Positions 1-64,000 of a stretch of DNA of 64,000 bases are shown here, in pieces (position 1 is the stretch's first letter; every line of letters starts with the position of its first letter). Both the position numbers and the translations under genes were made by a program. Below the pieces are notes generated by a model. It was not told the origin of the DNA, did not search any database, and saw nothing but the letters and a program-made list of their open reading frames with translations. This DNA comes from Aurantimonas coralicida DSM 14790. GTDB taxonomy: Bacteria; Pseudomonadota; Alphaproteobacteria; Rhizobiales; Rhizobiaceae. Location of the stretch: assembly GCF_000421645.1 (NCBI RefSeq), contig NZ_ATXK01000014.1, positions 1 to 64,000 of the forward strand. The letters are read 5' to 3'.

Positions 1-457
1 GACGAGAGATACTTTTAAAACCAGACCCCCTGCCCGCTCGGCCGAAACCAAACGCACAATCACCAGTCGGCATCGCTGCCAACCAGTGCAAAAAGATCCA
101 GCCTGCTCAAACCTCACACCGCAATCCGAAGACCGCAGCAGTCAGGCTCAAGCCGTACACTCTCATACCGAAACGTGATAACGATCGATCGTTCTCTCAT
201 GGATGCCTCGCAATCGGAAAGGAAACCGACACGAAGCTCCAGGCAAACAATCCGCCGCCCACGCTTCTCTTTCTTCTCAATCTTCAGTTTTCAAAGAGCA
301 CGACACCGAACAAACGATGGCGGCGGGCCGGTCGGGACTTCCATCCCCTGGACCCTGTCGAAGACCAGCCGTTTCCGGCGAACTCTTCTGGATGTCTGCG
401 GCGGGGCCAAAACCAGAGCGAACCGAAGGGCTCGCCGGCGGCGCCCTCGCCGTCGAT
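1..457 (-). ncRNA. 5' leader of an rRNA operon transcribed leftwards (16S expected just outside the window)
   Basis: Read on the minus strand, this stretch starts just after a strong promoter (464-493) and contains a boxA-like element, TGCTCTTTGAAA at 300-289. That is followed by an A/G-rich run and a CGTGGGCGGCGG block of the kind found in Hyphomicrobiales rRNA leaders and spacers. Its last bases, CTCTCGTC, are what would precede a 16S 5' end. No 16S or tRNA sequence is inside the window. A 16S-23S spacer was considered, but the promoter argues for the leader. Visible: boxA-like motif, promoter, no convincing ORF. Inferred: identity of the downstream gene. Confidence 0.6.
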
Positions 458-463
458 GAGTGG

Positions 464-493
464 CTTATAGGCCCTCCCCGCTTTCGAAGTCAA
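464..493 (-). promoter_or_regulatory. Sigma-70-type rRNA promoter
   Basis: On the minus strand a perfect-looking -35 TTGACT (493-488) is separated by 18 bases from a -10 TATAAG (469-464). This is the strongest consensus promoter seen in the window, and it points at the boxA-bearing leader. The bases from about 494 to 835, between this promoter and the Fur-family gene, hold no gene I can support. Confidence 0.65.
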
Positions 494-835
494 CACGGCT
501 TTCTGGAAAAAACGACGGAAGCGAACTTTTTCCGAAACAGGCCGGATCGCCTGCCCCACAGGCTTCCCCGGCGTCATCGCGGATTCACAAAGCGTCCCGG
601 CGCGTGGAAGCCCACAGCGCACCGGGATCGCCCTATGGGGCCCTGCAGGAGCCATCCCCTTGGTGCCGTCGTCAGCTTCGACGCAGGAGGGAGGCGACAC
701 CCGGCGCGGCCGCACGGCTGTCGGCTTCTGCCTGACCCTGGCCCGGCGTGCGAGATTTTCCTTTCGCGCCGTTTGGTATTAGGCCGGAACGACAGGCCTG
801 CAGAGGCGCGACGGGGATGGCACGGGGACAGGCAG

Positions 836-1273
836 ATGGGCGACAGGACCGAGGCGAACCCGCCGGGCCGTTACGAACGCATCCTGCGTGACGCCGGTGT
901 CCGCATCACCCGGCCGCGGCGGATCATCCTCACGATTCTCGCCGATGGCGGCGACCATCCCGACGCGCTGGAGATCTTCCGGCGCACCGCGGCAATCGAT
1001 CCCTCGATCTCGCTCTCCACCGTCTACCGCACCATGAAGCTCCTGGAGGAGAAGGGCGCGATCCAGCGCCATGTCTTCGAGGGCGGCCCGTCGCGATTCG
1101 AGCGCGCCGACGGCGATCACCACGACCATCTCATCGATATCGAATCGGGCGAGGTCGTCGAGTTCCGCTCCGATCGCATCGAGAAGCTGCAGGAAGAGAT
1201 CGCCCGCGAGCTCGGCTACGAGATCGTCTCGCACCGGCTCGAACTCTACGGCCGCAAGCGCCGGCCGGACTGA
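836..1273 (+). CDS. Fur-family metalloregulator (Fur/Mur type)
   Basis: A 145-residue transcriptional regulator of the Fur superfamily, expected to sense Fe(II) or Mn(II) and repress metal-uptake genes. The N-terminal winged helix contains GVRITRPRR and the family signature [16 protein letters not shown]. The dimerisation/metal domain has the [16 protein letters not shown] motif typical of Fur and of the rhizobial manganese regulator Mur. I chose the ATG at 836 (GGGACAGG upstream) because the longer upstream reading is not Fur-like. No metal transporter is adjacent, so Fur and Mur cannot be separated from context. It converges on osmC across a hairpin. Confidence 0.88.
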
Positions 1274-1302
1274 CCGCCCCTCACGCGGGGAGACGCCCGA
1301 CG

Positions 1303-1340
1303 CGAATCGGCCCGCGTCCTCTCGAGCACGGGCCGATTCG
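1303..1340. terminator. Hairpin between convergent fur-family gene and osmC
   Basis: Perfect 12-bp inverted repeat, CGAATCGGCCCG (1303-1314) with CGGGCCGATTCG (1329-1340) and a 14-base loop, in the 96-bp gap between two convergent genes. There is no long U-run on either strand, so it may be a transcript-end structure rather than a strict intrinsic terminator. Confidence 0.5.
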
Positions 1341-1369
1341 TTCCAGTGTTCGTCGCGACGCGGGCCGGC

Positions 1370-1804
1370 TCAGACCAGCCTGGCGTCGAGCGTCACGCTG
1401 ATCGCGCCGAGGGCCTTGGACACCGGGCAGCCTTCCTTGGCGGTGTTGGCGAGTTCGTCGAACTTGCCCTGCTCGATCCCCAGGACCGTCGCTTCCAGGA
1501 CGATGGCGCTGGACTTGATCTCGAAGCCGGCCTCGACCTGCTCGACATTCACCGTGGCGGTGGCCTTCAGCTCCTGCGCCGGCGTGCCGTTTTCGGCGAG
1601 GAAATGCGACAGCTGCATCGCGAAGCAGCCGGCATGGGCTGCGGCCAGCAACTCCTCCGGATTGGTGCCCGACTTGCCGCTCTCGTCCTCGAAGCGCGCC
1701 TTGAAGGAATAGCCATGTTCGGACAGCGCGCCCGACTGCGTGGTGATCGCGCCGGTTCCGTCCCCGAGTGCGCCCTTCCAGATTGCCGTTGCATGCCGTT
1801 TCAT
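1370..1804 (-). CDS. osmC: OsmC-family organic hydroperoxide reductase
   Basis: A 144-residue thiol peroxidase of the OsmC/Ohr family that reduces organic hydroperoxides in the cytoplasm. It starts MKRHATAIWKG, the classic OsmC (not Ohr) N-terminus. It has the peroxidatic cysteine at Cys60 in AAAHAGCF and the resolving cysteine at Cys126 in AKEGCPVSKAL. The ATG at 1804 follows a strong AAGGAGA. Full family length. It is monocistronic, converging on the Fur-like regulator and divergent from xerC (196-bp shared upstream region). Confidence 0.92.
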   Translation of the reverse strand: MKRHATAIWKGALGDGTGAITTQSGALSEHGYSFKARFEDESGKSGTNPEELLAAAHAGCFAMQLSHFLAENGTPAQELKATATVNVEQVEAGFEIKSSAIVLEATVLGIEQGKFDELANTAKEGCPVSKALGAISVTLDARLV

Positions 1805-2000
1805 GAGAATCTCCTTGATCTGGCGCCGACCGGGCCGCTGCGTTTGTGGCAGCGGCCGAATGGGAGGTCGGCCCGCCTTGCCGCAACAACCGTCGGCGCC
1901 CGCAACAGTTCCGGCGAACACGATGCGTTCACCAAGGCGGCGATAGGCTGGCCGGGCCCGCGCGCACGCCGCGGGACCGGCGGCAGCAGGAGACACCGCG

Positions 2001-2960
2001 TTGACGCAGACGACGCTCATCCACGCGACCCGGCCGCTTCTCGACGAGAAGGCGGCCTGGCTGACGATCCTTGCCGACGAGCGGCGCAGCAGCCCCCACA
2101 CGATCGAGGCCTATGAGCGCGATCTGCGCCAGTTCCTGGTCTTCCTCACCGACTATCATGCCCGCCCGGCGCAGCTTGCCGATCTCGCCGATCTGAAGAC
2201 GGCCGATCTGCGCGGCTTCCTCGCCGCGCGGCGCCGTGACGGGGCGGGCGCCAAGACCATGGGCCGGGGGCTTGCCGGCGTCAGGTCCTTCATCCGCCAT
2301 CTGGAGCGCAAGGGCCTTGCCTCCTCGGCCGGGGCCAAGGCGATGCGGGCGCCCAAACAGCCGAAATCGCTGCCGCGCCCCCTGACCGTCGGCGACGCGA
2401 TGGCGGTGACGGAAGAGGCCGGCGCCTTTGCCGCCGAGGCCTGGATCGCGGCCCGCGACGTCGCTATCCTCACCCTGCTCTATGGCTGCGGCCTGCGCAT
2501 TTCCGAAGCCCTGTCGCTGCCCGGCGATGCGCTATGCGACGCAACGGCCCGTTCGATGCCGGTCGCCGGCAAGGGCGGCAAGACCCGGCTGGTGCCGCTG
2601 CTCCCGGCCGTGCTGCAGGCGGTCGCCGAATATCGCCGTCTCTGCCCCTATCCGCTCAACGCCCACAACGCGCTGTTTCGCGGCGCGCGCGGCGGACCGT
2701 TGCAGCCGCAGATCGTTCAGCGCGCCATGGCGCGGCTGCGCGGCGTTCTCGGCCTGCCCGAGAGCGCGACGCCCCATGCTCTGCGCCATTCCTTCGCGAC
2801 GCATCTCCTGGCCGGTGGCGGCGACCTGCGCACCATCCAGGATCTCCTCGGCCATGCCAGCCTGTCGACCACCCAGAACTATACGGCGGTGGATCAGGCC
2901 CGGCTGATGTCGATTTACGAGGACGCCCATCCCCGCGCCCGGCGCCGGCGCGCCGGCTGA
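2001..2960 (+). CDS. xerC: Tyrosine recombinase XerC
   Basis: A 319-residue site-specific recombinase that resolves chromosome dimers at dif together with XerD. It has an N-terminal SAM-like core-binding domain (about residues 15-105) and a C-terminal catalytic domain with the complete active site: Arg166 (CGLRISEAL), Lys194 region (GKGGKTRLVP), His259 and Arg262 (TPHALRHSF), His285 (LLGHASLST) and Tyr294 (TQNYTAVD). The start is TTG at 2001, nine bases after AGGAGA; no in-frame ATG fits the family length. XerC rather than XerD is chosen from its position next to the lpd/suc cluster. Confidence 0.9.
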   Translation: MTQTTLIHATRPLLDEKAAWLTILADERRSSPHTIEAYERDLRQFLVFLTDYHARPAQLADLADLKTADLRGFLAARRRDGAGAKTMGRGLAGVRSFIRHLERKGLASSAGAKAMRAPKQPKSLPRPLTVGDAMAVTEEAGAFAAEAWIAARDVAILTLLYGCGLRISEALSLPGDALCDATARSMPVAGKGGKTRLVPLLPAVLQAVAEYRRLCPYPLNAHNALFRGARGGPLQPQIVQRAMARLRGVLGLPESATPHALRHSFATHLLAGGGDLRTIQDLLGHASLSTTQNYTAVDQARLMSIYEDAHPRARRRRAG

Positions 2961-3013
2961 TTCGCCCCCCGGTGCTTAGGTCTTTGGTCGCAATTGCCGC
3001 CTAGGCTCGCGCC

Positions 3014-4102
3014 ATGCTGCACCTGATTTCCGCCGTCGCCGCCCCCGATCGCCTGCCCCCGTCCCACACGGCCCTGCGCCGTCTCGAACGCCTGTGCCTC
3101 ATGGTGCCGCTTGCGCTTCTCGCCCTGCTGTTTGCCGGCATCGCCGCGGCGCAGGCGGCCGACGCCGGGACCTGCAAGGCGACCGATCTCCTGGCGACGC
3201 TCGAAGCCGATGGCAGGCTTGCCGCGGTCGAGGCGGAAGCGGCCCGGACCGTCAATGGCGAGGGCAAGCTGTTCCGCATCGAGAAGCCGGGTGTGCCGCC
3301 CTCCTTTCTTCTCGGCACCATGCATCTCGCCGATGCGCGTGTGCTGGCGCTCGGGGAGACGGCCGAGGCCGCGCTGACCGATGCCCGGCGCCTGGTGATC
3401 GAGACCACCGACGTCCTCGAGCCGGCAAAGGCCGCCGCCGCGTTTCTCGCTCATCCCGATCTGATCAATCTGCCCAAGGGCCAGACCCTCGCCGATCTTC
3501 TCTCCGACGAGGAGGAGGCGCGAATCAGGGCCGCCCTCGACGCCCGCGGCATGCCGTTCCATGCCGTGCGCACCCTGCAGCCCTGGTTCCTGTCGATCAG
3601 CCTGATGCTGCCGGCCTGCGAGATGGCGCATCGCGCCAAAGGCGCGGCGGTGCTCGACGCGGCCCTTGCGCAGCGCGCCATGGCTGCGGGCAAGCCGGTG
3701 GAGGGCCTCGAGACGTCGGCCGAGCAGCTGGCGGCCCTCGCCTCCCTGCCGATCGAGCTGCAGCTCGAAGGTCTCGTCGCCACGGTCGATCTGGCAGAGC
3801 ACCTGCCCGACGTCATGGAGACCATGGTCTCGCTCTATGTCGACGGGCGAATCGCCATGATCATGCCGACGATCGAGGCGGCGATCCCCAATGGCGGTGT
3901 GCTGGTCGGCGCCGGCGACGGCTATGCCGAGTTCGAAGAGCGCATCGTGACCGATCGCAACCGCCGCATGGCGGAACGCATGCAGCCGATGCTGACGGCG
4001 GGCGCCGCCTTCGTCGCCGTGGGCGCCCTGCATCTGCCGGGCGAAGAGGGCATCGTCGCCCTGCTGCGCGAGGCCGGCTGGACCGTGACCCGGGCCGACT
4101 GA
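3014..4102 (+). CDS. TraB/GumN family protein
   Basis: A 362-residue protein of the TraB/GumN superfamily (COG3735 type), proposed to be metallo-hydrolase-like and of unproven biochemical role in bacteria. Diagnostic elements are FLLGTMHLAD (about residues 97-106), the catalytic-type GTMH at the N-terminal side, and VGALHLPGEEGIVALLREAGW near the C-terminus. A hydrophobic segment at about residues 32-50 followed by an AQAADA-like cleavage region suggests export. It starts 53 bp after xerC and could be co-transcribed with it. No good Shine-Dalgarno is visible, so the exact start is provisional. Confidence 0.8.
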   Translation: MLHLISAVAAPDRLPPSHTALRRLERLCLMVPLALLALLFAGIAAAQAADAGTCKATDLLATLEADGRLAAVEAEAARTVNGEGKLFRIEKPGVPPSFLLGTMHLADARVLALGETAEAALTDARRLVIETTDVLEPAKAAAAFLAHPDLINLPKGQTLADLLSDEEEARIRAALDARGMPFHAVRTLQPWFLSISLMLPACEMAHRAKGAAVLDAALAQRAMAAGKPVEGLETSAEQLAALASLPIELQLEGLVATVDLAEHLPDVMETMVSLYVDGRIAMIMPTIEAAIPNGGVLVGAGDGYAEFEERIVTDRNRRMAERMQPMLTAGAAFVAVGALHLPGEEGIVALLREAGWTVTRAD

Positions 4103-4246
4103 GCCTGTGCAGAGAACCGGGGGCAGCCCGGCATTCCCGGACCCGACTGCACCGAAACGTGAAGACGCCCGGCATTTCGCCGCTGGCCGGAGCGGGCGTG
4201 GCGACCTTAAGCTTTGCGGATCGCAACAGCCAAGGAGACATGCCGC

Positions 4247-4423
4247 ATGAAATCCTTTCTCGCTGTCACGCTGGGCGCCGGCCTGCTGGCCGCCGCCTCC
4301 ACCGGAGCGGTCGCCGCCTGCGCGTCGCATGTCACGGCCGACGCGCCGATGACCCCGATCGTCACCGCCGACACGAGCGGCACCGACACCGCACCGGTCG
4401 CGACGCCCGACAAGAAGAGCTGA
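4247..4423 (+). CDS. Small secreted protein (58 aa), function unknown
   Basis: A short gene with a strong AAGGAGA and an ATG at 4247. The product has a clear signal peptide (MKSFLAVTLG followed by a hydrophobic core ending near TGAVAA), then only about 33 mature residues rich in Thr, Asp, Ala and Pro with one Cys, ending DKKS. It is followed by a textbook terminator. I do not recognise a family. The combination of ribosome binding site, signal peptide and terminator makes translation likely, but nothing indicates a function. Confidence 0.68.
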   Translation: MKSFLAVTLGAGLLAAASTGAVAACASHVTADAPMTPIVTADTSGTDTAPVATPDKKS

Positions 4424-4442
4424 TCGCGCGCTCCCAAACGAG

Positions 4443-4478
4443 AAAAGGCCCGGCTGCTTCTGGCAGCCGGGCCTTTTT
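4443..4478. terminator. Bidirectional intrinsic terminator between the small secreted protein gene and lpdA
   Basis: A 15-bp perfect stem, AAAAGGCCCGGCTGC with GCAGCCGGGCCTTTT and a 5-base loop. It has a U-run on both strands (TTTTT rightwards, TTTT leftwards). It serves the small plus-strand gene and ends the minus-strand mdh-suc-lpd operon. Confidence 0.92.
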
Positions 4479-4490
4479 CATGGCGCGCAA

Positions 4491-4506
4491 TGATTCACGT
4501 GAAACG
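4491..4506. other. parS-like site 1 (degenerate)
   Basis: TGATTCACGTGAAACG differs from the ParB-site consensus TGTTTCACGTGAAACA at two positions (3 and 16). It is intergenic, 12 bp beyond the lpdA terminator, and about 49 kb from parB. Confidence 0.6.
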
Positions 4507-4535
4507 CCGGCGGGCGATCCCGCCCGGCGCTCCGG

Positions 4536-5945
4536 TCAGATATGGATCGGCTTGGCGAAGGCCGCGAGGGCCGCCTCGCGCATGGCTTCCGACAGGGTCG
4601 GATGGGCATGCGAGGTCCGTGCGAGATCCTCGGACGATCCGCCGAACTCCATCAGCAGCCCCGCCTCGGCAATGAGGTCGCCGGCATCGGCGCCGAGGAT
4701 GTGGCAGCCCAGCACCCGATCGGTCTCGGCATCCACCAGGAACTTCACGAAGCCGTCGGTCTGCAGCATGGCGCGGGCGCGGCCATTCGCCATGAAAGGG
4801 AACTTGCCGACCCGGTAGGCGACGCCCGCCTGCTTCAGCTCTTCCTCGGTCTTGCCGACCGAGGCGACTTCCGGCGAGGTGTAGACCACCGACGGGATCG
4901 CGTCGTAATTCACGTGGCCGGCCTGGCCGGCGAGGATCTCGGCCAGCGCGACGCCCTCGTCCTCGGCCTTGTGGGCGAGCATCGCCCCCTTCACCACGTC
5001 GCCGATGGCATAGATCCCGTCGACATTTGTCTTGAAATGCGCGTCGATCTCGACCCGGCCGCGATCGTCCAGCGCAACGCCGGCCTCTTCGAGACCGAGA
5101 CCTGCCGTGAACGGCTTGCGCCCCGTGGCCACGAGCACGACGTCGGCGTCCAGCGTCTCCGCCTCGCCGCCCTTGGCCGGCTCGAAGCTCACGGAGGCGC
5201 CCTTGTCCGATTTCGTCACCGCGGTGACCTTGGCGCCGAGCTTGAAGGTGAGGCCCTGCTTGACCATCAGCTTCTGGAAGGCGGTGGAGACCTCGCTGTC
5301 CATCGGGCCGAGCACCTTGTCGAAATACTCGACCACGGTGACCTTGGCGCCGAGGCGGGCCCAGACCGAGCCGAGCTCCAGCCCGATCACGCCGCCGCCG
5401 ACGACGACCATCGTCTCCGGGACCTTCTGCAGGGCGATGGCATCGTCCGAGGACACGATCGTGTCCGTATCGAAGGCGACCTCGACGCCGGGAATGCCGG
5501 CGACGTCCGAACCGGTGGCGATGCAGATGTTCTTCGCCGACAGGGTCTCGGTGGTGCCGTCTTCCTTCGCCACCTCCACCTCGGAGGCCGACTTGATGCG
5601 GCCCGTGCCGATGACGCCGGTGATCTTGTTCTTCTTGAACAGGAAGGCGATGCCGTCGACATTCGACTTCACCGTCTTGTCCTTGTGGGCCAGCATCTTC
5701 GACAGTTCGAGCTTCGGCTCGACGGCGATGCCGAGCTCGCCGAAGCTGTGATTGGCCTCGGCGAACATCTCCGACGCGTAGAGCAGCGCCTTGGACGGAA
5801 TGCAGCCGACATTCAGGCAGGTGCCGCCATAGGTCTTGCGCTTTTCGACGACGGCGACCTTGAGGCCGAGCTGCGCCGCCTTGATGGCGCAGACATATCC
5901 GCCGGGTCCCGATCCGATGACGACGAGGTCGAAGGGTTCAGCCAT
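4536..5945 (-). CDS. lpdA: Dihydrolipoamide dehydrogenase (E3)
   Basis: A 469-residue FAD/NAD flavoprotein that reoxidises dihydrolipoamide in the 2-oxoglutarate dehydrogenase complex and possibly other 2-oxoacid complexes. It has the FAD dinucleotide motif GSGPGGY near residues 11-17, the redox-active disulfide Cys43/Cys48 in GGTCLNVGCIPSK, a second NAD motif VVGGGVIGLELG, and the C-terminal His-Pro catalytic region HAHPTLSEAM. It is the last gene of the minus-strand mdh-suc-odh block and ends at the shared bidirectional terminator. Length and motifs are complete. Confidence 0.96.
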   Translation of the reverse strand: MAEPFDLVVIGSGPGGYVCAIKAAQLGLKVAVVEKRKTYGGTCLNVGCIPSKALLYASEMFAEANHSFGELGIAVEPKLELSKMLAHKDKTVKSNVDGIAFLFKKNKITGVIGTGRIKSASEVEVAKEDGTTETLSAKNICIATGSDVAGIPGVEVAFDTDTIVSSDDAIALQKVPETMVVVGGGVIGLELGSVWARLGAKVTVVEYFDKVLGPMDSEVSTAFQKLMVKQGLTFKLGAKVTAVTKSDKGASVSFEPAKGGEAETLDADVVLVATGRKPFTAGLGLEEAGVALDDRGRVEIDAHFKTNVDGIYAIGDVVKGAMLAHKAEDEGVALAEILAGQAGHVNYDAIPSVVYTSPEVASVGKTEEELKQAGVAYRVGKFPFMANGRARAMLQTDGFVKFLVDAETDRVLGCHILGADAGDLIAEAGLLMEFGGSSEDLARTSHAHPTLSEAMREAALAAFAKPIHI

Positions 5946-6014
5946 GTCCAGTCCTGTTCGTGCGGTGCGGGCCGTGGCCCGGTGTCTTGAAGATAAGGTC
6001 GGCGGAAGCCAACG

Positions 6015-6440
6015 TCAGGCGAGGAGATCATAGACCATCAGGATCAGCCCGAAGATCGAGATCACGAAAGCGAGGGTGCGGATGACGGGGATGCCCGCAT
6101 AATAGATCGGCGCATAGGCGACGCGGGCCCAGAACCAGAGCTGGGCGCCGGTCAGCCCGAGCCCGCCGGTCTGGCCGGACACGATCAGGCCGAGGATCGC
6201 CGCGGCGAAGAACGGGTAGGTTTCCATGTAATTGGTGAAGGCGCGCCGGGCGCGGCCGGCCAGTCCGCCGGTCGGCCGCGGGTCACCCTCGCGCGACGAG
6301 GCGGCGGTCTTCGGGCCGATGGCGGGGATCGCCGTCACGATGTGGACGGCCAGCATGACAAGCCCCAGGATCACCGACCAGACGAGGAGCGTCAGCTCCA
6401 TCGGCGTTGCGGCGAACGTCGCGGCGATCTCGGTTTCCAT
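6015..6440 (-). CDS. MAPEG-family membrane protein
   Basis: A 141-residue integral membrane protein with about four hydrophobic segments, resembling bacterial MAPEG (membrane-associated eicosanoid/glutathione metabolism) proteins. The recognisable parts are the RRAFTNYMETYPFFAAAIL loop/helix and AQLWFWARVAYAPIYYAG near residues 102-118. The ATG at 6440 has AAGGA upstream; a second Met at residue 14 is an alternative. It sits between SDR and lpdA within the operon. Substrate unknown; some relatives are glutathione-linked, others uncharacterised. Confidence 0.82.
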   Translation of the reverse strand: METEIAATFAATPMELTLLVWSVILGLVMLAVHIVTAIPAIGPKTAASSREGDPRPTGGLAGRARRAFTNYMETYPFFAAAILGLIVSGQTGGLGLTGAQLWFWARVAYAPIYYAGIPVIRTLAFVISIFGLILMVYDLLA

Positions 6441-6535
6441 GCTGCGCGTCCTTCTGCCGGCCCGTCCTCTGCGATCGTGGCCATGCGTTGATGGAAGCCG
6501 CTACGCTGCGATTACGCGCAGCGCGGATCGTTGGA

Positions 6536-7294
6536 TCACGGCCAGATCGAGCGTGCGCCGGACACGTCGAGGATCGCGCCGGTCGAATAGCTGGCCGCGT
6601 CGGAGGCGAGCCACAGGATGGCGCCGGCGACTTCCTGCGCCGTGCCCGCGCGCTTCATCGGCAGGCCGGGCCCGAGCTGGGCCACCCGGTCCGGCTGGCC
6701 CCCCGAGGCGTGGATGTCGGTGTCGATGATGCCCGGACGCACCGCGCAGACGCGGATGCCGTCGTCGATCAGCTCCTTGGCGAGACCGACGGTCAACGTG
6801 TCGATGGCGCCCTTGGAGGCGGCATAGTCGAGATACTGGCCCGGTCCGCCGAGCTTGGCCGCGACCGACGACAGATTGACGATCGCGCCGCCCTTGCCGC
6901 CATGGCTCTTGCCCATGCGCTTTGCCGCTTCGCGGGCGCACAGGATGCTGCCGGTGATGTTGATGCGGAACATGCGCTCCAGCCGCTCGACCGTCATCTC
7001 GGCCAGCGTCCCGGCCTCGTCGACAATGCCGGCATTGTTGATCAGCGCGGTCAGCGGGCCGAGCCGGTCGGCCGCCTCGAAGATCGCCAGGATGTGGGCC
7101 TCGACACCGACATCGCCCTTGACCGCGACGGCCTTGCCACCGGCGGCCTCGATGTCGGCGACGACGGCGTTGGCGGCGGCTTCGTTGGACGCGTAATTGA
7201 CCACGACCGCATAGCCGGCCTTGGCACCGGCCTTTGCGGTCGCCGCGCCGATCCCGCGCGAGCCGCCGGTCACGATCATCACTCCGTCAGCCAT
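6536..7294 (-). CDS. SDR-family NAD(P)-dependent oxidoreductase
   Basis: A 252-residue classical short-chain dehydrogenase/reductase. The cofactor motif TGGSRGIG lies at residues 9-16, NNAG near 86-89, and the catalytic Ser142/143, Tyr157 and Lys161 lie in LSSVAA and YAASKG. The PGIIDTDIHASGG stretch resembles the sugar/alcohol dehydrogenase branch. It is embedded between odhB and lpdA, a placement repeated in related genomes, but its substrate is not deducible. A role linked to 2-oxoacid metabolism is inference from neighbours only. Confidence 0.9.
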   Translation of the reverse strand: MADGVMIVTGGSRGIGAATAKAGAKAGYAVVVNYASNEAAANAVVADIEAAGGKAVAVKGDVGVEAHILAIFEAADRLGPLTALINNAGIVDEAGTLAEMTVERLERMFRINITGSILCAREAAKRMGKSHGGKGGAIVNLSSVAAKLGGPGQYLDYAASKGAIDTLTVGLAKELIDDGIRVCAVRPGIIDTDIHASGGQPDRVAQLGPGLPMKRAGTAQEVAGAILWLASDAASYSTGAILDVSGARSIWP

Positions 7295-7371
7295 CAGGCC
7301 GTACTCCCTTACTCAAACTCGGGACCGGCCGGGTCCATCCCGGCCAGACGCATGTGTTCTTCGCCAAACGC

Positions 7372-8658
7372 CTAGAGGTCGAGGACCAGACGCTCGGGAT
7401 CTTCCAGGCTCTCCTTGACCCGCACGAGGAAGGTTACGGCCTCCTTGCCGTCGACGATCCGGTGGTCGTAGCTGAGCGCCAGATACATCATCGGCCGGAT
7501 CACCACCTGGCCGCCAATGGCCATCGGCCGCTCCTGGATCTTGTGCATGCCGAGAATGCCCGACTGCGGTGCATTCAGGATCGGCGTCGACATCAGCGAA
7601 CCGTAGACGCCCCCATTGGAGATGGTGAAGGTGCCGCCCTGCATGTCGGACACGCCGAGCTTGCCGTCGCGGGCCATCAGGCCGAGCCGGCCGATCTCCT
7701 TCTCGACCTCGGCAATCGACATCTGGTCGGCATCGCGCACCACCGGCACGACGAGGCCCTTGGCTGTGCCGACGGCGACGCCGATATGGGCGTAGTTCTT
7801 GTAGATCAGGTCGGTGCCGTCGATCTCGGCATTGACCGCCGGGACTTCCTTCAGCGCGTGGCAGACCGCCTTGGTGAAGAAGCCCATGAAGCCGAGCTTC
7901 ACGCCGTGCTTCTTCTCGAACAGGTCCTTGTACTTCTTGCGCATCTCCATGACCGCGGTCATGTCCACCTCGTTGAAGGTGGTCAGCATGGCGGCCGTGT
8001 CCTGCGCGTCCTTCAGGCGCCGGGCGATGGTCTGGCGCAGGCGGGTCATCCTGACCCGCTCCTCGCGGCTCTCGTCGTCACCGGCGGACGGCGCACGGGC
8101 AGCGGGAACCTGCGGCTTTTCCTGCGGGCTAGACGGCGCGCCGCGGGCGATGGTCTCGAGGACGTCGCCCTTGAGGACCTGGCCGCGCTTGCCGGAGCCG
8201 GCGACGTCGCCGTCGGACAGGCCCTTCTCTTCCATCATCTTGCGGGCCGACGGCGCCGCCGGCATCTCGCCGGAACCCTTGCCGGCCTCCTGCGCGGGCG
8301 ATGCGGCATCACCCTTCGCGCCGCCGCCGTAATCGGCCTTGGTCTCGCCGCCGGCATCCGCCCTGGCTTCCTGGCTCTTCGGCTTCTCCGTCGGCGCCGT
8401 GGTGCCGGCATCCGAACCCGAGCCCTCGCCGATCGATCCGATGACCGTGCCGACCGCGACGGTCTCGCCTTCCGGTACGGCGATGTCCTGGAGCACGCCG
8501 GCGGCGGGAGCCGGCACCTCGACCGTCACCTTGTCGGTTTCCAGCTCGGCCAGCGTCTCGTCCATCTCGACCCGGTCGCCGGGCTTCTTGAACCACTGGC
8601 CGATGGTGGCCTCGGTAACGGATTCACCCAGCGTCGGGACTTTGATTTCGGTGCTCAT
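7372..8658 (-). CDS. odhB: 2-oxoglutarate dehydrogenase E2, dihydrolipoyl succinyltransferase
   Basis: A 428-residue core subunit of the 2-oxoglutarate dehydrogenase complex, transferring succinyl from lipoamide to CoA. The lipoyl domain carries the lipoylated Lys43 in [10 protein letters not shown] long Ala/Pro/Gly/Glu-rich linker (about residues 85-140) leads to the peripheral subunit-binding domain ([13 protein letters not shown]) and the catalytic domain, with His399 and Asp403 in [13 protein letters not shown]. It lies 68 bp downstream of the E1 gene in the same operon. Full family length. Confidence 0.96.
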
Positions 8659-8726
8659 CGCTCTTCAGATCTCTTCTGGTCGGGTTCGGTCGGGACGACC
8701 TTGTTTCAGCGCGGCGTCTGGGTGGC

Positions 8727-11711
8727 TCAGCCGAGGGCGTCTTCGAGGAAGGCCGCCAGCTGCGCCTGATGCGTCGACATGGTGCCGGCCGCCGGCGAGG
8801 CGGCGGGGTTGCGACCGGTATAGCGGACGCGACGCTTCTCGGCACCGATATGTTCCAGCACCCATTCCAGATAGGGGTCAACGAAGGACCAGGCACCCAT
8901 GTTCTTGGGCTCTTCCTGGCACCAGACCATCTCGGCCTGCTTGAAGCGGGCGAGCTCGTGGATCAGCGCCTTGGCCGGGAACGGGTAGAGCTGCTCGAGA
9001 CGCAGCAGGTACACGTCGTTGGTGCCGCGCTTCTCGCGCTCTTCCAGAAGGTCGTAATAGACCTTGCCGGTGCACATCACGACGCGCCGGATCTTGTCGT
9101 CCTTGACCAGCTTGATCGGCGAATCCTTGCGCATCTCGGCATCGTCCCAGAGCAGGCGATGGAACGAGGTGTCGCCGGACATTTCCGACAGGTCGGACAC
9201 CGCCCGCTTGTGGCGCAGCAGCGACTTCGGCGTCATCAGGATCAGCGGCTTGCGGAAGTCGCGCTTCAGCTGCCGGCGCAGGATGTGGAAATAGTTTGCC
9301 GGCGTCGTGACGTTGGCGACCTGCATGTTGTCCTCGGCGCACATCTGCAGGAAGCGCTCCAGCCGGGCCGAGGAATGCTCCGGCCCCTGCCCCTCGTAGC
9401 CATGCGGCAGCAGGCAGACGAGGCCCGACATGCGCAGCCATTTGCGCTCGCCCGACGAGATGAACTGGTCGAAGACCACCTGCGCGCCATTGGCGAAGTC
9501 GCCGAACTGGGCCTCCCAGAGGGTCAGGGCATTCGGTTCGGAGAGCGAATAGCCGTATTCGTAGCCCAGCACCGCCTCTTCCGAGAGCATCGAGTTGATG
9601 ACCTCGTAGATCGCCTGCCCCTTGGCCAGATGGGCGAGCGGCACGTAGCGGGTCTCGTCCTCCTGGTCGTAGAGCACCGAATGGCGCTGCGAGAAGGTGC
9701 CGCGCTCCGAATCCTGGCCCGACAGGCGGACCGGATGGCCTTCCGTCACCAGCGTGCCGAAGGCCAGGGCCTCGCCGGTCGCCCAGTCGATGCCCTCGCC
9801 GCTCTCGATCATCTTGGAGCGGTTGTCGAGGAAGCGCTTGACGGTGCGGTGGACGTTGAAGCCCTTCGGCACGGCCGACAGCTTGGCGCCGATCTCCTTC
9901 AGCGTCTTCAGCGGCACGCCGGTCACGCCGCGGCGCGGCTCGTCGACTTCCTCGGCCTTGCGCAGGCCGGCCCAGGCGCCGTCCAGCCAGTCGGCCTTGT
10001 TGGGCAGATAGGACTGGCCGGCCTCGAACTCGGCCTCCAGCGTCTTGCGCCACTCGGCCTTGCGCTCCTCAACATCCGCCTCGGAGACGACACCCTCGGC
10101 GATCAGCTTCTTGGTGTAGATCTCCAGCGTCGTGGGATGCTGGCGGATCGCCTTGTACATGATCGGCTGGGTGAACGCCGGCTCGTCGCCCTCGTTGTGG
10201 CCGTAGCGGCGGTAGCAGAACATGTCGATGACGACCGGCTTGTGGAACTTCATCCGGTATTCGGTCGCCACCTTCACCGCGTAGACCACGGCTTCCGGAT
10301 CATCGCCATTGACGTGGAAGATCGGCGCTTCGACCATCTTCGCCACGTCGGACGGATAGGGCGAGGAGCGCGACAGCCGCGGATTGGTGGTGAAGCCGAT
10401 CTGGTTGTTGATGATGAAGTGCAGCGAGCCGGCGACCCGGTGGCCGCGCAGGCTGGACAGGCCGAAGCACTCGGCGACGACGCCTTGGCCGGCGAAGGCC
10501 GCGTCGCCGTGAATCAGCAGCGGCATGATCTTGGAGCGGGTGTCGAGCGGCACGAGCTCGGTGCGCGTGCGCCCGGCAATGGCGTCCTGCTTGGCGCGCG
10601 CCTTGCCCATCACGACGGGATCGACGATCTCCAGATGCGACGGGTTGGCGGTCAGCGACAGATGCACCTTGTTCTGGTCGAACTCGCGATCCGACGAGGC
10701 ACCCAGATGGTACTTCACGTCGCCCGAGCCCTCCACGTCCTCGGGCTTGTAGGAGCCGCCCTTGAACTCGTGGAAGATCGCCCGGTGCGGCTTGGCCATG
10801 ACCTGGCTGAGAACGTTCAGGCGGCCGCGATGGGCCATGCCGAAGACGATCTCCTTGAGGCCGAGCTGGCCGCCGCGCTTGATGATCTGCTCGAGCGCCG
10901 GGATCAGCGATTCGCCGCCGTCGAGGCCGAAGCGCTTGGTGCCCTTGTACTTGACGTCGAGGAACTTCTCGAAGCCCTCGGCCTCGATCAGCTTGTTGAG
11001 AATCGCCTTCTTGCCCTGCTCGGTGAAGGCGATGCCCTTGTCCGGGCCCTCGATCCGCTCCTGCAGCCAGCCCTTCTCCTCCGGATTGGAGATGTGGGTG
11101 AACTCGACGCCGAGCGTCGTGCAATAGGTCCGCTCGAGGATGTCGACCATCTCGCGGATCGACGCGAACTCGAGGCCGAGCACCTTGTCGATGAAGATCT
11201 TGCGGTCGAAATCGGCCTCGGTGAAGCCGTAGGCCTGGGGCGACAATTCGTTGTAGTCGTCGTCCGCCGGCTTGGCGATGCCGAGCGGGTCGAGCTTGGC
11301 GTGCAGATGGCCGCGCACGCGGTAGGCCCGGATCAGCATGATCGCGCGGACCGAATCCTGCGCAGCCTGCTGGACGGCCGCGCTGGACAGGTCGACGCCC
11401 GATTCCTGCGCCTTCTGCTTGACCTTGGCCTCGATCTTCTGGGCCGTCGGGCCCCAGTCGCCGTCGAGCGCCGAGACCAGATCGCCATTGGCGGCGATCG
11501 GCCAGTTGGCCCGCTCCCAGGAGGGACCTTCCGCGCTCTTGATGACGTCGTCGCGATCGTCCTTCAGCTCCTTGAAGAAGTCGCTCCATTCGGCCGGGAC
11601 CGAGGATGGATCGGTCTCGTAGCGAGCGTGAAGATCCTCGATATAGTCGGCGTTGCCGCCGTACAGGAACGAGGTGAGCGCGAAGGTTTCGTTCGCCTGA
11701 TTGCGTGCCAT
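8727..11711 (-). CDS. sucA: 2-oxoglutarate dehydrogenase E1 component
   Basis: A 994-residue thiamine-diphosphate enzyme that decarboxylates 2-oxoglutarate and reductively succinylates the E2 lipoyl group. The ThDP/Mg region HGDAAFAGQGVVAECFG sits near residue 400, followed by INNQIGFTTNP. The N-terminus shows the E2-binding-type segment FLYGGNADYIEDLHARYE and the C-terminus the transketolase-like domain with WCQEEPKNMGAW. It is transcribed after sucD (194-bp gap, the largest in the operon) and before odhB. Confidence 0.97.
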   Translation of the reverse strand: MARNQANETFALTSFLYGGNADYIEDLHARYETDPSSVPAEWSDFFKELKDDRDDVIKSAEGPSWERANWPIAANGDLVSALDGDWGPTAQKIEAKVKQKAQESGVDLSSAAVQQAAQDSVRAIMLIRAYRVRGHLHAKLDPLGIAKPADDDYNELSPQAYGFTEADFDRKIFIDKVLGLEFASIREMVDILERTYCTTLGVEFTHISNPEEKGWLQERIEGPDKGIAFTEQGKKAILNKLIEAEGFEKFLDVKYKGTKRFGLDGGESLIPALEQIIKRGGQLGLKEIVFGMAHRGRLNVLSQVMAKPHRAIFHEFKGGSYKPEDVEGSGDVKYHLGASSDREFDQNKVHLSLTANPSHLEIVDPVVMGKARAKQDAIAGRTRTELVPLDTRSKIMPLLIHGDAAFAGQGVVAECFGLSSLRGHRVAGSLHFIINNQIGFTTNPRLSRSSPYPSDVAKMVEAPIFHVNGDDPEAVVYAVKVATEYRMKFHKPVVIDMFCYRRYGHNEGDEPAFTQPIMYKAIRQHPTTLEIYTKKLIAEGVVSEADVEERKAEWRKTLEAEFEAGQSYLPNKADWLDGAWAGLRKAEEVDEPRRGVTGVPLKTLKEIGAKLSAVPKGFNVHRTVKRFLDNRSKMIESGEGIDWATGEALAFGTLVTEGHPVRLSGQDSERGTFSQRHSVLYDQEDETRYVPLAHLAKGQAIYEVINSMLSEEAVLGYEYGYSLSEPNALTLWEAQFGDFANGAQVVFDQFISSGERKWLRMSGLVCLLPHGYEGQGPEHSSARLERFLQMCAEDNMQVANVTTPANYFHILRRQLKRDFRKPLILMTPKSLLRHKRAVSDLSEMSGDTSFHRLLWDDAEMRKDSPIKLVKDDKIRRVVMCTGKVYYDLLEEREKRGTNDVYLLRLEQLYPFPAKALIHELARFKQAEMVWCQEEPKNMGAWSFVDPYLEWVLEHIGAEKRRVRYTGRNPAASPAAGTMSTHQAQLAAFLEDALG

Positions 11712-11905
11712 CGTATCGTTGCGACCACCGTTCGGGGGCCGTCTCCTATCAGCGATTCATCGATGATGCCGGACGCGCGAATCGCGGCCGGCACCCGTGT
11801 TTCGATCCTTCTTCCCCGCGTTTCGGGCATTGCCGTGACGCGGGAACCCGTTCCTGTCGCGGGGCATCGCCTGGACGCCCCGCCTGTCCGACATGAGCCG
11901 GACGA

Positions 11906-12817
11906 TCAGCCCTTGAGCAGCTCGACCAGCGTCTTGCCGAGCTGTGCCGGCGACGGCGACACGCGGATGCCGGCCGATTCCATCGCCGCGATCTTGTCCT
12001 CGGCACCGCCCTTGCCGCCGGAGACGACCGCGCCGGCATGGCCCATGGTGCGGCCCTTGGGCGCCGTGCGGCCGGCGATGAAGCCGACGGTCGGCTTGGA
12101 GCGGCCCTTCTTGGCCTCGTCCTTGAGGAACTGCGCGGCTTCCTCTTCGGCCGAACCGCCGATCTCGCCGATCATGATCATCGACTTGGTTTCGTCGTCG
12201 GCTAGGAACATCTCCAGCATGTCGATGAACTCGGTGCCCTTGACCGGGTCGCCGCCGATGCCGACAGCCGTGGTCTGGCCGAGCCCTTCATTGGTGGTCT
12301 GGAAGACCGCCTCGTAGGTCAACGTGCCCGAGCGCGAGACGATCCCGACATTGCCGGTCTTGAAGATGTTGCCCGGCATGATGCCGATCTTGCACTGCTC
12401 CGGCGTCAGCACGCCCGGGCAGTTGGGGCCGAGCAGGCGCGACTTCGACTTGTCGAGCTTGGCCTTCACCCGGACCATGTCGGACACCGGAATGCCCTCG
12501 GTGATGCAGACGATCAGGCCGATCTCGGCGTCGATCGCCTCCTCGATGGCGGCGGCTGCGCCGGCCGGCGGCACGTAGATGACCGAAGCGGTGGCGCCGG
12601 TCTTGTCGCGGGCTTCGACGACGGACGAGAAGATCGGCAGCTGGACGGTGCGTCCGTCGGACTGCCCCTCCCACATCTCGCCGCCCTTCTTGGGATGGGT
12701 GCCGCCGACCATCTGCGTGCCGTAATAGGCCAGCGCCTGCTCGGTGTGGAAGGAACCGGTCTTGCCGGTCAGGCCCTGGACGATGACCTTGGTGTTCTTG
12801 TCGACGAGAATGGACAT
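11906..12817 (-). CDS. sucD: Succinyl-CoA synthetase alpha subunit
   Basis: A 303-residue CoA-binding subunit that carries the phosphohistidine intermediate during succinyl-CoA to succinate conversion with substrate-level phosphorylation. It has the N-terminal CoA-binding Rossmann motif [11 protein letters not shown], the LLGPNCPGV segment, and the active histidine at about His260 in [12 protein letters not shown]. It sits 75 bp downstream of sucC. Confidence 0.97.
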
Positions 12818-12892
12818 GGGTTCTGGGGAACTCCGTAGAGGGTCAGTCAGCAGTCGGGATGGCGGCCGCGCCGATCGGGCGGCCGGATCGCA

Positions 12893-14083
<1,191 letters not shown>

Positions 14084-14144
14084 GAAGTGCCTTCCTTTTG
14101 AGAAGCCTGCCGGCGGGAACGATCCGGCATGATGGGAGAAACGG

Positions 14145-14720
14145 TCATTGCAGACCGCCGAAGGATGAGGCGGGACCGCCGGCCGTGCCGATGAGCACCG
14201 GCCGGTCGCGTCCGCATTGGAAGATGGTGCTGAGATCGGCGGCGCCGCGCGCCATGCCGTTCGCCTGTTCGTTGCCAGCATCGAGCACGGCTACCGCACA
14301 GCCGGGTGTCTCGCCGTTGCCGACGCGCGAGACGAGGAGCACGTCGCTCGTCTCGCCGACCTCGGCGCCGTCGAGATGATAGCGCACGATCGCCGCATAG
14401 GGCGCGCCGCGCTCGTCCACCCGCCACTCGATCGTCGATCCGAGCGAATTGAACGGGGCGAAGCTCTGGAATTCCGGCACCGCGCCGAAGCCGATCGAGA
14501 CGCGCAGATCGCCCTCGGAGACGAAGACCGCACGGCCCTCGATGCCGGGACAGATCCACTCGCCCGAGCCGCCGTCTTCGGCGGCGATGGCGACGGTCTC
14601 GCAGACGTCGAGATCCAGATCCGTGTAGACGCTCTCGCCCGCCAGTGCCGCGACCGGCACCGTCAGGGCGGCGAGGACGCCGCCCATCAGCGAGAGAGAG
14701 GAGGACACGGATCCGGTCAC
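14145..14720 (-). CDS. Exported protein of unknown function inside the TCA operon
   Basis: About 191 residues if the GTG at 14720 is used, 4 bp from the mdh stop and therefore probably translationally coupled. A signal peptide ([21 protein letters not shown], cleavage near ALAGE) precedes a mature domain with four Cys, including [18 protein letters not shown] and IFQCGRD. The pattern suggests a disulfide-bonded periplasmic domain. I recognise no characterised family. It is inserted between mdh and sucC, so it should be co-expressed with TCA enzymes although it is exported. The ATG at SLMGG is an alternative start. Confidence 0.68.
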
Positions 14721-14724
14721 TGGC

Positions 14725-16188
<1,464 letters not shown>

Positions 16189-17370
16189 CTAGGCGCCCGG
16201 AACCGCGTTGCGTTCGAGATATTCCGCGCTGCGCATTTCGTGCAGCCGCGAGATGGTACGGTCGAACTCGAACTTCTCGGTGCCCGAGCGGGCGCGGTAG
16301 AGCTGGTCGGCCGGCGCCTCGGCCGAGATCACCAGGCGGCGGCCGCCGTCATAAAGCGCGTCGACCAGGGTGATGAACCGCTTGGCCTCGTTCCGCTCGG
16401 CTTCGGCCATGACCGGAACCCGGTCGAGAACCAGCGTGTGGTAGCGCCGTGCCAGAGCCAAAAAGTCCTGCGCGCCGAGCGCGCGGGTCAGGAGGTCCTC
16501 GAAGGCGAAACGCGCGGCGCCGTTGCCGGCCCGCGGCACCGCGATGGTGCGGCCCTTCACCGAGAGCGAGGCCGACGCCTCCTTCGTGCCGTCGAGGAGC
16601 CGGGTCCAGATCGTGTCGAGTTGTGCATCGGCGGCCTCGCCGAGGGGCGTCACATAGAGATCGTCCCGTCCCAGCACCGCGAGACGGTAATCGTCGGCCC
16701 CGTCGAGCTCGAAGATCTCGACATGCTCTTTCAGCGTATCGACGAAGGGCAGGAACAGGCCGCGGTTCAGCCCGTCGCGATACAGATCGTCCGGCGCGAC
16801 GTTGGAGGTGGCGACGAGGACGATGCCGTTGTCGAACAGCGCCTTGAACAGCCGCGACAGTATCATCGCGTCGGCGATGTCGGTGACGGTGAACTCGTCG
16901 AAGCACAGAAGCCGCGCTTCGTCGGCGATCTGCCGCGCCACGGGCGGGATCGGGTCGTCGCCCTTGGCGGTGCCCGCCTTGACCGCCGCCCGGTGCGCGC
17001 CGATCCGTTCGTGCACGTCGGCCATGAAGGCGTGGAAATGCACCCGGCGCTTGGCCGCGACCGAGGCGCTGCGGAAGAACATGTCCATGATCATGGTCTT
17101 GCCGCGGCCGACATCGCCGTAGATGTAGAGCCCGCGGATGGGATCGGCTTCGCGCTTCTTGCCGAACAGCCAGCCGAGCGCGCTCTTCTTGGAGGCGACC
17201 ATGTCGGCCGACAGGACCTGGTCGAGATGGTCGAGCTTGTCGGCCAGCCTGCGCTGGATCGAATCCGCCTCGATCTCGCCCGAGACGATCAGGCGTTCCA
17301 GCGCCGACCGGACCGGCCCGCGCGACTTTTCCCTGGCATTCACGGCCACTGACACGCCTTCACGACTCAA
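16189..17370 (-). CDS. zapE: Cell division ATPase ZapE (AFG1-like)
   Basis: A 393-residue AAA-type ATPase of the AFG1/ZapE family, which in other proteobacteria associates with the Z ring and helps respiratory/membrane protein quality control. Walker A is GDVGRGKT at residues 85-92, Walker B is LLCFDEF near 154-160, sensor-like VATSNVAPDDLY follows, and the family signature HFHAFMADVHER is present. Full length. It lies upstream of mdh, as in many Hyphomicrobiales, but is separated by 501 bp. Confidence 0.93.
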   Translation of the reverse strand: MSREGVSVAVNAREKSRGPVRSALERLIVSGEIEADSIQRRLADKLDHLDQVLSADMVASKKSALGWLFGKKREADPIRGLYIYGDVGRGKTMIMDMFFRSASVAAKRRVHFHAFMADVHERIGAHRAAVKAGTAKGDDPIPPVARQIADEARLLCFDEFTVTDIADAMILSRLFKALFDNGIVLVATSNVAPDDLYRDGLNRGLFLPFVDTLKEHVEIFELDGADDYRLAVLGRDDLYVTPLGEAADAQLDTIWTRLLDGTKEASASLSVKGRTIAVPRAGNGAARFAFEDLLTRALGAQDFLALARRYHTLVLDRVPVMAEAERNEAKRFITLVDALYDGGRRLVISAEAPADQLYRARSGTEKFEFDRTISRLHEMRSAEYLERNAVPGA

Positions 17371-17442
17371 CGACTGGAAAACGGCCGATACGGCGACGCC
17401 GGCCGCGTCACGCTGGCCGGCGTCGATCGTCTCTAGGTCGTT

Positions 17443-18003
17443 CTAGCGGTACAGCTCGACCGGCACGCCCGTGGTGGTCTGGCCGGTGAAGCGGTTCTTG
17501 CCCGACGAGGTCAGGGTGGCGATCACGTTCGCCGACGTATCCTTGAGCTGCAGCTGGTTGCCGGTGGTGGACCAGCGGCGCACATCCGCCAGCCGGCCCG
17601 GGCAGCCCATCGAGGCGGCGTTGTAGTTCTCGTCATACTGGGTCAGCGTCAGGCCGACCCGGCAGTTCCCGCCGCTGGCCGAGACCTGGTAAAAACCGGT
17701 CATGCTGGTGCGCGACAGCGGCTCGGAGCTGGTCGAGGCGACCTGGGTGTTCCCACCGGCATCGGCCGTCGCGTCGCCGTCGTTCCCGGCCGAAGCGTTG
17801 AAGTCGGCCGAGGCGTTGGTGCTGGCGCCGGGCGGCGGCGGCGGCGGGGGTGGCGGCAGCTGGTCGGCCGACACGCGGCCCGCAGGTGCCGGCGGCAGCG
17901 GAGCCGGCCCGGTGTCGCGTCCCATCTCCGGCATCGACCGCGAGCAGCCCGCCACGAGGAGCAGTGCCACGACGGCCGCTCCGGCTTTCATCTTATGCGT
18001 CAT
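17443..18003 (-). CDS. Omp19-like lipoprotein, AprI/Inh protease-inhibitor domain
   Basis: A 186-residue predicted outer-membrane lipoprotein. Type II signal peptide with lipobox LLLVAGC, then a Pro-rich linker with ten consecutive prolines (about residues 50-59) and a Thr/Ala/Asp stretch. The C-terminal beta-barrel domain (about 95-186) has two cysteines in GNCRVGLTL and ASMGCPGRLADV and ends TGVPVELYR. The architecture and motifs match Brucella Omp19, an Inh-family protease inhibitor. The ATG at 18003 is preceded by GGGGAAAG. Role inferred: inhibition of host or self proteases, and envelope stability. Confidence 0.85.
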   Translation of the reverse strand: MTHKMKAGAAVVALLLVAGCSRSMPEMGRDTGPAPLPPAPAGRVSADQLPPPPPPPPPGASTNASADFNASAGNDGDATADAGGNTQVASTSSEPLSRTSMTGFYQVSASGGNCRVGLTLTQYDENYNAASMGCPGRLADVRRWSTTGNQLQLKDTSANVIATLTSSGKNRFTGQTTTGVPVELYR

Positions 18004-18185
18004 TGAAGACTTTCCCCGGCATGTCTGTCCCTCGCCAATCCGACCTGCCGGCCGGTCCGTCGCATCCATAGATCGAACCCTGCGATCATTTCGCAAGATG
18101 CCATTGTGCCAAAACGTAACGCAAGCACGTGATTGTGGCCATTGTCACACGCAAATCGCCCGGTGCGGCGCAGCAAACGACCTGA

Positions 18186-18836
18186 TCACTCGCCGGCCAG
18201 CGGTCGCTGGAAATCGCCGGTATCCGGGTCCATCGCCCAGAGCTCGCCCGAGGCGATGTCCACCCAGGCGCCGTGCAGCGACAGCTTGCCTTCCTTCACC
18301 AGCGCCTCGACCGTCGGGAAGGTGCGCAGATTGGCGATCGAATAGCGGATGGCGATGCGCTCCAGCGCCGCCTGGCGCTCGCGCGCCGTCATGTGGTCGT
18401 TGGCGCCGACGGCCTTCGACACGGGATCGAGCAGGCTCATCCACTTGCCGATGAAATCGCCCGGCGACAGCGGCTCTGCCGAGGGCGACAGCGCGGCGTG
18501 GATGCCGCCGCAGCCGCCATGGCCGAGGACCACGACATGCTCGACCTTCAGGGCGTGCAGCGCGAATTCCAGCGCTGCCGAGGTCGCGTGATACTCGCCG
18601 TCCGGCTCGTAGGGCGGCACCAGATTGGCGACGTTGCGCACCACGAAAATCTCGCCCGGTGCGGCGTCGAACAGGGTTTCCGGCGCGGCGCGGGAGTCGC
18701 AGCAGGCGATCACCATGGTCTTGGGATGCTGGCCCTGCTCGGCCAGGTCGCGCAGGCGGTCGCGCTCCTGCGGCAGGCGGTTCGCCAGGAAGGCGCGATA
18801 GCCGTTGAGGAGATGGTCGGGAAGATACTTCGTCAT
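18186..18836 (-). CDS. Beta-class carbonic anhydrase
   Basis: A 216-residue zinc enzyme interconverting CO2 and bicarbonate. The zinc ligands and catalytic dyad are all visible: Cys46 and Asp47-Arg49 in MVIACCDSRAAP, His106 and Cys109 in VLGHGGCGGIHA. The VVRNVANLVPPYE segment and C-terminal LSLHGAWVDIASGELW are typical. The ATG at 18836 (MTKYLPDHLLNGY) is preferred over an upstream TTG. It is followed on the same strand by the Omp19-like gene (182 bp) and preceded by pyridoxal kinase (145 bp). Confidence 0.95.
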   Translation of the reverse strand: MTKYLPDHLLNGYRAFLANRLPQERDRLRDLAEQGQHPKTMVIACCDSRAAPETLFDAAPGEIFVVRNVANLVPPYEPDGEYHATSAALEFALHALKVEHVVVLGHGGCGGIHAALSPSAEPLSPGDFIGKWMSLLDPVSKAVGANDHMTARERQAALERIAIRYSIANLRTFPTVEALVKEGKLSLHGAWVDIASGELWAMDPDTGDFQRPLAGE

Positions 18837-18949
18837 GATCAGATCACTACCGGCTTGCCCCGGCGCAATCAATCAGGCCGGGCCCGCCCCGCTGTCGTCG
18901 CGGGGACGCGTTCCTCGAACTAGATACAGGCAGCGCCGACGGCAAGCGA

Positions 18950-18965
18950 TGTTTCACGTGAAATC
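18950..18965. other. parS-like site 2
   Basis: TGTTTCACGTGAAATC matches the ParB consensus at 14 of 16 positions with an intact TTTCACGTGAAA core. It is intergenic between the carbonic anhydrase and pyridoxal kinase genes. Confidence 0.7.
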
Positions 18966-18981
18966 CACGCGGCCACGCAGT

Positions 18982-19875
18982 TCAGGCGCGCCGGCCGCCG
19001 CCCGGATAGGCCAGACGGCGCATCTGCACCATCGCCATCGGATGCTTGAGGCTGTCCGTATCGGTCTCCAGCGTCAGCTCGTCGGCCCCCCGCTTGGTCG
19101 TCCGCGCCAGGATCTCGACCACCGTCGCCGTTGCGCTCTGCAGCGCCTTCTCGCCCTTGGCGCCCGACAGGGTGCGGGCAAGGAACACCGCCGCCGTCAG
19201 GTCGCCGAGCCCGTGGGGCGCATTCTCCACCACCCGGTGTTCGGCGAGAATGGCCTGGAAGTCACGCACCAGAAGATTGCCGATCCCGCCGCGCAGCATC
19301 GGGAAGGCCGAGGTCACCACGACGGCCTCGGGCCCGAGCGTCGCCGCCGCCTCGATCAGATGGGAATTGTCGGTGAATTCCAGCCCGGTGAGGAATTCCA
19401 GCTCGAAGCGGTTCGGCGTCGCGATGTCGGCCAGCGGGATCAACCGGTCGCGGATCGCGTCGACCGTCGCCTGCGACTGGTACATGCGCCCGCGATCGCC
19501 GAGCACCGGGTCGCAGATATAGGTGGCGCCGGGATTGGCGCGCTTGACCGCCTCCACCAGCCGCGCCGTCGGCTCGACCTGTTCGCCATCGCCGAAATAG
19601 CCGGTCAGCACGGCCCCGACCTCGCCGAGCCAGGGCGATCCGGCCAAATCATCCATCAGCGCGGCGAAATCGCCGGCCGGCGGCACGATCCGCGTCGCCG
19701 GCCCATGCCCCGGATGCCAGGGCAGCGTCACGGTGGGCACCGACCACACCGGGAACCCCAGCGATTCCAGCGCGAAGACGGCGGCCCGGTTGCCCACCGT
19801 GCCGCGCGCCACATGGCTGGAGACGCAGATGACCGCCGGACGGTCGTGATGGGCGGAAGACGCGGCTATCGACAT
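18982..19875 (-). CDS. pdxY: Pyridoxal kinase
   Basis: A 297-residue ribokinase-superfamily enzyme phosphorylating pyridoxal in the B6 salvage pathway. It contains the PdxY/PdxK pattern CVSSHVARGTVGNRAAVFALESLG at the N-terminus (shown here only as a family signature), CDPVLGDRGRMY mid-protein, TPNRFELEFLTG, and the phosphate-anchoring GLGDLTAAVF near residue 235. That last motif reads GLGD where many relatives have GTGD. It lies 9 bp after the small membrane-protein gene and may share its transcript. Confidence 0.9.
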   Translation of the reverse strand: MSIAASSAHHDRPAVICVSSHVARGTVGNRAAVFALESLGFPVWSVPTVTLPWHPGHGPATRIVPPAGDFAALMDDLAGSPWLGEVGAVLTGYFGDGEQVEPTARLVEAVKRANPGATYICDPVLGDRGRMYQSQATVDAIRDRLIPLADIATPNRFELEFLTGLEFTDNSHLIEAAATLGPEAVVVTSAFPMLRGGIGNLLVRDFQAILAEHRVVENAPHGLGDLTAAVFLARTLSGAKGEKALQSATATVVEILARTTKRGADELTLETDTDSLKHPMAMVQMRRLAYPGGGRRA

Positions 19876-19884
19876 GTCGGATGT

Positions 19885-20142
19885 TCAGGAACGCATGAGG
19901 AAATCGGCGAGCATAAGCCCGAACACGATGAAGCCGACAATGCCCGCCAGCCGGCCGATCCGCGTGCCGATGACCTCGATGCGGTCGTTCGGGTCGGCAT
20001 CGGTCGCCATGAAATGGTCGCGGGTGCGGAACAGGAGCGAGAAGGTATGGGCACCGATCTGCGGCTCCGTTTCCTGCCGGATGCGTTCCAGGATCGCCTT
20101 GGCTTCGCGTTGCTGCGCGTCGTCGTCGTGAGGCCGGGTCAT
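19885..20142 (-). CDS. Small membrane-anchored protein (85 aa), unknown function
   Basis: A hydrophilic, charged N-terminal region (MTRPHDDDAQQREAKAILER) is followed by a single C-terminal transmembrane helix IVGFIVFGLMLADFLM near residues 68-83, so it is probably tail-anchored. It lies 9 bp upstream of pdxY on the same strand and is divergent from lemA (119 bp). Family not recognised. The start Met is chosen because upstream residues look non-coding; its ribosome binding site is weak. Confidence 0.72.
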   Translation of the reverse strand: MTRPHDDDAQQREAKAILERIRQETEPQIGAHTFSLLFRTRDHFMATDADPNDRIEVIGTRIGRLAGIVGFIVFGLMLADFLMRS

Positions 20143-20261
20143 GGGAAAGCTCTGTCGCAAAACCCCCGCGAGGGCAACAGCCCGGACGCAACGATTGTCT
20201 TCTGCGCTACGGCCGGATGCGCTAGACATGCCGGACAAGCCCTTTTGACCGGAGACCGTTG

Positions 20262-20891
20262 ATGCTGTCCGCTGCCAAGATCCTTCCGCCGCTCCGGCTC
20301 CGCCCGTATCTGACCGCCCTCGTCGTGGCGCTCATGGCGCCGATGCTGTCGGCCTGCGGGATCAACGCCATTCCCACCTATCAGGAGCAGGCGCGCGCGG
20401 CGTGGTCGCAGGTCGAGAACCAGTATCAGCGCCGGGCCGATCTGATCCCCAACCTGATCGAGACCGTGAAGGGCTTTGCCGCCCAGGAGCGCGAAGTTCT
20501 GACGGCGGTGGTCGAGGCACGGGCCAAGGCGACCCAGATCACCGTCGACGCCGACCAGCTCAGCGACCCGGCCATGGTGCAGAAATTCCAGGCGGCGCAG
20601 GACCAGCTCGGCGGCGCCCTGTCGCGGCTGCTGGCGACCGTCGAAGCCTATCCGGACCTCAAGTCCAACCAGAACTTCCTTGCCCTGCAGAGCCAGCTCG
20701 AGGGCACCGAGAACCGGATATCCGTTGCCCGCCGCGACTATATCGAGGCGGTGCGGGTCTATAACACCGAGCTGCGGACGATCCCCGGCCGCTGGATCGC
20801 CTCCTTCTTCTATCCGGAGGCCCAGCCGATGGAGCCCTTCACCGCGACCGCCGGCTCGGCGACGCCGCCGAAGGTGGATTTCGGCCAGTGA
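20262..20891 (+). CDS. LemA-family lipoprotein
   Basis: A 209-residue LemA-family protein. The lipobox PMLSAC gives a predicted lipidated Cys32, followed by the family hallmark YQRRADLIPNLIETVKGFAAQE and a mostly helical coiled body. The motif TELRTIPGRWIASFFYPEAQP near the C-terminus is typical. The ATG at 20262 (GGAGA upstream) is preferred to the adjoining TTG. It starts a three-gene operon with two TPM-domain genes, the usual LemA context. Molecular function is unknown; an envelope role is inferred. Confidence 0.92.
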   Translation: MLSAAKILPPLRLRPYLTALVVALMAPMLSACGINAIPTYQEQARAAWSQVENQYQRRADLIPNLIETVKGFAAQEREVLTAVVEARAKATQITVDADQLSDPAMVQKFQAAQDQLGGALSRLLATVEAYPDLKSNQNFLALQSQLEGTENRISVARRDYIEAVRVYNTELRTIPGRWIASFFYPEAQPMEPFTATAGSATPPKVDFGQ

Positions 20892-20928
20892 GCCGGCTGG
20901 CAGCCAACTGACCGAAAGGCCCGCGCCC

Positions 20929-21789
20929 ATGGATCGGATCCGGCAAATGTCGATGGCAGGTGGACGCGGCGCGCTCGCCGCGCTGGGCCGCCTTCTGGTG
21001 CTGGCGGCCGTCCTTGCGCTGGTCGCGCCTGCCGCCGCGCAGGAGTTCCCGCCCCTCACCGGACGGGTGGTCGACACGGCGGATCTTCTCGATCCGGCGA
21101 CCGAGACCGCACTGACCGAGAAGCTGGCGGCCTTCGAGGCACAGGGCAGCGACCAGGTCGTCGTCGTCACCGTTCCGGACCTGCAGGGCGCCGAGATTGC
21201 CGACTACGCCAACCGGCTCGGCCGCGAATGGGGCATCGGCCAGGCGGAGGAAAACAACGGCGTCGTCCTCCTGGTCAGCCGCGACGACCGCGAGGTGCGC
21301 ATCGAGGTTGGCTACGGGCTCGAAGGCACCCTCACCGACGCCCTCTCCTCGCTGATCATCCAGAACGACATCCTGCCGGCGTTTCGCAGCGGCGATTATC
21401 CCGGCGGCATCAGCCGCGGCGTCGACGGCATCATCCAGGTGCTCTCCGGCGACGCGGCCGAGCTTCAGGCCCGGGCCGAACGCAACCAGGACTGGAGCGG
21501 CGAGGATTTTGCCGGCATCGCCTTCACCCTGATGTTCGCCGGGGTCTGGATTCTCGTTCTCGGCGCCTTTGCGATGACGGGCCTTGCCCGCCGCTTCGGC
21601 AAGAAGATCGGTCGCAACCGCTATCGCTGGCTCGGGATCGTCTGGACGCTCGGCCAGGCGAGCCGCATGTCGGGATCGCGCAGCGGCTTCGGGGGTGGCT
21701 TCGGCGGCGGTGGCGGCTTTTCGGGGGGCGGTGGCTTTTCCGGCGGCGGAGGATCGTTTGGCGGCGGCGGATCGTCGGGGAGCTGGTGA
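20929..21789 (+). CDS. TPM-domain (YgcG-like) membrane protein
   Basis: 286 residues: signal/membrane segment at about 13-37, a TPM domain at about 40-180 (LTGRVVDTADLLDP; EENNGVVLLVSRDDREVRIEVGYG; the catalytic-site-like DDR cluster), one transmembrane helix near 200-222, and a tail after residue 250 built of repeated Gly-Gly-Gly-Phe-Ser units. This is the standard partner of LemA. TPM domains have been described as phosphatase or photosystem-repair modules, but the bacterial role is unclear. It lies 37 bp after lemA and 2 bp before the next gene. Confidence 0.9.
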   Translation: MDRIRQMSMAGGRGALAALGRLLVLAAVLALVAPAAAQEFPPLTGRVVDTADLLDPATETALTEKLAAFEAQGSDQVVVVTVPDLQGAEIADYANRLGREWGIGQAEENNGVVLLVSRDDREVRIEVGYGLEGTLTDALSSLIIQNDILPAFRSGDYPGGISRGVDGIIQVLSGDAAELQARAERNQDWSGEDFAGIAFTLMFAGVWILVLGAFAMTGLARRFGKKIGRNRYRWLGIVWTLGQASRMSGSRSGFGGGFGGGGGFSGGGGFSGGGGSFGGGGSSGSW

Positions 21790-21791
21790 CC

Positions 21792-22430
21792 ATGGCAAGA
21801 CTGACCTTCACCGAAGCCGATCATGCCCGCATTGCCTCGGCGATCCGCGAGGCCGAGATCGCTACGACCGGCGAGATATACGCGGTCTTCGCCCGGGCGA
21901 GCGACGGCTATCATTTCGTCTCCGCCACGGCCGCCCTCGCCATCGCGCTGCTGGTGGCCGGCGTCACCCTGCTGCTGGCGCCGCTCTTCGGCGTCACGGT
22001 CTCGGCCGCGGCGCTCTTGGGCGGGCAGATCGTCATCGTCCTCGCCATGCTGGCGGCCTTCGCCCTGTCCCGGACCCTGCGCATGGCCTTCGTGCCCCGC
22101 GCCATTGCCGAACGCCGGGCGCACCGGTCGGCCCTGCAGCAGTTCTTCGCCCATAACCTCCACACCACGGCGGGGCGCACCGGCATCCTGATCTTCGTCT
22201 CCGAAGCCGAGCGCTTTGCCGAGATCGTCGCCGACGACGCCATCGCCGCCAAGGTCCCGCAGGAGAGCTGGGACGCCATCGTCGCAGACCTCGTCACCGC
22301 CGCCGCCGAGGATCGCCTGGCCGACGGCTACGTCGCCGCCGCCCACGCCGCAGGCGCCATCCTCACCGCGCACTTCCCCGGCGACCACCGCAATACCAAC
22401 GAGATCCCCGACCGGCTCGTGGAGATCTGA
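21792..22430 (+). CDS. Second TPM-domain membrane protein
   Basis: A 212-residue paralogous TPM-domain protein without a signal peptide. An N-terminal conserved box (TFTEADHARIASAIREAEIATTGEIYAV) is followed by two transmembrane segments (about 45-65 and 72-95). A C-terminal TPM half has GRTGILIFVSEAERFAEIVADDAI and ESWDAIV. It starts 2 bp after the preceding stop, so translational coupling is likely. It forms an operon with lemA and the Gly-rich TPM gene. Confidence 0.85.
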   Translation: MARLTFTEADHARIASAIREAEIATTGEIYAVFARASDGYHFVSATAALAIALLVAGVTLLLAPLFGVTVSAAALLGGQIVIVLAMLAAFALSRTLRMAFVPRAIAERRAHRSALQQFFAHNLHTTAGRTGILIFVSEAERFAEIVADDAIAAKVPQESWDAIVADLVTAAAEDRLADGYVAAAHAAGAILTAHFPGDHRNTNEIPDRLVEI

Positions 22431-22804
22431 GGGGCGGCGGGGCGCATCCGGCAGCGGAGCGGATGGCCGGCAGCGGGTGGATGGTCGCCAGCGGAGCGGA
22501 TGGCCGAACCGGCGAGGCATGGGTCCTCGGGTCAAGCCCGAGGATGACGCCGAGGTTGGATGTTGCGGCTCGCCGTCACCCTCATGCTGAGCCGGACCGG
22601 GCCGGGCCGGACTGAAGCACCGCGCCGTCTCAGGATGATCATTCCCCATCACCGCGCGTCATCCTCGGGCTTGACCCGAGGACCCACGCCAAACCGTTGC
22701 CGCCGCCGCTGCCCACAACGGACATCCCCCCAACCGTCGCCGCCCGGAAATCGGGTGGGCGCCCCCGACGGCCCCCACTAACGTCCTCAGCCGAGGAGCA
22801 GACC
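22431..22804. repeat. Repeat-bearing intergenic region upstream of the EamA transporter
   Basis: A 374-bp non-coding gap. It holds two copies of the dispersed palindrome TCCTCGGGTCAAGCCCGAGGA (22524-22544, and inverted at 22662-22682). It also has two perfect copies of an 18-base direct repeat, CAGCGGAGCGGATGGCCG, at 22452-22469 and 22489-22506 (37-bp period). No gene is supported. Confidence 0.8.
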
Positions 22805-23758
22805 GTGCGCGCCATCCAGACACACCCCGCCAATCGCAGCATGACGTCGGCCGAATGGGCGATGCTGCTGGCGCTGTCCGTCCTGTGGGGCGGGTCCTTC
22901 TTCTTCACCGGCGTTGCGGTGCGCGAACTGCCGCCCTTCACCATCGTCGTCCTGCGCGTCGGACTGGCGGCGATGATCCTGTGGGCGGTCATGCGCGTCC
23001 TCGGCCACGCCATGCCGCGTGACCGGCGGATCTGGGCCGCCTTCGTCGGCATGGGCTTCCTCAACAATCTCGTCCCGTTCAGCCTGATCGTTTGGGGTCA
23101 GACGCAGATCGGCTCGGGCCTCGCCTCGATCCTCAATGCGACGACGCCGCTCTTCGGGGTGGTGGTCGCCCATATCCTGACGCGCGACGAGAAGGTGACC
23201 GGCCACCGGCTGGCCGGGGTGGTGCTCGGCTTCGCAGGAGTCGTGGTGATGCTCGGGCCCGGGGCCCTCCGCACCGTCGGCAGCGACATCGCCGCCCAGC
23301 TTGCTTGCCTCGCCGCGGCCTTCTCCTATGCACTGGCCGGTGTCTTCGGACGCCGCTTCCGGCGCATGGGCGTGGCGCCCATGGCGACGGCGACGGGCCA
23401 GGTAACCGCCTCGACCGCGATGCTTCTCCCCCTCGCCCTTCTGGTGGACCGCCCCTGGACCATCGCCATGCCGGGCCCGGCGACATGGGGCGCCATCCTC
23501 GGCATCGCCGCCCTGTCCACCGCGCTGGCCTATGTCCTCTATTTCCGCATCCTGGCGACGGCCGGCGCCACCAACATCCTGCTCGTGACGATCCTCGTCC
23601 CGGTCAGCGCCATCATTCTCGGCTCGCTGGTCCTCGGCGAAGTCCTGGAACTGCAGCACCTCGCCGGCATGGCCCTGATCGGCACCGGCCTCGCCGCCAT
23701 CGACGGGCGACTGGCCGGGATGGCGAAGCGCCGGTTCGCGGAGCACACCGGCGGCTAG
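22805..23758 (+). CDS. EamA/DMT-superfamily transporter
   Basis: A 317-residue inner-membrane protein with about ten transmembrane helices in two EamA repeats. Repeat 1 contains LLALSVLWGGSFFFTGVAV and LVPFSLIVWGQTQIGSGLASI. Repeat 2 has LAYVLYFRILATAGATNILLVT and ends LAGMALIGTGLAAID. This is the RhaT/YdcZ-like drug/metabolite exporter class; substrate not predictable. The GTG at 22805 is chosen for its GAGGAG six bases upstream. It is flanked on both sides by palindromic repeats. Confidence 0.9.
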   Translation: MRAIQTHPANRSMTSAEWAMLLALSVLWGGSFFFTGVAVRELPPFTIVVLRVGLAAMILWAVMRVLGHAMPRDRRIWAAFVGMGFLNNLVPFSLIVWGQTQIGSGLASILNATTPLFGVVVAHILTRDEKVTGHRLAGVVLGFAGVVVMLGPGALRTVGSDIAAQLACLAAAFSYALAGVFGRRFRRMGVAPMATATGQVTASTAMLLPLALLVDRPWTIAMPGPATWGAILGIAALSTALAYVLYFRILATAGATNILLVTILVPVSAIILGSLVLGEVLELQHLAGMALIGTGLAAIDGRLAGMAKRRFAEHTGG

Positions 23759-24397
23759 CGGGCGTGATGCGGGTGGGTGGTGGGTGGCGAGGGCCGACTG
23801 TCGTTGCCCGGACCATCTCGACGTGCGGTCCGCTTGTGCGGGTCTTCTGCAGCAGAGAGGATGCCGGCACGGTCGAGGCATGGGTCCTCGGGTCAAGCCC
23901 GAGGATAGCGCGCGGGGGATGGGTGGGCGCTCGTCTCGGAGGACAAAGTGGCGCCCATAGTCGTACCGATCGCGGCACGGTGCAGCGGATGACGGGGAGT
24001 TGCCTCACCCAAGACGTGCGTCATGATCCGCGCCGTGCGGCTTCTGCACCGCAGAGGATGCCGGCACGGTCGAGGCATGGGTTCTCGGGTCAAGCCCGAG
24101 GATGACGCGCGGTGGGGTAGGAGCGTTTGCCGGCGCACGAAGCAACGCCTGCGTTTTTCGACCGATCGCCCTCGACACGGCGATGGACGGGGAACCGCAT
24201 CACCCAACTCAGGTGTCATCCTCGGGCTTGACCCGAGGCCCCATGCCAAACCGCCGCCACTGCACAAACGGTCGCGGCCCGAGCCAACAATCTAGCGGCC
24301 CGGACCGCTGCCACCGCGTGTGCCTCGCCGCACCGGCACCTTCGCAGCACCCAGCGCCATCGCACCTCACGAACGCCGGCGCCCCCATCACCCCGCG
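23759..24397. repeat. Non-coding region with three copies of a palindromic dispersed repeat
   Basis: A 639-bp gap with no supportable gene. The cores are at 23885-23905, 24082-24102 and (inverted) 24219-24238. The first two lie in a longer duplicated block of roughly 74 bp (about 23844-23917 and 24041-24116) sharing GAGGATGCCGGCACGGTCGA before the palindrome. The inverted copies share a trailing CCAAACCG. Local GC and layout suggest repeat accumulation rather than a decayed gene. Confidence 0.8.
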
Positions 24398-24976
24398 CTA
24401 CCGCGCCATGGCGTGATAGTCGTCATTGGGGCGCATGTCGGTGGCCGAGGCGACGCGGTTGGACATGGCGAAAAACGCCGCCACCGCGGCGATGTCGAAG
24501 ATGCCCCGGTTCGTATAACCCGCGTCGCGCAGCGCCTGCCGGTCCGCCTCGACGATGGTGTCCGGCCGCTCGGTCAGCTGGACGACGAAATCCAGCATCG
24601 CGGCGCGCTGGTCGTCGAGCCCGGCGGCGCGCCAGTTCTGGGCGATCGCCTCGCCGAAGCCGGGGTCGCCGGAAAGCTGGCGCACGGCGGCACCATGGGC
24701 GGTCAGGCAATAATGGCAGTGATTGATCGAGGAGACGACGACGGCGATGATCTCGCGGTCGAGCTTCGACAGCTCGCTCTCCCCCAGCATCAGATCGTTG
24801 TAGAAGGTGGAGAAAGCCTCCAGCTTGCGCTCGTCGAAGGCGTAGGCGAGGAGGACGTTCGGCACGAGGCCGAGCTTTTCCTGGCATTTGGCGAAGAACG
24901 CCCGGGTGCGCTCCGACAGGGGCTCGGCCATCGCCAGGCCGAGTGCTGTCACGGGCCTGTCCTGTTGCTGCGTCAT
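24398..24976 (-). CDS. Peroxidase-related AhpD-like protein
   Basis: A 192-residue alpha-helical protein of the carboxymuconolactone decarboxylase/AhpD superfamily, peroxidase-related branch. The redox motif is Cys87-His-Tyr-Cys90 in SSINHCHYCLTAHG, with the conserved His94. The ATG at 24976 follows a strong GGGAGGAAGC. It probably reduces peroxides or handles reactive organics in the cytoplasm; the reductant is unknown. It is divergent from gdhB with 113 bp between starts. Confidence 0.88.
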   Translation of the reverse strand: MTQQQDRPVTALGLAMAEPLSERTRAFFAKCQEKLGLVPNVLLAYAFDERKLEAFSTFYNDLMLGESELSKLDREIIAVVVSSINHCHYCLTAHGAAVRQLSGDPGFGEAIAQNWRAAGLDDQRAAMLDFVVQLTERPDTIVEADRQALRDAGYTNRGIFDIAAVAAFFAMSNRVASATDMRPNDDYHAMAR

Positions 24977-25089
24977 GCTTCCTCCCACGTTCCAGCGACG
25001 CCCGGGACACCACTTGCCCTCGAAGGTCGTGGCGGGATTCCTATGATAGGGTGTCGGACACGACAAGCAGTCGCATCGGAGGGCACCCC

Positions 25090-28000
25090 ATGGACCATCC
25101 CGCAACGACCAAGACGGAGATCCTGTCTGTGATCGAGGCGGCCATCGGGGAGGATGGCGCCGAAGCCACCCTCGCCCCGCTGCTCTTTTCCCGCCCGCCG
25201 GCCGAGGATCTGGCCGAGTTCACGCCCGAGGCGCTGGCGCTGGCGGCCCGCGCCGGCTTCGAGGCGCTGTGCGATCACCGCCGGGGCGCGCATCTGGTGC
25301 GCATCGAACAGCCGGACGGATTCGTCCTGCGCGACGGGCGCAAGCTGGAACTGATCACCGTCGTCAGCGACGACATGCCGTTCCTGTTCGACTCGGTGAC
25401 CGCCGAGATCGCCGATTCCGCCGTCGGCATCCGCTACATCTCCCATCCGATCCTCGACGTGCTGCGCGGCGCGGCCGGCGAGGTCACCAGCTTCTCGGCC
25501 TCCCATCCCCGCGACATGGTGCTGGGCGAAGCCGACCGGACCAGCCTGATCCAGTTCGCCGTCGATCCCCTGGGCGACGGTGACGCGAACACGGCGCTCA
25601 AGTCCCGGCTCGAGGCGATCCTCGGCCAGGTCGCCAACGCCAATGCCGATTTCGATGCCATGCGCAACCGCGCCAGCGAATCCGTCGAGGCGCTGCACCG
25701 CCAGGCCTCGCGCCTCGACGACGCCGATCTGAAGACCACCTTCGAGGAAGCCGCCCGGCTGCTCGAATGGCTGCGCGACGACAATTTCATCTTCCTCGGC
25801 TGCCGCGAATACGACTATCTGCCCGGCAGCGAGGGCGAGGCGCTGGAACGGCGCGACGATGCCGGGCTCGGCATCCTGGCCGATCCCGACGTGCGCATTC
25901 TCGGTCGGCCCGGCCGCCGCATGACGACGACGCCGGAGATCCGCGCCTTTCTGGAAGCGCCGACCCCGCTGATCGTCACCAAGGCCAATGCCCGCTCACT
26001 GGTCCATCGCCGCGCCTATATGGACTATGTCGGGGTCAAGCAGTTCGACGCCGACGGCAATTTCGTCGGCGAGCTGCGCATTGTCGGCCTGTTCACCTCC
26101 AGCGCCTACACGCGCTCGATCCTGACCATTCCCTATCTGCGGCTGAAGGCCGAAACGGTGATCAGCCGCTCGGGCCTGCGCCCCGGTTCGCACTCGGCCA
26201 AGGCGCTGCTCAACGCGCTGGAATCCTATTCCCGCGACGAGGTCTTCCAGATCGACGTGGCGCTGCTGGAGCGCTACGCCTCGACCATCGTGGAGCTCGG
26301 CGAACGCCCGCGGGTAAAAATCCTGTCGCGCGTCGACCGCTTCCACCGTTTCGTCTCCATCCTCGTCTTCGTGCCGCGCGAGCGCTACGATTCTCGCCTG
26401 CGCGAACGGATCGGCCTGATGCTTGCCGAGGCCTATGACGGTCATGTCTCGGCCTATTACCCAGCCTTCCCCGAAGGGCCGCTCGCCCGCGTCCACTTCA
26501 TCATCGGACGCGCCGGCGGCACCACGCCCGAGGTCGACACGGCGCAGCTGGAAGCGCGCGTCGTCGAGATGGCCAAGAACTGGGAGGACGAGTTCACCGC
26601 CGCCCTGTCGGCCGCCGGCCATGCCGGCGAATACGGTCGCCTCGCGCCGGGCCTGCCGGAAAGCTATCGCGACGTCGTCTCCCCGACCGAGGCCGTGGAC
26701 GACGCAGGGATCATCATGGCGCTCTCAGAAGGCGAGGAGGTACGCGTCACCTTCCATCGCCGCGAGAACGATGCGCCCGACCTCCTGCGGCTGAAGATCT
26801 ATCATCTGGGCGCGGCCCTCGCGCTCTCGACCCGCGTGCCGATCCTCGAGAACATGGGCTTCTCCGCCGTCTCCGAACGCACCTACCGGATCGTGCGGCC
26901 CGACGGCGAGACGGTGCATATCCACGACATGGACCTGAAGCGCAGCCGCGGCGGCGACATCGCGCTCGACGACGACGGCGCCGCGCTGGAAGCGACCTTC
27001 GCCAATGTCTGGGCCGGCCGCATCGAAAATGACGGGTTCAACGCGCTAGTGCTGGAGGCCGGGCTGGACCTGCGCCAGGCCAATGTGCTGCGCGCCTATT
27101 CGCGCTATCTGCGCCAGACGGGCCTCGCCTATTCGCCCGACTATCTCGGCGCCGCCCTGATGCGCCAGCCACAGATCGCCCGCCTGCTGTGGGATCTCTT
27201 CGCGGCAAGCTTCGATCCCGAGCACCCGGCCCCGGCCGAAACCGATGCGGCATCCGAAGACGGCGAGAGCGAGCCGGATGCGCGGCAGGCCCGCCGCGCA
27301 AAGGCGCGGGGCGCCGGCGAGATCCATGCGGCGATCTGCGAAGCCCTGGAAGACGTCGATTCCATCGACGACGACCGCATCGTGCGCCGCTTCATGGGCG
27401 CCATCCTCGCCACGCTGCGGACCAATTACTACGCCGTCGACGGCATCTCCGCCGAGCCGGTTTCCGAACCCGGCGCGGTCGCCCCGGCGCTCGCCTTCAA
27501 GTTCGAATCCGCCGCCGTCGAGGGCCTGCCGGCCCCGGTCCCCTATCGCGAGATCTTCGTCTTCGACGCCCGCGTCGAGGGCGTCCATCTGCGCTTCGGC
27601 CCGGTCGCCCGCGGCGGCCTGCGCTGGTCGGACCGCGCCCAGGACTACCGCACCGAGGTGCTGGGTCTAGTCAAGGCGCAGCAGGTCAAGAACGCGGTGA
27701 TCGTGCCGGTCGGCGCCAAGGGCGGCTTCTACCCCAAGCGCCTGCCCGACCCGTCCGACCGCGACGCCTGGTTTGCCGCCGGCCGCTCGGCCTATGTCGT
27801 CTTCATCGCTTCCCTCCTGTCGATCACCGACAACATCGTCGGCGAGGATGTGGTCACACCACCCAACGTCACCCGCTATGACGGCGACGATCCCTATTTC
27901 GTCGTCGCCGCCGACAAGGGCACGGCGACCTTCTCCGACACCGCCAACGCCATCGCCCAGTCGAACGAGTTCTGGCTCGACGACGCCTTCGCCAGCGGCG

Positions 28001-29994
28001 GCTCGGCCGGCTACGACCACAAGGCCATGGGCATCACCGCACGCGGCGCCTGGGAGGCGGTCAAGCGCCACTTCCGCGAGATGGACCGCGACATCCAGTC
28101 GGAGCCCTTCACCGTCGTCGGTTGCGGCGACATGTCGGGCGACGTCTTCGGCAACGGCATGCTCCTGTCGAAGACGACGCGGCTGATCGCGGCCTTCGAC
28201 CACCGCGACATCTTCATCGACCCCGATCCCGATCCGGCGACCTCCTTTGCCGAGCGCCAGCGTCTGTTCGAGACGCCGCGCTCGTCCTGGAACGACTACG
28301 ACCGCGCCACGATCTCGCAGGGCGGCGGGGTGTTCTCGCGGCGCGACAAGATGGTGCATCTGTCGCAGGAAGCCGCCGACGCGATCGGCTGGGACAAGCG
28401 CTCGGGCACGCCCGCCGAGATCATCAGCGCGATCCTCAAGGCGCCGGCCGACCTGCTCTGGTTCGGCGGCATCGGCACCTATGTGCGCGCCGGCAACGAA
28501 TCCAACGCCGATGTCGGTGACCGCGCCAACGATCCGGTGCGCGTTGCCGCCGCCGAAGTCAGGGCCCGGGTCGTCGGCGAGGGCGCCAATCTCGGCGTCA
28601 CCCAGCGCGGGCGCATCGAGTTCGCGGCCGCCGGCGGACGGATCAATTCCGACGCCATCGACAATTCGGCCGGCGTGAACACCTCCGACGTCGAGGTGAA
28701 CATCAAGATCGCCCTGAAGAGCGCGATGGAATCCGGCCGCCTCACCCGCGAGGAGCGCAACGCGCTTTTGGCCGACATGACCGACGAGGTCGCCGAGCTC
28801 GTCCTCGCCAACAATTACGAACAGACGCTCGCCCTGTCGCTGGAAGAGCGGGCCGGGGCCTCGGCGCTTGCCCTGCAGGCGCGGTTCATGAGCGTTCTGG
28901 AAGATGCCGGCGAGCTCGACCGGGCGGTGGAGACGCTGCCGTCGGAAGCCGCCATCGCCGATCTGCGGGCGACCGGTCGGGGCCTCACCCGGCCCGAGAT
29001 CGCGGTGCTGATCGCCTATGCCAAGATCACCCTGTTCGACCAGCTCGTCGCCAGCGACCTGCCCGACGACCCGTATCTGGAAGACCGCCTGAACGACTAT
29101 TTTCCGGTGCCGATGCAGCGGGACTTCGCGCGGGACATCGAGGGCCATCGCCTCGGCCGCGAGATCATCTCTACGGTGCTGGCCAACGAGGTGGTCAACC
29201 GCACCGGCCCGACCTTCGTCACGGTGCTGCGTGAATCCTCCGGTGCCTCGCCGGCCCAGATCGTGCAGGCCTTCATTGCGGCGCGCGACGGCCTCGACGT
29301 GCGCTCGCTCTACGAACGGGTGGACGCGCTGGACGGCACGCTGCATGGCGAGACCCAGAACGCGCTCTATGCGGAGATCGGCCGGTTCCTGATCCGCACG
29401 ACCCGCTGGTATGTCCAGAACGAAAGCTTCGAGGGCGGCCTGACCGGCGCGGTCGTCGCCAGCCGCGACGCGCTGGACAAGCTCAAACCGCAGCTCGTCG
29501 AGCTGGCCACCGAGGCCGGCCGGGCCGAGGCCCAGTCGCGCGCCGAGGCTTTCGTCGAGAAGGGCGTGCCGGAGGATGTGGCCGAAGCGATCGCACTGCT
29601 GCCGCTCCTCTCGCTGGTGCCGGATATCGCCTCTGTCTCACGTGAAACATCGACGGGGCTCGAAGCGACCATCGGCTGCTATTTCGGCATCACCCGGCAG
29701 TTCGAGATTGGCCGGCTCGAAGCCGCGCTCTTCGCGTTGCAGACGGACGATTACTACGAGACGCTGGCCCTGGAGCGGGCCGGCAGCCAGATCGCCGGTG
29801 CCCGGCGCAAGCTGACGGCGACGGCCCTGCGAGACTTCGGCGCGGAGAAAGACCCGGCCGCGGCCTGGGCGGAAAGCCGACGGACGGCGGTCGAGCGGAT
29901 CGGGGGGCAGATCGGCGCCCTCGCCGGATCGGGCGGCACCTCGGTGGCGCGGCTGACGGTCGCCGCGGGCCTGTTGTCGGATCTGGCCGGCTAG
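25090..29994 (+). CDS. gdhB: NAD-specific glutamate dehydrogenase, large (GDH-180 type)
   Basis: A 1634-residue enzyme interconverting glutamate and 2-oxoglutarate plus ammonia, usually run in the catabolic direction. The long N-terminal ACT-like regulatory part (about 1-700) includes VVSDDMPFLFDSVTAEI and RVHFIIGRAGG. The catalytic segment near residue 830-890 shows RGGLRWSDRAQDYRTEVLGL, then KNAVIVPVGAKGGF with the catalytic lysine. The Rossmann part contains GCGDMSGDVFGNGMLLS. The ATG at 25090 has GGAGG eight bases upstream. The coding sequence contains a parS-like site at about residue 1515, where Val-Ser-Arg-Glu-Thr is encoded. Confidence 0.95.
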   Translation: MDHPATTKTEILSVIEAAIGEDGAEATLAPLLFSRPPAEDLAEFTPEALALAARAGFEALCDHRRGAHLVRIEQPDGFVLRDGRKLELITVVSDDMPFLFDSVTAEIADSAVGIRYISHPILDVLRGAAGEVTSFSASHPRDMVLGEADRTSLIQFAVDPLGDGDANTALKSRLEAILGQVANANADFDAMRNRASESVEALHRQASRLDDADLKTTFEEAARLLEWLRDDNFIFLGCREYDYLPGSEGEALERRDDAGLGILADPDVRILGRPGRRMTTTPEIRAFLEAPTPLIVTKANARSLVHRRAYMDYVGVKQFDADGNFVGELRIVGLFTSSAYTRSILTIPYLRLKAETVISRSGLRPGSHSAKALLNALESYSRDEVFQIDVALLERYASTIVELGERPRVKILSRVDRFHRFVSILVFVPRERYDSRLRERIGLMLAEAYDGHVSAYYPAFPEGPLARVHFIIGRAGGTTPEVDTAQLEARVVEMAKNWEDEFTAALSAAGHAGEYGRLAPGLPESYRDVVSPTEAVDDAGIIMALSEGEEVRVTFHRRENDAPDLLRLKIYHLGAALALSTRVPILENMGFSAVSERTYRIVRPDGETVHIHDMDLKRSRGGDIALDDDGAALEATFANVWAGRIENDGFNALVLEAGLDLRQANVLRAYSRYLRQTGLAYSPDYLGAALMRQPQIARLLWDLFAASFDPEHPAPAETDAASEDGESEPDARQARRAKARGAGEIHAAICEALEDVDSIDDDRIVRRFMGAILATLRTNYYAVDGISAEPVSEPGAVAPALAFKFESAAVEGLPAPVPYREIFVFDARVEGVHLRFGPVARGGLRWSDRAQDYRTEVLGLVKAQQVKNAVIVPVGAKGGFYPKRLPDPSDRDAWFAAGRSAYVVFIASLLSITDNIVGEDVVTPPNVTRYDGDDPYFVVAADKGTATFSDTANAIAQSNEFWLDDAFASGGSAGYDHKAMGITARGAWEAVKRHFREMDRDIQSEPFTVVGCGDMSGDVFGNGMLLSKTTRLIAAFDHRDIFIDPDPDPATSFAERQRLFETPRSSWNDYDRATISQGGGVFSRRDKMVHLSQEAADAIGWDKRSGTPAEIISAILKAPADLLWFGGIGTYVRAGNESNADVGDRANDPVRVAAAEVRARVVGEGANLGVTQRGRIEFAAAGGRINSDAIDNSAGVNTSDVEVNIKIALKSAMESGRLTREERNALLADMTDEVAELVLANNYEQTLALSLEERAGASALALQARFMSVLEDAGELDRAVETLPSEAAIADLRATGRGLTRPEIAVLIAYAKITLFDQLVASDLPDDPYLEDRLNDYFPVPMQRDFARDIEGHRLGREIISTVLANEVVNRTGPTFVTVLRESSGASPAQIVQAFIAARDGLDVRSLYERVDALDGTLHGETQNALYAEIGRFLIRTTRWYVQNESFEGGLTGAVVASRDALDKLKPQLVELATEAGRAEAQSRAEAFVEKGVPEDVAEAIALLPLLSLVPDIASVSRETSTGLEATIGCYFGITRQFEIGRLEAALFALQTDDYYETLALERAGSQIAGARRKLTATALRDFGAEKDPAAAWAESRRTAVERIGGQIGALAGSGGTSVARLTVAAGLLSDLAG
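29634..29649. other. parS-like site 3, inside gdhB
   Basis: TGTCTCACGTGAAACA matches the ParB consensus at 15 of 16 positions (only position 4 differs). It lies within the gdhB coding sequence, read there as Val-Ser-Arg-Glu-Thr, about 23.4 kb from parB. Confidence 0.75.
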
Positions 29995-30086
29995 ACGCCG
30001 GCAGAGGGGGAAATGGAAGTGCCGCGCGAGGGCGGCTGGTGGCCGGCCAGCAAGGCTGGCCGGCGCATGAGGGACCGGGCCGGGCC

Positions 30087-30215
30087 TCAGCCCTTCTTGG
30101 CGTCGGGCCGGGCCGCCGCGAACTTGCCGGGCACCGTCACTGGCACCGCTGCCTTCGTCTTGTCCGCCTTCGGCTTTCGGACTTCCTTGTTGCCGCGCAC
30201 CTGACCCTTGGCCAT
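30087..30215 (-). CDS. Small basic conserved protein (42 aa)
   Basis: A 42-residue lysine-rich protein beginning MAKGQVRGNKEVRKPKADK, with an excellent AAAGGA eight bases before the ATG and a clean stop. The MAKGQ-R-N-KE-KKPK pattern recurs in tiny hypothetical proteins of many proteobacteria. Composition suggests nucleic-acid or ribosome association, but that is inference. It is isolated between gdhB (convergent) and the MOSC gene (divergent). Confidence 0.78.
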   Translation of the reverse strand: MAKGQVRGNKEVRKPKADKTKAAVPVTVPGKFAAARPDAKKG

Positions 30216-30325
30216 GATCGTATCCTTTGTGGAATCCTGATTGATCCGCTGACAGAATAGCACGTGGGGGACGTCGTGGGGGATGGCATCTTTCGGATGT
30301 CACGCCCAGCGAATAAGGGGGAGTG

Positions 30326-31207
30326 ATGGAACTCGGATCCATCCACATCCATCCGGTGAAAGCCGGACGGTCGATCGAACGCGACGAAAATGCACTGGAG
30401 GTGTGGGGCCTCGAGGGCGACCGCCGCTGGATGCTGGTCGACGAGACGGGCCGGTTCCTCTCCCAGCGCGAGCATCCGCCGCTGGCGCTGCTCGACGCCC
30501 AGCCGGATGTCGACGGGCTTATCCTGTCCTACGAGGAAATCGGCGAGCGCTTCGTTCCCGTACCGGAGGGCGACGACCGGCTGACCGTCACCATCTGGGG
30601 CGACGCGGTCGATGCCGCCCTCGCCGACGACGCCACCAACGCGGCGCTGTCGCAATGGCTGCAGCGGCCAGTCCGGCTCGTCCATCTCGACCGGACGGAT
30701 GCCCGCCATATCGATCCGGTCTGGGCGCCAGAGAGCACCGACGGTGTTCCGCCCGTCGCCTTTGCCGATGGCTTCCCGCTGCTGATCGCCAATCCGGCCT
30801 CGCTGCGCGCGCTCAACGGCGACATCGTCCGCCAGGACGGGGACGCCGTGCCGATGAGCCGCTTCCGGCCGAACCTGGTCATCGACGGCGCCGAGGCCTG
30901 GGCCGAGGACGACTGGGCCACCATCCGCGTTGGCGAGGCGGTGATCGATCTGGTCAAACCCTGCGCCCGCTGCATCGTCACGACCGTGGACCAGACGACC
31001 GGCATGATCGCCGGCACCCAGCCGATGGACGCCATGCGCCGCATCCGGTTCTCGGCAACGCCGCGCGTGCCCGGCCTGCTGTTCGGCTGGAACGCGGTGC
31101 CGCGCGGTCCGGCCGTGATCCGCCCCGGCGACCCGGTGGAGGTCGTCGCCCGGCGCGGTGGCGCACCCGCCGTGCGCGACGCATCGGGCCGCGGCGCCGA
31201 TCGATGA
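30326..31207 (+). CDS. MOSC-domain protein (YcbX/MOCOS C-terminal type)
   Basis: 293 residues. The N-terminal MOSC beta-barrel domain has IHIHPVKAGRSIERDE. The C-terminal MOSC domain has SRFRPNLVIDGAEAWAEDDW and the conserved cysteine region KPCARCIVTTVDQTTG near residues 213-228, where related proteins bind molybdenum cofactor or carry a sulfur. Likely a molybdoenzyme-type reductase of N-hydroxylated compounds, as in YcbX, though lacking a fused ferredoxin domain. Its stop overlaps the next start (ATGA), so it is co-translated with the UMF1 permease. Confidence 0.88.
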   Translation: MELGSIHIHPVKAGRSIERDENALEVWGLEGDRRWMLVDETGRFLSQREHPPLALLDAQPDVDGLILSYEEIGERFVPVPEGDDRLTVTIWGDAVDAALADDATNAALSQWLQRPVRLVHLDRTDARHIDPVWAPESTDGVPPVAFADGFPLLIANPASLRALNGDIVRQDGDAVPMSRFRPNLVIDGAEAWAEDDWATIRVGEAVIDLVKPCARCIVTTVDQTTGMIAGTQPMDAMRRIRFSATPRVPGLLFGWNAVPRGPAVIRPGDPVEVVARRGGAPAVRDASGRGADR

Positions 31208-32658
31208 CCGAACTCGCACCGACCGTCGCCGGGCTGCCCTACCGGGTCCCGCTGCGCCAGCGCGCCGTCTGGGGCTGGATGACCTTCGACTTCGCCGCCC
31301 AGCCCTTCTTCACCGTCGTCATCACCTTCGTCTTCGGGCCCTATTTCGTCTCCCAGCTCGCCTCCGATCCGGCCACCGGCCAGGCCTGGTGGAGTGGCGC
31401 GGTGACCCTCGTCGGCATCTGCGTGGCGATCCTGTCGCCCTTTCTCGGCTCGATCGCCGACCGGGCCGGGCCCCGCAAGCCGTGGATCGCCAGCTTCGCC
31501 GTCGTGAAGATCCTCGCGCTGCTGCTCCTGTGGTTCGCCGCGCCCGGCACGCCGCTGATCTTCGCTGCCGCGCTCATCGTCTTCGCCATGGTGGCAGCGG
31601 AATTCTCCATCGTCTTCAACGACGCCATGATCCCCCGCCTCGTCCATCGCGATTCCATCGGGCGGGTGTCCAACCTCGCCTGGGGTCTCGGCTATGTCGG
31701 CGGGATCGTCTTCCTGTTCGTCACCCTCGCCTTCCTGGCGGGATCGCCAGAGAGCGGCCTGACCCTGCTTGGCCTCGAGCCCTGGTTCGGCCTCGACCCG
31801 GCCGAGGGCGAAGGCGCACGGGCGACCGGCCCGCTCTCGGCCCTCTGGTACCTGGTCTTCGTCCTGCCGATGTTCCTGCTGACGCCCGATCGCAAGAAGG
31901 CCGAGCCGATCCGCGTCGCCGCACGGGACGGGCTGAAGGACCTGAAGGCGACCTATCGCGAGATCCGGGTGCGCGGCACGCTGTTCCGCTTTCTGATCGC
32001 GCGGATGATCTACCAGGACGGCGTCAATGCGCTGCTCGTCCTCGGCGGCGCCTTCGCCGCCGGCATGTTCGGCTGGTCGATCACCGAGAGCGGCCTGTTC
32101 GGCGTCATTCTCAACGTCACGGCCATTCTCGGCTGCGTCGGCGCCAGCGTTCTCGACGCGCGGCTGGGCTCCAAGGCGGTCATCGTCGCCTCGATCCTCT
32201 GCCTGATGACGGCGACGATCGGGATCATCTCGACGGCGCCGGACTCCACCCTGTTCGGGCTTTTGACCTTCGCGCCGTCCGAGGCGACGGGCCTCTTCGC
32301 CACGCCGGCGGAGAAGAGCTACATCGTCTTCGGCCTGCTGATCGGGCTGGCCTTCGGCCCGGTCCAGGCCTCGTCGCGCTCTTGGCTGGCGCAATCGGTC
32401 ACCGCCGACGAGGCCGGCCGCTATTTCGGCTTCTACGCCCTCACCGGCCGCGCGACGTCCTTCCTCGGCACGGCGGCCGTCGCGGCCTTCACCGCGGTCG
32501 CTGCCGGCCTGACGGACCCGGCGACCGCGTCGCGCATCGGCATGTCGGCGCTGATCCTGTTCTTCGTCGTCGGGCTGGCGATCCTTCTGGGAACGCCGGG
32601 CCCCCGCGCGGTCGGCAGGGGCCAGGATGCCGGCGGAGAGCGCCAGCCGGCCGCATAG
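31204..32658 (+). CDS. MFS transporter, UMF1 (Atg22-like) family
   Basis: A 484-residue integral membrane protein with about twelve transmembrane helices. Family landmarks are GWMTFDFAAQPFFTVVITFVF at the first helix, SPFLGSIADRAGPRKPW after helix 2, FNDAMIPRLV, and SRVSNLAWGLGYVGG-like helix 5. The C-terminal half includes GPVQASSRSWLAQSVTADEAGRYFG. Relatives of Atg22 export amino acids or unknown solutes. It overlaps the MOSC gene by 4 bp. It converges on purH with 16 bp between stops. Confidence 0.88.
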   Translation: MTELAPTVAGLPYRVPLRQRAVWGWMTFDFAAQPFFTVVITFVFGPYFVSQLASDPATGQAWWSGAVTLVGICVAILSPFLGSIADRAGPRKPWIASFAVVKILALLLLWFAAPGTPLIFAAALIVFAMVAAEFSIVFNDAMIPRLVHRDSIGRVSNLAWGLGYVGGIVFLFVTLAFLAGSPESGLTLLGLEPWFGLDPAEGEGARATGPLSALWYLVFVLPMFLLTPDRKKAEPIRVAARDGLKDLKATYREIRVRGTLFRFLIARMIYQDGVNALLVLGGAFAAGMFGWSITESGLFGVILNVTAILGCVGASVLDARLGSKAVIVASILCLMTATIGIISTAPDSTLFGLLTFAPSEATGLFATPAEKSYIVFGLLIGLAFGPVQASSRSWLAQSVTADEAGRYFGFYALTGRATSFLGTAAVAAFTAVAAGLTDPATASRIGMSALILFFVVGLAILLGTPGPRAVGRGQDAGGERQPAA

Positions 32659-32674
32659 GCCGGCCGGCACTGGC

Positions 32675-34291
32675 CTAGTGCCGGAAGTGGCGCATGCCGG
32701 TCATCACCATGGCGATGTCGTTGTCGTCGGCGGCCTTGATGACCTCGTCGTCGCGCATGGAACCGCCCGGCTGGATCACCGCGGTGGCGCCCGCCGCGAC
32801 GGCCGACAGCAGGCCGTCGGCGAAGGGGAAAAAGGCGTCGGACGCAACCACCGCGCCGCGCGTCAGCGGCTCGCCATGGCCGGCAGCAGCCGCCGCGTCT
32901 TCGGCCTTGCGCGCCGCGATGCGGGCCGAATCCACCCGGCTCATCTGACCGGCCCCGACGCCGACCGTGGCGAGGTCACGGGCATAGACGATGGCGTTGG
33001 ACTTGACGTGCTTGGCGACCCGGAAGGCGAATTTCAGGTCGGCCAGCTCGGTCTCGCTGGGCGCACGCCGGGTGACCACCTTCAGGTCGAGATCGTCGAC
33101 CACGCCCGCATCGCGCGACTGGACGAGCAGGCCGCCGGCAACCGACTTGACCGTGCGCCCGGCGGCGCGCGGATCGGGAAGGCCGCCGGTCAAAAGCAGG
33201 CGCAGATTCTTCTTGCCGGCGACGATCGCGATGGCGTCCTCGTCGGCCTCCGGCGCGATGATCACTTCGGTGAAGACCTGCACGATCGCTTCCGCCGCCG
33301 CCCGGTCGAGCTTGCGGTTGAGCGCGACGATGCCGCCGAAAGCCGAGACCGGATCGCAGGCCAGCGCCTTCCGATAGGCGTCGAGAAGGTCGGAGCCTTC
33401 CGCCACGCCGCAGGGGTTGGCATGCTTGATGATGGCAACCGCGGCGGTGCGGGCCGGATCGAACTCGCCGACCAGCTCGAAGGCCGCGTCGGTGTCGTTG
33501 ATGTTGTTGTAGGAGAGCGCCTTGCCCTGCAGCTGCCGCGCCGTGGCGACACCGGCGCGGCTCTCGCCGGTCCGGTAGAAGCCGGCGCTCTGATGCGGGT
33601 TCTCGCCGTAGCGCAGCGCTTCCGACAACGTGCCCGACACGCTGACGCGCTGGGGCATTGCATCACCCACTACGCCGGCAAACCATGTCGACACCGCCGC
33701 GTCATAGGCCGCGGTGCGGGCAAAGGCCGCCGCGGCCAGACGCTGGCGCAGGGCGAAGTCGGTCTCGCCATTCGCGGACTTCAGCGCCTGAAGCACCGTG
33801 TCGTATTCGGCCGGATCGACCACCACGGTGACATAGCCATGGTTCTTGGCGCCGGCGCGGATCATCGCCGGTCCCCCGATGTCGATATTCTCGACGATCG
33901 TCGCGGTGTCGGCGCCGCCGGCCAGCGTCTCCTCGAAGGGGTAGAGGTTGGAGACCAGCATATCGATGCCGGCAATGCCGTGGGTCTCCATGGCCTTGGC
34001 ATGCTCGGCATCGTCGCGAATGCCCAGCAGGCCGCCATGGACGCCCGGATGCAGGGTCTTCACCCGCCCGTCCATGATCTCGGGAAAGCCGGTCAGCTCG
34101 GAGACGTCGTGAACGGCAAGGCCCGCCTCGCTCAGCGCCCGGTAGGTGCCGCCGGTGGAGACCAGCTCGACATCGAGCGCCGCCAGTTCACGGGCGAAAT
34201 CGACGAGGCCGGCCTTGTCGAAGACCGACAGCAGCGCGCGGCGAACCCGCACGCGATCGGGGGCCTGCGTGGCATTGGCTTTGAGAGACAT
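32675..34291 (-). CDS. purH: Bifunctional AICAR transformylase / IMP cyclohydrolase
   Basis: A 538-residue enzyme for the last two steps of IMP synthesis. The N-terminal MGS-like cyclohydrolase domain shows [25 protein letters not shown] and [15 protein letters not shown]. The C-terminal transformylase domain has [30 protein letters not shown] and [11 protein letters not shown], with the terminal HFRH. The ATG at 34291 has AGGAAAA upstream. It lies in the conserved rsmB - heparinase-like - purH arrangement. Confidence 0.97.
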
Positions 34292-34381
34292 CGGCTTTTC
34301 CTGCGTGGCACGGATGGGAGGGGTCCGCCCCTGATAGTCAGCCGCGCCGCTTCCCACAATGGTGGTCGGCGGTCAGAGCCG

Positions 34382-34567
34382 CTATCGCACTGGCGCAGGC
34401 GTCGCCGCGGTGCCGGAATTGACCATGTCGTCGGGGGCGTCGCGCGCCGCGGCCGAGCGCGCCTCCAGATCGTCCAGCGTGTTCGGCAGGACGCCGACGG
34501 CGCGGTTCATGCCGCCACAACCGGCAAGAAGCGCAAGGCAGAGCGAGAAAAGTGCGATCCGGGTCAT
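34382..34567 (-). CDS. Small predicted lipoprotein (61 aa)
   Basis: A short lipoprotein candidate. Signal MTRIALFSLCLALLAGCGG with lipobox LLAGC, then a mature peptide of about 44 residues including PNTLDDLEARSAAARDAP. It lies between the heparinase-like gene and purH on the same strand (90 bp before purH). No Shine-Dalgarno is visible and no family is recognised; the call rests on the signal peptide and coding-like composition. Confidence 0.5.
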   Translation of the reverse strand: MTRIALFSLCLALLAGCGGMNRAVGVLPNTLDDLEARSAAARDAPDDMVNSGTAATPAPVR

Positions 34568-34683
34568 GACCGGGAGATGGGGAGCGGAGCGGCGCAATCC
34601 AGCCCAGTCATGCGCGGCGTGACGGCCTGCCCGGTCTCACCCTCATCCAATCCTCGGTGGGAAACGGGCTGCGCCCGTTCCCG

Positions 34684-36369
34684 TCAGGCTTCGCGCTCGA
34701 AGCGCCAGGCGATGCCGGCCGGATCGTAGGCGTCGAAGGGCACGGCCAGTTGCAGCGTACGCCGCGCGCCGCCGGCATCGGCGAAGAAGATCGAATCCTC
34801 GATCTCGACCCGGGCATCGGCCCGGAACAGCCAGCGCTGCCCGCGCACCGCCAGCCTGACGCCGTCGCCGATCACCTCGACGCTGACCGAAGGATGCAGG
34901 TGGAAGCGGGCCGTCGCCTTGCCGGCGTCGCTGCCGGTGCGAACCGTGGCGCTGCGCTGGAAGCTGTCGTGGCCGTCCACCGTCCAGCCGTCTTCGGCCA
35001 GGCTCACCTGACGGCGATGCAGCAGGCCGGACTGGCGCTCATAGCCATTGTGGGTCGCCTCGAAGCCGCGCACCGGATCGCCGAGTTCGCCCGACAGGAC
35101 CTCCGTCGGCCCCGGCACCAGCGGCGTGCCGAGAAACCGGTCGAGGCTTTCGGACCGGGCGAAATGCGACGACGAGCGATCGTCGAGCGTCACCGTCGAA
35201 TGGGCGGCGGTCGAGCGCGACAGGCGGCGCCATTCGGCGTCGGCGGTCAGCGGGCGGCCGCAATTGACCACGATGCGGTTCGCCTCGCAGGAGAGCTCGA
35301 AGCCCAGCGTGCCGGCATGGGCATTGCGCGAGACCAGCGCCGGCGGCGGGCAGCCGGTATCGGCGACGATGACGCTCGAGCCGGCGGCCAGCCGGTGGTA
35401 GCCGGACTGCCGTGCATGGGTGATCGGCTCGCCCAGCGTCTCGTCGTAGCGCAGGAGCACCGTCATTAGATGGATGTCGGAGGCGCCGGAGCCGTTGAAC
35501 AGCGCCAGCGAGCCGTCGGAATGGCGGAAGAAGCGCACCGCCGGCAGCATCCGGTCGATCGCCGAATAGAGCCCCCGCGGCAGCGCCTGGCCCTGGCGCA
35601 GATAGGTCTGCCGCAGCGGGATCAGATCGGCGAGGATCGCCACCGGCGCGGCCGGATCGCGCGAGATGTGGCCGCCATCGGGAAACACCTGGCGGTCGAG
35701 TTCCTCGGCCAGATGCCGCGCCGCGATCTTGATGCGACCGCTGGCGGCCGGCAGGCAGAGCGAGACGAAGGCGAGCGCCGTGCGCACCTGCAGGCGGGGC
35801 GTGCCCTCGGGCGCCTCCTGGGCGACGGAGCGCAGATAGCGGGCCTGCGACGACAGGCTGCGCAGAAAGCGCTTGTGGAAGCCGGCATCGGCCTCGGCCA
35901 GCAGCATGTCGGCATGGCTCAGCCAGGCGATCATCCGGCGCGCGGCCACCGCGGGCTCGAAGGCGGGATCGGCCAGCGTGCCGCCCTTCTGGCGGATCCA
36001 GTCGTCGACGAGGGTGCGGGCGTTCTGCACGGCCAGGGCGTCACCGGCCTCGGCATGGTGGCGCAGCCAGTCGAAACCGTGGAGTTCGGCCGCATAGGCT
36101 TCCGACGGCAGCGTCGCCTGAAAGATCGAGGTGCGGCCGGGTTCGAGCAATTGTCCGGCGAAGAAGAAACGGCCGGCATAGATCGCCTCGGCGATCATCG
36201 GGTCGCCATGGCGCAACGAGGGCGGCACGACCAGGAGCTTGCCGGCGCGGCCACCGGCAAAACGCCAGCGGTGCAGCGGACCGGTCCGCAGCCGCCGCCG
36301 CGCCCGGCGCCACACTTCACGTAGCGTCAGGACAGCGAGGAGCGGTTGACCTGCCAAGCTCGTCGTCAC
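34684..36369 (-). CDS. Heparinase II/III-like protein
   Basis: 561 residues with an N-terminal alpha-helical toroid (to about 330) and a C-terminal beta-sandwich like polysaccharide lyases. Markers are FDWLRHHAEAGDALAV, the Hep_II_III-type VNCGRPLTADAEWRRLSRSTAAHSTVTLDDRSSS, and the SGLLHRRQVSLAEDGW strand. The start is GTG at 36369. Rhizobial genomes keep this gene between rsmB and purH. Substrate unknown; an envelope or exopolysaccharide role is inferred. No obvious signal peptide. Confidence 0.85.
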   Translation of the reverse strand: MTTSLAGQPLLAVLTLREVWRRARRRLRTGPLHRWRFAGGRAGKLLVVPPSLRHGDPMIAEAIYAGRFFFAGQLLEPGRTSIFQATLPSEAYAAELHGFDWLRHHAEAGDALAVQNARTLVDDWIRQKGGTLADPAFEPAVAARRMIAWLSHADMLLAEADAGFHKRFLRSLSSQARYLRSVAQEAPEGTPRLQVRTALAFVSLCLPAASGRIKIAARHLAEELDRQVFPDGGHISRDPAAPVAILADLIPLRQTYLRQGQALPRGLYSAIDRMLPAVRFFRHSDGSLALFNGSGASDIHLMTVLLRYDETLGEPITHARQSGYHRLAAGSSVIVADTGCPPPALVSRNAHAGTLGFELSCEANRIVVNCGRPLTADAEWRRLSRSTAAHSTVTLDDRSSSHFARSESLDRFLGTPLVPGPTEVLSGELGDPVRGFEATHNGYERQSGLLHRRQVSLAEDGWTVDGHDSFQRSATVRTGSDAGKATARFHLHPSVSVEVIGDGVRLAVRGQRWLFRADARVEIEDSIFFADAGGARRTLQLAVPFDAYDPAGIAWRFEREA

Positions 36370-36559
36370 TCCCGGACCCCACTGCGGGCAACGCGCCCGT
36401 TCGACTGGTTGATATCCTTCGCGAAACCCGTCTCCGACCCCATTGGGGCAGGATCAGCGGGTCAGCGCAACAGCCATCACTTTCTCCGAATGTGGTAAAA
36501 ACTTCGCTAAGACTTGCGGCGAAAGCGGGACCGCGCCCTTTTGGCCGGGCGCGGCCCGC

Positions 36560-38059
36560 TCAGATCCGCTTCAGCCGCGCGGCGTAGAAGCCGTCGAGTC
36601 CGCCGGTCGCGGCTGCATCCGCGGCACCGCCCATCATGTCCGGCGTGGTGCGCAGATCGCCCTCCGGGGTGAGCGCGAACTCCATGCCCGGCAGCTCGTC
36701 CGGCTGCACGGGATCGCGCACGATGTCCGAACGGTCGGCGAGGAGGGCCGCGACGATCGCCTCGCCCTCGGCCGGGTCCAGCGAGCAATTGGAGAAGACC
36801 AGCCGGCCGCCCGGCGCCAGAAGCCGCACCGCCTCGCCGAGCAGGCGCGCCTGCACACCGGCCAGCTTGGCGATTTCCTCCGCGTCCTTGGTGTAGGGCA
36901 CGTCCGGATGCCGGCGGATCGTGCCGGTGGACGAGCACGGCGCGTCGAGGAGTATGGCGTCGAAGGGTTCGGCCGGCTCGAAGGCGGCGATGTCGCCCAC
37001 CACGGTCTCGGCCTCCAGCGACAGGCGCGCCAGATTGGCCTTCAGCCGCTTCATCCGGTTGGCGTTGATGTCGAGGGCGGTTACGGCGCCGCCGGCGGCG
37101 ATCAGCTGCGCCGTCTTGCCACCCGGCGCGGCGCAGAGATCGGCGACGCGCTTGCCCGTCAGATCACCGAACAATTGCGCCGGCAGCGCCGCGGCGGCGT
37201 CCTGCACCCACCATTCGCCCTCGGCAAAGCCCTCGAGCGCCGTCACCGGTCCGTCGAAGCTGCCGAGCCGCACGGTGCCGTTCGGCAGGGCGACGCCGCC
37301 CAGCTTCGCGGCCCAGCCCGCAGGGTCGCTCTTGACGGTGAGGTCGAGCGGGGCCGGCGTCAGATGCGCCCGCGCGATCGCCTCGGTGCGCTCGGGCCCG
37401 TAGGCCGCCACCATGCGCGCGGCCAGCCAGTCCGGCATGTTCTCCGTTGCCGTGGCGACCTCGCGCAAGGCCTCCTTCTCCCGCGACAGGCGGCGCAGCA
37501 CGGCATTGATCATGCCGGCGAAACGACGGCTGCGCGAATCCACATTCGCCGCCGCGACGGCAAGGTCGACAGCGGCCGAATCCGGCACGTCGAGGAACAG
37601 GATCTGCGTCGCGCCGACATGCAGGATGTGCTTCAGCGCCGCTGCGTTGGGCGGCAACGGCCGGTCGAGACAGGCGTCGAGGGCACGGCCGATGGTGCCG
37701 CGGAACCTGAGCGCGGAAAGGATGATCGCCTTGACCAGCCCCTGGTCGCGGCCTTCCAGCGCACGGAAGCCGGGATGCCCGCCGGCCGCATCGAGAAGAC
37801 CATCCGCCGAGGTGCGGGCATCGACGATCGCCGACAGGAGCTTCGTCGCCACCAGCCGGGCGCCAAGGCCGGGGCGGTCGTTCGCCGAGTAGCCGTCGGG
37901 CACGAAACCGTCGGCGCCGTCGGAAATTCGCGGGCCGTTGCCGGCGCCGTCATCGCGCCGGGGCGCCTTGCCCGGCAAGGGCCGCTTGCGCGGCGCAGAG
38001 CGGGAGGCATCGAAATTGCCGCCGCGGCGGGTCTTGCGGCCGTCCGATCCAGCGCTCAA
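36560..38059 (-). CDS. rsmB: RsmB-family 16S rRNA (cytosine-C5) methyltransferase
   Basis: About 499 residues from the TTG at 38059, whose TTGA overlaps the htpX stop. GTG starts at 38065 and 38113 are equally possible. After a low-complexity basic N-terminus comes a NusB-like RNA-binding domain ([18 protein letters not shown] onward). The SAM-binding domain has [12 protein letters not shown], the two catalytic cysteines are in [17 protein letters not shown] and [12 protein letters not shown], and [14 protein letters not shown] is at the end. It probably methylates C967 (E. coli numbering) of 16S rRNA; paralogue specificity is not certain. Confidence 0.9.
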
Positions 38060-39024
38060 CCCCACGGTCCCCGCTTGCGGCCGCCGGCGGAGGGGCGATC
38101 GCCCCTGCCCCACGGGCCCGAACGGGTCCGGTCGATCCCGGCCTGCGGCGCGGCAGCAACGAAGCCGCCGTCGCCACCGTCCATCTCCAGCGCCATCTGT
38201 TTCAGTGCCGCGATCCGGTTGGCGGTGTCCGGATGGGTGGAGAAGAGATTGTCCATGCGCTGGCCGGACAGGGGATTGATGATGAACATGTGGGCCGTCG
38301 CCGGATTGCGCTCGGCGTCCTGGTTCACCGTACGCCCGGCTGCGCTGGCGATCTTGCCGAGCGCCGAGGCGAGCCAGCCCGGATTACCACAGATTTCCGC
38401 GCCCCGCCGGTCGGCGGCATATTCGCGCGTCCGGCTGATCGCCATCTGCACGATCATCGCGGCCAGAGGCGCGACGATGATCGCCGCGATCACGCCGATG
38501 AAGCCGAGGGGATTGTTGTTGTCGCGGTTGCCGCCGAAGAAGAAGGCGAAATTGCCCAGCATCGAGATCGCACCGGCCAGCGTCGCGGTGATCGTCATGA
38601 TCAGCGTGTCGCGATTCTGCACATGGGCGAGCTCATGCGCCATGACGGCGGCGACCTCTTCGGGCGTCAGGCGCTCCAGGAGCCCAGTCGTCGCGGCCAC
38701 GGCCGCATTCTCGGGATTGCGCCCGGTGGCGAAGGCGTTCGGCTGGGCATTGTTGATGACATAGACCTTCGGCATCGGCAGGCCGGCCCGTCCGGCCAGA
38801 CCTTCCACGATGCGGTAGTATTCCGGCGCGCTGCGCGCGTCGACCTCCTGCGCATGGTGCATCTTCAGCACCATCTTGTCGGAGTTCCAGTAGGAAAACA
38901 GGTTCATGCCGGCCGCGAAGACGAAGGCGATCATCATGCCGGCGCGGCCGCCGATCATGAAGCCGAGCCCCATGAAGAGGGCGGTCATGAAGGCGATGAG
39001 CATCGCCGTCTTGATCATGTTCAT
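38056..39024 (-). CDS. htpX: Membrane zinc metalloprotease HtpX
   Basis: A 322-residue M48-family inner-membrane protease involved in quality control of membrane proteins. Transmembrane segments lie near residues 8-25 and 28-45. The zinc site is His130-Glu131-x-x-His134 in [15 protein letters not shown], with the third ligand in the [11 protein letters not shown] region. Two further hydrophobic segments follow. The Gly/Arg-rich C-terminus is longer than in E. coli. Start at [10 protein letters not shown]. Its stop overlaps the likely rsmB start, so the pair is coupled. Confidence 0.95.
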
Positions 39025-39246
39025 CGCAGGTTCCACCACCAAGGAGTTTGCGCGGTCCACCCGCGCCAATCGCCCGGGAAAATGGGGATTGCGGGGTTCC
39101 GCTTCAATATTGCCGGGAAACCACCGCGGCTGCAGCGGCCCGGGCAGGCTGCGACACCGGCAAGGGTTTCAAGCCTTCGTCCCTGCCCTTATCTGATGGT
39201 GACGAACCGCAACATGGCACCGGCCGCAGCAAGGGGCAGACGAGCA

Positions 39247-39480
39247 ATGAGCGACAGCGAGGCAAGGGATCCGGCACTGGCAGCGCCGGGCGATGGCGCG
39301 CCGGCCGAGCGCGAACTGCCGGCCGCCGCCCGCCGTGCCCTCGCCGAAGCCGAGGAACGCCGCCGTCAGGCGGACGCGGAGGCCTCAGCATCCCAGGCCA
39401 GGGAGATCAACGGACCCAAGGGGCCCGAACCGATCCGCTATGGCGACTGGGAGAAGAACGGCCTGATCTCGGACTTCTGA
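39247..39480 (+). CDS. DUF1674 / SDHAF4-like succinate dehydrogenase assembly factor
   Basis: A 77-residue protein with a charged Ala/Glu/Arg-rich N-terminus and the DUF1674 signature GPKGPEPIRYGDWEKNG ending LISDF. The mitochondrial homologue SDHAF4 helps assemble the flavoprotein subunit of succinate dehydrogenase. That role here is inference from the conserved C-terminus. The ATG at 39247 is preceded by GGGGCAGACGAG. Divergent from htpX (222 bp). Confidence 0.85.
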   Translation: MSDSEARDPALAAPGDGAPAERELPAAARRALAEAEERRRQADAEASASQAREINGPKGPEPIRYGDWEKNGLISDF

Positions 39481-39692
39481 AGCCAGTTCCCGTTGCAGCC
39501 TGTCATTCTGCCCGTGCCTGAGGCGCGCAACGGCTTCCCGCGATGATTGTGGGCCCATCGTCCTAGACACCCGCACCGCGAGCCCGCGTCAATCTTCCGC
39601 TGCGTCAGGAATGCGCAATATTGCGGGCTCCCAGGTCGCCGCTTGATCTCTCACCTGCATAGGAATATTGTCCGGAGACCGTCTCCGATTCG

Positions 39693-40223
39693 TTGGCCGT
39701 TGTCGTGACGCATTCCCGTCGAACCATCTGCAGTTGTATGCTCGCGCTGTTGCTCGCCATCCCGGCCGGCGCCGCGCACGCGGATGACGACGACTACCCG
39801 CGGGCAATCTCCGGCCCGGTCGAGGCGCGCGTCCTGAAGGTCCGCGACGGCGACACGATCGAGGTCGAGGCCTTCGTCTGGCCGATGCAGGCGGTTCAGG
39901 TCGCGGTCCGACTGAAGGGGATCGACGCACCGGAGAAACGCGGACGCTGCGAAGCCGAGAAAGCCGCCGCGGAGATCGCGAGAGACCGGCTGGTCGCCCT
40001 GATCGGATCGGGCAACGTCACCCTCACCGGCATCTCCGGCGACAAATATTTCGGGCGCGTGCTGGCGACACTGTCAGTGCCCGGCCAGCCCGATCTCGGC
40101 CGCGTCCTTCTGCGCGAGGGCCTCGTGGTCCGCTACGAAGGCGGCAAGCGCCGCGACTGGTGCGACGGCACCCTCCCCGCCGATCTGAGCGCCGTGGACA
40201 CCGGCGGCCGGCGTAAGGGCTGA
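39693..40223 (+). CDS. Secreted thermonuclease-family (SNase-like) protein
   Basis: 176 residues: signal peptide (hydrophobic core about 12-25, cleavage near AHA-DDDD), then a staphylococcal-nuclease OB fold. Catalytic positions are retained: DGDT at 52-55, Arg73 and Glu81 in RLKGIDAPE, and the third arginine in KYFGRVLATL. Two Cys in RGRCEAE and RRDWCDG may pair in the periplasm. The start is a TTG at 39693 with no good ribosome binding site; GTG at 39705 is an alternative. Confidence 0.85.
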   Translation: MAVVVTHSRRTICSCMLALLLAIPAGAAHADDDDYPRAISGPVEARVLKVRDGDTIEVEAFVWPMQAVQVAVRLKGIDAPEKRGRCEAEKAAAEIARDRLVALIGSGNVTLTGISGDKYFGRVLATLSVPGQPDLGRVLLREGLVVRYEGGKRRDWCDGTLPADLSAVDTGGRRKG

Positions 40224-40339
40224 CCCGCGCGCAGACGCCGACGGCGGCATCTTCCAATGCCCCTTGCCCATCGCAGACCTGGCGTCCGATACTCCTGAAC
40301 CAGACACCCGGCCGTAGCGTGCCGTACAGCCGACGATAC

Positions 40340-40355
40340 CGTTTCACGTGAAACA
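40340..40355. other. parS-like site 4
   Basis: CGTTTCACGTGAAACA matches the ParB consensus at 15 of 16 positions with a perfect 14-bp palindrome GTTTCACGTGAAAC. It lies 10 bp upstream of the cfa-type start codon. Confidence 0.85.
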
Positions 40356-40364
40356 GGATGCTCC

Positions 40365-41645
40365 ATGACAGCCGGGGAAGCGCGACTCGAGGCTATCGTC
40401 CGTCAGGCGATCGCCGCGTTCCAGCCAAAGATCGCCGTGCGGCTGTGGACGGGTGAACGCATTGGCCCCGCCGACGGTCCGGTCCTGGCGCTGAACGATC
40501 CGGCGGCGATCGCCCGGCTGGCCCTCAGCCCGCGAATCGTGACGGCAGTCGAACTGTGGATGTCCAAGGCGATCGATGTCGAGGACGGCACGATCTTCGA
40601 CGTGGCGACGGCGCGCTCCGACATCCGGACGCGGGACGCGATGAAGAAGATCGACCGGCTGGCCATCGCCACCGCCCTGCCCGCCCTCTATACGCTGGCA
40701 CGGCGCGGCCGGAAGGCGGCCCGGTCGGCGCCCCAGAGCGGCACGGGCGCCGGCGCCAGCGGCTCGTCCAAGGCCGCAATCCAGTTCCACTACGACATCT
40801 CGAACGATTTCTACCGCCTCTTCCTCGATGAGCGCATGCTGTATTCCTGCGCCTATTTCGATGGCTGGCACGACGACATCGACAAGGCGCAGCACGACAA
40901 GCTGGACATGATCTGCCGCAAGCTGCGCCTCAAGCAGGGCGAGCGCTTTCTCGACATCGGCTGCGGCTGGGGTGCCTTGCTGATCCATGCGGCCGAGCAT
41001 TATGGCGTCACCGGCCACGGCGTGACCCTGAGCCAGGCCCAATACGACCTCGCCCGCGAGCGGATCGTCGCCAAGGGGCTCGAAGACCGCGTGACGATCG
41101 AACTGAAGCCTTTCGAGGAGCTCGACGGGCGCTTCGACAAGATCGCCTCGATCGGCATGTTCGAGCATGTCGGCTGGGACAACCACGCGACCTACCTGAC
41201 CGCGGTACGCAAGCTGCTGCGCCCGAACGGGCTCTATCTGCACCATGCGATCACCCGGCCGGCCAAGACCAGCGATGCCAAGTTTCGCAAGGGGACGCGG
41301 GAATATGCGGCGATCATCCGCTACATCTTCCCGGGCGCCGAACTCGACCATGTCGGCCATTCGGCCCAGCTTCTGGAGGCGCACCGCTTCGAGGTCCACG
41401 ACGTGGAGAACTGGCGCGAGCACTATGGCCGCACCTGCCGGCTGTGGCACGACCGCCTGCTCGCCGCGATGCCGGAGGCCAGCCGCATCGCTGGCGAACC
41501 CCGCGCCCGGCTGTGGCTTCTGTATCTCGCCGGCGTATCCCTCGGCTTCCAGCGCGGCGGTCTTCTGATCTACCAGACACTGGCCTCCAGACGGGCCAAG
41601 GGTCCGGCCGAGCTGCCGCCCACCCGTCGCGACCTCTACGACTAG
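40365..41645 (+). CDS. cfa: Cyclopropane-fatty-acyl-phospholipid synthase family protein
   Basis: A 426-residue SAM-dependent enzyme predicted to cyclopropanate unsaturated acyl chains of membrane phospholipids. It has AAIQFHYDISNDFYRLFLD, MLYSCAYFDGW, the SAM site FLDIGCGWGALLIHAAEHYG near residue 195, and FDKIASIGMFEHVGWDNH. Near the C-terminus the segment YLAGVSLGFQRG has Val where the E. coli enzyme has Cys354, so it may be a variant branch or use different fatty-acyl substrates. The ATG has AGGA eight bases upstream, directly after a parS-like site. Confidence 0.85.
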   Translation: MTAGEARLEAIVRQAIAAFQPKIAVRLWTGERIGPADGPVLALNDPAAIARLALSPRIVTAVELWMSKAIDVEDGTIFDVATARSDIRTRDAMKKIDRLAIATALPALYTLARRGRKAARSAPQSGTGAGASGSSKAAIQFHYDISNDFYRLFLDERMLYSCAYFDGWHDDIDKAQHDKLDMICRKLRLKQGERFLDIGCGWGALLIHAAEHYGVTGHGVTLSQAQYDLARERIVAKGLEDRVTIELKPFEELDGRFDKIASIGMFEHVGWDNHATYLTAVRKLLRPNGLYLHHAITRPAKTSDAKFRKGTREYAAIIRYIFPGAELDHVGHSAQLLEAHRFEVHDVENWREHYGRTCRLWHDRLLAAMPEASRIAGEPRARLWLLYLAGVSLGFQRGGLLIYQTLASRRAKGPAELPPTRRDLYD

Positions 41646-42099
41646 CCCGGCACCCGCAGCGCTTGCTTCCGCAAAGCTCTGCCTTCCGGCCGAGAGGTTG
41701 CGCCTTCCGCGGGGTTTCCATTGCTCCGGCCGGATCTCCACTGCGCGGCACGACCCATGGGTTCCGTCTAATGGGCGCCCTACCCAGACAGAAACACACC
41801 GGCGAAAATCCCTTCGCCACCGCCACACTCCCCCCTTCGCTGTCACCCCGCAACGCTACTCCCCGAGGCGTCCTTATGGTCCGTAAGGTTCAGGGATCAA
41901 TGGGTTAGCTGCAAGCAGACGCCTCATGCCCACTTGCATGCGGTGCAGCAAACACCCTGCCGTTACCGCTTGCAACAGCCCGTGAGCTTTTCGCCACAGA
42001 AAAGCCGCAAGTCTAAAAAGTGCGGTTATTTGCGTCTTTCGCGGAACCACCTGTCGGAGCCGGTCATTGTGCGGCTATCTGTAATCGGGAGTAAGCACG
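41646..42099 (+). promoter_or_regulatory. Non-coding gap with a possible EcfG-type promoter before the PRC-barrel gene
   Basis: No gene is supported in this 454-bp gap. Near its end GGAAC (42044-42048) is followed after 17 bases by CATT (42066-42069). This is close to the GGAAC-N16/17-CGTT pattern of the alphaproteobacterial general-stress sigma factor EcfG. It is 31 bp upstream of a PRC-barrel gene, a class often in that regulon. One -10 mismatch keeps confidence low. Confidence 0.35.
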
Positions 42100-43017
42100 A
42101 TGAAAAAGTCCTTCTATACCGCCCTTCTCGCCGGCGCCGTCATGCCCTTCGCGGCTTTCGCGCAGGACGCCCAGCCCGCGGCTCCGACGGACACCCCGCC
42201 GGCCGCCACCGACAGCGCCATGCCGTCGGACAGCTCCGACGCCGCGGCACCGAGCAGCACGATGGACCCGGCTGCTCCGACCGGCGACGCCTCGGCTGAG
42301 ACCGACACCGCACCGTCGGCCACCGACGCGCCGACCGACACTGCGGAGAGCCCGGCCGGCACCACCGAGGAACCTGCCGACATGGCCGCCGAGGAGCCGG
42401 CTGAAAATGGCGACATGGCCACTGCCAGCGCGGGTGCCGATGGCCCCTTCGTGACCGTCCCGCCGTCCGGCGCCTGGCGCGTGACCGATCTCGACGGCAA
42501 GGACGTCTATGACACGGCCGGCGAGAGCATCGGCTCGATCACCGACGTGCTGGTCTCCGAGGAAGGCGACGTGATGGCCGTTCTGGTCGGCGTCGGCGGC
42601 TTCCTGGGCATCGGCGAAAAGGATGTCGCCGTCTCGATGAGCGCGCTGGAATTCGGCCCGGGCAAGACCGAAGGTCTGCCGACCGAGGAAGAGGCCAACG
42701 CCCAGGCGAGCGCCGCGGCGCCGGCCACGGGTGGCACCGGCATGGCGGCCGATCCGGCTGCCGGCGGCACGGGCATGGGTACGGGCGACGCCAACATGTC
42801 GACCGCCAGCACGGACGCGTCGGCCGAACCGGTGACCCCGGTCGTCGGCGAGGACAATCTGCCGGACCGTATCGTCCTCAATGTCTCGCGTGAGCAGCTC
42901 GAGCAGGCTCCGGCCTACAACGAGCCGGAAGAGGCCGATGACGGCATGGCGGAAGCCGATGGCGGCGCTGCCGATGGCACGATGGCGCCGGCCGGCGACG
43001 CTCCGGCGGCCCAGTAA
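42100..43017 (+). CDS. Secreted PRC-barrel domain protein
   Basis: 305 residues: signal peptide MKKSFYTALLAGAVMPFAAFA, then a long low-complexity Ala/Pro/Thr/Asp/Ser region (about 22-105). A single PRC-barrel domain follows (about 125-190: VYDTAGESIGSITDVLVSEEGDVMAVLVGVGGFLGIGEKDVAV). A second acidic low-complexity tail contains Gly-Thr-Gly-Met repeats. Probably a periplasmic or envelope stress protein; binding partner unknown. It has GGGAG upstream and a terminator after it. Confidence 0.85.
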   Translation: MKKSFYTALLAGAVMPFAAFAQDAQPAAPTDTPPAATDSAMPSDSSDAAAPSSTMDPAAPTGDASAETDTAPSATDAPTDTAESPAGTTEEPADMAAEEPAENGDMATASAGADGPFVTVPPSGAWRVTDLDGKDVYDTAGESIGSITDVLVSEEGDVMAVLVGVGGFLGIGEKDVAVSMSALEFGPGKTEGLPTEEEANAQASAAAPATGGTGMAADPAAGGTGMGTGDANMSTASTDASAEPVTPVVGEDNLPDRIVLNVSREQLEQAPAYNEPEEADDGMAEADGGAADGTMAPAGDAPAAQ

Positions 43018-43069
43018 TCCGCCAGGATAAAGCTGTACCGGGCCGTCCAGCATAGCCGCAGATAGACAG

Positions 43070-43099
43070 AAGGCCCGTACCGATTGGTGCGGGCCTTTT
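43070..43099 (+). terminator. Intrinsic terminator after the PRC-barrel gene
   Basis: Stem AAGGCCCGTAC with GTGCGGGCCTT (one G-T wobble), 6-base loop, followed by TTT, 53 bp after the PRC-barrel stop codon. Confidence 0.85.
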
Positions 43100-43167
43100 G
43101 CGTTGCGACGTCGGGTTTCAAAGCCGGAATGGCACCGCCCCTCGCCGCAACCGGACAGCAGACAATC

Positions 43168-43195
43168 AAAAGGCCGCTCCCTTTCGGAAGCGGCC
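43168..43195 (-). terminator. Intrinsic terminator of the 25-codon gene
   Basis: On the minus strand, GGCCGCTTCC and the complementary GGGAGCGGCC fold into a 10-bp stem with one mismatch, followed by TTTT. It ends a transcript of about 190 nt that would carry only the tiny ORF at 43252-43329. Confidence 0.75.
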
Positions 43196-43251
43196 CCGTG
43201 ATGAACGTCAGCCGGCGGTCGTCGAAGACCGCTTTACGGCATCCGCAATTC

Positions 43252-43329
43252 TCAGGCGAAGCGAGGAGGCTGCTCCGTCGAACCACCGAGAATCATAGAC
43301 CCAACCGGCTTCAGATTATCACTCGACAT
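43252..43329 (-). CDS. 25-residue small ORF with a full-length Shine-Dalgarno
   Basis: An ATG at 43329 is preceded by GGAAGGAGGTGATCCA, an essentially complete complement to the 16S rRNA 3' end, far stronger than any other ribosome binding site in the window. It encodes 25 residues (MSSDNLKPVGSMILGG, then a Thr/Glu/Gln/Pro stretch ending RFA). A promoter candidate (TTGCGC at 43395-43390, 17 bases, CATACT at 43372-43367) lies upstream and a terminator downstream, so it looks like a self-contained mini-mRNA. Family and function unknown. Confidence 0.6.
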   Translation of the reverse strand: MSSDNLKPVGSMILGGSTEQPPRFA

Positions 43330-43366
43330 TGGATCACCTCCTTCCACTTCGTTGAACACAGGAGGG

Positions 43367-43395
43367 AGTATGGGAACCCAACGCCTTGGGCGCAA
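43367..43395 (-). promoter_or_regulatory. Candidate promoter of the 25-codon gene
   Basis: Minus-strand TTGCGC (43395-43390) and CATACT (43372-43367) with 17-base spacing place a transcription start about 30 bases before the strong Shine-Dalgarno. It lies just inside the 3' side of the heme peroxidase gene's downstream gap. Confidence 0.45.
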
Positions 43396-43446
43396 GAGGG
43401 TTTTTCGCCCCCGCCTCCCCCCGGCATGGTTCGCGCAAGCCTGAGG

Positions 43447-45000
43447 TCAGCCGACCGGGTTCACGTCTCCCACGAAGTTCAGAAGATCCACCATCGTGAA
43501 CTCGCCCGGATTGGCCGATGGCAGCTCCGGCTTCCAGTTCGACCGCAGCCACATGAAGGATTCGTGGTCGCCATGGACGAGGCCGAGGAAGGTCTCGGCG
43601 ATGATCGTGCTGCCGACGGGGCCGAGGCGACGCCCGTCATGCATGACGCTCGCCTCCTTTAGGATGTAGTACCAGAGCGGCGATGCCTTGTGCATGCCGT
43701 GCGCGGCGGCGGCCGCACCATCGTCCCCGCTGTTCGCGATGTCGGACGGAGACAGCAGGTCCGCCCCCATCGCGCGGGCGATGTCCTGACCGCTCGGCAG
43801 CAGCACCTGCACCCCGCGCTTGAGGTTGCGGAACGCCAGTTGCGCATGCCGGCCTTGCTCCCCCGGCAGGGAATGCAGGGCCGGAACGATGAACGGGTCG
43901 AGCCTGCGGGTCTGGTTGACCTTGAAGTTCGGCTCGGGCGGCGTCCCGAAGTCGTAGAACCGCCGCCAGTCGATGACCCAGTTGGACGGCAGATGGGCCT
44001 GTGCACCGCCCGGCGCGTTGGGAAAATCGGCCGGATCGGCCTGGGCGGCGAGATCGCCGATGATCGCGCCGGATTTGCCGGTGAAGGTGAACAGCAATCC
44101 GAGGCTTCCCGGCGCCACGCCACCGTCGCGGAAGACGCGATTGTGGTCGTAGGTCTCGCGCACCATCGAGTGCCCGAGACGATAGGCGGCGGCTCCGAAC
44201 TCGGCCGGGATGTAGGGCCGTGTCTTGAAGCGGTAGAAGCGCCGCCCCCGCTCGCGGATCTTGTCGATCAGTCCCTTCTCGGTAAGGCGCTCCACCAGAT
44301 CGTAGAGAACGATCCACTGGTAGTGCCATTGCGCCAGACGCCGCGCCTCCTCGAAGGTCTCGCCGCCATCGAGACCCGGCCGTGTCTGCCCGAGCCAGTC
44401 GACGATCGCATTGTGGAATTTCAGGAAAGCCAGATGGGTCTGGGCGACCAGCAGGTTCTCGTCGTTGCGTTCGTCGCCGATCAGCGCCCGACCGACCGTG
44501 TTTCGGGGCAGGTCGTTCGGCAGCTCCCCTATGTTGCCGCCATCGGGGTCGAAGGACTCCGTTGCCTTGCCGATCAGCAGTTTCGGCGTCTGCCGGCCAC
44601 GCAGGTCGCGCTGATACATGAAGGGCGCGAGCGCCGGTCCCGGCCCGTAGAGAGAATCGAGATCGAGCGCCGGCGTGCGGAAATTCTGGGTGGCCAGCGG
44701 ATCCGCAGTCTGCTGGTCCAGCGGCGTCAGATCGAGGGTGATGTCGTGATCGACGAATTGCCCGAGATAGGTGAAGCCGCCGGGAATGTCGGGATTGTCG
44801 CCGGCGACGTCGGTCGGCGCCGCGTCCTTCATGGTCGTTGCGAGCTCGAACAGCGGATCGTCGTCGATGATCAGCGGCTCGAGCTTGGGAAACATCCGGC
44901 CGAACTTGCCGGGATCGGCATGCCCGTCCAGCGCCTGGAGCGAACGGGCGCTCATCTCGCGCGTCCCGCGACCATGCAACATCTTGATGATATGGGTCAT
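43447..45000 (-). CDS. Animal-type haem peroxidase (peroxinectin/An_peroxidase family)
   Basis: A 517-residue member of the peroxidase-cyclooxygenase superfamily. It has the distal histidine at His85 in GQFVDHDITLDLTP, the signature GDERNDENLLVAQTHLAFLKFHN at about 175-197, and the proximal haem ligand His277 in EFGAAAYRLGHSMVRETY. Only the peroxidase module is present: no signal peptide, RTX repeats or extra domains. Relatives oxidise halides or (pseudo)halides, but the substrate here is unknown. GGAGACGACGGAC precedes the ATG. It stands alone between the tiny ORF and acs. Confidence 0.92.
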   Translation of the reverse strand: MTHIIKMLHGRGTREMSARSLQALDGHADPGKFGRMFPKLEPLIIDDDPLFELATTMKDAAPTDVAGDNPDIPGGFTYLGQFVDHDITLDLTPLDQQTADPLATQNFRTPALDLDSLYGPGPALAPFMYQRDLRGRQTPKLLIGKATESFDPDGGNIGELPNDLPRNTVGRALIGDERNDENLLVAQTHLAFLKFHNAIVDWLGQTRPGLDGGETFEEARRLAQWHYQWIVLYDLVERLTEKGLIDKIRERGRRFYRFKTRPYIPAEFGAAAYRLGHSMVRETYDHNRVFRDGGVAPGSLGLLFTFTGKSGAIIGDLAAQADPADFPNAPGGAQAHLPSNWVIDWRRFYDFGTPPEPNFKVNQTRRLDPFIVPALHSLPGEQGRHAQLAFRNLKRGVQVLLPSGQDIARAMGADLLSPSDIANSGDDGAAAAAHGMHKASPLWYYILKEASVMHDGRRLGPVGSTIIAETFLGLVHGDHESFMWLRSNWKPELPSANPGEFTMVDLLNFVGDVNPVG

Positions 45001-45218
45001 GTCCGTCGTCTCCGAGCAAATGGCCTCGGATCAGAAGGTCAACGGATCGATTGCGCGGAACGCCGATGATGCCGATATCTGTGGCTGCCAGACAAAACAA
45101 TCACTGAATAAGTGTTCGGCCGCGACGAATTCATTGAATACGCGATCGATGCAGTCAGTTCTTCTGTCCTGACGAAACATACCACGCGCTTACGCTAAGT
45201 CAAAACGCCGAATGGCGC

Positions 45219-45244
45219 GTCGGCCGGCATCGCTGCCGGCCGAC
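45219..45244 (-). terminator. Hairpin downstream of acs
   Basis: A perfect 11-bp stem, GTCGGCCGGCA with TGCCGGCCGAC and a 4-base loop, immediately after the acs stop. It is followed on the minus strand by a second small GC hairpin and GTTTTG. Likely the acs transcript end. Confidence 0.5.
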
Positions 45245-45251
45245 CTGGCAG

Positions 45252-47201
<1,950 letters not shown>

Positions 47202-47328
47202 GCTTTCGCCTCCCGCAGTATCGCCGAAACAGGTCCGGCATTTGGAGGCAATCTAGGGTGAAAGCGCCGGAAGGGTCCAGTTCGCCGCTGTCATACTTTC
47301 GCGGGGCAAGGGCACGCGGCGCACCGCC

Positions 47329-47724
47329 CTAGCCGAACAGGCCGATGGTCACGCTCATGATGATCAGGACGCCGAGCCAGTGACCGGCATTCAGATAGGT
47401 TAGCCGGCGCGGACGCGCTTCGTAGGAGTGATTAACGACCATCGCGGTGAGAACGAAACCGGCCCAGGCGAGGATGCCGGTGATCAGCGCGTTGCCGACG
47501 GTGACCGGACCGATATGACCAACCAGCCCCGCCAAGACGCCGGCCATCACCAGTTCGGCGATGAAGACGATCGCCAGCGGACCGGGTTTCAGCGCCGGCC
47601 GGCCCTCATAGCCGCTGGCCGTCATCCAGGATTTTTCGAGAGCACGGTGCCAGCCGAAACCGAAGGCAAACGCGAGGAGGGCGGCGATCAGCACGCCGAG
47701 CGGGCTGAAGTTGGAAAATCCCAT
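47329..47724 (-). CDS. DUF1761 family membrane protein
   Basis: A 131-residue protein with four predicted transmembrane helices. The DUF1761 landmarks are FGFGWHRALEKSWMTASGY near residues 23-41 and VVNHSYEARPRRLTYLNAGHWLG near 98-120. Function unknown. The ATG at 47724 has AAGGATC upstream. It sits alone upstream of acs (127 bp) on the same strand. Confidence 0.85.
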   Translation of the reverse strand: MGFSNFSPLGVLIAALLAFAFGFGWHRALEKSWMTASGYEGRPALKPGPLAIVFIAELVMAGVLAGLVGHIGPVTVGNALITGILAWAGFVLTAMVVNHSYEARPRRLTYLNAGHWLGVLIIMSVTIGLFG

Positions 47725-47862
47725 GGCGTGATCCTTCGCTGGCCTTGGCAATCCTGCCCGTAACGAGCGAAGCCGCCGGCGGTTTCATGCGGCGGCTACG
47801 ACAACGCCGCTCGCCGGTTCGCGTGGCGGACCCAAGCCGGCGAAGACAGGGCGCCCCGAACC

Positions 47863-48537
47863 TCAGCCATAATCGCGGGCGCCAAAGATCGCCGAGCCGA
47901 CGCGCACGGAGGTGGCGCCGAAGCCGATGGCGATCTCGTAGTCGCCCGACATGCCCATCGACCGCTTCTCCACCCCGGCCTCGGCCGCGATCTTTTCCAG
48001 CAGCGCGAAATGCGGCCCCGGCTTCTCCTCGGCCGGCGGAATGCACATCAGCCCTTCGATCGTCAGGCCATGCTCGCTGCGACAGCGCTCGACGAAGGCG
48101 ACCGCCTCCCTCGGCGCGATCCCGGCCTTCTGGTCTTCCTCGCCGGTGTTGACCTGCACATAGAGGCGGGGATGGCGGTCCTGCTTGGCCATCTCCTTGG
48201 CGAGTTCTTTCGCGATCTTTTCGCGGTCGACGCTCTCGATCACGTCGAACAGCGCCACCGCGTCGCCGGCCTTGTTCGACTGCAGCGGCCCGATCAGCCG
48301 CAATTCGATGTCGGGGAAGCGTTCGCGCAGCGCCGGCCATTTGGCCTTGGCCTCCTGCACCTTGTTCTCGCCGAAGATCCGCTGGCCGGCTTCCAGCACC
48401 GGCAGGATCGTCTCGGCGTCATGGGTCTTGGACACCGCCACGAGGGCCACCGCATCATCCGCGCGCCCCGCCTCCCGCGACGCCTGCGCAATCGCCTGCC
48501 GCACCGTCTCCAGCCGCTCCAGCAGCGCTTCGTTCAT
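47863..48537 (-). CDS. YggS-family pyridoxal phosphate homeostasis protein
   Basis: 224 residues forming a single alanine-racemase-like PLP barrel. The PLP lysine is Lys37 in ALVAVSKTHD. GENKVQEAKAKW, LRLIGPLQSNKAG, VQVNTGEEDQKAG and MGMSGDYEIAIGFGATSVRVGSAIFG follow the family order. The family controls vitamin B6 and amino-acid balance rather than catalysing a known reaction. Divergent from leuS (173 bp). Confidence 0.95.
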   Translation of the reverse strand: MNEALLERLETVRQAIAQASREAGRADDAVALVAVSKTHDAETILPVLEAGQRIFGENKVQEAKAKWPALRERFPDIELRLIGPLQSNKAGDAVALFDVIESVDREKIAKELAKEMAKQDRHPRLYVQVNTGEEDQKAGIAPREAVAFVERCRSEHGLTIEGLMCIPPAEEKPGPHFALLEKIAAEAGVEKRSMGMSGDYEIAIGFGATSVRVGSAIFGARDYG

Positions 48538-48710
48538 GTCGTCTCCTTCCTGTGGGGCCGTCAGCGCCGCACCTGCATCACTATCGCCGCAATCGGCGGA
48601 ATTTCCGCCCCGTCATGTTGAACGCAGGCGTGACAACAGAGTAAGTCAAGCCGCATCCCCCATTCGCCTGCCGGTCGAGATCCGGCGGGACCAGCATCCC
48701 GATCGGCCGC

Positions 48711-51329
48711 ATGACCACAGAACGCTACAATCCCCGCGCATCCGAACCTCGCTGGCAGACCGCCTGGAACGAGGCGAAGCTGTTCGAGACCCAGACCGAC
48801 GCGCCGGGCGAAAAGTACTACGTCCTCGAGATGTTTCCCTATCCCTCGGGCCGCATCCATATGGGCCATGTGCGCAATTATGCCATGGGCGACGTGGTCG
48901 CGCGCTACCGCCGGGCCAAGGGGTTCAACGTGCTGCATCCGATGGGCTGGGACGCCTTCGGCATGCCGGCCGAGAACGCCGCGATGCAGAACAAGGTGCA
49001 TCCGCGCGAATGGACCTACCAGAACATCGCGACCATGCGCGGCCAGCTGAAGTCGATGGGCCTGTCGCTGGACTGGTCGCGTGAATTCGCGACCTGCGAC
49101 GTCGAATACTACCACCGCCAGCAGATGCTGTTCCTCGACTTCCTGGCCAAGGGCCTGGCCTATCGCAAGAAGTCCAAGGTCAACTGGGATCCGGTCGACA
49201 TGACCGTGCTCGCCAACGAGCAGGTGATCGACGGCAAGGGCTGGCGTTCGGGCGCCGATGTCGAGCAGCGCGAACTGACCCAGTGGTTCTTCCGCATCAC
49301 CGATTTTGCCGACGACCTGCTGTCGGCCCTCGACCATCTGCCGGGCTGGCCGGAGAAGGTCCGGCTGATGCAGAAGAACTGGATCGGCAAGTCCGAGGGC
49401 CTGCTGGTGCGCTGGGCGCTGGACGCCGCAACGAAGCCCGAGGGCTTCGACGACGTCACCGTGTTCACGACGCGGCCCGACACGCTGTTCGGCGCCTCCT
49501 TCGTGGCCGTCGCCGCCGACCATCCGCTGGCCGCCAGGGCCGCCGAGACCGATCCCGAACTGCAGGGCTTCATCGCCGAATGCCGGCGTCAGGGCACCTC
49601 CGCCGCGGCGCTGGAGACGGCCGAGAAGAAGGGCATGCCGACGGGGATCTCCGCCACCCATCCCTTCGACCCGGAATGGAAGCTGCCGGTCTATGTCGCC
49701 AATTTCGTGCTGATGGATTACGGCACCGGCGCGGTCTTCGGCTGCCCGGCCCATGACCAGCGCGACCTCGACTTTGCCCGCAAATACGATTTGCCGGTGC
49801 GCGCCGTCGTCTTGCCGCAGGGCGCCGATGCGGAGACCTTCGACGTCGGAACCGAGGCCTATGTCGGCGACGGCACGATCTGCCGCTCGGATTTCCTCGA
49901 CGGCCTGTCGCCGGATGCCGCCTTCGACGCCGTCGCCGAGCGGCTGGAAGCCACCACGCTGAACGGCCGGCCCCAGGCCGAGCGTCAGGTCAATTTCCGC
50001 CTGCGCGACTGGGGCATTTCGCGCCAGCGCTACTGGGGCTGCCCGATCCCGGTCCTGCATTGCGAGGCCTGCGGCGTCGTGCCGGAGGCTCGCGAGAACC
50101 TGCCGGTGAAGCTGCCGGACGACATCGATTTCGAAAAGCCCGGCAATCCGCTGGACCGTCATCCGACCTGGCGCGACGCCACCTGCCCGCAATGCGGCGG
50201 CACGGCGAAGCGCGAGACCGACACGATGGACACCTTCGTCGATTCCTCGTGGTATTTCGCCCGTTTCACGGCGCCGCAGGCGCATGAGCCGACCGATCCA
50301 CAGGCCGCCAATGCCTGGCTGCCGGTCGACCAGTATATCGGCGGCATCGAGCACGCGATCCTGCACCTGCTCTATTCGCGCTTCTTCGTGCGGGCGATGC
50401 GCGAATGCGGCCATGTCGCCCTCGACGAGCCCTTCAAGGGCCTGTTCACGCAGGGCATGGTGGTCCACGAGACCTATCGCGACGGCCGCGAATGGGTCGC
50501 TCCGGTGGACGTGGCGATCGCCGAAGGCGAGGGGACCCGCACCGCGACGCGCCTGTCGACCGGCAGCCCGATCGAGATCGGCGGCATCGAGAAGATGTCG
50601 AAGTCGAAGAAGAACGTCGTCGATCCGGACGACATCATCGCCTCCTACGGCGCCGACACGGCCCGCTGGTTCATGCTGTCGGATTCGCCGCCGGACCGCG
50701 ACGTGATCTGGACCGAGGCCGGCGTCGAGGGCGCCCACCGCTTCGTCCAGCGCCTGTGGCGCCTCGTCTCCGAGACCGCGCCGCGCATCGCCGGTGCCGA
50801 CGCCAGCCCGCAGAGCGAGGACGAGGCGGTGCTGACCATCCGCCGTGCCGCCCACCGCGCCGCGGCCGGCGTCGCCGACGACATCGAGCGCCTCGGCTTC
50901 AACAAGGCCGTCGCCCGCATCTACGAATTGGTCAACACGCTGGCGGCGTCGGTCGCTGGTGTCTCGGCCGACAGCGACCCGGCCCTGAAGGCCGCAGCTC
51001 GCGAAGCGCTGACCATCCTGGTGCGTCTGATCGCGCCGATGATGCCGCATCTGGCCGAGGAATGCTGGACGACCCTGGGCATGGACGGCCTTGCCGCAGC
51101 GGCCCCCTGGCCGGACGTCGACTCGGCGCTCCTGAAGGACGACAGCATCACCATGCCGGTCCAGATCAACGGCAAGAAGCGCGGCGACTTGACCGTACCG
51201 GCTTCGGCCGGCAAACCTGATATCGAACAGGCGGCGCTGGCGCTCGACGTCGTGCAGGCAGCGTTGGCCGGCAATTCGCCGAAGCGCGTCGTGGTCGTCC
51301 CCGGGAGAATCGTCAATGTCGTTCTTTGA
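48711..51329 (+). CDS. leuS: Leucyl-tRNA synthetase
   Basis: An 872-residue class I synthetase. The HIGH-type motif is His50-Met-Gly-His53 in [15 protein letters not shown]. The CP1 editing domain spans about 220-410 and includes [13 protein letters not shown] (threonine-rich editing site) and [15 protein letters not shown]. The KMSKS motif is in EKMSKSKKN near residue 629, and the anticodon-binding and C-terminal domains are complete. Its last 14 bases overlap lptE. Confidence 0.97.
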
Positions 51330-51864
51330 TGCGGGCCGGCCTCGCGCTCTCGCGGCGCTCTGTCTCCTTGCCGGCGGCCTTGCCCTGTCGGGCTGCACCG
51401 GACGGCCGCTCTATGCCGGCGGCCTGACCACCGATGTCATGGCGCCGGACGGGCAGCTCGTCTCCCTGCGCGGCCGGATCGCCGTCTCAGAAGCCGGCAA
51501 TCGCACCATCCAGATCGTCCGCAACGCGCTGTTGTTCCGGTTGAACCAGGGCACGCGGGTGAGTGAGCCGCTCTATACCGTCGCCCTCAGTGGCAGCGGC
51601 AGCGAGATCGGCATCGCGGTCGAGCCGGGCGGGCAGGCCGCGGCGTCGCTCTACTACATGAGCGCCAGCTACACCCTGACCCGGAACTCCGACGGCACCG
51701 TGCTGGCGACCGGCACGCGTACCGAGACGGTGCCCTTCGACCGGACCGGCCAGCTCTACCAGAGCCAGCGGGCAGTGATCGACGCGCGCGACCGGGCCGG
51801 CAAGGCCGTCGCCGGACAGATCGAGCTGGAAATCGCCCGTGCGCTAACCAAGGCCGGCGTGTAG
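51316..51864 (+). CDS. lptE: LPS-assembly lipoprotein LptE
   Basis: A 182-residue outer-membrane lipoprotein that plugs the LptD barrel for LPS export. Lipobox ALSGCTG within a signal of about 27 residues, then GRPLYAGG, and the beta-rich body with [21 protein letters not shown] and the [24 protein letters not shown] helix. Low sequence identity is normal for this family; the position between leuS and holA is the main support. Start overlaps leuS. Confidence 0.88.
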
Positions 51865-51938
51865 ACACGTCCCCAGGCGAAACGCCGGCAGGGTAGGCGG
51901 TCCAGGCGGCCCCTTGCCGGCGCAACAGGGACCTTTTC

Positions 51939-52979
51939 ATGGCGCAGAAGAAACCTGGCGAGGTCGAGGCGTTCCTGTCGCGGCCCGACTTCTCCTATCC
52001 GGTCATCCTCCTCTACGGCCCCGATCCCGGCCTCGTCTCCGAGCGTTCCGAGAAGGTCGCCGAGCTCTCCGGCGTCGACCGCAGCGATCCCTTCGCCGCC
52101 GTAACGCTGGCCGCCGACGAGCTGGAGAAGGACATTGGCCGCCTCTACGACGAGGCGCAGACCGTCTCGATGTTCGGCGGCACCCGCCTCATCCGCGTGC
52201 GCGGCGCGGGCAACGGCAAGTCCCTGGCCGAAGCCGTGGCGGAGCTCTCCGCAAAGAAGCTCGACGGTGCCATCGTCATTCTGGAAGCCGGCGACCTGAA
52301 GAAGAGCTCGGCCCTGCGCACCAATGCCGAGCGCGGCAAGTTCGCCATCGCCTTGCCCTGCTACCAGGACGAGGGGCGGGCGATCGACAGGATGATCGAC
52401 GAGGAGATGCGCGAGAGCGGCCTGACCATCGGCCGCGCGGCGCGGGACGAATTGCGCGCGCGCCTCGGCGCCAACCGCATCGCCTCACGCGGCGAGATCC
52501 GCAAGCTCTGCCTCTACGCGCTGGGAACGTCGTCAGTAACGGAAGAAGACGTGCGCGCCATCGTCGGCGACGTCTCGGCCGACACGCTGGAAGAGACCAT
52601 CGATGCCGCGGCCAGCGGCGAGGTGCGGCGATTGCCGCATCTGATCGACCGGCTGGTCTCGGCGGGCACCGCCACCTTCCAGCTCCACCAGCAGCTCTTG
52701 CGCTATTTCCAGCAATTGCAGACCATGCGGGAGATGGTCGAGAAGGGGGGCGAGCCCGTCGGCCGGGTGGTGGAGCGACGTCGCCCGCACTTCCGGCGCA
52801 AGCACGCCATGGAGGTTGCGCTCTCGGCCTGGCCGCTCGACGCGATCACCATGATCCTGCAGCGGATCGATGCCGATATCCTGGCCAGCCGCAAGGAAGG
52901 CGGGCTGGCCCTGACCATCACCCGGCAAACCCTGCTCGACGTCGCCGTCGAAGCCGCCCGTCTGCGCACGCGCCACTGA
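51939..52979 (+). CDS. holA: DNA polymerase III delta subunit
   Basis: 346 residues of the clamp-loader delta subunit, which opens the sliding clamp. Recognisable are VILLYGPDPGLVSERSEKV at the nucleotide-fold N-terminus, MFGGTRLIRVRGAGNGKS, GANRIASRGEIRKLCLYA and the C-terminal collar domain. AGGGACC precedes the ATG. Third gene of leuS-lptE-holA. It converges on parB with a parS-like site in the gap. Confidence 0.93.
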   Translation: MAQKKPGEVEAFLSRPDFSYPVILLYGPDPGLVSERSEKVAELSGVDRSDPFAAVTLAADELEKDIGRLYDEAQTVSMFGGTRLIRVRGAGNGKSLAEAVAELSAKKLDGAIVILEAGDLKKSSALRTNAERGKFAIALPCYQDEGRAIDRMIDEEMRESGLTIGRAARDELRARLGANRIASRGEIRKLCLYALGTSSVTEEDVRAIVGDVSADTLEETIDAAASGEVRRLPHLIDRLVSAGTATFQLHQQLLRYFQQLQTMREMVEKGGEPVGRVVERRRPHFRRKHAMEVALSAWPLDAITMILQRIDADILASRKEGGLALTITRQTLLDVAVEAARLRTRH

Positions 52980-53052
52980 TTCACGGATCATCGTGGCGAA
53001 ATAGCCAGCTGCGACAGCGGCTTATTCGCGTACGCAGCAGCTATACGCGGAA

Positions 53053-53068
53053 TGTTTCACGTGAAACG
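53053..53068. other. parS-like site 5, next to parB
   Basis: TGTTTCACGTGAAACG matches the ParB consensus at 15 of 16 positions. It lies in the 105-bp gap between the ends of holA and parB, the closest site to the parAB genes. Confidence 0.88.
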
Positions 53069-53084
53069 GAGCGCTCGCGCCCTG

Positions 53085-54071
53085 TCAGAGATCGCGCGTC
53101 CGCGCCGTCTCGGAGACGCGCTGGACCCGCGTCTGGAGCAGGCCGCAGATCTCGTCGAGCTGCTCCAGATCGGCATATTCGATCCGGATCGATCCGCCTT
53201 CGCCCTTGACGTCGATCTCGACCGGCATGCCCAGAAGCTCCGCCAGCAGCCGCTCCAGAGCCAGCGCGTCGGAATCCTTCTCGAGGGCCAGTGCGGCCTT
53301 CGGCCGGCTCTTGCCGCCGGACGCCTTCTTCGGCTTCGCGGCCTCGCCCGCTGCGGGCTGGCGCGCCAGCTCCTCGGCCTCGCGCACGCTGAGGCCGCGC
53401 GAGACGATCTGCTTGGCCACGGACACCGGGTCCTCGGCCGTGACGACCGTGCGCGCCGCGCCCGGCGACAGCGTCCCGCTGGCCACCATTGTGCGGACTT
53501 CCTCGGGAAGCTTCAGAAGCCGCAGCGTATTCGCCACATGGCTGCGGCTTTTGCCCAGCACATCGGCGAGATCGGCCTGGGTATAGCCATGCTCGTTGAT
53601 CAGCATCTCGTAGCCCAGCGCTTCCTCAACCGCATTGAGGTCGGCGCGCTGGACGTTCTCGATGATGGCGATTTCCAGCGACTGGCGGTCGCCGATCTCG
53701 CGCATGACCACCGGCACTTCGGTGAGGCCCGCCGCGCGCGCGGCCCGCCAGCGGCGCTCGCCGGCGACGATCTCGAAACCGTCCGGCACGCCAGGGCGCG
53801 GCCGCACCAGCAACGGCTGCACGACGCCATGATTGCGCACCGACGCGGTCAGATCGTCGAGATCGGCCTCGTGGAAGGTGCGCCGCGGATTGTTCGGATT
53901 TGGCGAAATCGCGTCGATCGGAATATGCCGCTCGGCCGGGATGGCCGGCGGTGCCGGCTGCTCGGCCTGGGCGCCGAAACCCTGGCCGGGACGGGCAGGG
54001 GCCGATCCACCGGCCCCGATCAGCGAGGCGAGTCCACGCCCGAGACGCTGGCGCGACTTGTCTTCGTTCAT
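53085..54071 (-). CDS. parB: Chromosome partitioning protein ParB
   Basis: A 328-residue CTP-dependent DNA clamp that loads at parS. It starts MNEDKSRQRLGRGLASLIG with GGGGAGA upstream; earlier in-frame Mets would overlap parA. It has ISPNPNNPRRTF, the CTP-binding ENVQRADLN and GERRWRAAR (residues 104-112), the HTH TQADLADVLGKSRSHVANTLRLL near 159-181, and a C-terminal dimerisation domain. It lies 92 bp downstream of parA. Nine parS-like sites lie in this window. Confidence 0.97.
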   Translation of the reverse strand: MNEDKSRQRLGRGLASLIGAGGSAPARPGQGFGAQAEQPAPPAIPAERHIPIDAISPNPNNPRRTFHEADLDDLTASVRNHGVVQPLLVRPRPGVPDGFEIVAGERRWRAARAAGLTEVPVVMREIGDRQSLEIAIIENVQRADLNAVEEALGYEMLINEHGYTQADLADVLGKSRSHVANTLRLLKLPEEVRTMVASGTLSPGAARTVVTAEDPVSVAKQIVSRGLSVREAEELARQPAAGEAAKPKKASGGKSRPKAALALEKDSDALALERLLAELLGMPVEIDVKGEGGSIRIEYADLEQLDEICGLLQTRVQRVSETARTRDL

Positions 54072-54163
54072 CTTGGTCTCCCCATTCCTCGGCGCGCCCG
54101 CGCCATCCCCGTCCGTTGCATCGGGGTCTTCGCCCGCCCTTCCGTGATCGCCATATCGGTTGT

Positions 54164-54973
54164 TCATGCTGCCTGCAGCCCGCGTTCGCGCTGGATGATT
54201 TCCGAGGCCAGCCGGATATAGGCCTGGCTGCCCGGACATTTCATGTCGTAGAGGATCGCCGGCTTGCCGAAGGACGGCGCTTCGGAAACCCGCACATTGC
54301 GCGGGATGATCGTCTCGTAGACATGGTCGCCCATATAGGACCGCACGTCCCGCACCACCTGAGCCGCCAGATTGTTGCGACCGTCATACATGGTCAGCAC
54401 GATGCCATGCAGGTCGAGCGTCGGGTTCAGCGAATCCCGCACCTGCTCGACCGTCTGCAGGAGCTGGCTGAGGCCTTCGAGTGCGAAGAACTCGCACTGC
54501 AGCGGCACCAGGATGGAATCGGCCGCGGCCATGGCGTTGATGGTCAGGAGGTTCAGCGACGGCGGGCAGTCAATCAGCACGAAGTCGAATTGCGGCGTCT
54601 CGACCTGGTGGAAATGCAGCGCGTCGCGCAGCCGGTAGGCGCGGCCGGTCGCGCCTGCGATCTCCATCTCGAGGCCGAGAAGGTCCAGCGTCGAAGGGAT
54701 CAGGCTGAGATTGGGCACGGCCGTCGGCATGGCGGCCTCGGTGATCGAGGAGGCTTCGGTCAGCACGTCGTAGGACGACACTTCGCGATTGTCGCGATCG
54801 ACGCCCAGCCCGGTCGAGGCATTGCCCTGGGGATCGAGGTCGATCAGCAGCGCACGCTTGCCGATCGCGGCCAGTGCCGTCGCAAGGTTGATGGCGGTCG
54901 TCGTCTTGCCGACCCCGCCCTTCTGATTTGCAATCGTGATGATCCGCATCGGCTGTCCGCTCATCGCATCCAT
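54164..54973 (-). CDS. parA: Chromosome partitioning ATPase ParA
   Basis: A 269-residue Walker-type ATPase driving ParB-parS segregation. The deviant Walker A is KGGVGKTT at residues 18-25, Walker A' LLIDLDPQGNAS, and Walker B FVLIDCPPSLNLLT. IIPRNVRVSEAPSFGKP near the C-terminus is typical of chromosomal ParA/Soj. The ATG at 54973 has GGGAGCGG upstream. Order rsmG-parA-parB is the standard origin-linked arrangement. Confidence 0.97.
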   Translation of the reverse strand: MDAMSGQPMRIITIANQKGGVGKTTTAINLATALAAIGKRALLIDLDPQGNASTGLGVDRDNREVSSYDVLTEASSITEAAMPTAVPNLSLIPSTLDLLGLEMEIAGATGRAYRLRDALHFHQVETPQFDFVLIDCPPSLNLLTINAMAAADSILVPLQCEFFALEGLSQLLQTVEQVRDSLNPTLDLHGIVLTMYDGRNNLAAQVVRDVRSYMGDHVYETIIPRNVRVSEAPSFGKPAILYDMKCPGSQAYIRLASEIIQRERGLQAA

Positions 54974-55056
54974 CGATCCGCTCCCGCTCCGCCATCGAGC
55001 GGTGTCGGCTGCCGACCGGAGAGGACCGGTCCCGTCTCCGCCTGGGCTGCCGCCGC

Positions 55057-55779
55057 TCAGCGCGGCGCGATCTCGTCGATCTCGAGGACGACAGATCCGT
55101 CATCGAGGCTCGATTCATGCTTTATCATGCTGAATCGCCAATGGGCAGTCGCCGCGTTAATTTCCTGTTCATGGTTGCGCCCCTTCTGGAAGAAGCAGCG
55201 CGTATCGGCCCGGATATGCGGCGCCACGAGGGCGAAGAGCTCCGTCAGCGACGCCAGCGCCCGGGCGGTCACGATATCCGCCTTGGCGAGCACGCTTCCG
55301 CAATCCTCGATCCGCGCCGCATGGGCCGTTCCGGTGAGGCCCAGATCGCGCTGGACCGCCCGAAGGAAGGCGATCTTCTTGCTGTTCGCCTCGACGAGAT
55401 CGACGCTGAGGCCGGGGCGCGCGGCGGCGATTACCAGTCCGGGCAGGCCCGCGCCCGACCCCAGATCCGCGCAGAGCGTCGCTTCAGGAAGAAGCCGCTC
55501 GAGCGCCAGCGAATCAGCGATGTGCCGTGACCAGACATCGCCGATCGTCGCCGGCGCGACGAGGTTCATCCGGGTCTGCCATTCGGTCAGCAATGCAACG
55601 TAGCGGTCTAGTCGCTCGAGCGTTTCACGTGAAACATTATGTGTGGACAGGAACTCCGCCCGTCCGCGCTCCTGCGCCGCCGCCACTTCTGCCGGACGCG
55701 GCTTCGGGGCCGAACGCGTCTTGGTTACCGGGCGAACGTAAGGCCTCGCCGGCTTTTCCGAATCGCGATCACGCCGCAT
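55057..55779 (-). CDS. rsmG: 16S rRNA (guanine-N7) methyltransferase RsmG
   Basis: 240 residues. After a basic, poorly conserved N-terminus comes the SAM-dependent core with [18 protein letters not shown] at about 105-122, [12 protein letters not shown], and [11 protein letters not shown]. It methylates G527 (E. coli numbering) of 16S rRNA. Residues 49-53, Val-Ser-Arg-Glu-Thr, are encoded by a parS-like palindrome. It overlaps the mnmG stop by 11 bp. Confidence 0.95.
55621..55636. other. parS-like site 6, inside rsmG
   Basis: CGTTTCACGTGAAACA (minus strand TGTTTCACGTGAAACG) matches the ParB consensus at 15 of 16 positions. It lies within the rsmG coding region, reading Val-Ser-Arg-Glu-Thr. 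Confidence 0.88.
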
Positions 55780-57637
55780 GGGAGATCTCCACCCGGCGCA
55801 ACGCGACCAGAATGATCGCCAGGGCGGCGGGGGTCATCCCGTCGATGGCTTCGGCCTCGGCGATCGACGCCGGGCGCCGGTCCATCAGCTTCTGGCGCAG
55901 CTCGTTGGAAAGGCCGACCATCGCCATATAGTTCAGATCGGCCGGAAGTGCCCGCTTCTCGTCCCGGCGCAGCCGCTCCTGATCCTTGCGCTGACGGTCG
56001 AGATAGACGTCGTAGGCTGCCTCGATCTCGATCCGTTCCCGGATCGGACCGGAAAATTCGGCAAGCTCGGGCCAGACAATGGCGAGCCGATCGAGATCGA
56101 CATCGGTCTGGGACAGGAGTTGCCAGGCCGACCGCCGACGCCCGTCGAGATTGACCGGCAGCCCATGGCGCTGGGCTTCCGACGGCGTCAGGGTCGATGC
56201 TTCCAACTTTGTGCGCGCTGCTTCCAGCGCGGCTTCGCTCGCCTCGAAGACCGTGCGGCGCTCGGCGTCGATGATGCCCAGCGACAGCCCAAGCGGGGTC
56301 AGCCGCCGGTCGGCATTGTCGGCGCGCAGCGACAGCCGGAACTCGGCCCGCGACGTGAACATGCGATAGGGCTCGGAGACACCGGTGCGGGTGAGATCGT
56401 CGATCATCACGCCGATATAGGCGTCGGCCCGGCCGATGGTGACGGCCTCGCTGCCAGCGGCCAGCAGGGCGGCGTTCAGGCCGGCGATCAGGCCCTGTGC
56501 GGCAGCTTCCTCATAGCCGGTCGTGCCGTTGATCTGGCCGGCCAGGAACAGCCCCTCGGCACGGCGCACGGCCAGGCGGCGGTCAAGTTCGCGCGGATCG
56601 ACATGGTCGTATTCGATGGCATAGCCGGGCTTGCGCAGCTCGACCCGCTCAAGGCCGGGGATCGACCGCAGGAAGAGTGTCTGAACGTCCTCCGGCAACG
56701 AGGTCGACAGGCCATTGGGATAGATGGTGTCGTCGTCCAGACCCTCTGGCTCCAGGAAGATCTGATGACCGTCGCGATCGCCGAACTTGACGATCTTGTC
56801 CTCGATCGACGGGCAGTAGCGCGGACCGTTGCCAGAGATCTGTCCGGAGTACAGCGCCGAACGTCCGAGATTGTCGCGGATGATAGCGTGGGTTTCCGGC
56901 GTCGTCCGCGTGATCCCGCAGTCGATCTGGCGGTTGGCGATGGTCCTCGTCAGATAGGAGAAGGGCACGGGCACATCGTCCGGCGCCTGGCGGTCGAGAC
57001 CGGCCCAGTCGATGGTGCGGCCATCGAGCCGCGCCGGCGTGCCGGTCTTCAAACGGCCGAGCGTCAGCCCCAGACGGGCGAGCGTTCCCGACAGGCCGGA
57101 TGAGGGATCTTCGCCCATCCGACCGGCGGGTATCTTTTGGTCGCCGATATGGATCAGCCCCGAGAGAAAGGTCCCGGTGGTCAGGACAACGGCGCGGCAG
57201 GTCATGGTCCGGCCGTCGCCGAGAACGATCCCGGTGACACGGTTCGTATAGTCGAGGGTGAGATCGGCGACATCGCCCTCGATCACCTCGAGGCCCGACT
57301 GGGCGCGAATGGCGGCCTGCATCGCCTCGCGATAGAGGCGGCGATCGGCCTGGGTGCGGGGGCCGCGCACGGCCGGTCCCTTGCGGCGGTTGAGCAAGCG
57401 GAACTGGATGCCGGCAGCATCGGCGACCTGACCCATCAATCCGCCAAGCGCATCGATCTCGCGGACGAGATGGCCCTTGCCGATCCCGCCAATGGCGGGA
57501 TTGCAACTCATCGCCCCGATCGTATCGAAGCGGTGGGTGACGAGAGCAGTGCGGGCACCGGCGCGCGCGGCCGCGCTGGCCGCTTCGCAGCCCGCATGAC
57601 CGCCGCCAATGACGACGACATCGAAAGAGTGTTCCAT
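55769..57637 (-). CDS. mnmG: tRNA modification FAD enzyme MnmG (GidA)
   Basis: A 622-residue FAD enzyme that, with MnmE, installs (carboxymethyl)aminomethyl groups on U34 of certain tRNAs. FAD motif [13 protein letters not shown] at residues 8-20, [30 protein letters not shown] region, [17 protein letters not shown], and the C-terminal helical domain with [19 protein letters not shown]. Stop overlaps rsmG; mnmE is 111 bp upstream. Full length. Confidence 0.97.
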
Positions 57638-57735
57638 GGCGATGGGTAAAGACCGCGCCGTGCGGATCTGTCAATCCGGGCGACGTTGCCACGTAACGAA
57701 ACCGGGTTCAGTGCGACCTGTGGACACTGACCCGG

Positions 57736-57751
57736 TGTTCCACGTGAATCA
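57736..57751. other. parS-like site 7, overlapping the mnmE stop
   Basis: TGTTCCACGTGAATCA differs from TGTTTCACGTGAAACA at positions 5 and 14; C at position 5 is, from memory, allowed in Caulobacter parS. Its last three bases are the complement of the mnmE stop codon. Confidence 0.65.
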
Positions 57752-59170
57752 TTTGCCGATGCAGAACTCGGAAAAGATCACCTCGAGCAGATCCTCGACG
57801 CCGACCTGACCGGTGAGCGCGCCAAGCCGATGGCTCGTCCGGCGCAGGGTCTCGGCGCGGACTTCCGCCGGCATATCGGGCGCCGCCTGGAACTCGGTCA
57901 GAAGCCGCAACGCATCGTTGATCAGTTCCCGGTGGCGCGTGCGGGCGGGGACGACATCGTCGGGATCGCCCACGGCTATCGCGGCGATATTCGCGATCCG
58001 GTCGACCAGGTCAGCGAGCCCTTCACCGGTGCGAGTGGAGATCGCGAGATCGCAGCCGGGGTCGTGGGGAGGAGCGCCGCCGGTCAATTCGTCCTGATCG
58101 ATCTTGGTGCGGATGGTGAGGATCGGCCGGGTGGATGCGGGCTGATCTTCGGGCGTCTCGTCCGGTGCTGGTTCCTGTCCGGCGAGCATCAGCGGGTGTT
58201 TCACGTGAGTCAGCAGTCCGCTCAGCCATTCCAGCGTCGTCGCGCCGGCATGCGGGTCCACCAGCGCCAGGACGAGATCGGCCTCATCCATCACCGCGCG
58301 CGCCCGCTCGATGCCCATCGCCTCGATCCGGTCGGCCGTCTCGCGGATGCCTGCCGTGTCCGAGAAGCGCACGGGGATGCCGCCGAGGTCCAAGGTTGCC
58401 TCGATGACGTCTCGCGTGGTGCCGGGGATTTCCGTGACGATGGCGACTTCCCGGTCGGCCAGCGCATTCAGAAGGCTGGACTTGCCGGCATTGGGCGCGC
58501 CGACGATCGCCACCTTGAAGCCTTCGCGCAGGATCTCGCCGCGGTCGGCCTTGGCGAGATGCGTCCGCATGGCCTCGGCGACCACGGCGACTTGGCGTTC
58601 GACGCCGCTGGCGACGTCGTCGTCCACATCGCCTTCGTCGGCAAAGTCGAAGGACGCCTCGATCATCGCCCGGGCATTGGTAAGATCGCGCATCCAGCCT
58701 TCGTAGAGGGCCCGCAGGGCACCGCCGGCCTGGGCGACGGCCATACGGCGCTGGGCTTCGGTGCTGGCCGCCAGGAGGTCGGCAAGGCCTTCGGCTTCGG
58801 TCAGGTCGATCCGACCATTCTCGAAACCGCGCCGGGTGAACTCGCCTGCCACGGCCAGACGCACGCCGGGGATGGTTGTCGCTGCCTCCAGGAAGGCCGA
58901 TACGACGGCGCGGCCACCATGCAGGTGGAATTCCGCCAGATCCTCGCCGGTAACGCTGCCCGGGCCCGGGAAGAACAGCGCGATGCCCCGATCGATCGTC
59001 CGGTCGGCAGCGTCGCGGAAGCGGCGCAGGCTGGCGCGGCGCTCCGGTGGCACCGATCCCGCCAGGCGCTCCATGACCTCCCGCGCAGCCGGACCGCTGA
59101 CGCGCACGACGGCGACCCCGGTGGGCAGGGCGCCTGAGGAAAGGGCGGCGATGGTGTCGCTATGGGTCAA
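57749..59170 (-). CDS. mnmE: tRNA modification GTPase MnmE (TrmE)
   Basis: 473 residues: N-terminal folate-binding domain (DTIAALSSGALPTGVAVVRVSG, HLHGGRAVV), a helical domain, and the inserted G domain with G1 GAPNAGKSS at 224-232, DTAG at 271-274, and TRTGEGLADL-type G5. The C-terminal catalytic Cys470 lies in the ending FCIGK. The start is TTG at 59170 with GAGGCC upstream; it matches the family start THSDTIAAL. A parS-like site lies in the coding region at 58197-58212. Confidence 0.96.
   Translation of the reverse strand: MTHSDTIAALSSGALPTGVAVVRVSGPAAREVMERLAGSVPPERRASLRRFRDAADRTIDRGIALFFPGPGSVTGEDLAEFHLHGGRAVVSAFLEAATTIPGVRLAVAGEFTRRGFENGRIDLTEAEGLADLLAASTEAQRRMAVAQAGGALRALYEGWMRDLTNARAMIEASFDFADEGDVDDDVASGVERQVAVVAEAMRTHLAKADRGEILREGFKVAIVGAPNAGKSSLLNALADREVAIVTEIPGTTRDVIEATLDLGGIPVRFSDTAGIRETADRIEAMGIERARAVMDEADLVLALVDPHAGATTLEWLSGLLTHVKHPLMLAGQEPAPDETPEDQPASTRPILTIRTKIDQDELTGGAPPHDPGCDLAISTRTGEGLADLVDRIANIAAIAVGDPDDVVPARTRHRELINDALRLLTEFQAAPDMPAEVRAETLRRTSHRLGALTGQVGVEDLLEVIFSEFCIGK
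58197..58212. other. parS-like site 8, inside mnmE (degenerate)
   Basis: TGTTTCACGTGAGTCA has a perfect left half and two mismatches (positions 13 and 14) in the right half. It lies inside the mnmE coding sequence. Confidence 0.6.
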
Positions 59171-59238
59171 GCAGGGCCTCGATAGGCTCGATTCAGATGG
59201 CTGCGGGTTCAATGGCGGCCGGGGCTGGACAGAGGCCG

Positions 59239-59715
59239 TTAGGCTACCCGACAGATCACCGCGCCGGTCGCGCTGCGCAATTGCAGCGGCACGACTTCGA
59301 AGACATGTTTCGGCGTACCGGCAGCGGCCCACACAGTCGCATGCTGGAAGAGGTCCTCGTCCATATAGACGGAGAGTTCCGCGGTTGCACCGAGCGGCGA
59401 GACGCCGCCGATGGAAAAGCCCGTCGCAGAGCGGACGAAATCAGCGTCGGGGCGCTCGAGGGCCTCGCCGATGGTCTGGACCGCCAGCGCCTCGTCGACG
59501 CGATTGGCGCCGGATACCAGCAGCAGATAGGCCTTGCCAGTGTCCTTGCCGCGGAAGACCAACGACTTGACGATCTGGCCTACACTGGCGCCGACCGCCT
59601 GGGCCGCCTCCTCGGCCGAGCGCGCGGAGCTGCTTGTCTCGATGACGGAAATCTTCAGTCCCTTGTCGATTGCCGCCGCCTCGACCCGTGCCACGGCTGC
59701 CGGTTTCTCGCCCAT
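59239..59715 (-). CDS. YbaK/EbsC-family aminoacyl-tRNA deacylase
   Basis: A 158-residue editing-domain protein of the YbaK/ProX family, which hydrolyses mischarged Cys- or Ala-tRNA(Pro). It contains VGQIVKSLVFRG with the conserved lysine, YLLLVSGANRVDE, RSATGFSIGGVSPLG (the GxxxGGVxP signature) and YMDEDLFQHATVWAAAGTP. Start MGEKPAAV at 59715 is preferred because GGGAGG is six bases upstream. It is 68 bp upstream of mnmE. Confidence 0.93.
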   Translation of the reverse strand: MGEKPAAVARVEAAAIDKGLKISVIETSSSARSAEEAAQAVGASVGQIVKSLVFRGKDTGKAYLLLVSGANRVDEALAVQTIGEALERPDADFVRSATGFSIGGVSPLGATAELSVYMDEDLFQHATVWAAAGTPKHVFEVVPLQLRSATGAVICRVA

Positions 59716-59814
59716 TCTCATCCTCCCCCCGATGCGTCCTGCCGTTTTCGGGCCGGCGCGGAGCGGAATCAAGAGGCCTCTCGCGTGGCTCCGTGCTGAC
59801 GCGCGCTCCATACG

Positions 59815-59843
59815 AAAACGGCGACCGCTAGGGGTCGCCGTTT
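59815..59843 (-). terminator. Intrinsic terminator of rho
   Basis: A perfect 11-bp stem, AAACGGCGACC (59816-59826) with GGTCGCCGTTT (59833-59843), 6-base loop, and a minus-strand TTTT. It lies 28 bp after the rho stop codon and overlaps parS-like site 9. Confidence 0.88.
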
Positions 59844-59854
59844 CACGTGAATCA
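59839..59854. other. parS-like site 9, overlapping the rho terminator
   Basis: CGTTTCACGTGAATCA differs from the ParB consensus at positions 1 and 14. Its first five bases are part of the rho terminator stem. Confidence 0.65.
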
Positions 59855-59871
59855 TGCCCCTCGGCGTTCGA

Positions 59872-61131
<1,260 letters not shown>

Positions 61132-61429
61132 TCGGGAAAGGCTCTTTACGGGGTTCGTCCGGAAAGTTCTTCCAGACAATCAAGGCGGAGATGGGAAAAC
61201 GCTGGGCCGGAAACGCGAACTGGTCTGCGGCGGGGGATCGACGCGGCGGAAACGTCGCGCATCGCCCAAAGGCGGGATGTAGGCGCTACACATAGACCGA
61301 CAATCCCGGCAGCGCAAGGCGTTCGGCGACGTGTGGTGGCCGCGGCGAGGGCGTTCGGGCGAGGGGCCTGCCGCAGGCGGTCCGTGTCGGACGCAGCAAC
61401 GGATCAGCGGCGGCGGCAGCGCGGGCGGA

Positions 61430-61972
61430 TCAGCCTGCCTCTGGAGCCGGCTTCAGCCGCAGCGCCCGCAGCGCCGTTGCCACGACCTCGTCCGCCGGCA
61501 GATCCACGGACACCACGATGCCATCCTCGTCGACCTGCAGCGGCTCGAGCGTGTCGAACTGCGATTTCAACAGGGACACCGGCATGAAATGGCCCTGCCG
61601 GGTCGCCATGCGCCGGCCGACCAGATCGGGAGTGGCGGTCAGGCAGACGAAGCGCACGCGCGCATCGGCTTCGCGCAGGAGATCGCGATAGCTGCGCTTC
61701 AGGGCCGAACAGGTGACGACAGTGGACCGCCCGGCATGGGCCTCAGCGCTGATCCAGTCGCGAATGGACGCCAGCCAGGGTGCCCGGTCGGCGTCGTCGA
61801 GCGGTGTGCCGGATTCCATCTTGGCAATATTGGCGGCGGGGTGAAACTCGTCCGCCTCGGCATAGGGCCAGGCCAGCATTTCGGCGAGGCCCGCGGCGGT
61901 GGTCGTCTTGCCGACGCCGGCGGGTCCCATCACCACGAGGCACGTTGCCCGGTCCATCTGCGTATCAGTCAT
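61430..61972 (-). CDS. gntK: Gluconokinase
   Basis: A 180-residue thermoresistant-type gluconate kinase making 6-phosphogluconate. P-loop GPAGVGKTT at 16-24, EADEFHPAANIAKM (GntK hallmark), TPLDDADRAPWL, CSALKRSYRDLLR, and GHFMPVSLLKSQFDTLEPL. The ATG at 61972 has GAGGGAT upstream. It is separate from any gluconate transporter and placed between hemJ and rho. Confidence 0.94.
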   Translation of the reverse strand: MTDTQMDRATCLVVMGPAGVGKTTTAAGLAEMLAWPYAEADEFHPAANIAKMESGTPLDDADRAPWLASIRDWISAEAHAGRSTVVTCSALKRSYRDLLREADARVRFVCLTATPDLVGRRMATRQGHFMPVSLLKSQFDTLEPLQVDEDGIVVSVDLPADEVVATALRALRLKPAPEAG

Positions 61973-62080
61973 CGATCCCTCGGGGCACGGTCGGCGTCGC
62001 GGCACGCGATACGATTGCGACGACCCGTTTCGCACGGGTGTTGAGAAGAATGCGTCCTGCGCGGCAGCATAAGACAGGGA

Positions 62081-62584
62081 TCAGAACGGTTTCACTACGA
62101 CGAGGATGACGATCACGATCAACAGGACGGTCGGCACCTCGTTCATGATCCGCCAATGGCGCGACGGCTTGGTGTTGGCGTCATTGGCAAAGCGGCGCAC
62201 CGAAGCCGAGAAATAGCCGTGAACGCCGGACATCAGAACGACCAGAGCGATCTTGGCGTGCAGCCAGCCATTGCCGCCGGAAAACCAGCCGCCCCTCACC
62301 GCCAGCCAGAGGCCGGCGACCCAGGTGACGATCATCGCCGGGTTGATGATCGCCTTGAGCAGCCGCCGCTCCATGATCTTGAAGGTCTCGGACTGGGGCG
62401 TGCCGGTCGCAGCGTCGGCGTGATAGACGAACAGCCGCGGCAGATAGAGCATGCCCGCCATCCAGGCGATCACCGCCAGGATGTGCAGCGTCTTCATCCA
62501 CAACAGGGCTTCCACCGGCACCAGCCAGAACACGGCGGTGATCACGGCGGCCATGACGGCGAGGGCGATAATGGCCTTCTTCAT
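62081..62584 (-). CDS. hemJ: Protoporphyrinogen IX oxidase HemJ
   Basis: A 167-residue membrane protein with about four transmembrane helices. The conserved LLWMKTLHILAVIAWMAGML segment carries His34, then LPRLFVYHADA, WLHAKIALVVLMSGVHGYF and the RIMNEVPT motif. HemJ replaces HemY/HemG for haem synthesis in alphaproteobacteria. It lies 145 bp downstream of hemE in the same direction, a conserved pair. Confidence 0.95.
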   Translation of the reverse strand: MKKAIIALAVMAAVITAVFWLVPVEALLWMKTLHILAVIAWMAGMLYLPRLFVYHADAATGTPQSETFKIMERRLLKAIINPAMIVTWVAGLWLAVRGGWFSGGNGWLHAKIALVVLMSGVHGYFSASVRRFANDANTKPSRHWRIMNEVPTVLLIVIVILVVVKPF

Positions 62585-62729
62585 GCAACGATCCTTCGAG
62601 GCTGATGCAGCGCGCCTTCACTGAATGACGCCCGGGACGAGAGACCGGCGGCAGAGCGCCCCGCGACATAACCCGAAGCCGGCAGGCTTCCAAGTCCGGC
62701 GCGTGGCGCATGCTCGCACAGCGAAGGGC

Positions 62730-63749
62730 TTACCCGCGGATGCGCTTCAACAGCGCCTCGACATGGGCGATCGGCGCATCCGGGGTGATGCCGTGGCCGA
62801 GATTGAAGATCAGCGGCCCGTCGCCGAGCCCTTCCAGGATCCGGTCGACACCCTCGTCCAGCGCCTTGCCGCCGGCAATCAGCCGCAGCGGATCGAGATT
62901 GCCCTGGATCGCGCCTTCGGTCTGCAGCGCGCGCGCCTGGTCCATCGGCACCGTCCAGTCGAGACCGACGGCATTGACGCCGGTCTTCTGGCGATAGCCG
63001 TTCAGCAGCGAACCCGCGCCCTTGGCAAAGCCGATGATCTTGGCGTCCGGCACCGCGGCGCGGACCTTTTCGACCATCCGCGCGACGGGCTTGACCGCAT
63101 AGGCCTCGAAGGACGCCTCATCCAGAACGCCGGCCCAGGAATCGAAGATCTGGACGCAGTCGGCACCGGCCTGGAGCTGCCGGATCAGATAGTCGGCGCC
63201 CATCTCGGCGAGGAGATACAGAAGCTGCTCCATCTCGTCGGGATGGCGATAGCCGAACAGCCGTGCCGGCGCCTGGTCGGGCGTGCCGTGGCCGGCGATC
63301 ATGTAGGTCGCCACCGTCCAGGGTGCGCCGCAGAAGCCGATCAGCGACGTCTCTTCCGGCAGTTCCTTGCGCAGCCGCGCCACCGTCGCGATGACCGGCG
63401 CCAGATGCGTGTCGGCACGGCTCGGATCGAGGCGGGCGATCTCGTCGGGGCGGATCGGCGTCAGCTTCGGTCCCTCTCCCTGCACGAAATGCAGACCGCG
63501 ATCGAGCGCATCCGGGATGACCAGAATGTCGGAGAACAGGATCGCCGCGTCGAATCCGAAGCGTCGGATCGGCTGAAGCGTCACTTCCGTCGCAAAGTCT
63601 GGATTGTAGCAGAGCTCGAGGAAGCCCCCGGCCGTCTGACGGGTGGCCCGATATTCCGGGAGATAGCGACCGGCTTGCCGCATCAACCACACCGGAGGGG
63701 GGAAGATGCGTTCGCCTTCCAGGACACGGACAAGCTTGCGCGTCTTCAT
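62730..63749 (-). CDS. hemE: Uroporphyrinogen decarboxylase
   Basis: A 339-residue enzyme converting uroporphyrinogen III to coproporphyrinogen III. It has [22 protein letters not shown] at about 15-36 with the substrate-binding arginines, [14 protein letters not shown] (catalytic Asp), [14 protein letters not shown] and [17 protein letters not shown] near the end. The first gene of the minus-strand origin-linked block, directly bordering the putative oriC. Confidence 0.97.
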
Positions 63750-64000
63750 CAGGTCAGGGCTCCCATTAAAAAAGAAAGATTTCTTTCAGATGAGTCTTTT
63801 GATTCTATGACTCGGTGGATTGCAGGAATTCACAGGGTCCCGCCTAGATGGAGCCCTTAGCAGGATCGTCCACAGGCCGGAATGCCGCATCGTGTCGTCA
63901 GGGGACAATCCCGGGGACGATCGCCGGATCCGATCGGTCTATCAGCAGCTTGCGCCCACGGCGATGGACGCCCCCCCTGGGGATGAGTTTGGGATGGCGG
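63750..64000. other. Candidate chromosomal replication origin (oriC), truncated by the window edge
   Basis: A non-coding region upstream of hemE, the position of oriC in Caulobacter and in Sinorhizobium meliloti. Its left part is strikingly AT-rich for this genome, with a 7-bp inverted repeat AAAGAAA/TTTCTTT at 63771-63786. Three CcrM-type GANTC sites fall within 22 bp (63792, 63801, 63809). DnaA-box-like 9-mers with two mismatches lie at 63826-63834, 63866-63874 and 63978-63986 (reverse). The rest of the origin would lie beyond the window. Confidence 0.6.

Follow-up and report, generated by a model that had tools for sequence, protein, structure and literature searches.

The hemE-maf intergenic region

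The window, by which we mean the whole stretch of 64,000 bp that was analysed, corresponds to bases 1-64000 of C14, a contig of 98,965 bp in a genome of 4.6 Mb and 38 contigs, and the closest named relative by HemE was Aurantimonas marina (88% identical, from a single scan). Near the right end of the window lies hemE, the gene beside which the original prediction had placed its cluster of GANTC sites, and the identity of the gene was confirmed by the Pfam match to URO-D. Between hemE and maf (C14 64285-64884, + strand) there is an intergenic gap of 535 bp (C14 63750-64284), of which the part beyond 64000 lies outside the window, as do maf itself and the aroE, coaE and, farther on, exonuclease-domain genes which follow it. 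The genes parA, parB, gidB, gidA, trmE and rho are found within 11 kb to the left of the gap. The coordinates of the features are collected in Table 1.

Table 1. Features in and near the hemE-maf gap, in window coordinates
Feature	Position	Strand	Basis or remark
parB (53085-54239) and parA (54164-54973)	53085-54973	-	Pfam ParB_N, HTH_ParB, ParB_C; AAA_31, CbiA
parS-like site GTTTCACGTGAAAC	55622-55635	.	One of three exact copies, the other two at 53054 and 40341
hemE (uroporphyrinogen decarboxylase)	62730-63749	-	Pfam URO-D, E 4e-110; left neighbour of the putative origin
hemE-maf intergenic region, left 251 bp of 535	63750-64000	.	From ORFs; taken as oriC
AT-rich stretch, presumed unwinding side	63763-63812	.	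Sequence; A-rich columns -24 to -18 of the family alignment
GAGTC	63792-63796	.	Outside the conserved element; position not conserved
Four DnaA-trio-like triplets, 5'-TAG-AAT-CAA-AAG-3'	63796-63807	-	Overlap GANTC site 1 (GATTC, 63801-63805)
27-bp element TTTTGATTCTATGACTCGGTGGATTGC	63797-63823	-	Above 20 bits in 57 of 60 family genomes
6-bp spacer, GANTC site 2 (GACTC, 63809-63813)	63808-63813	.	GANTC in 55 of 60 family genomes
Degenerate DnaA box CAATCCACC	63814-63822	-	6 of 9 to TTATCCACA (by eye); outside the matches with up to 2 mismatches
DnaA-box-like GAATTCACA (7 of 9)	63826-63834	+	Faces the box at 63814-63822; largely conserved in aurantimonads
DnaA-box-like TCGTCCACA (7 of 9)	63866-63874	+	Match within 2 mismatches
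DnaA-box-like TCATCCCCA (7 of 9)	63978-63986	-	Match within 2 mismatches

The AT-rich island that had been described next to hemE was also found, with 53% and 56% AT in the 100-bp windows from 63701 and 63751 against 33% for the contig, and a perfect inverted repeat (AAAGAAA-GA-TTTCTTT, 63771-63786), partly common to A. marina, lies between hemE and the conserved element. The gap is about 0.5-0.7 kb long in the aurantimonads and a few others versus approximately 1.26 kb in most other family loci, and in locus L320 a Kinase-PPPase gene (PF03618, L320 2225-3046) lies between the origin and maf. Locus L033, on a contig titled Bacillus subtilis SK6B4, has a rhizobial hemE-origin region and is probably a mislabelled record.

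GANTC density and signs of a replication origin

The three clustered sites, GAGTC, GATTC and GACTC, span exactly 22 bp as predicted. The motif was also expected to be rare, and it is, although the guess of approximately one per 300 bp was too high, with the actual frequency being about one per 780 bp (126 in the 98,965 bp of C14 and 515 in a 400-kb sample of the genome). A trio of GANTC within 30 bp is found only once on C14 and once in the 400-kb sample. The whole gap holds 9 sites (at 63792, 63801, 63809, 64006, 64152, 64165, 64195, 64200 and 64278) versus 0.77-0.79 expected from its flanks, which gives a density of 16.8 per kb; the genome sample has 1.3 per kb, and its ORF-free segments have 2.9 per kb. 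With the 535-bp gap modelled as a first-order Markov chain, the probability of a trio within 22 bp was 0.005, and that of at least 9 sites was 0.0095. To see how GANTC compares with motifs of the same composition, we calculated its ratio to the mean of 7 such palindromes, which was 3.53 for 60 family origin regions, in comparison to 0.67 for the sample of the own genome and 0.98 for its ORF-free segments. Of 102 gaps, 46 carry at least three GANTC within 30 bp in their first 300 bp (44 of 97 after removal of duplicates), in comparison to 5 of 3034 control windows of 300 bp taken from these loci.

Near the maf end, outside the window, a tandem of GANTC sites (GAATCGAGTCC, C14 64195-64205) was observed; in the form GANTCGANTC it is kept in 15 of 17 aurantimonad loci, or in 13 of 15 gaps once two duplicates are set aside. 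Upstream of dnaA, a stretch of 535 bp (C2 236642-237176, equal to L134 11642-12176) carries 10 GANTC, the highest density anywhere in the 500 kb examined (the 400-kb sample plus C14), and is the sole other region as dense as the gap; it falls within the 400-kb sample because the dnaA neighbourhood was deliberately chosen. A dnaA-linked origin was considered on account of this GANTC-rich stretch and rejected, contig C2 being without a parS-like site at up to one mismatch.

With regard to DnaA boxes, several motifs matching 7 of 9 positions had been reported for 63750-64000. Three matches to TTATNCACA with 2 mismatches are indeed present there, but the signal is weaker than stated, with a chance mean of 1.0 and P = 0.086, and no match to TTATNCACA with up to one mismatch was found in the same stretch. 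When the count was extended rightwards over the whole gap, as had been proposed, 8 matches with up to 2 mismatches were obtained against a chance mean of 2.0 (P = 0.004), two of the 8 being the two strands of one overlapping place (64065-64074), and no other 535-bp stretch of C14 has more DnaA-box-like 9-mers than the hemE-maf gap. The sole match in the gap within one mismatch, TTGTCCACA (8 of 9), lies on the minus strand at 64066-64074 and thus outside the window, and finding at least one such box is compatible with chance (P = 0.14); the 535-bp gap holds no perfect DnaA box.

The GC skew, a further check that had been proposed, gave a divided result. The flip expected at hemE was seen in a relative with a 3.7-Mb contig (G022, from twenty 20-kb samples), with a skew of -0.026 for the 20 kb preceding hemE and +0.034 for the 20 kb that follow, but the cumulative skew of C14 itself is weak, with its minimum at 56 kb and a second dip near 80 kb. 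A second flip in G022 lies between 1.14 and 1.33 Mb, roughly opposite hemE if the contig is circular; since the left arm of G022 is mixed, we take the skew as support for the origin and not as proof. Parallel to this, a search of the whole 4.6-Mb genome with up to one mismatch placed all 8 parS-like sites on C14, 7 to the left and 1 to the right of the gap. The original prediction of a probable oriC was thus upheld by the gene order, by parS-like sites confined to the contig that carries parA and parB, by the skew flip in the relative, by the excess of DnaA-box-like sequences, and by a conserved element resembling a DnaA box with DnaA-trios. Taken as a comparison of sequences, the assignment of the hemE-maf gap as the chromosomal replication origin (oriC) is well supported.

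A conserved 27-bp element with GANTC as its spacer

An alignment of the own gap with 14 aurantimonad gaps revealed a block in which two GANTC sites are combined with two degenerate DnaA boxes facing each other, with shorter conserved blocks to the right, one of which is the tandem GAATCGAGTCC. Read on the minus strand, the left part of the block consists of a degenerate DnaA box, a 6-bp spacer GASTCW and four NAN triplets, and in several aurantimonads the box position (63814-63822) reads CTATCCACC, which matches 7 of 9. We then ran a 27-column model of this element on the DNA upstream of hemE from the same GTDB family, for which 61 genomes were drawn and 60 had a hemE match. The three genomes below 20 bits were G006 and G044, both small genomes, and G039; to give a scale, a related 35-column model peaks at 5.8 in 400 kb of the own genome. 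The A in the middle of the triplets (columns 0, 3, 6 and 9) is invariant in 59, 59, 60 and 60 of the 60 genomes, respectively, and A is found in 37-43 of 57 at columns -24 to -18. The GANTC cluster starts upstream of hemE, at a distance of about 40-100 bp in the 60 family genomes and 40-230 bp in 102 loci. An exact 14-letter core pattern occurs once each in three of the five genomes searched and is absent from the other two, where slightly changed copies lie beside hemE or maf.

The two GANTC sites in the element are not kept alike. Site 1, which overlaps the triplets, is present in 29 of the 60 family genomes, and only 5 (G006, G026, G034, G039 and G044) have no GANTC at site 2. On a quick single-gene HemE tree of 75 loci, namely the own locus and the 74, out of 80 named rhizobial loci, for which hemE and maf were both available, site 2 was GANTC in 75 of 75, a count which leans towards GANTC, as the model that places the element contains GANTC columns. 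The G, A, T and C letters of site 2 showed 0 changes on the tree in comparison to at least 9 for the N position, and the A columns of the triplets likewise showed 0 changes; because site 2 reads GAGTC in 66 loci and GACTC in 9, each GACTC row was counted as its own change. As N is only C or G, part of the constraint may lie in how strongly the spacer is base-paired. In general, the comparison suggests that the GANTC letters of site 2 are under strong constraint.

To examine how far this arrangement extends, a class set of 128 genomes with a hemE match was assembled, and 87 besides the own were scanned. Many of the 87 have a similar layout upstream of hemE, for example G201, G093 and G082, where the triplets are clearly of the TTG/TAG type, the spacer is, for instance, ATCC and the box is of the CTGTGGATAACGGGGAT type. 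Against a null of one Markov sequence per genome (95th percentile 12.6, maximum 16.3), 53 of the 87 scored above the maximum, and GANTC was present in the triplet-spacer stretch of 4 of these 53; counted anywhere in the triplet-spacer stretch of the best match, it was present in 8 of the 87. At the order level 59 genomes had a hemE match, the best 30 of the 59 were given loci, and 28 loci were counted, of which 4 have GANTC at the site-2 columns and only L271 (12.8 bits) scores positive; spacers in the other order-level loci are, for example, TAGGC. The GANTC spacer being mostly absent outside the family, it looks largely like a family trait in these comparisons.

As the element lies close to hemE, we also asked whether it belongs to that gene. 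Eight loci without maf in the flank were examined; five have the element near hemE and three (L021, L026 and L078) do not, and in the three genomes concerned (G271, G272 and G273) the element is found beside maf. For G271 (L021/L318, Pseudaminobacter soli) and G272 (L026/L324, Mesorhizobium ephedrae), hemE lies away from the origin and is without the element, which is found beside maf and a UPF0093 gene. The core pattern occurs once in G272 and once in G273, and G271, which is without the exact form, has a model match of 36.6 bits. In the genome G273 (L078, L326) hemE is present twice, at the origin and at another place. Since the element stays at the origin where hemE does not lie there, it appears to belong to the origin rather than to hemE, and a control element specific to hemE is unlikely; the UPF0093 gene downstream of the element in G271 and G272 leaves room for a promoter of whichever gene follows. 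A non-coding RNA such as CcnA was rejected as a candidate, as no Rfam match at gathering thresholds was found in L002 3600-4400; a CcnA-like homologue was not clearly detected in S. meliloti according to PMC8959179.

Known origins, CcrM and the reading of the element

The element resembles, from its sequence, an unwinding element of the DnaA-box/DnaA-trio type with a CcrM site as the spacer. For a basal unwinding system (BUS), as in Bacillus subtilis and others, the search rule asks for three or more NAN triplets no farther than 16 bp from a DnaA box (PMC8287927), and in the present element four NAN triplets are found within that distance of the box position, separated from it by 6 bp. It differs from a BUS in its weak box, in a spacer shorter than the reported peak of 10-13 bp, and in that the spacer is a methylation site. 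With Caulobacter crescentus Cori the region has in common the link to hemE, AT-richness, weak DnaA boxes and several GANTC (PMC3973325, PMC8959179), and unlike Cori it is without CtrA-type sites. The CtrA motifs are TTAA-N7-TTAA and TTAACC, neither of which was found in the own 535-bp gap, and control by CtrA was rejected on this basis; TTAACC/GGTTAA half sites occur in 5 of 14 aurantimonad relatives. The E. coli oriC (L268) is similar in geometry, having AT-rich repeats with GATC directly beside a TGTGGATAA DnaA box, and differs in its methylase and motif (Dam, GATC). When the family model was run on it, R1 was the best match in a 551-bp stretch, but an equally high score is reached by 10-13% of Markov sequences; a common sequence was therefore rejected as not significant, and only the geometry is compared. 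Agrobacterium ori2 (repABC) likewise has CcrM sites in a replication origin, at which hemimethylation has been proposed to restrain re-firing (PMC11514494), but it is a RepC origin and not a DnaA origin, and the effect was found at ori2 and was not significant at ori1. Among the matches listed in the open-access literature, we found no GANTC placed between a DnaA box and DnaA-trios, which is not proof of absence; a family-wide element of the unwinding type, whose spacer is filled by a CcrM site and whose functional role is putative, would thus be new.

A CcrM-type gene is present in the own genome and in all 61 family genomes drawn, so that a GANTC conserved beyond chance is found together with ccrM. 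As no family genome drawn is without ccrM, covariation could be compared only outside the family, where the excess of GANTC upstream of hemE was 2.03 in the 72 genomes that have CcrM and 2.04 in the 15 that do not, a genome being called CcrM-negative if no match at E <= 1e-20 was listed for it (for 20 of the 40 negatives this was deduced from their not being named, and G069, whose match is partial at 45%, was put among the negatives). Class-wide covariation with CcrM was thus rejected. According to published work, CcrM seems to be essential in other alphaproteobacteria studied (PMC6090056), GANTC motifs are on record in the C. crescentus origin and deletion of ccrM there left replication control normal (PMC3973325), and overexpression of CcrM in A. 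tumefaciens caused over-initiation at ori2 with a non-significant change of ori1 focus number (PMC11514494).

The reading we prefer is that the region is the chromosomal origin and that two of the three clustered GANTC lie within its DNA-opening element, to which we assign a probability of about 0.78; this value covers the origin and the opening element and excludes any effect of methylation. The location, conservation and geometry of the element and the constraint on its GANTC letters come from the sequence comparisons given above. That the cluster arose by chance in AT-rich intergenic DNA which is not an origin is extremely improbable: AT-rich and ORF-free DNA of the own genome does carry more GANTC, 2.2 to 2.9 per kb versus 1.3 overall, but the density in the gap exceeds this several times, the element is kept in 57 of 60 family genomes, clusters of GANTC are rare in control windows (5 of 3034), and the parS-like sites and the skew speak for an origin. 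That the cluster is a promoter under GcrA/CcrM control for hemE and the hem genes following it, lying incidentally in the origin, is a better founded though still rather improbable explanation. GANTC is reportedly enriched between the genes on most alphaproteobacterial chromosomes and promoters carrying methylated GANTC are where GcrA acts (PMC8116508), hemE transcription in C. crescentus is tied to the origin (PMC8959179), the distance of the cluster from hemE, both in the family genomes and in the wider set of loci, is compatible with a promoter, and the UPF0093 genes of G271 and G272 are downstream of the element and in the same direction. Nevertheless, a scan of the gap for sigma-70-like promoters, which covers the sigma-70 type, gave 0 with 0.1 expected, all three hemE copies away from the origin (L021, L026 and L078) are without the element, in two of those genomes the element stands at an origin without hemE, and the A columns with a period of 3 beside an adjoining DnaA-box half fit an unwinding element better. 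The hemE promoter was rejected as a candidate on the absence of a promoter-like match in the gap and on the off-origin hemE copies without the element.

A third explanation accepts the opening element but holds that the GANTC letters are kept only as spacer and trio sequence for DnaA, methylation being irrelevant. It is the most serious of the alternatives, while still unlikely in our judgement, and agrees with the overlap of site 1 with the triplets and its absence from 31 of 60 family genomes, with the restriction of N at site 2 to C or G, with the equal excess of GANTC in class genomes with and without CcrM, and with the normal replication control after ccrM deletion in C. crescentus (PMC3973325). 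The evidence against it is that other alphaproteobacteria have different spacer letters (of the ATCC, GGATGC and TAGGC types), from which DnaA seems not to need GASTC, and that 0 changes at the G, A, T and C letters against 9 at N are the pattern expected of a protein that reads GANTC.

Under the reading of an origin with an opening element, DnaA would act at this place by binding the weak box at 63814-63822, and probably also the box facing it at 63826-63834, and a DnaA filament would extend onto the bottom strand of the four triplets, after which the AT-rich stretch would open in the direction of hemE. The spacer between the box and the triplets would at the same time be a CcrM site (GASTC), with a second CcrM site overlapping the triplets in about half of the relatives, and CcrM would be expected to methylate these adenines, so that the origin would be fully methylated before firing and half methylated afterwards until CcrM returns late in the cycle. 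The methylation state may in this way change the ease of opening. If a fully methylated GASTC spacer, together with the trio site, favours opening by DnaA and a hemimethylated one disfavours it until the return of CcrM, the element would act as a once-per-cycle lock independent of SeqA. SeqA is not known to occur in alphaproteobacteria.

The claim of the original prediction that firing is controlled by methylation is conjectural in comparison to the assignment of the origin. The CcrM gene and the constrained GANTC are in its favour, and against it are the 5 of 60 family genomes without site 2, the missing covariation with CcrM, and the published results in C. crescentus and A. tumefaciens, which oppose at least its simple version. 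For these same reasons the lock is a minority reading which we regard as doubtful. Should it be true, the lock would parallel the Dam GATC sites in the unwinding region of E. coli. With a methylation site at a fixed place between the presumed DnaA box and the presumed trios throughout the family, the question is narrowed to 27 bp that can be put to in vitro unwinding and origin-plasmid tests, and the element may serve as a sequence marker for the origins of the family.
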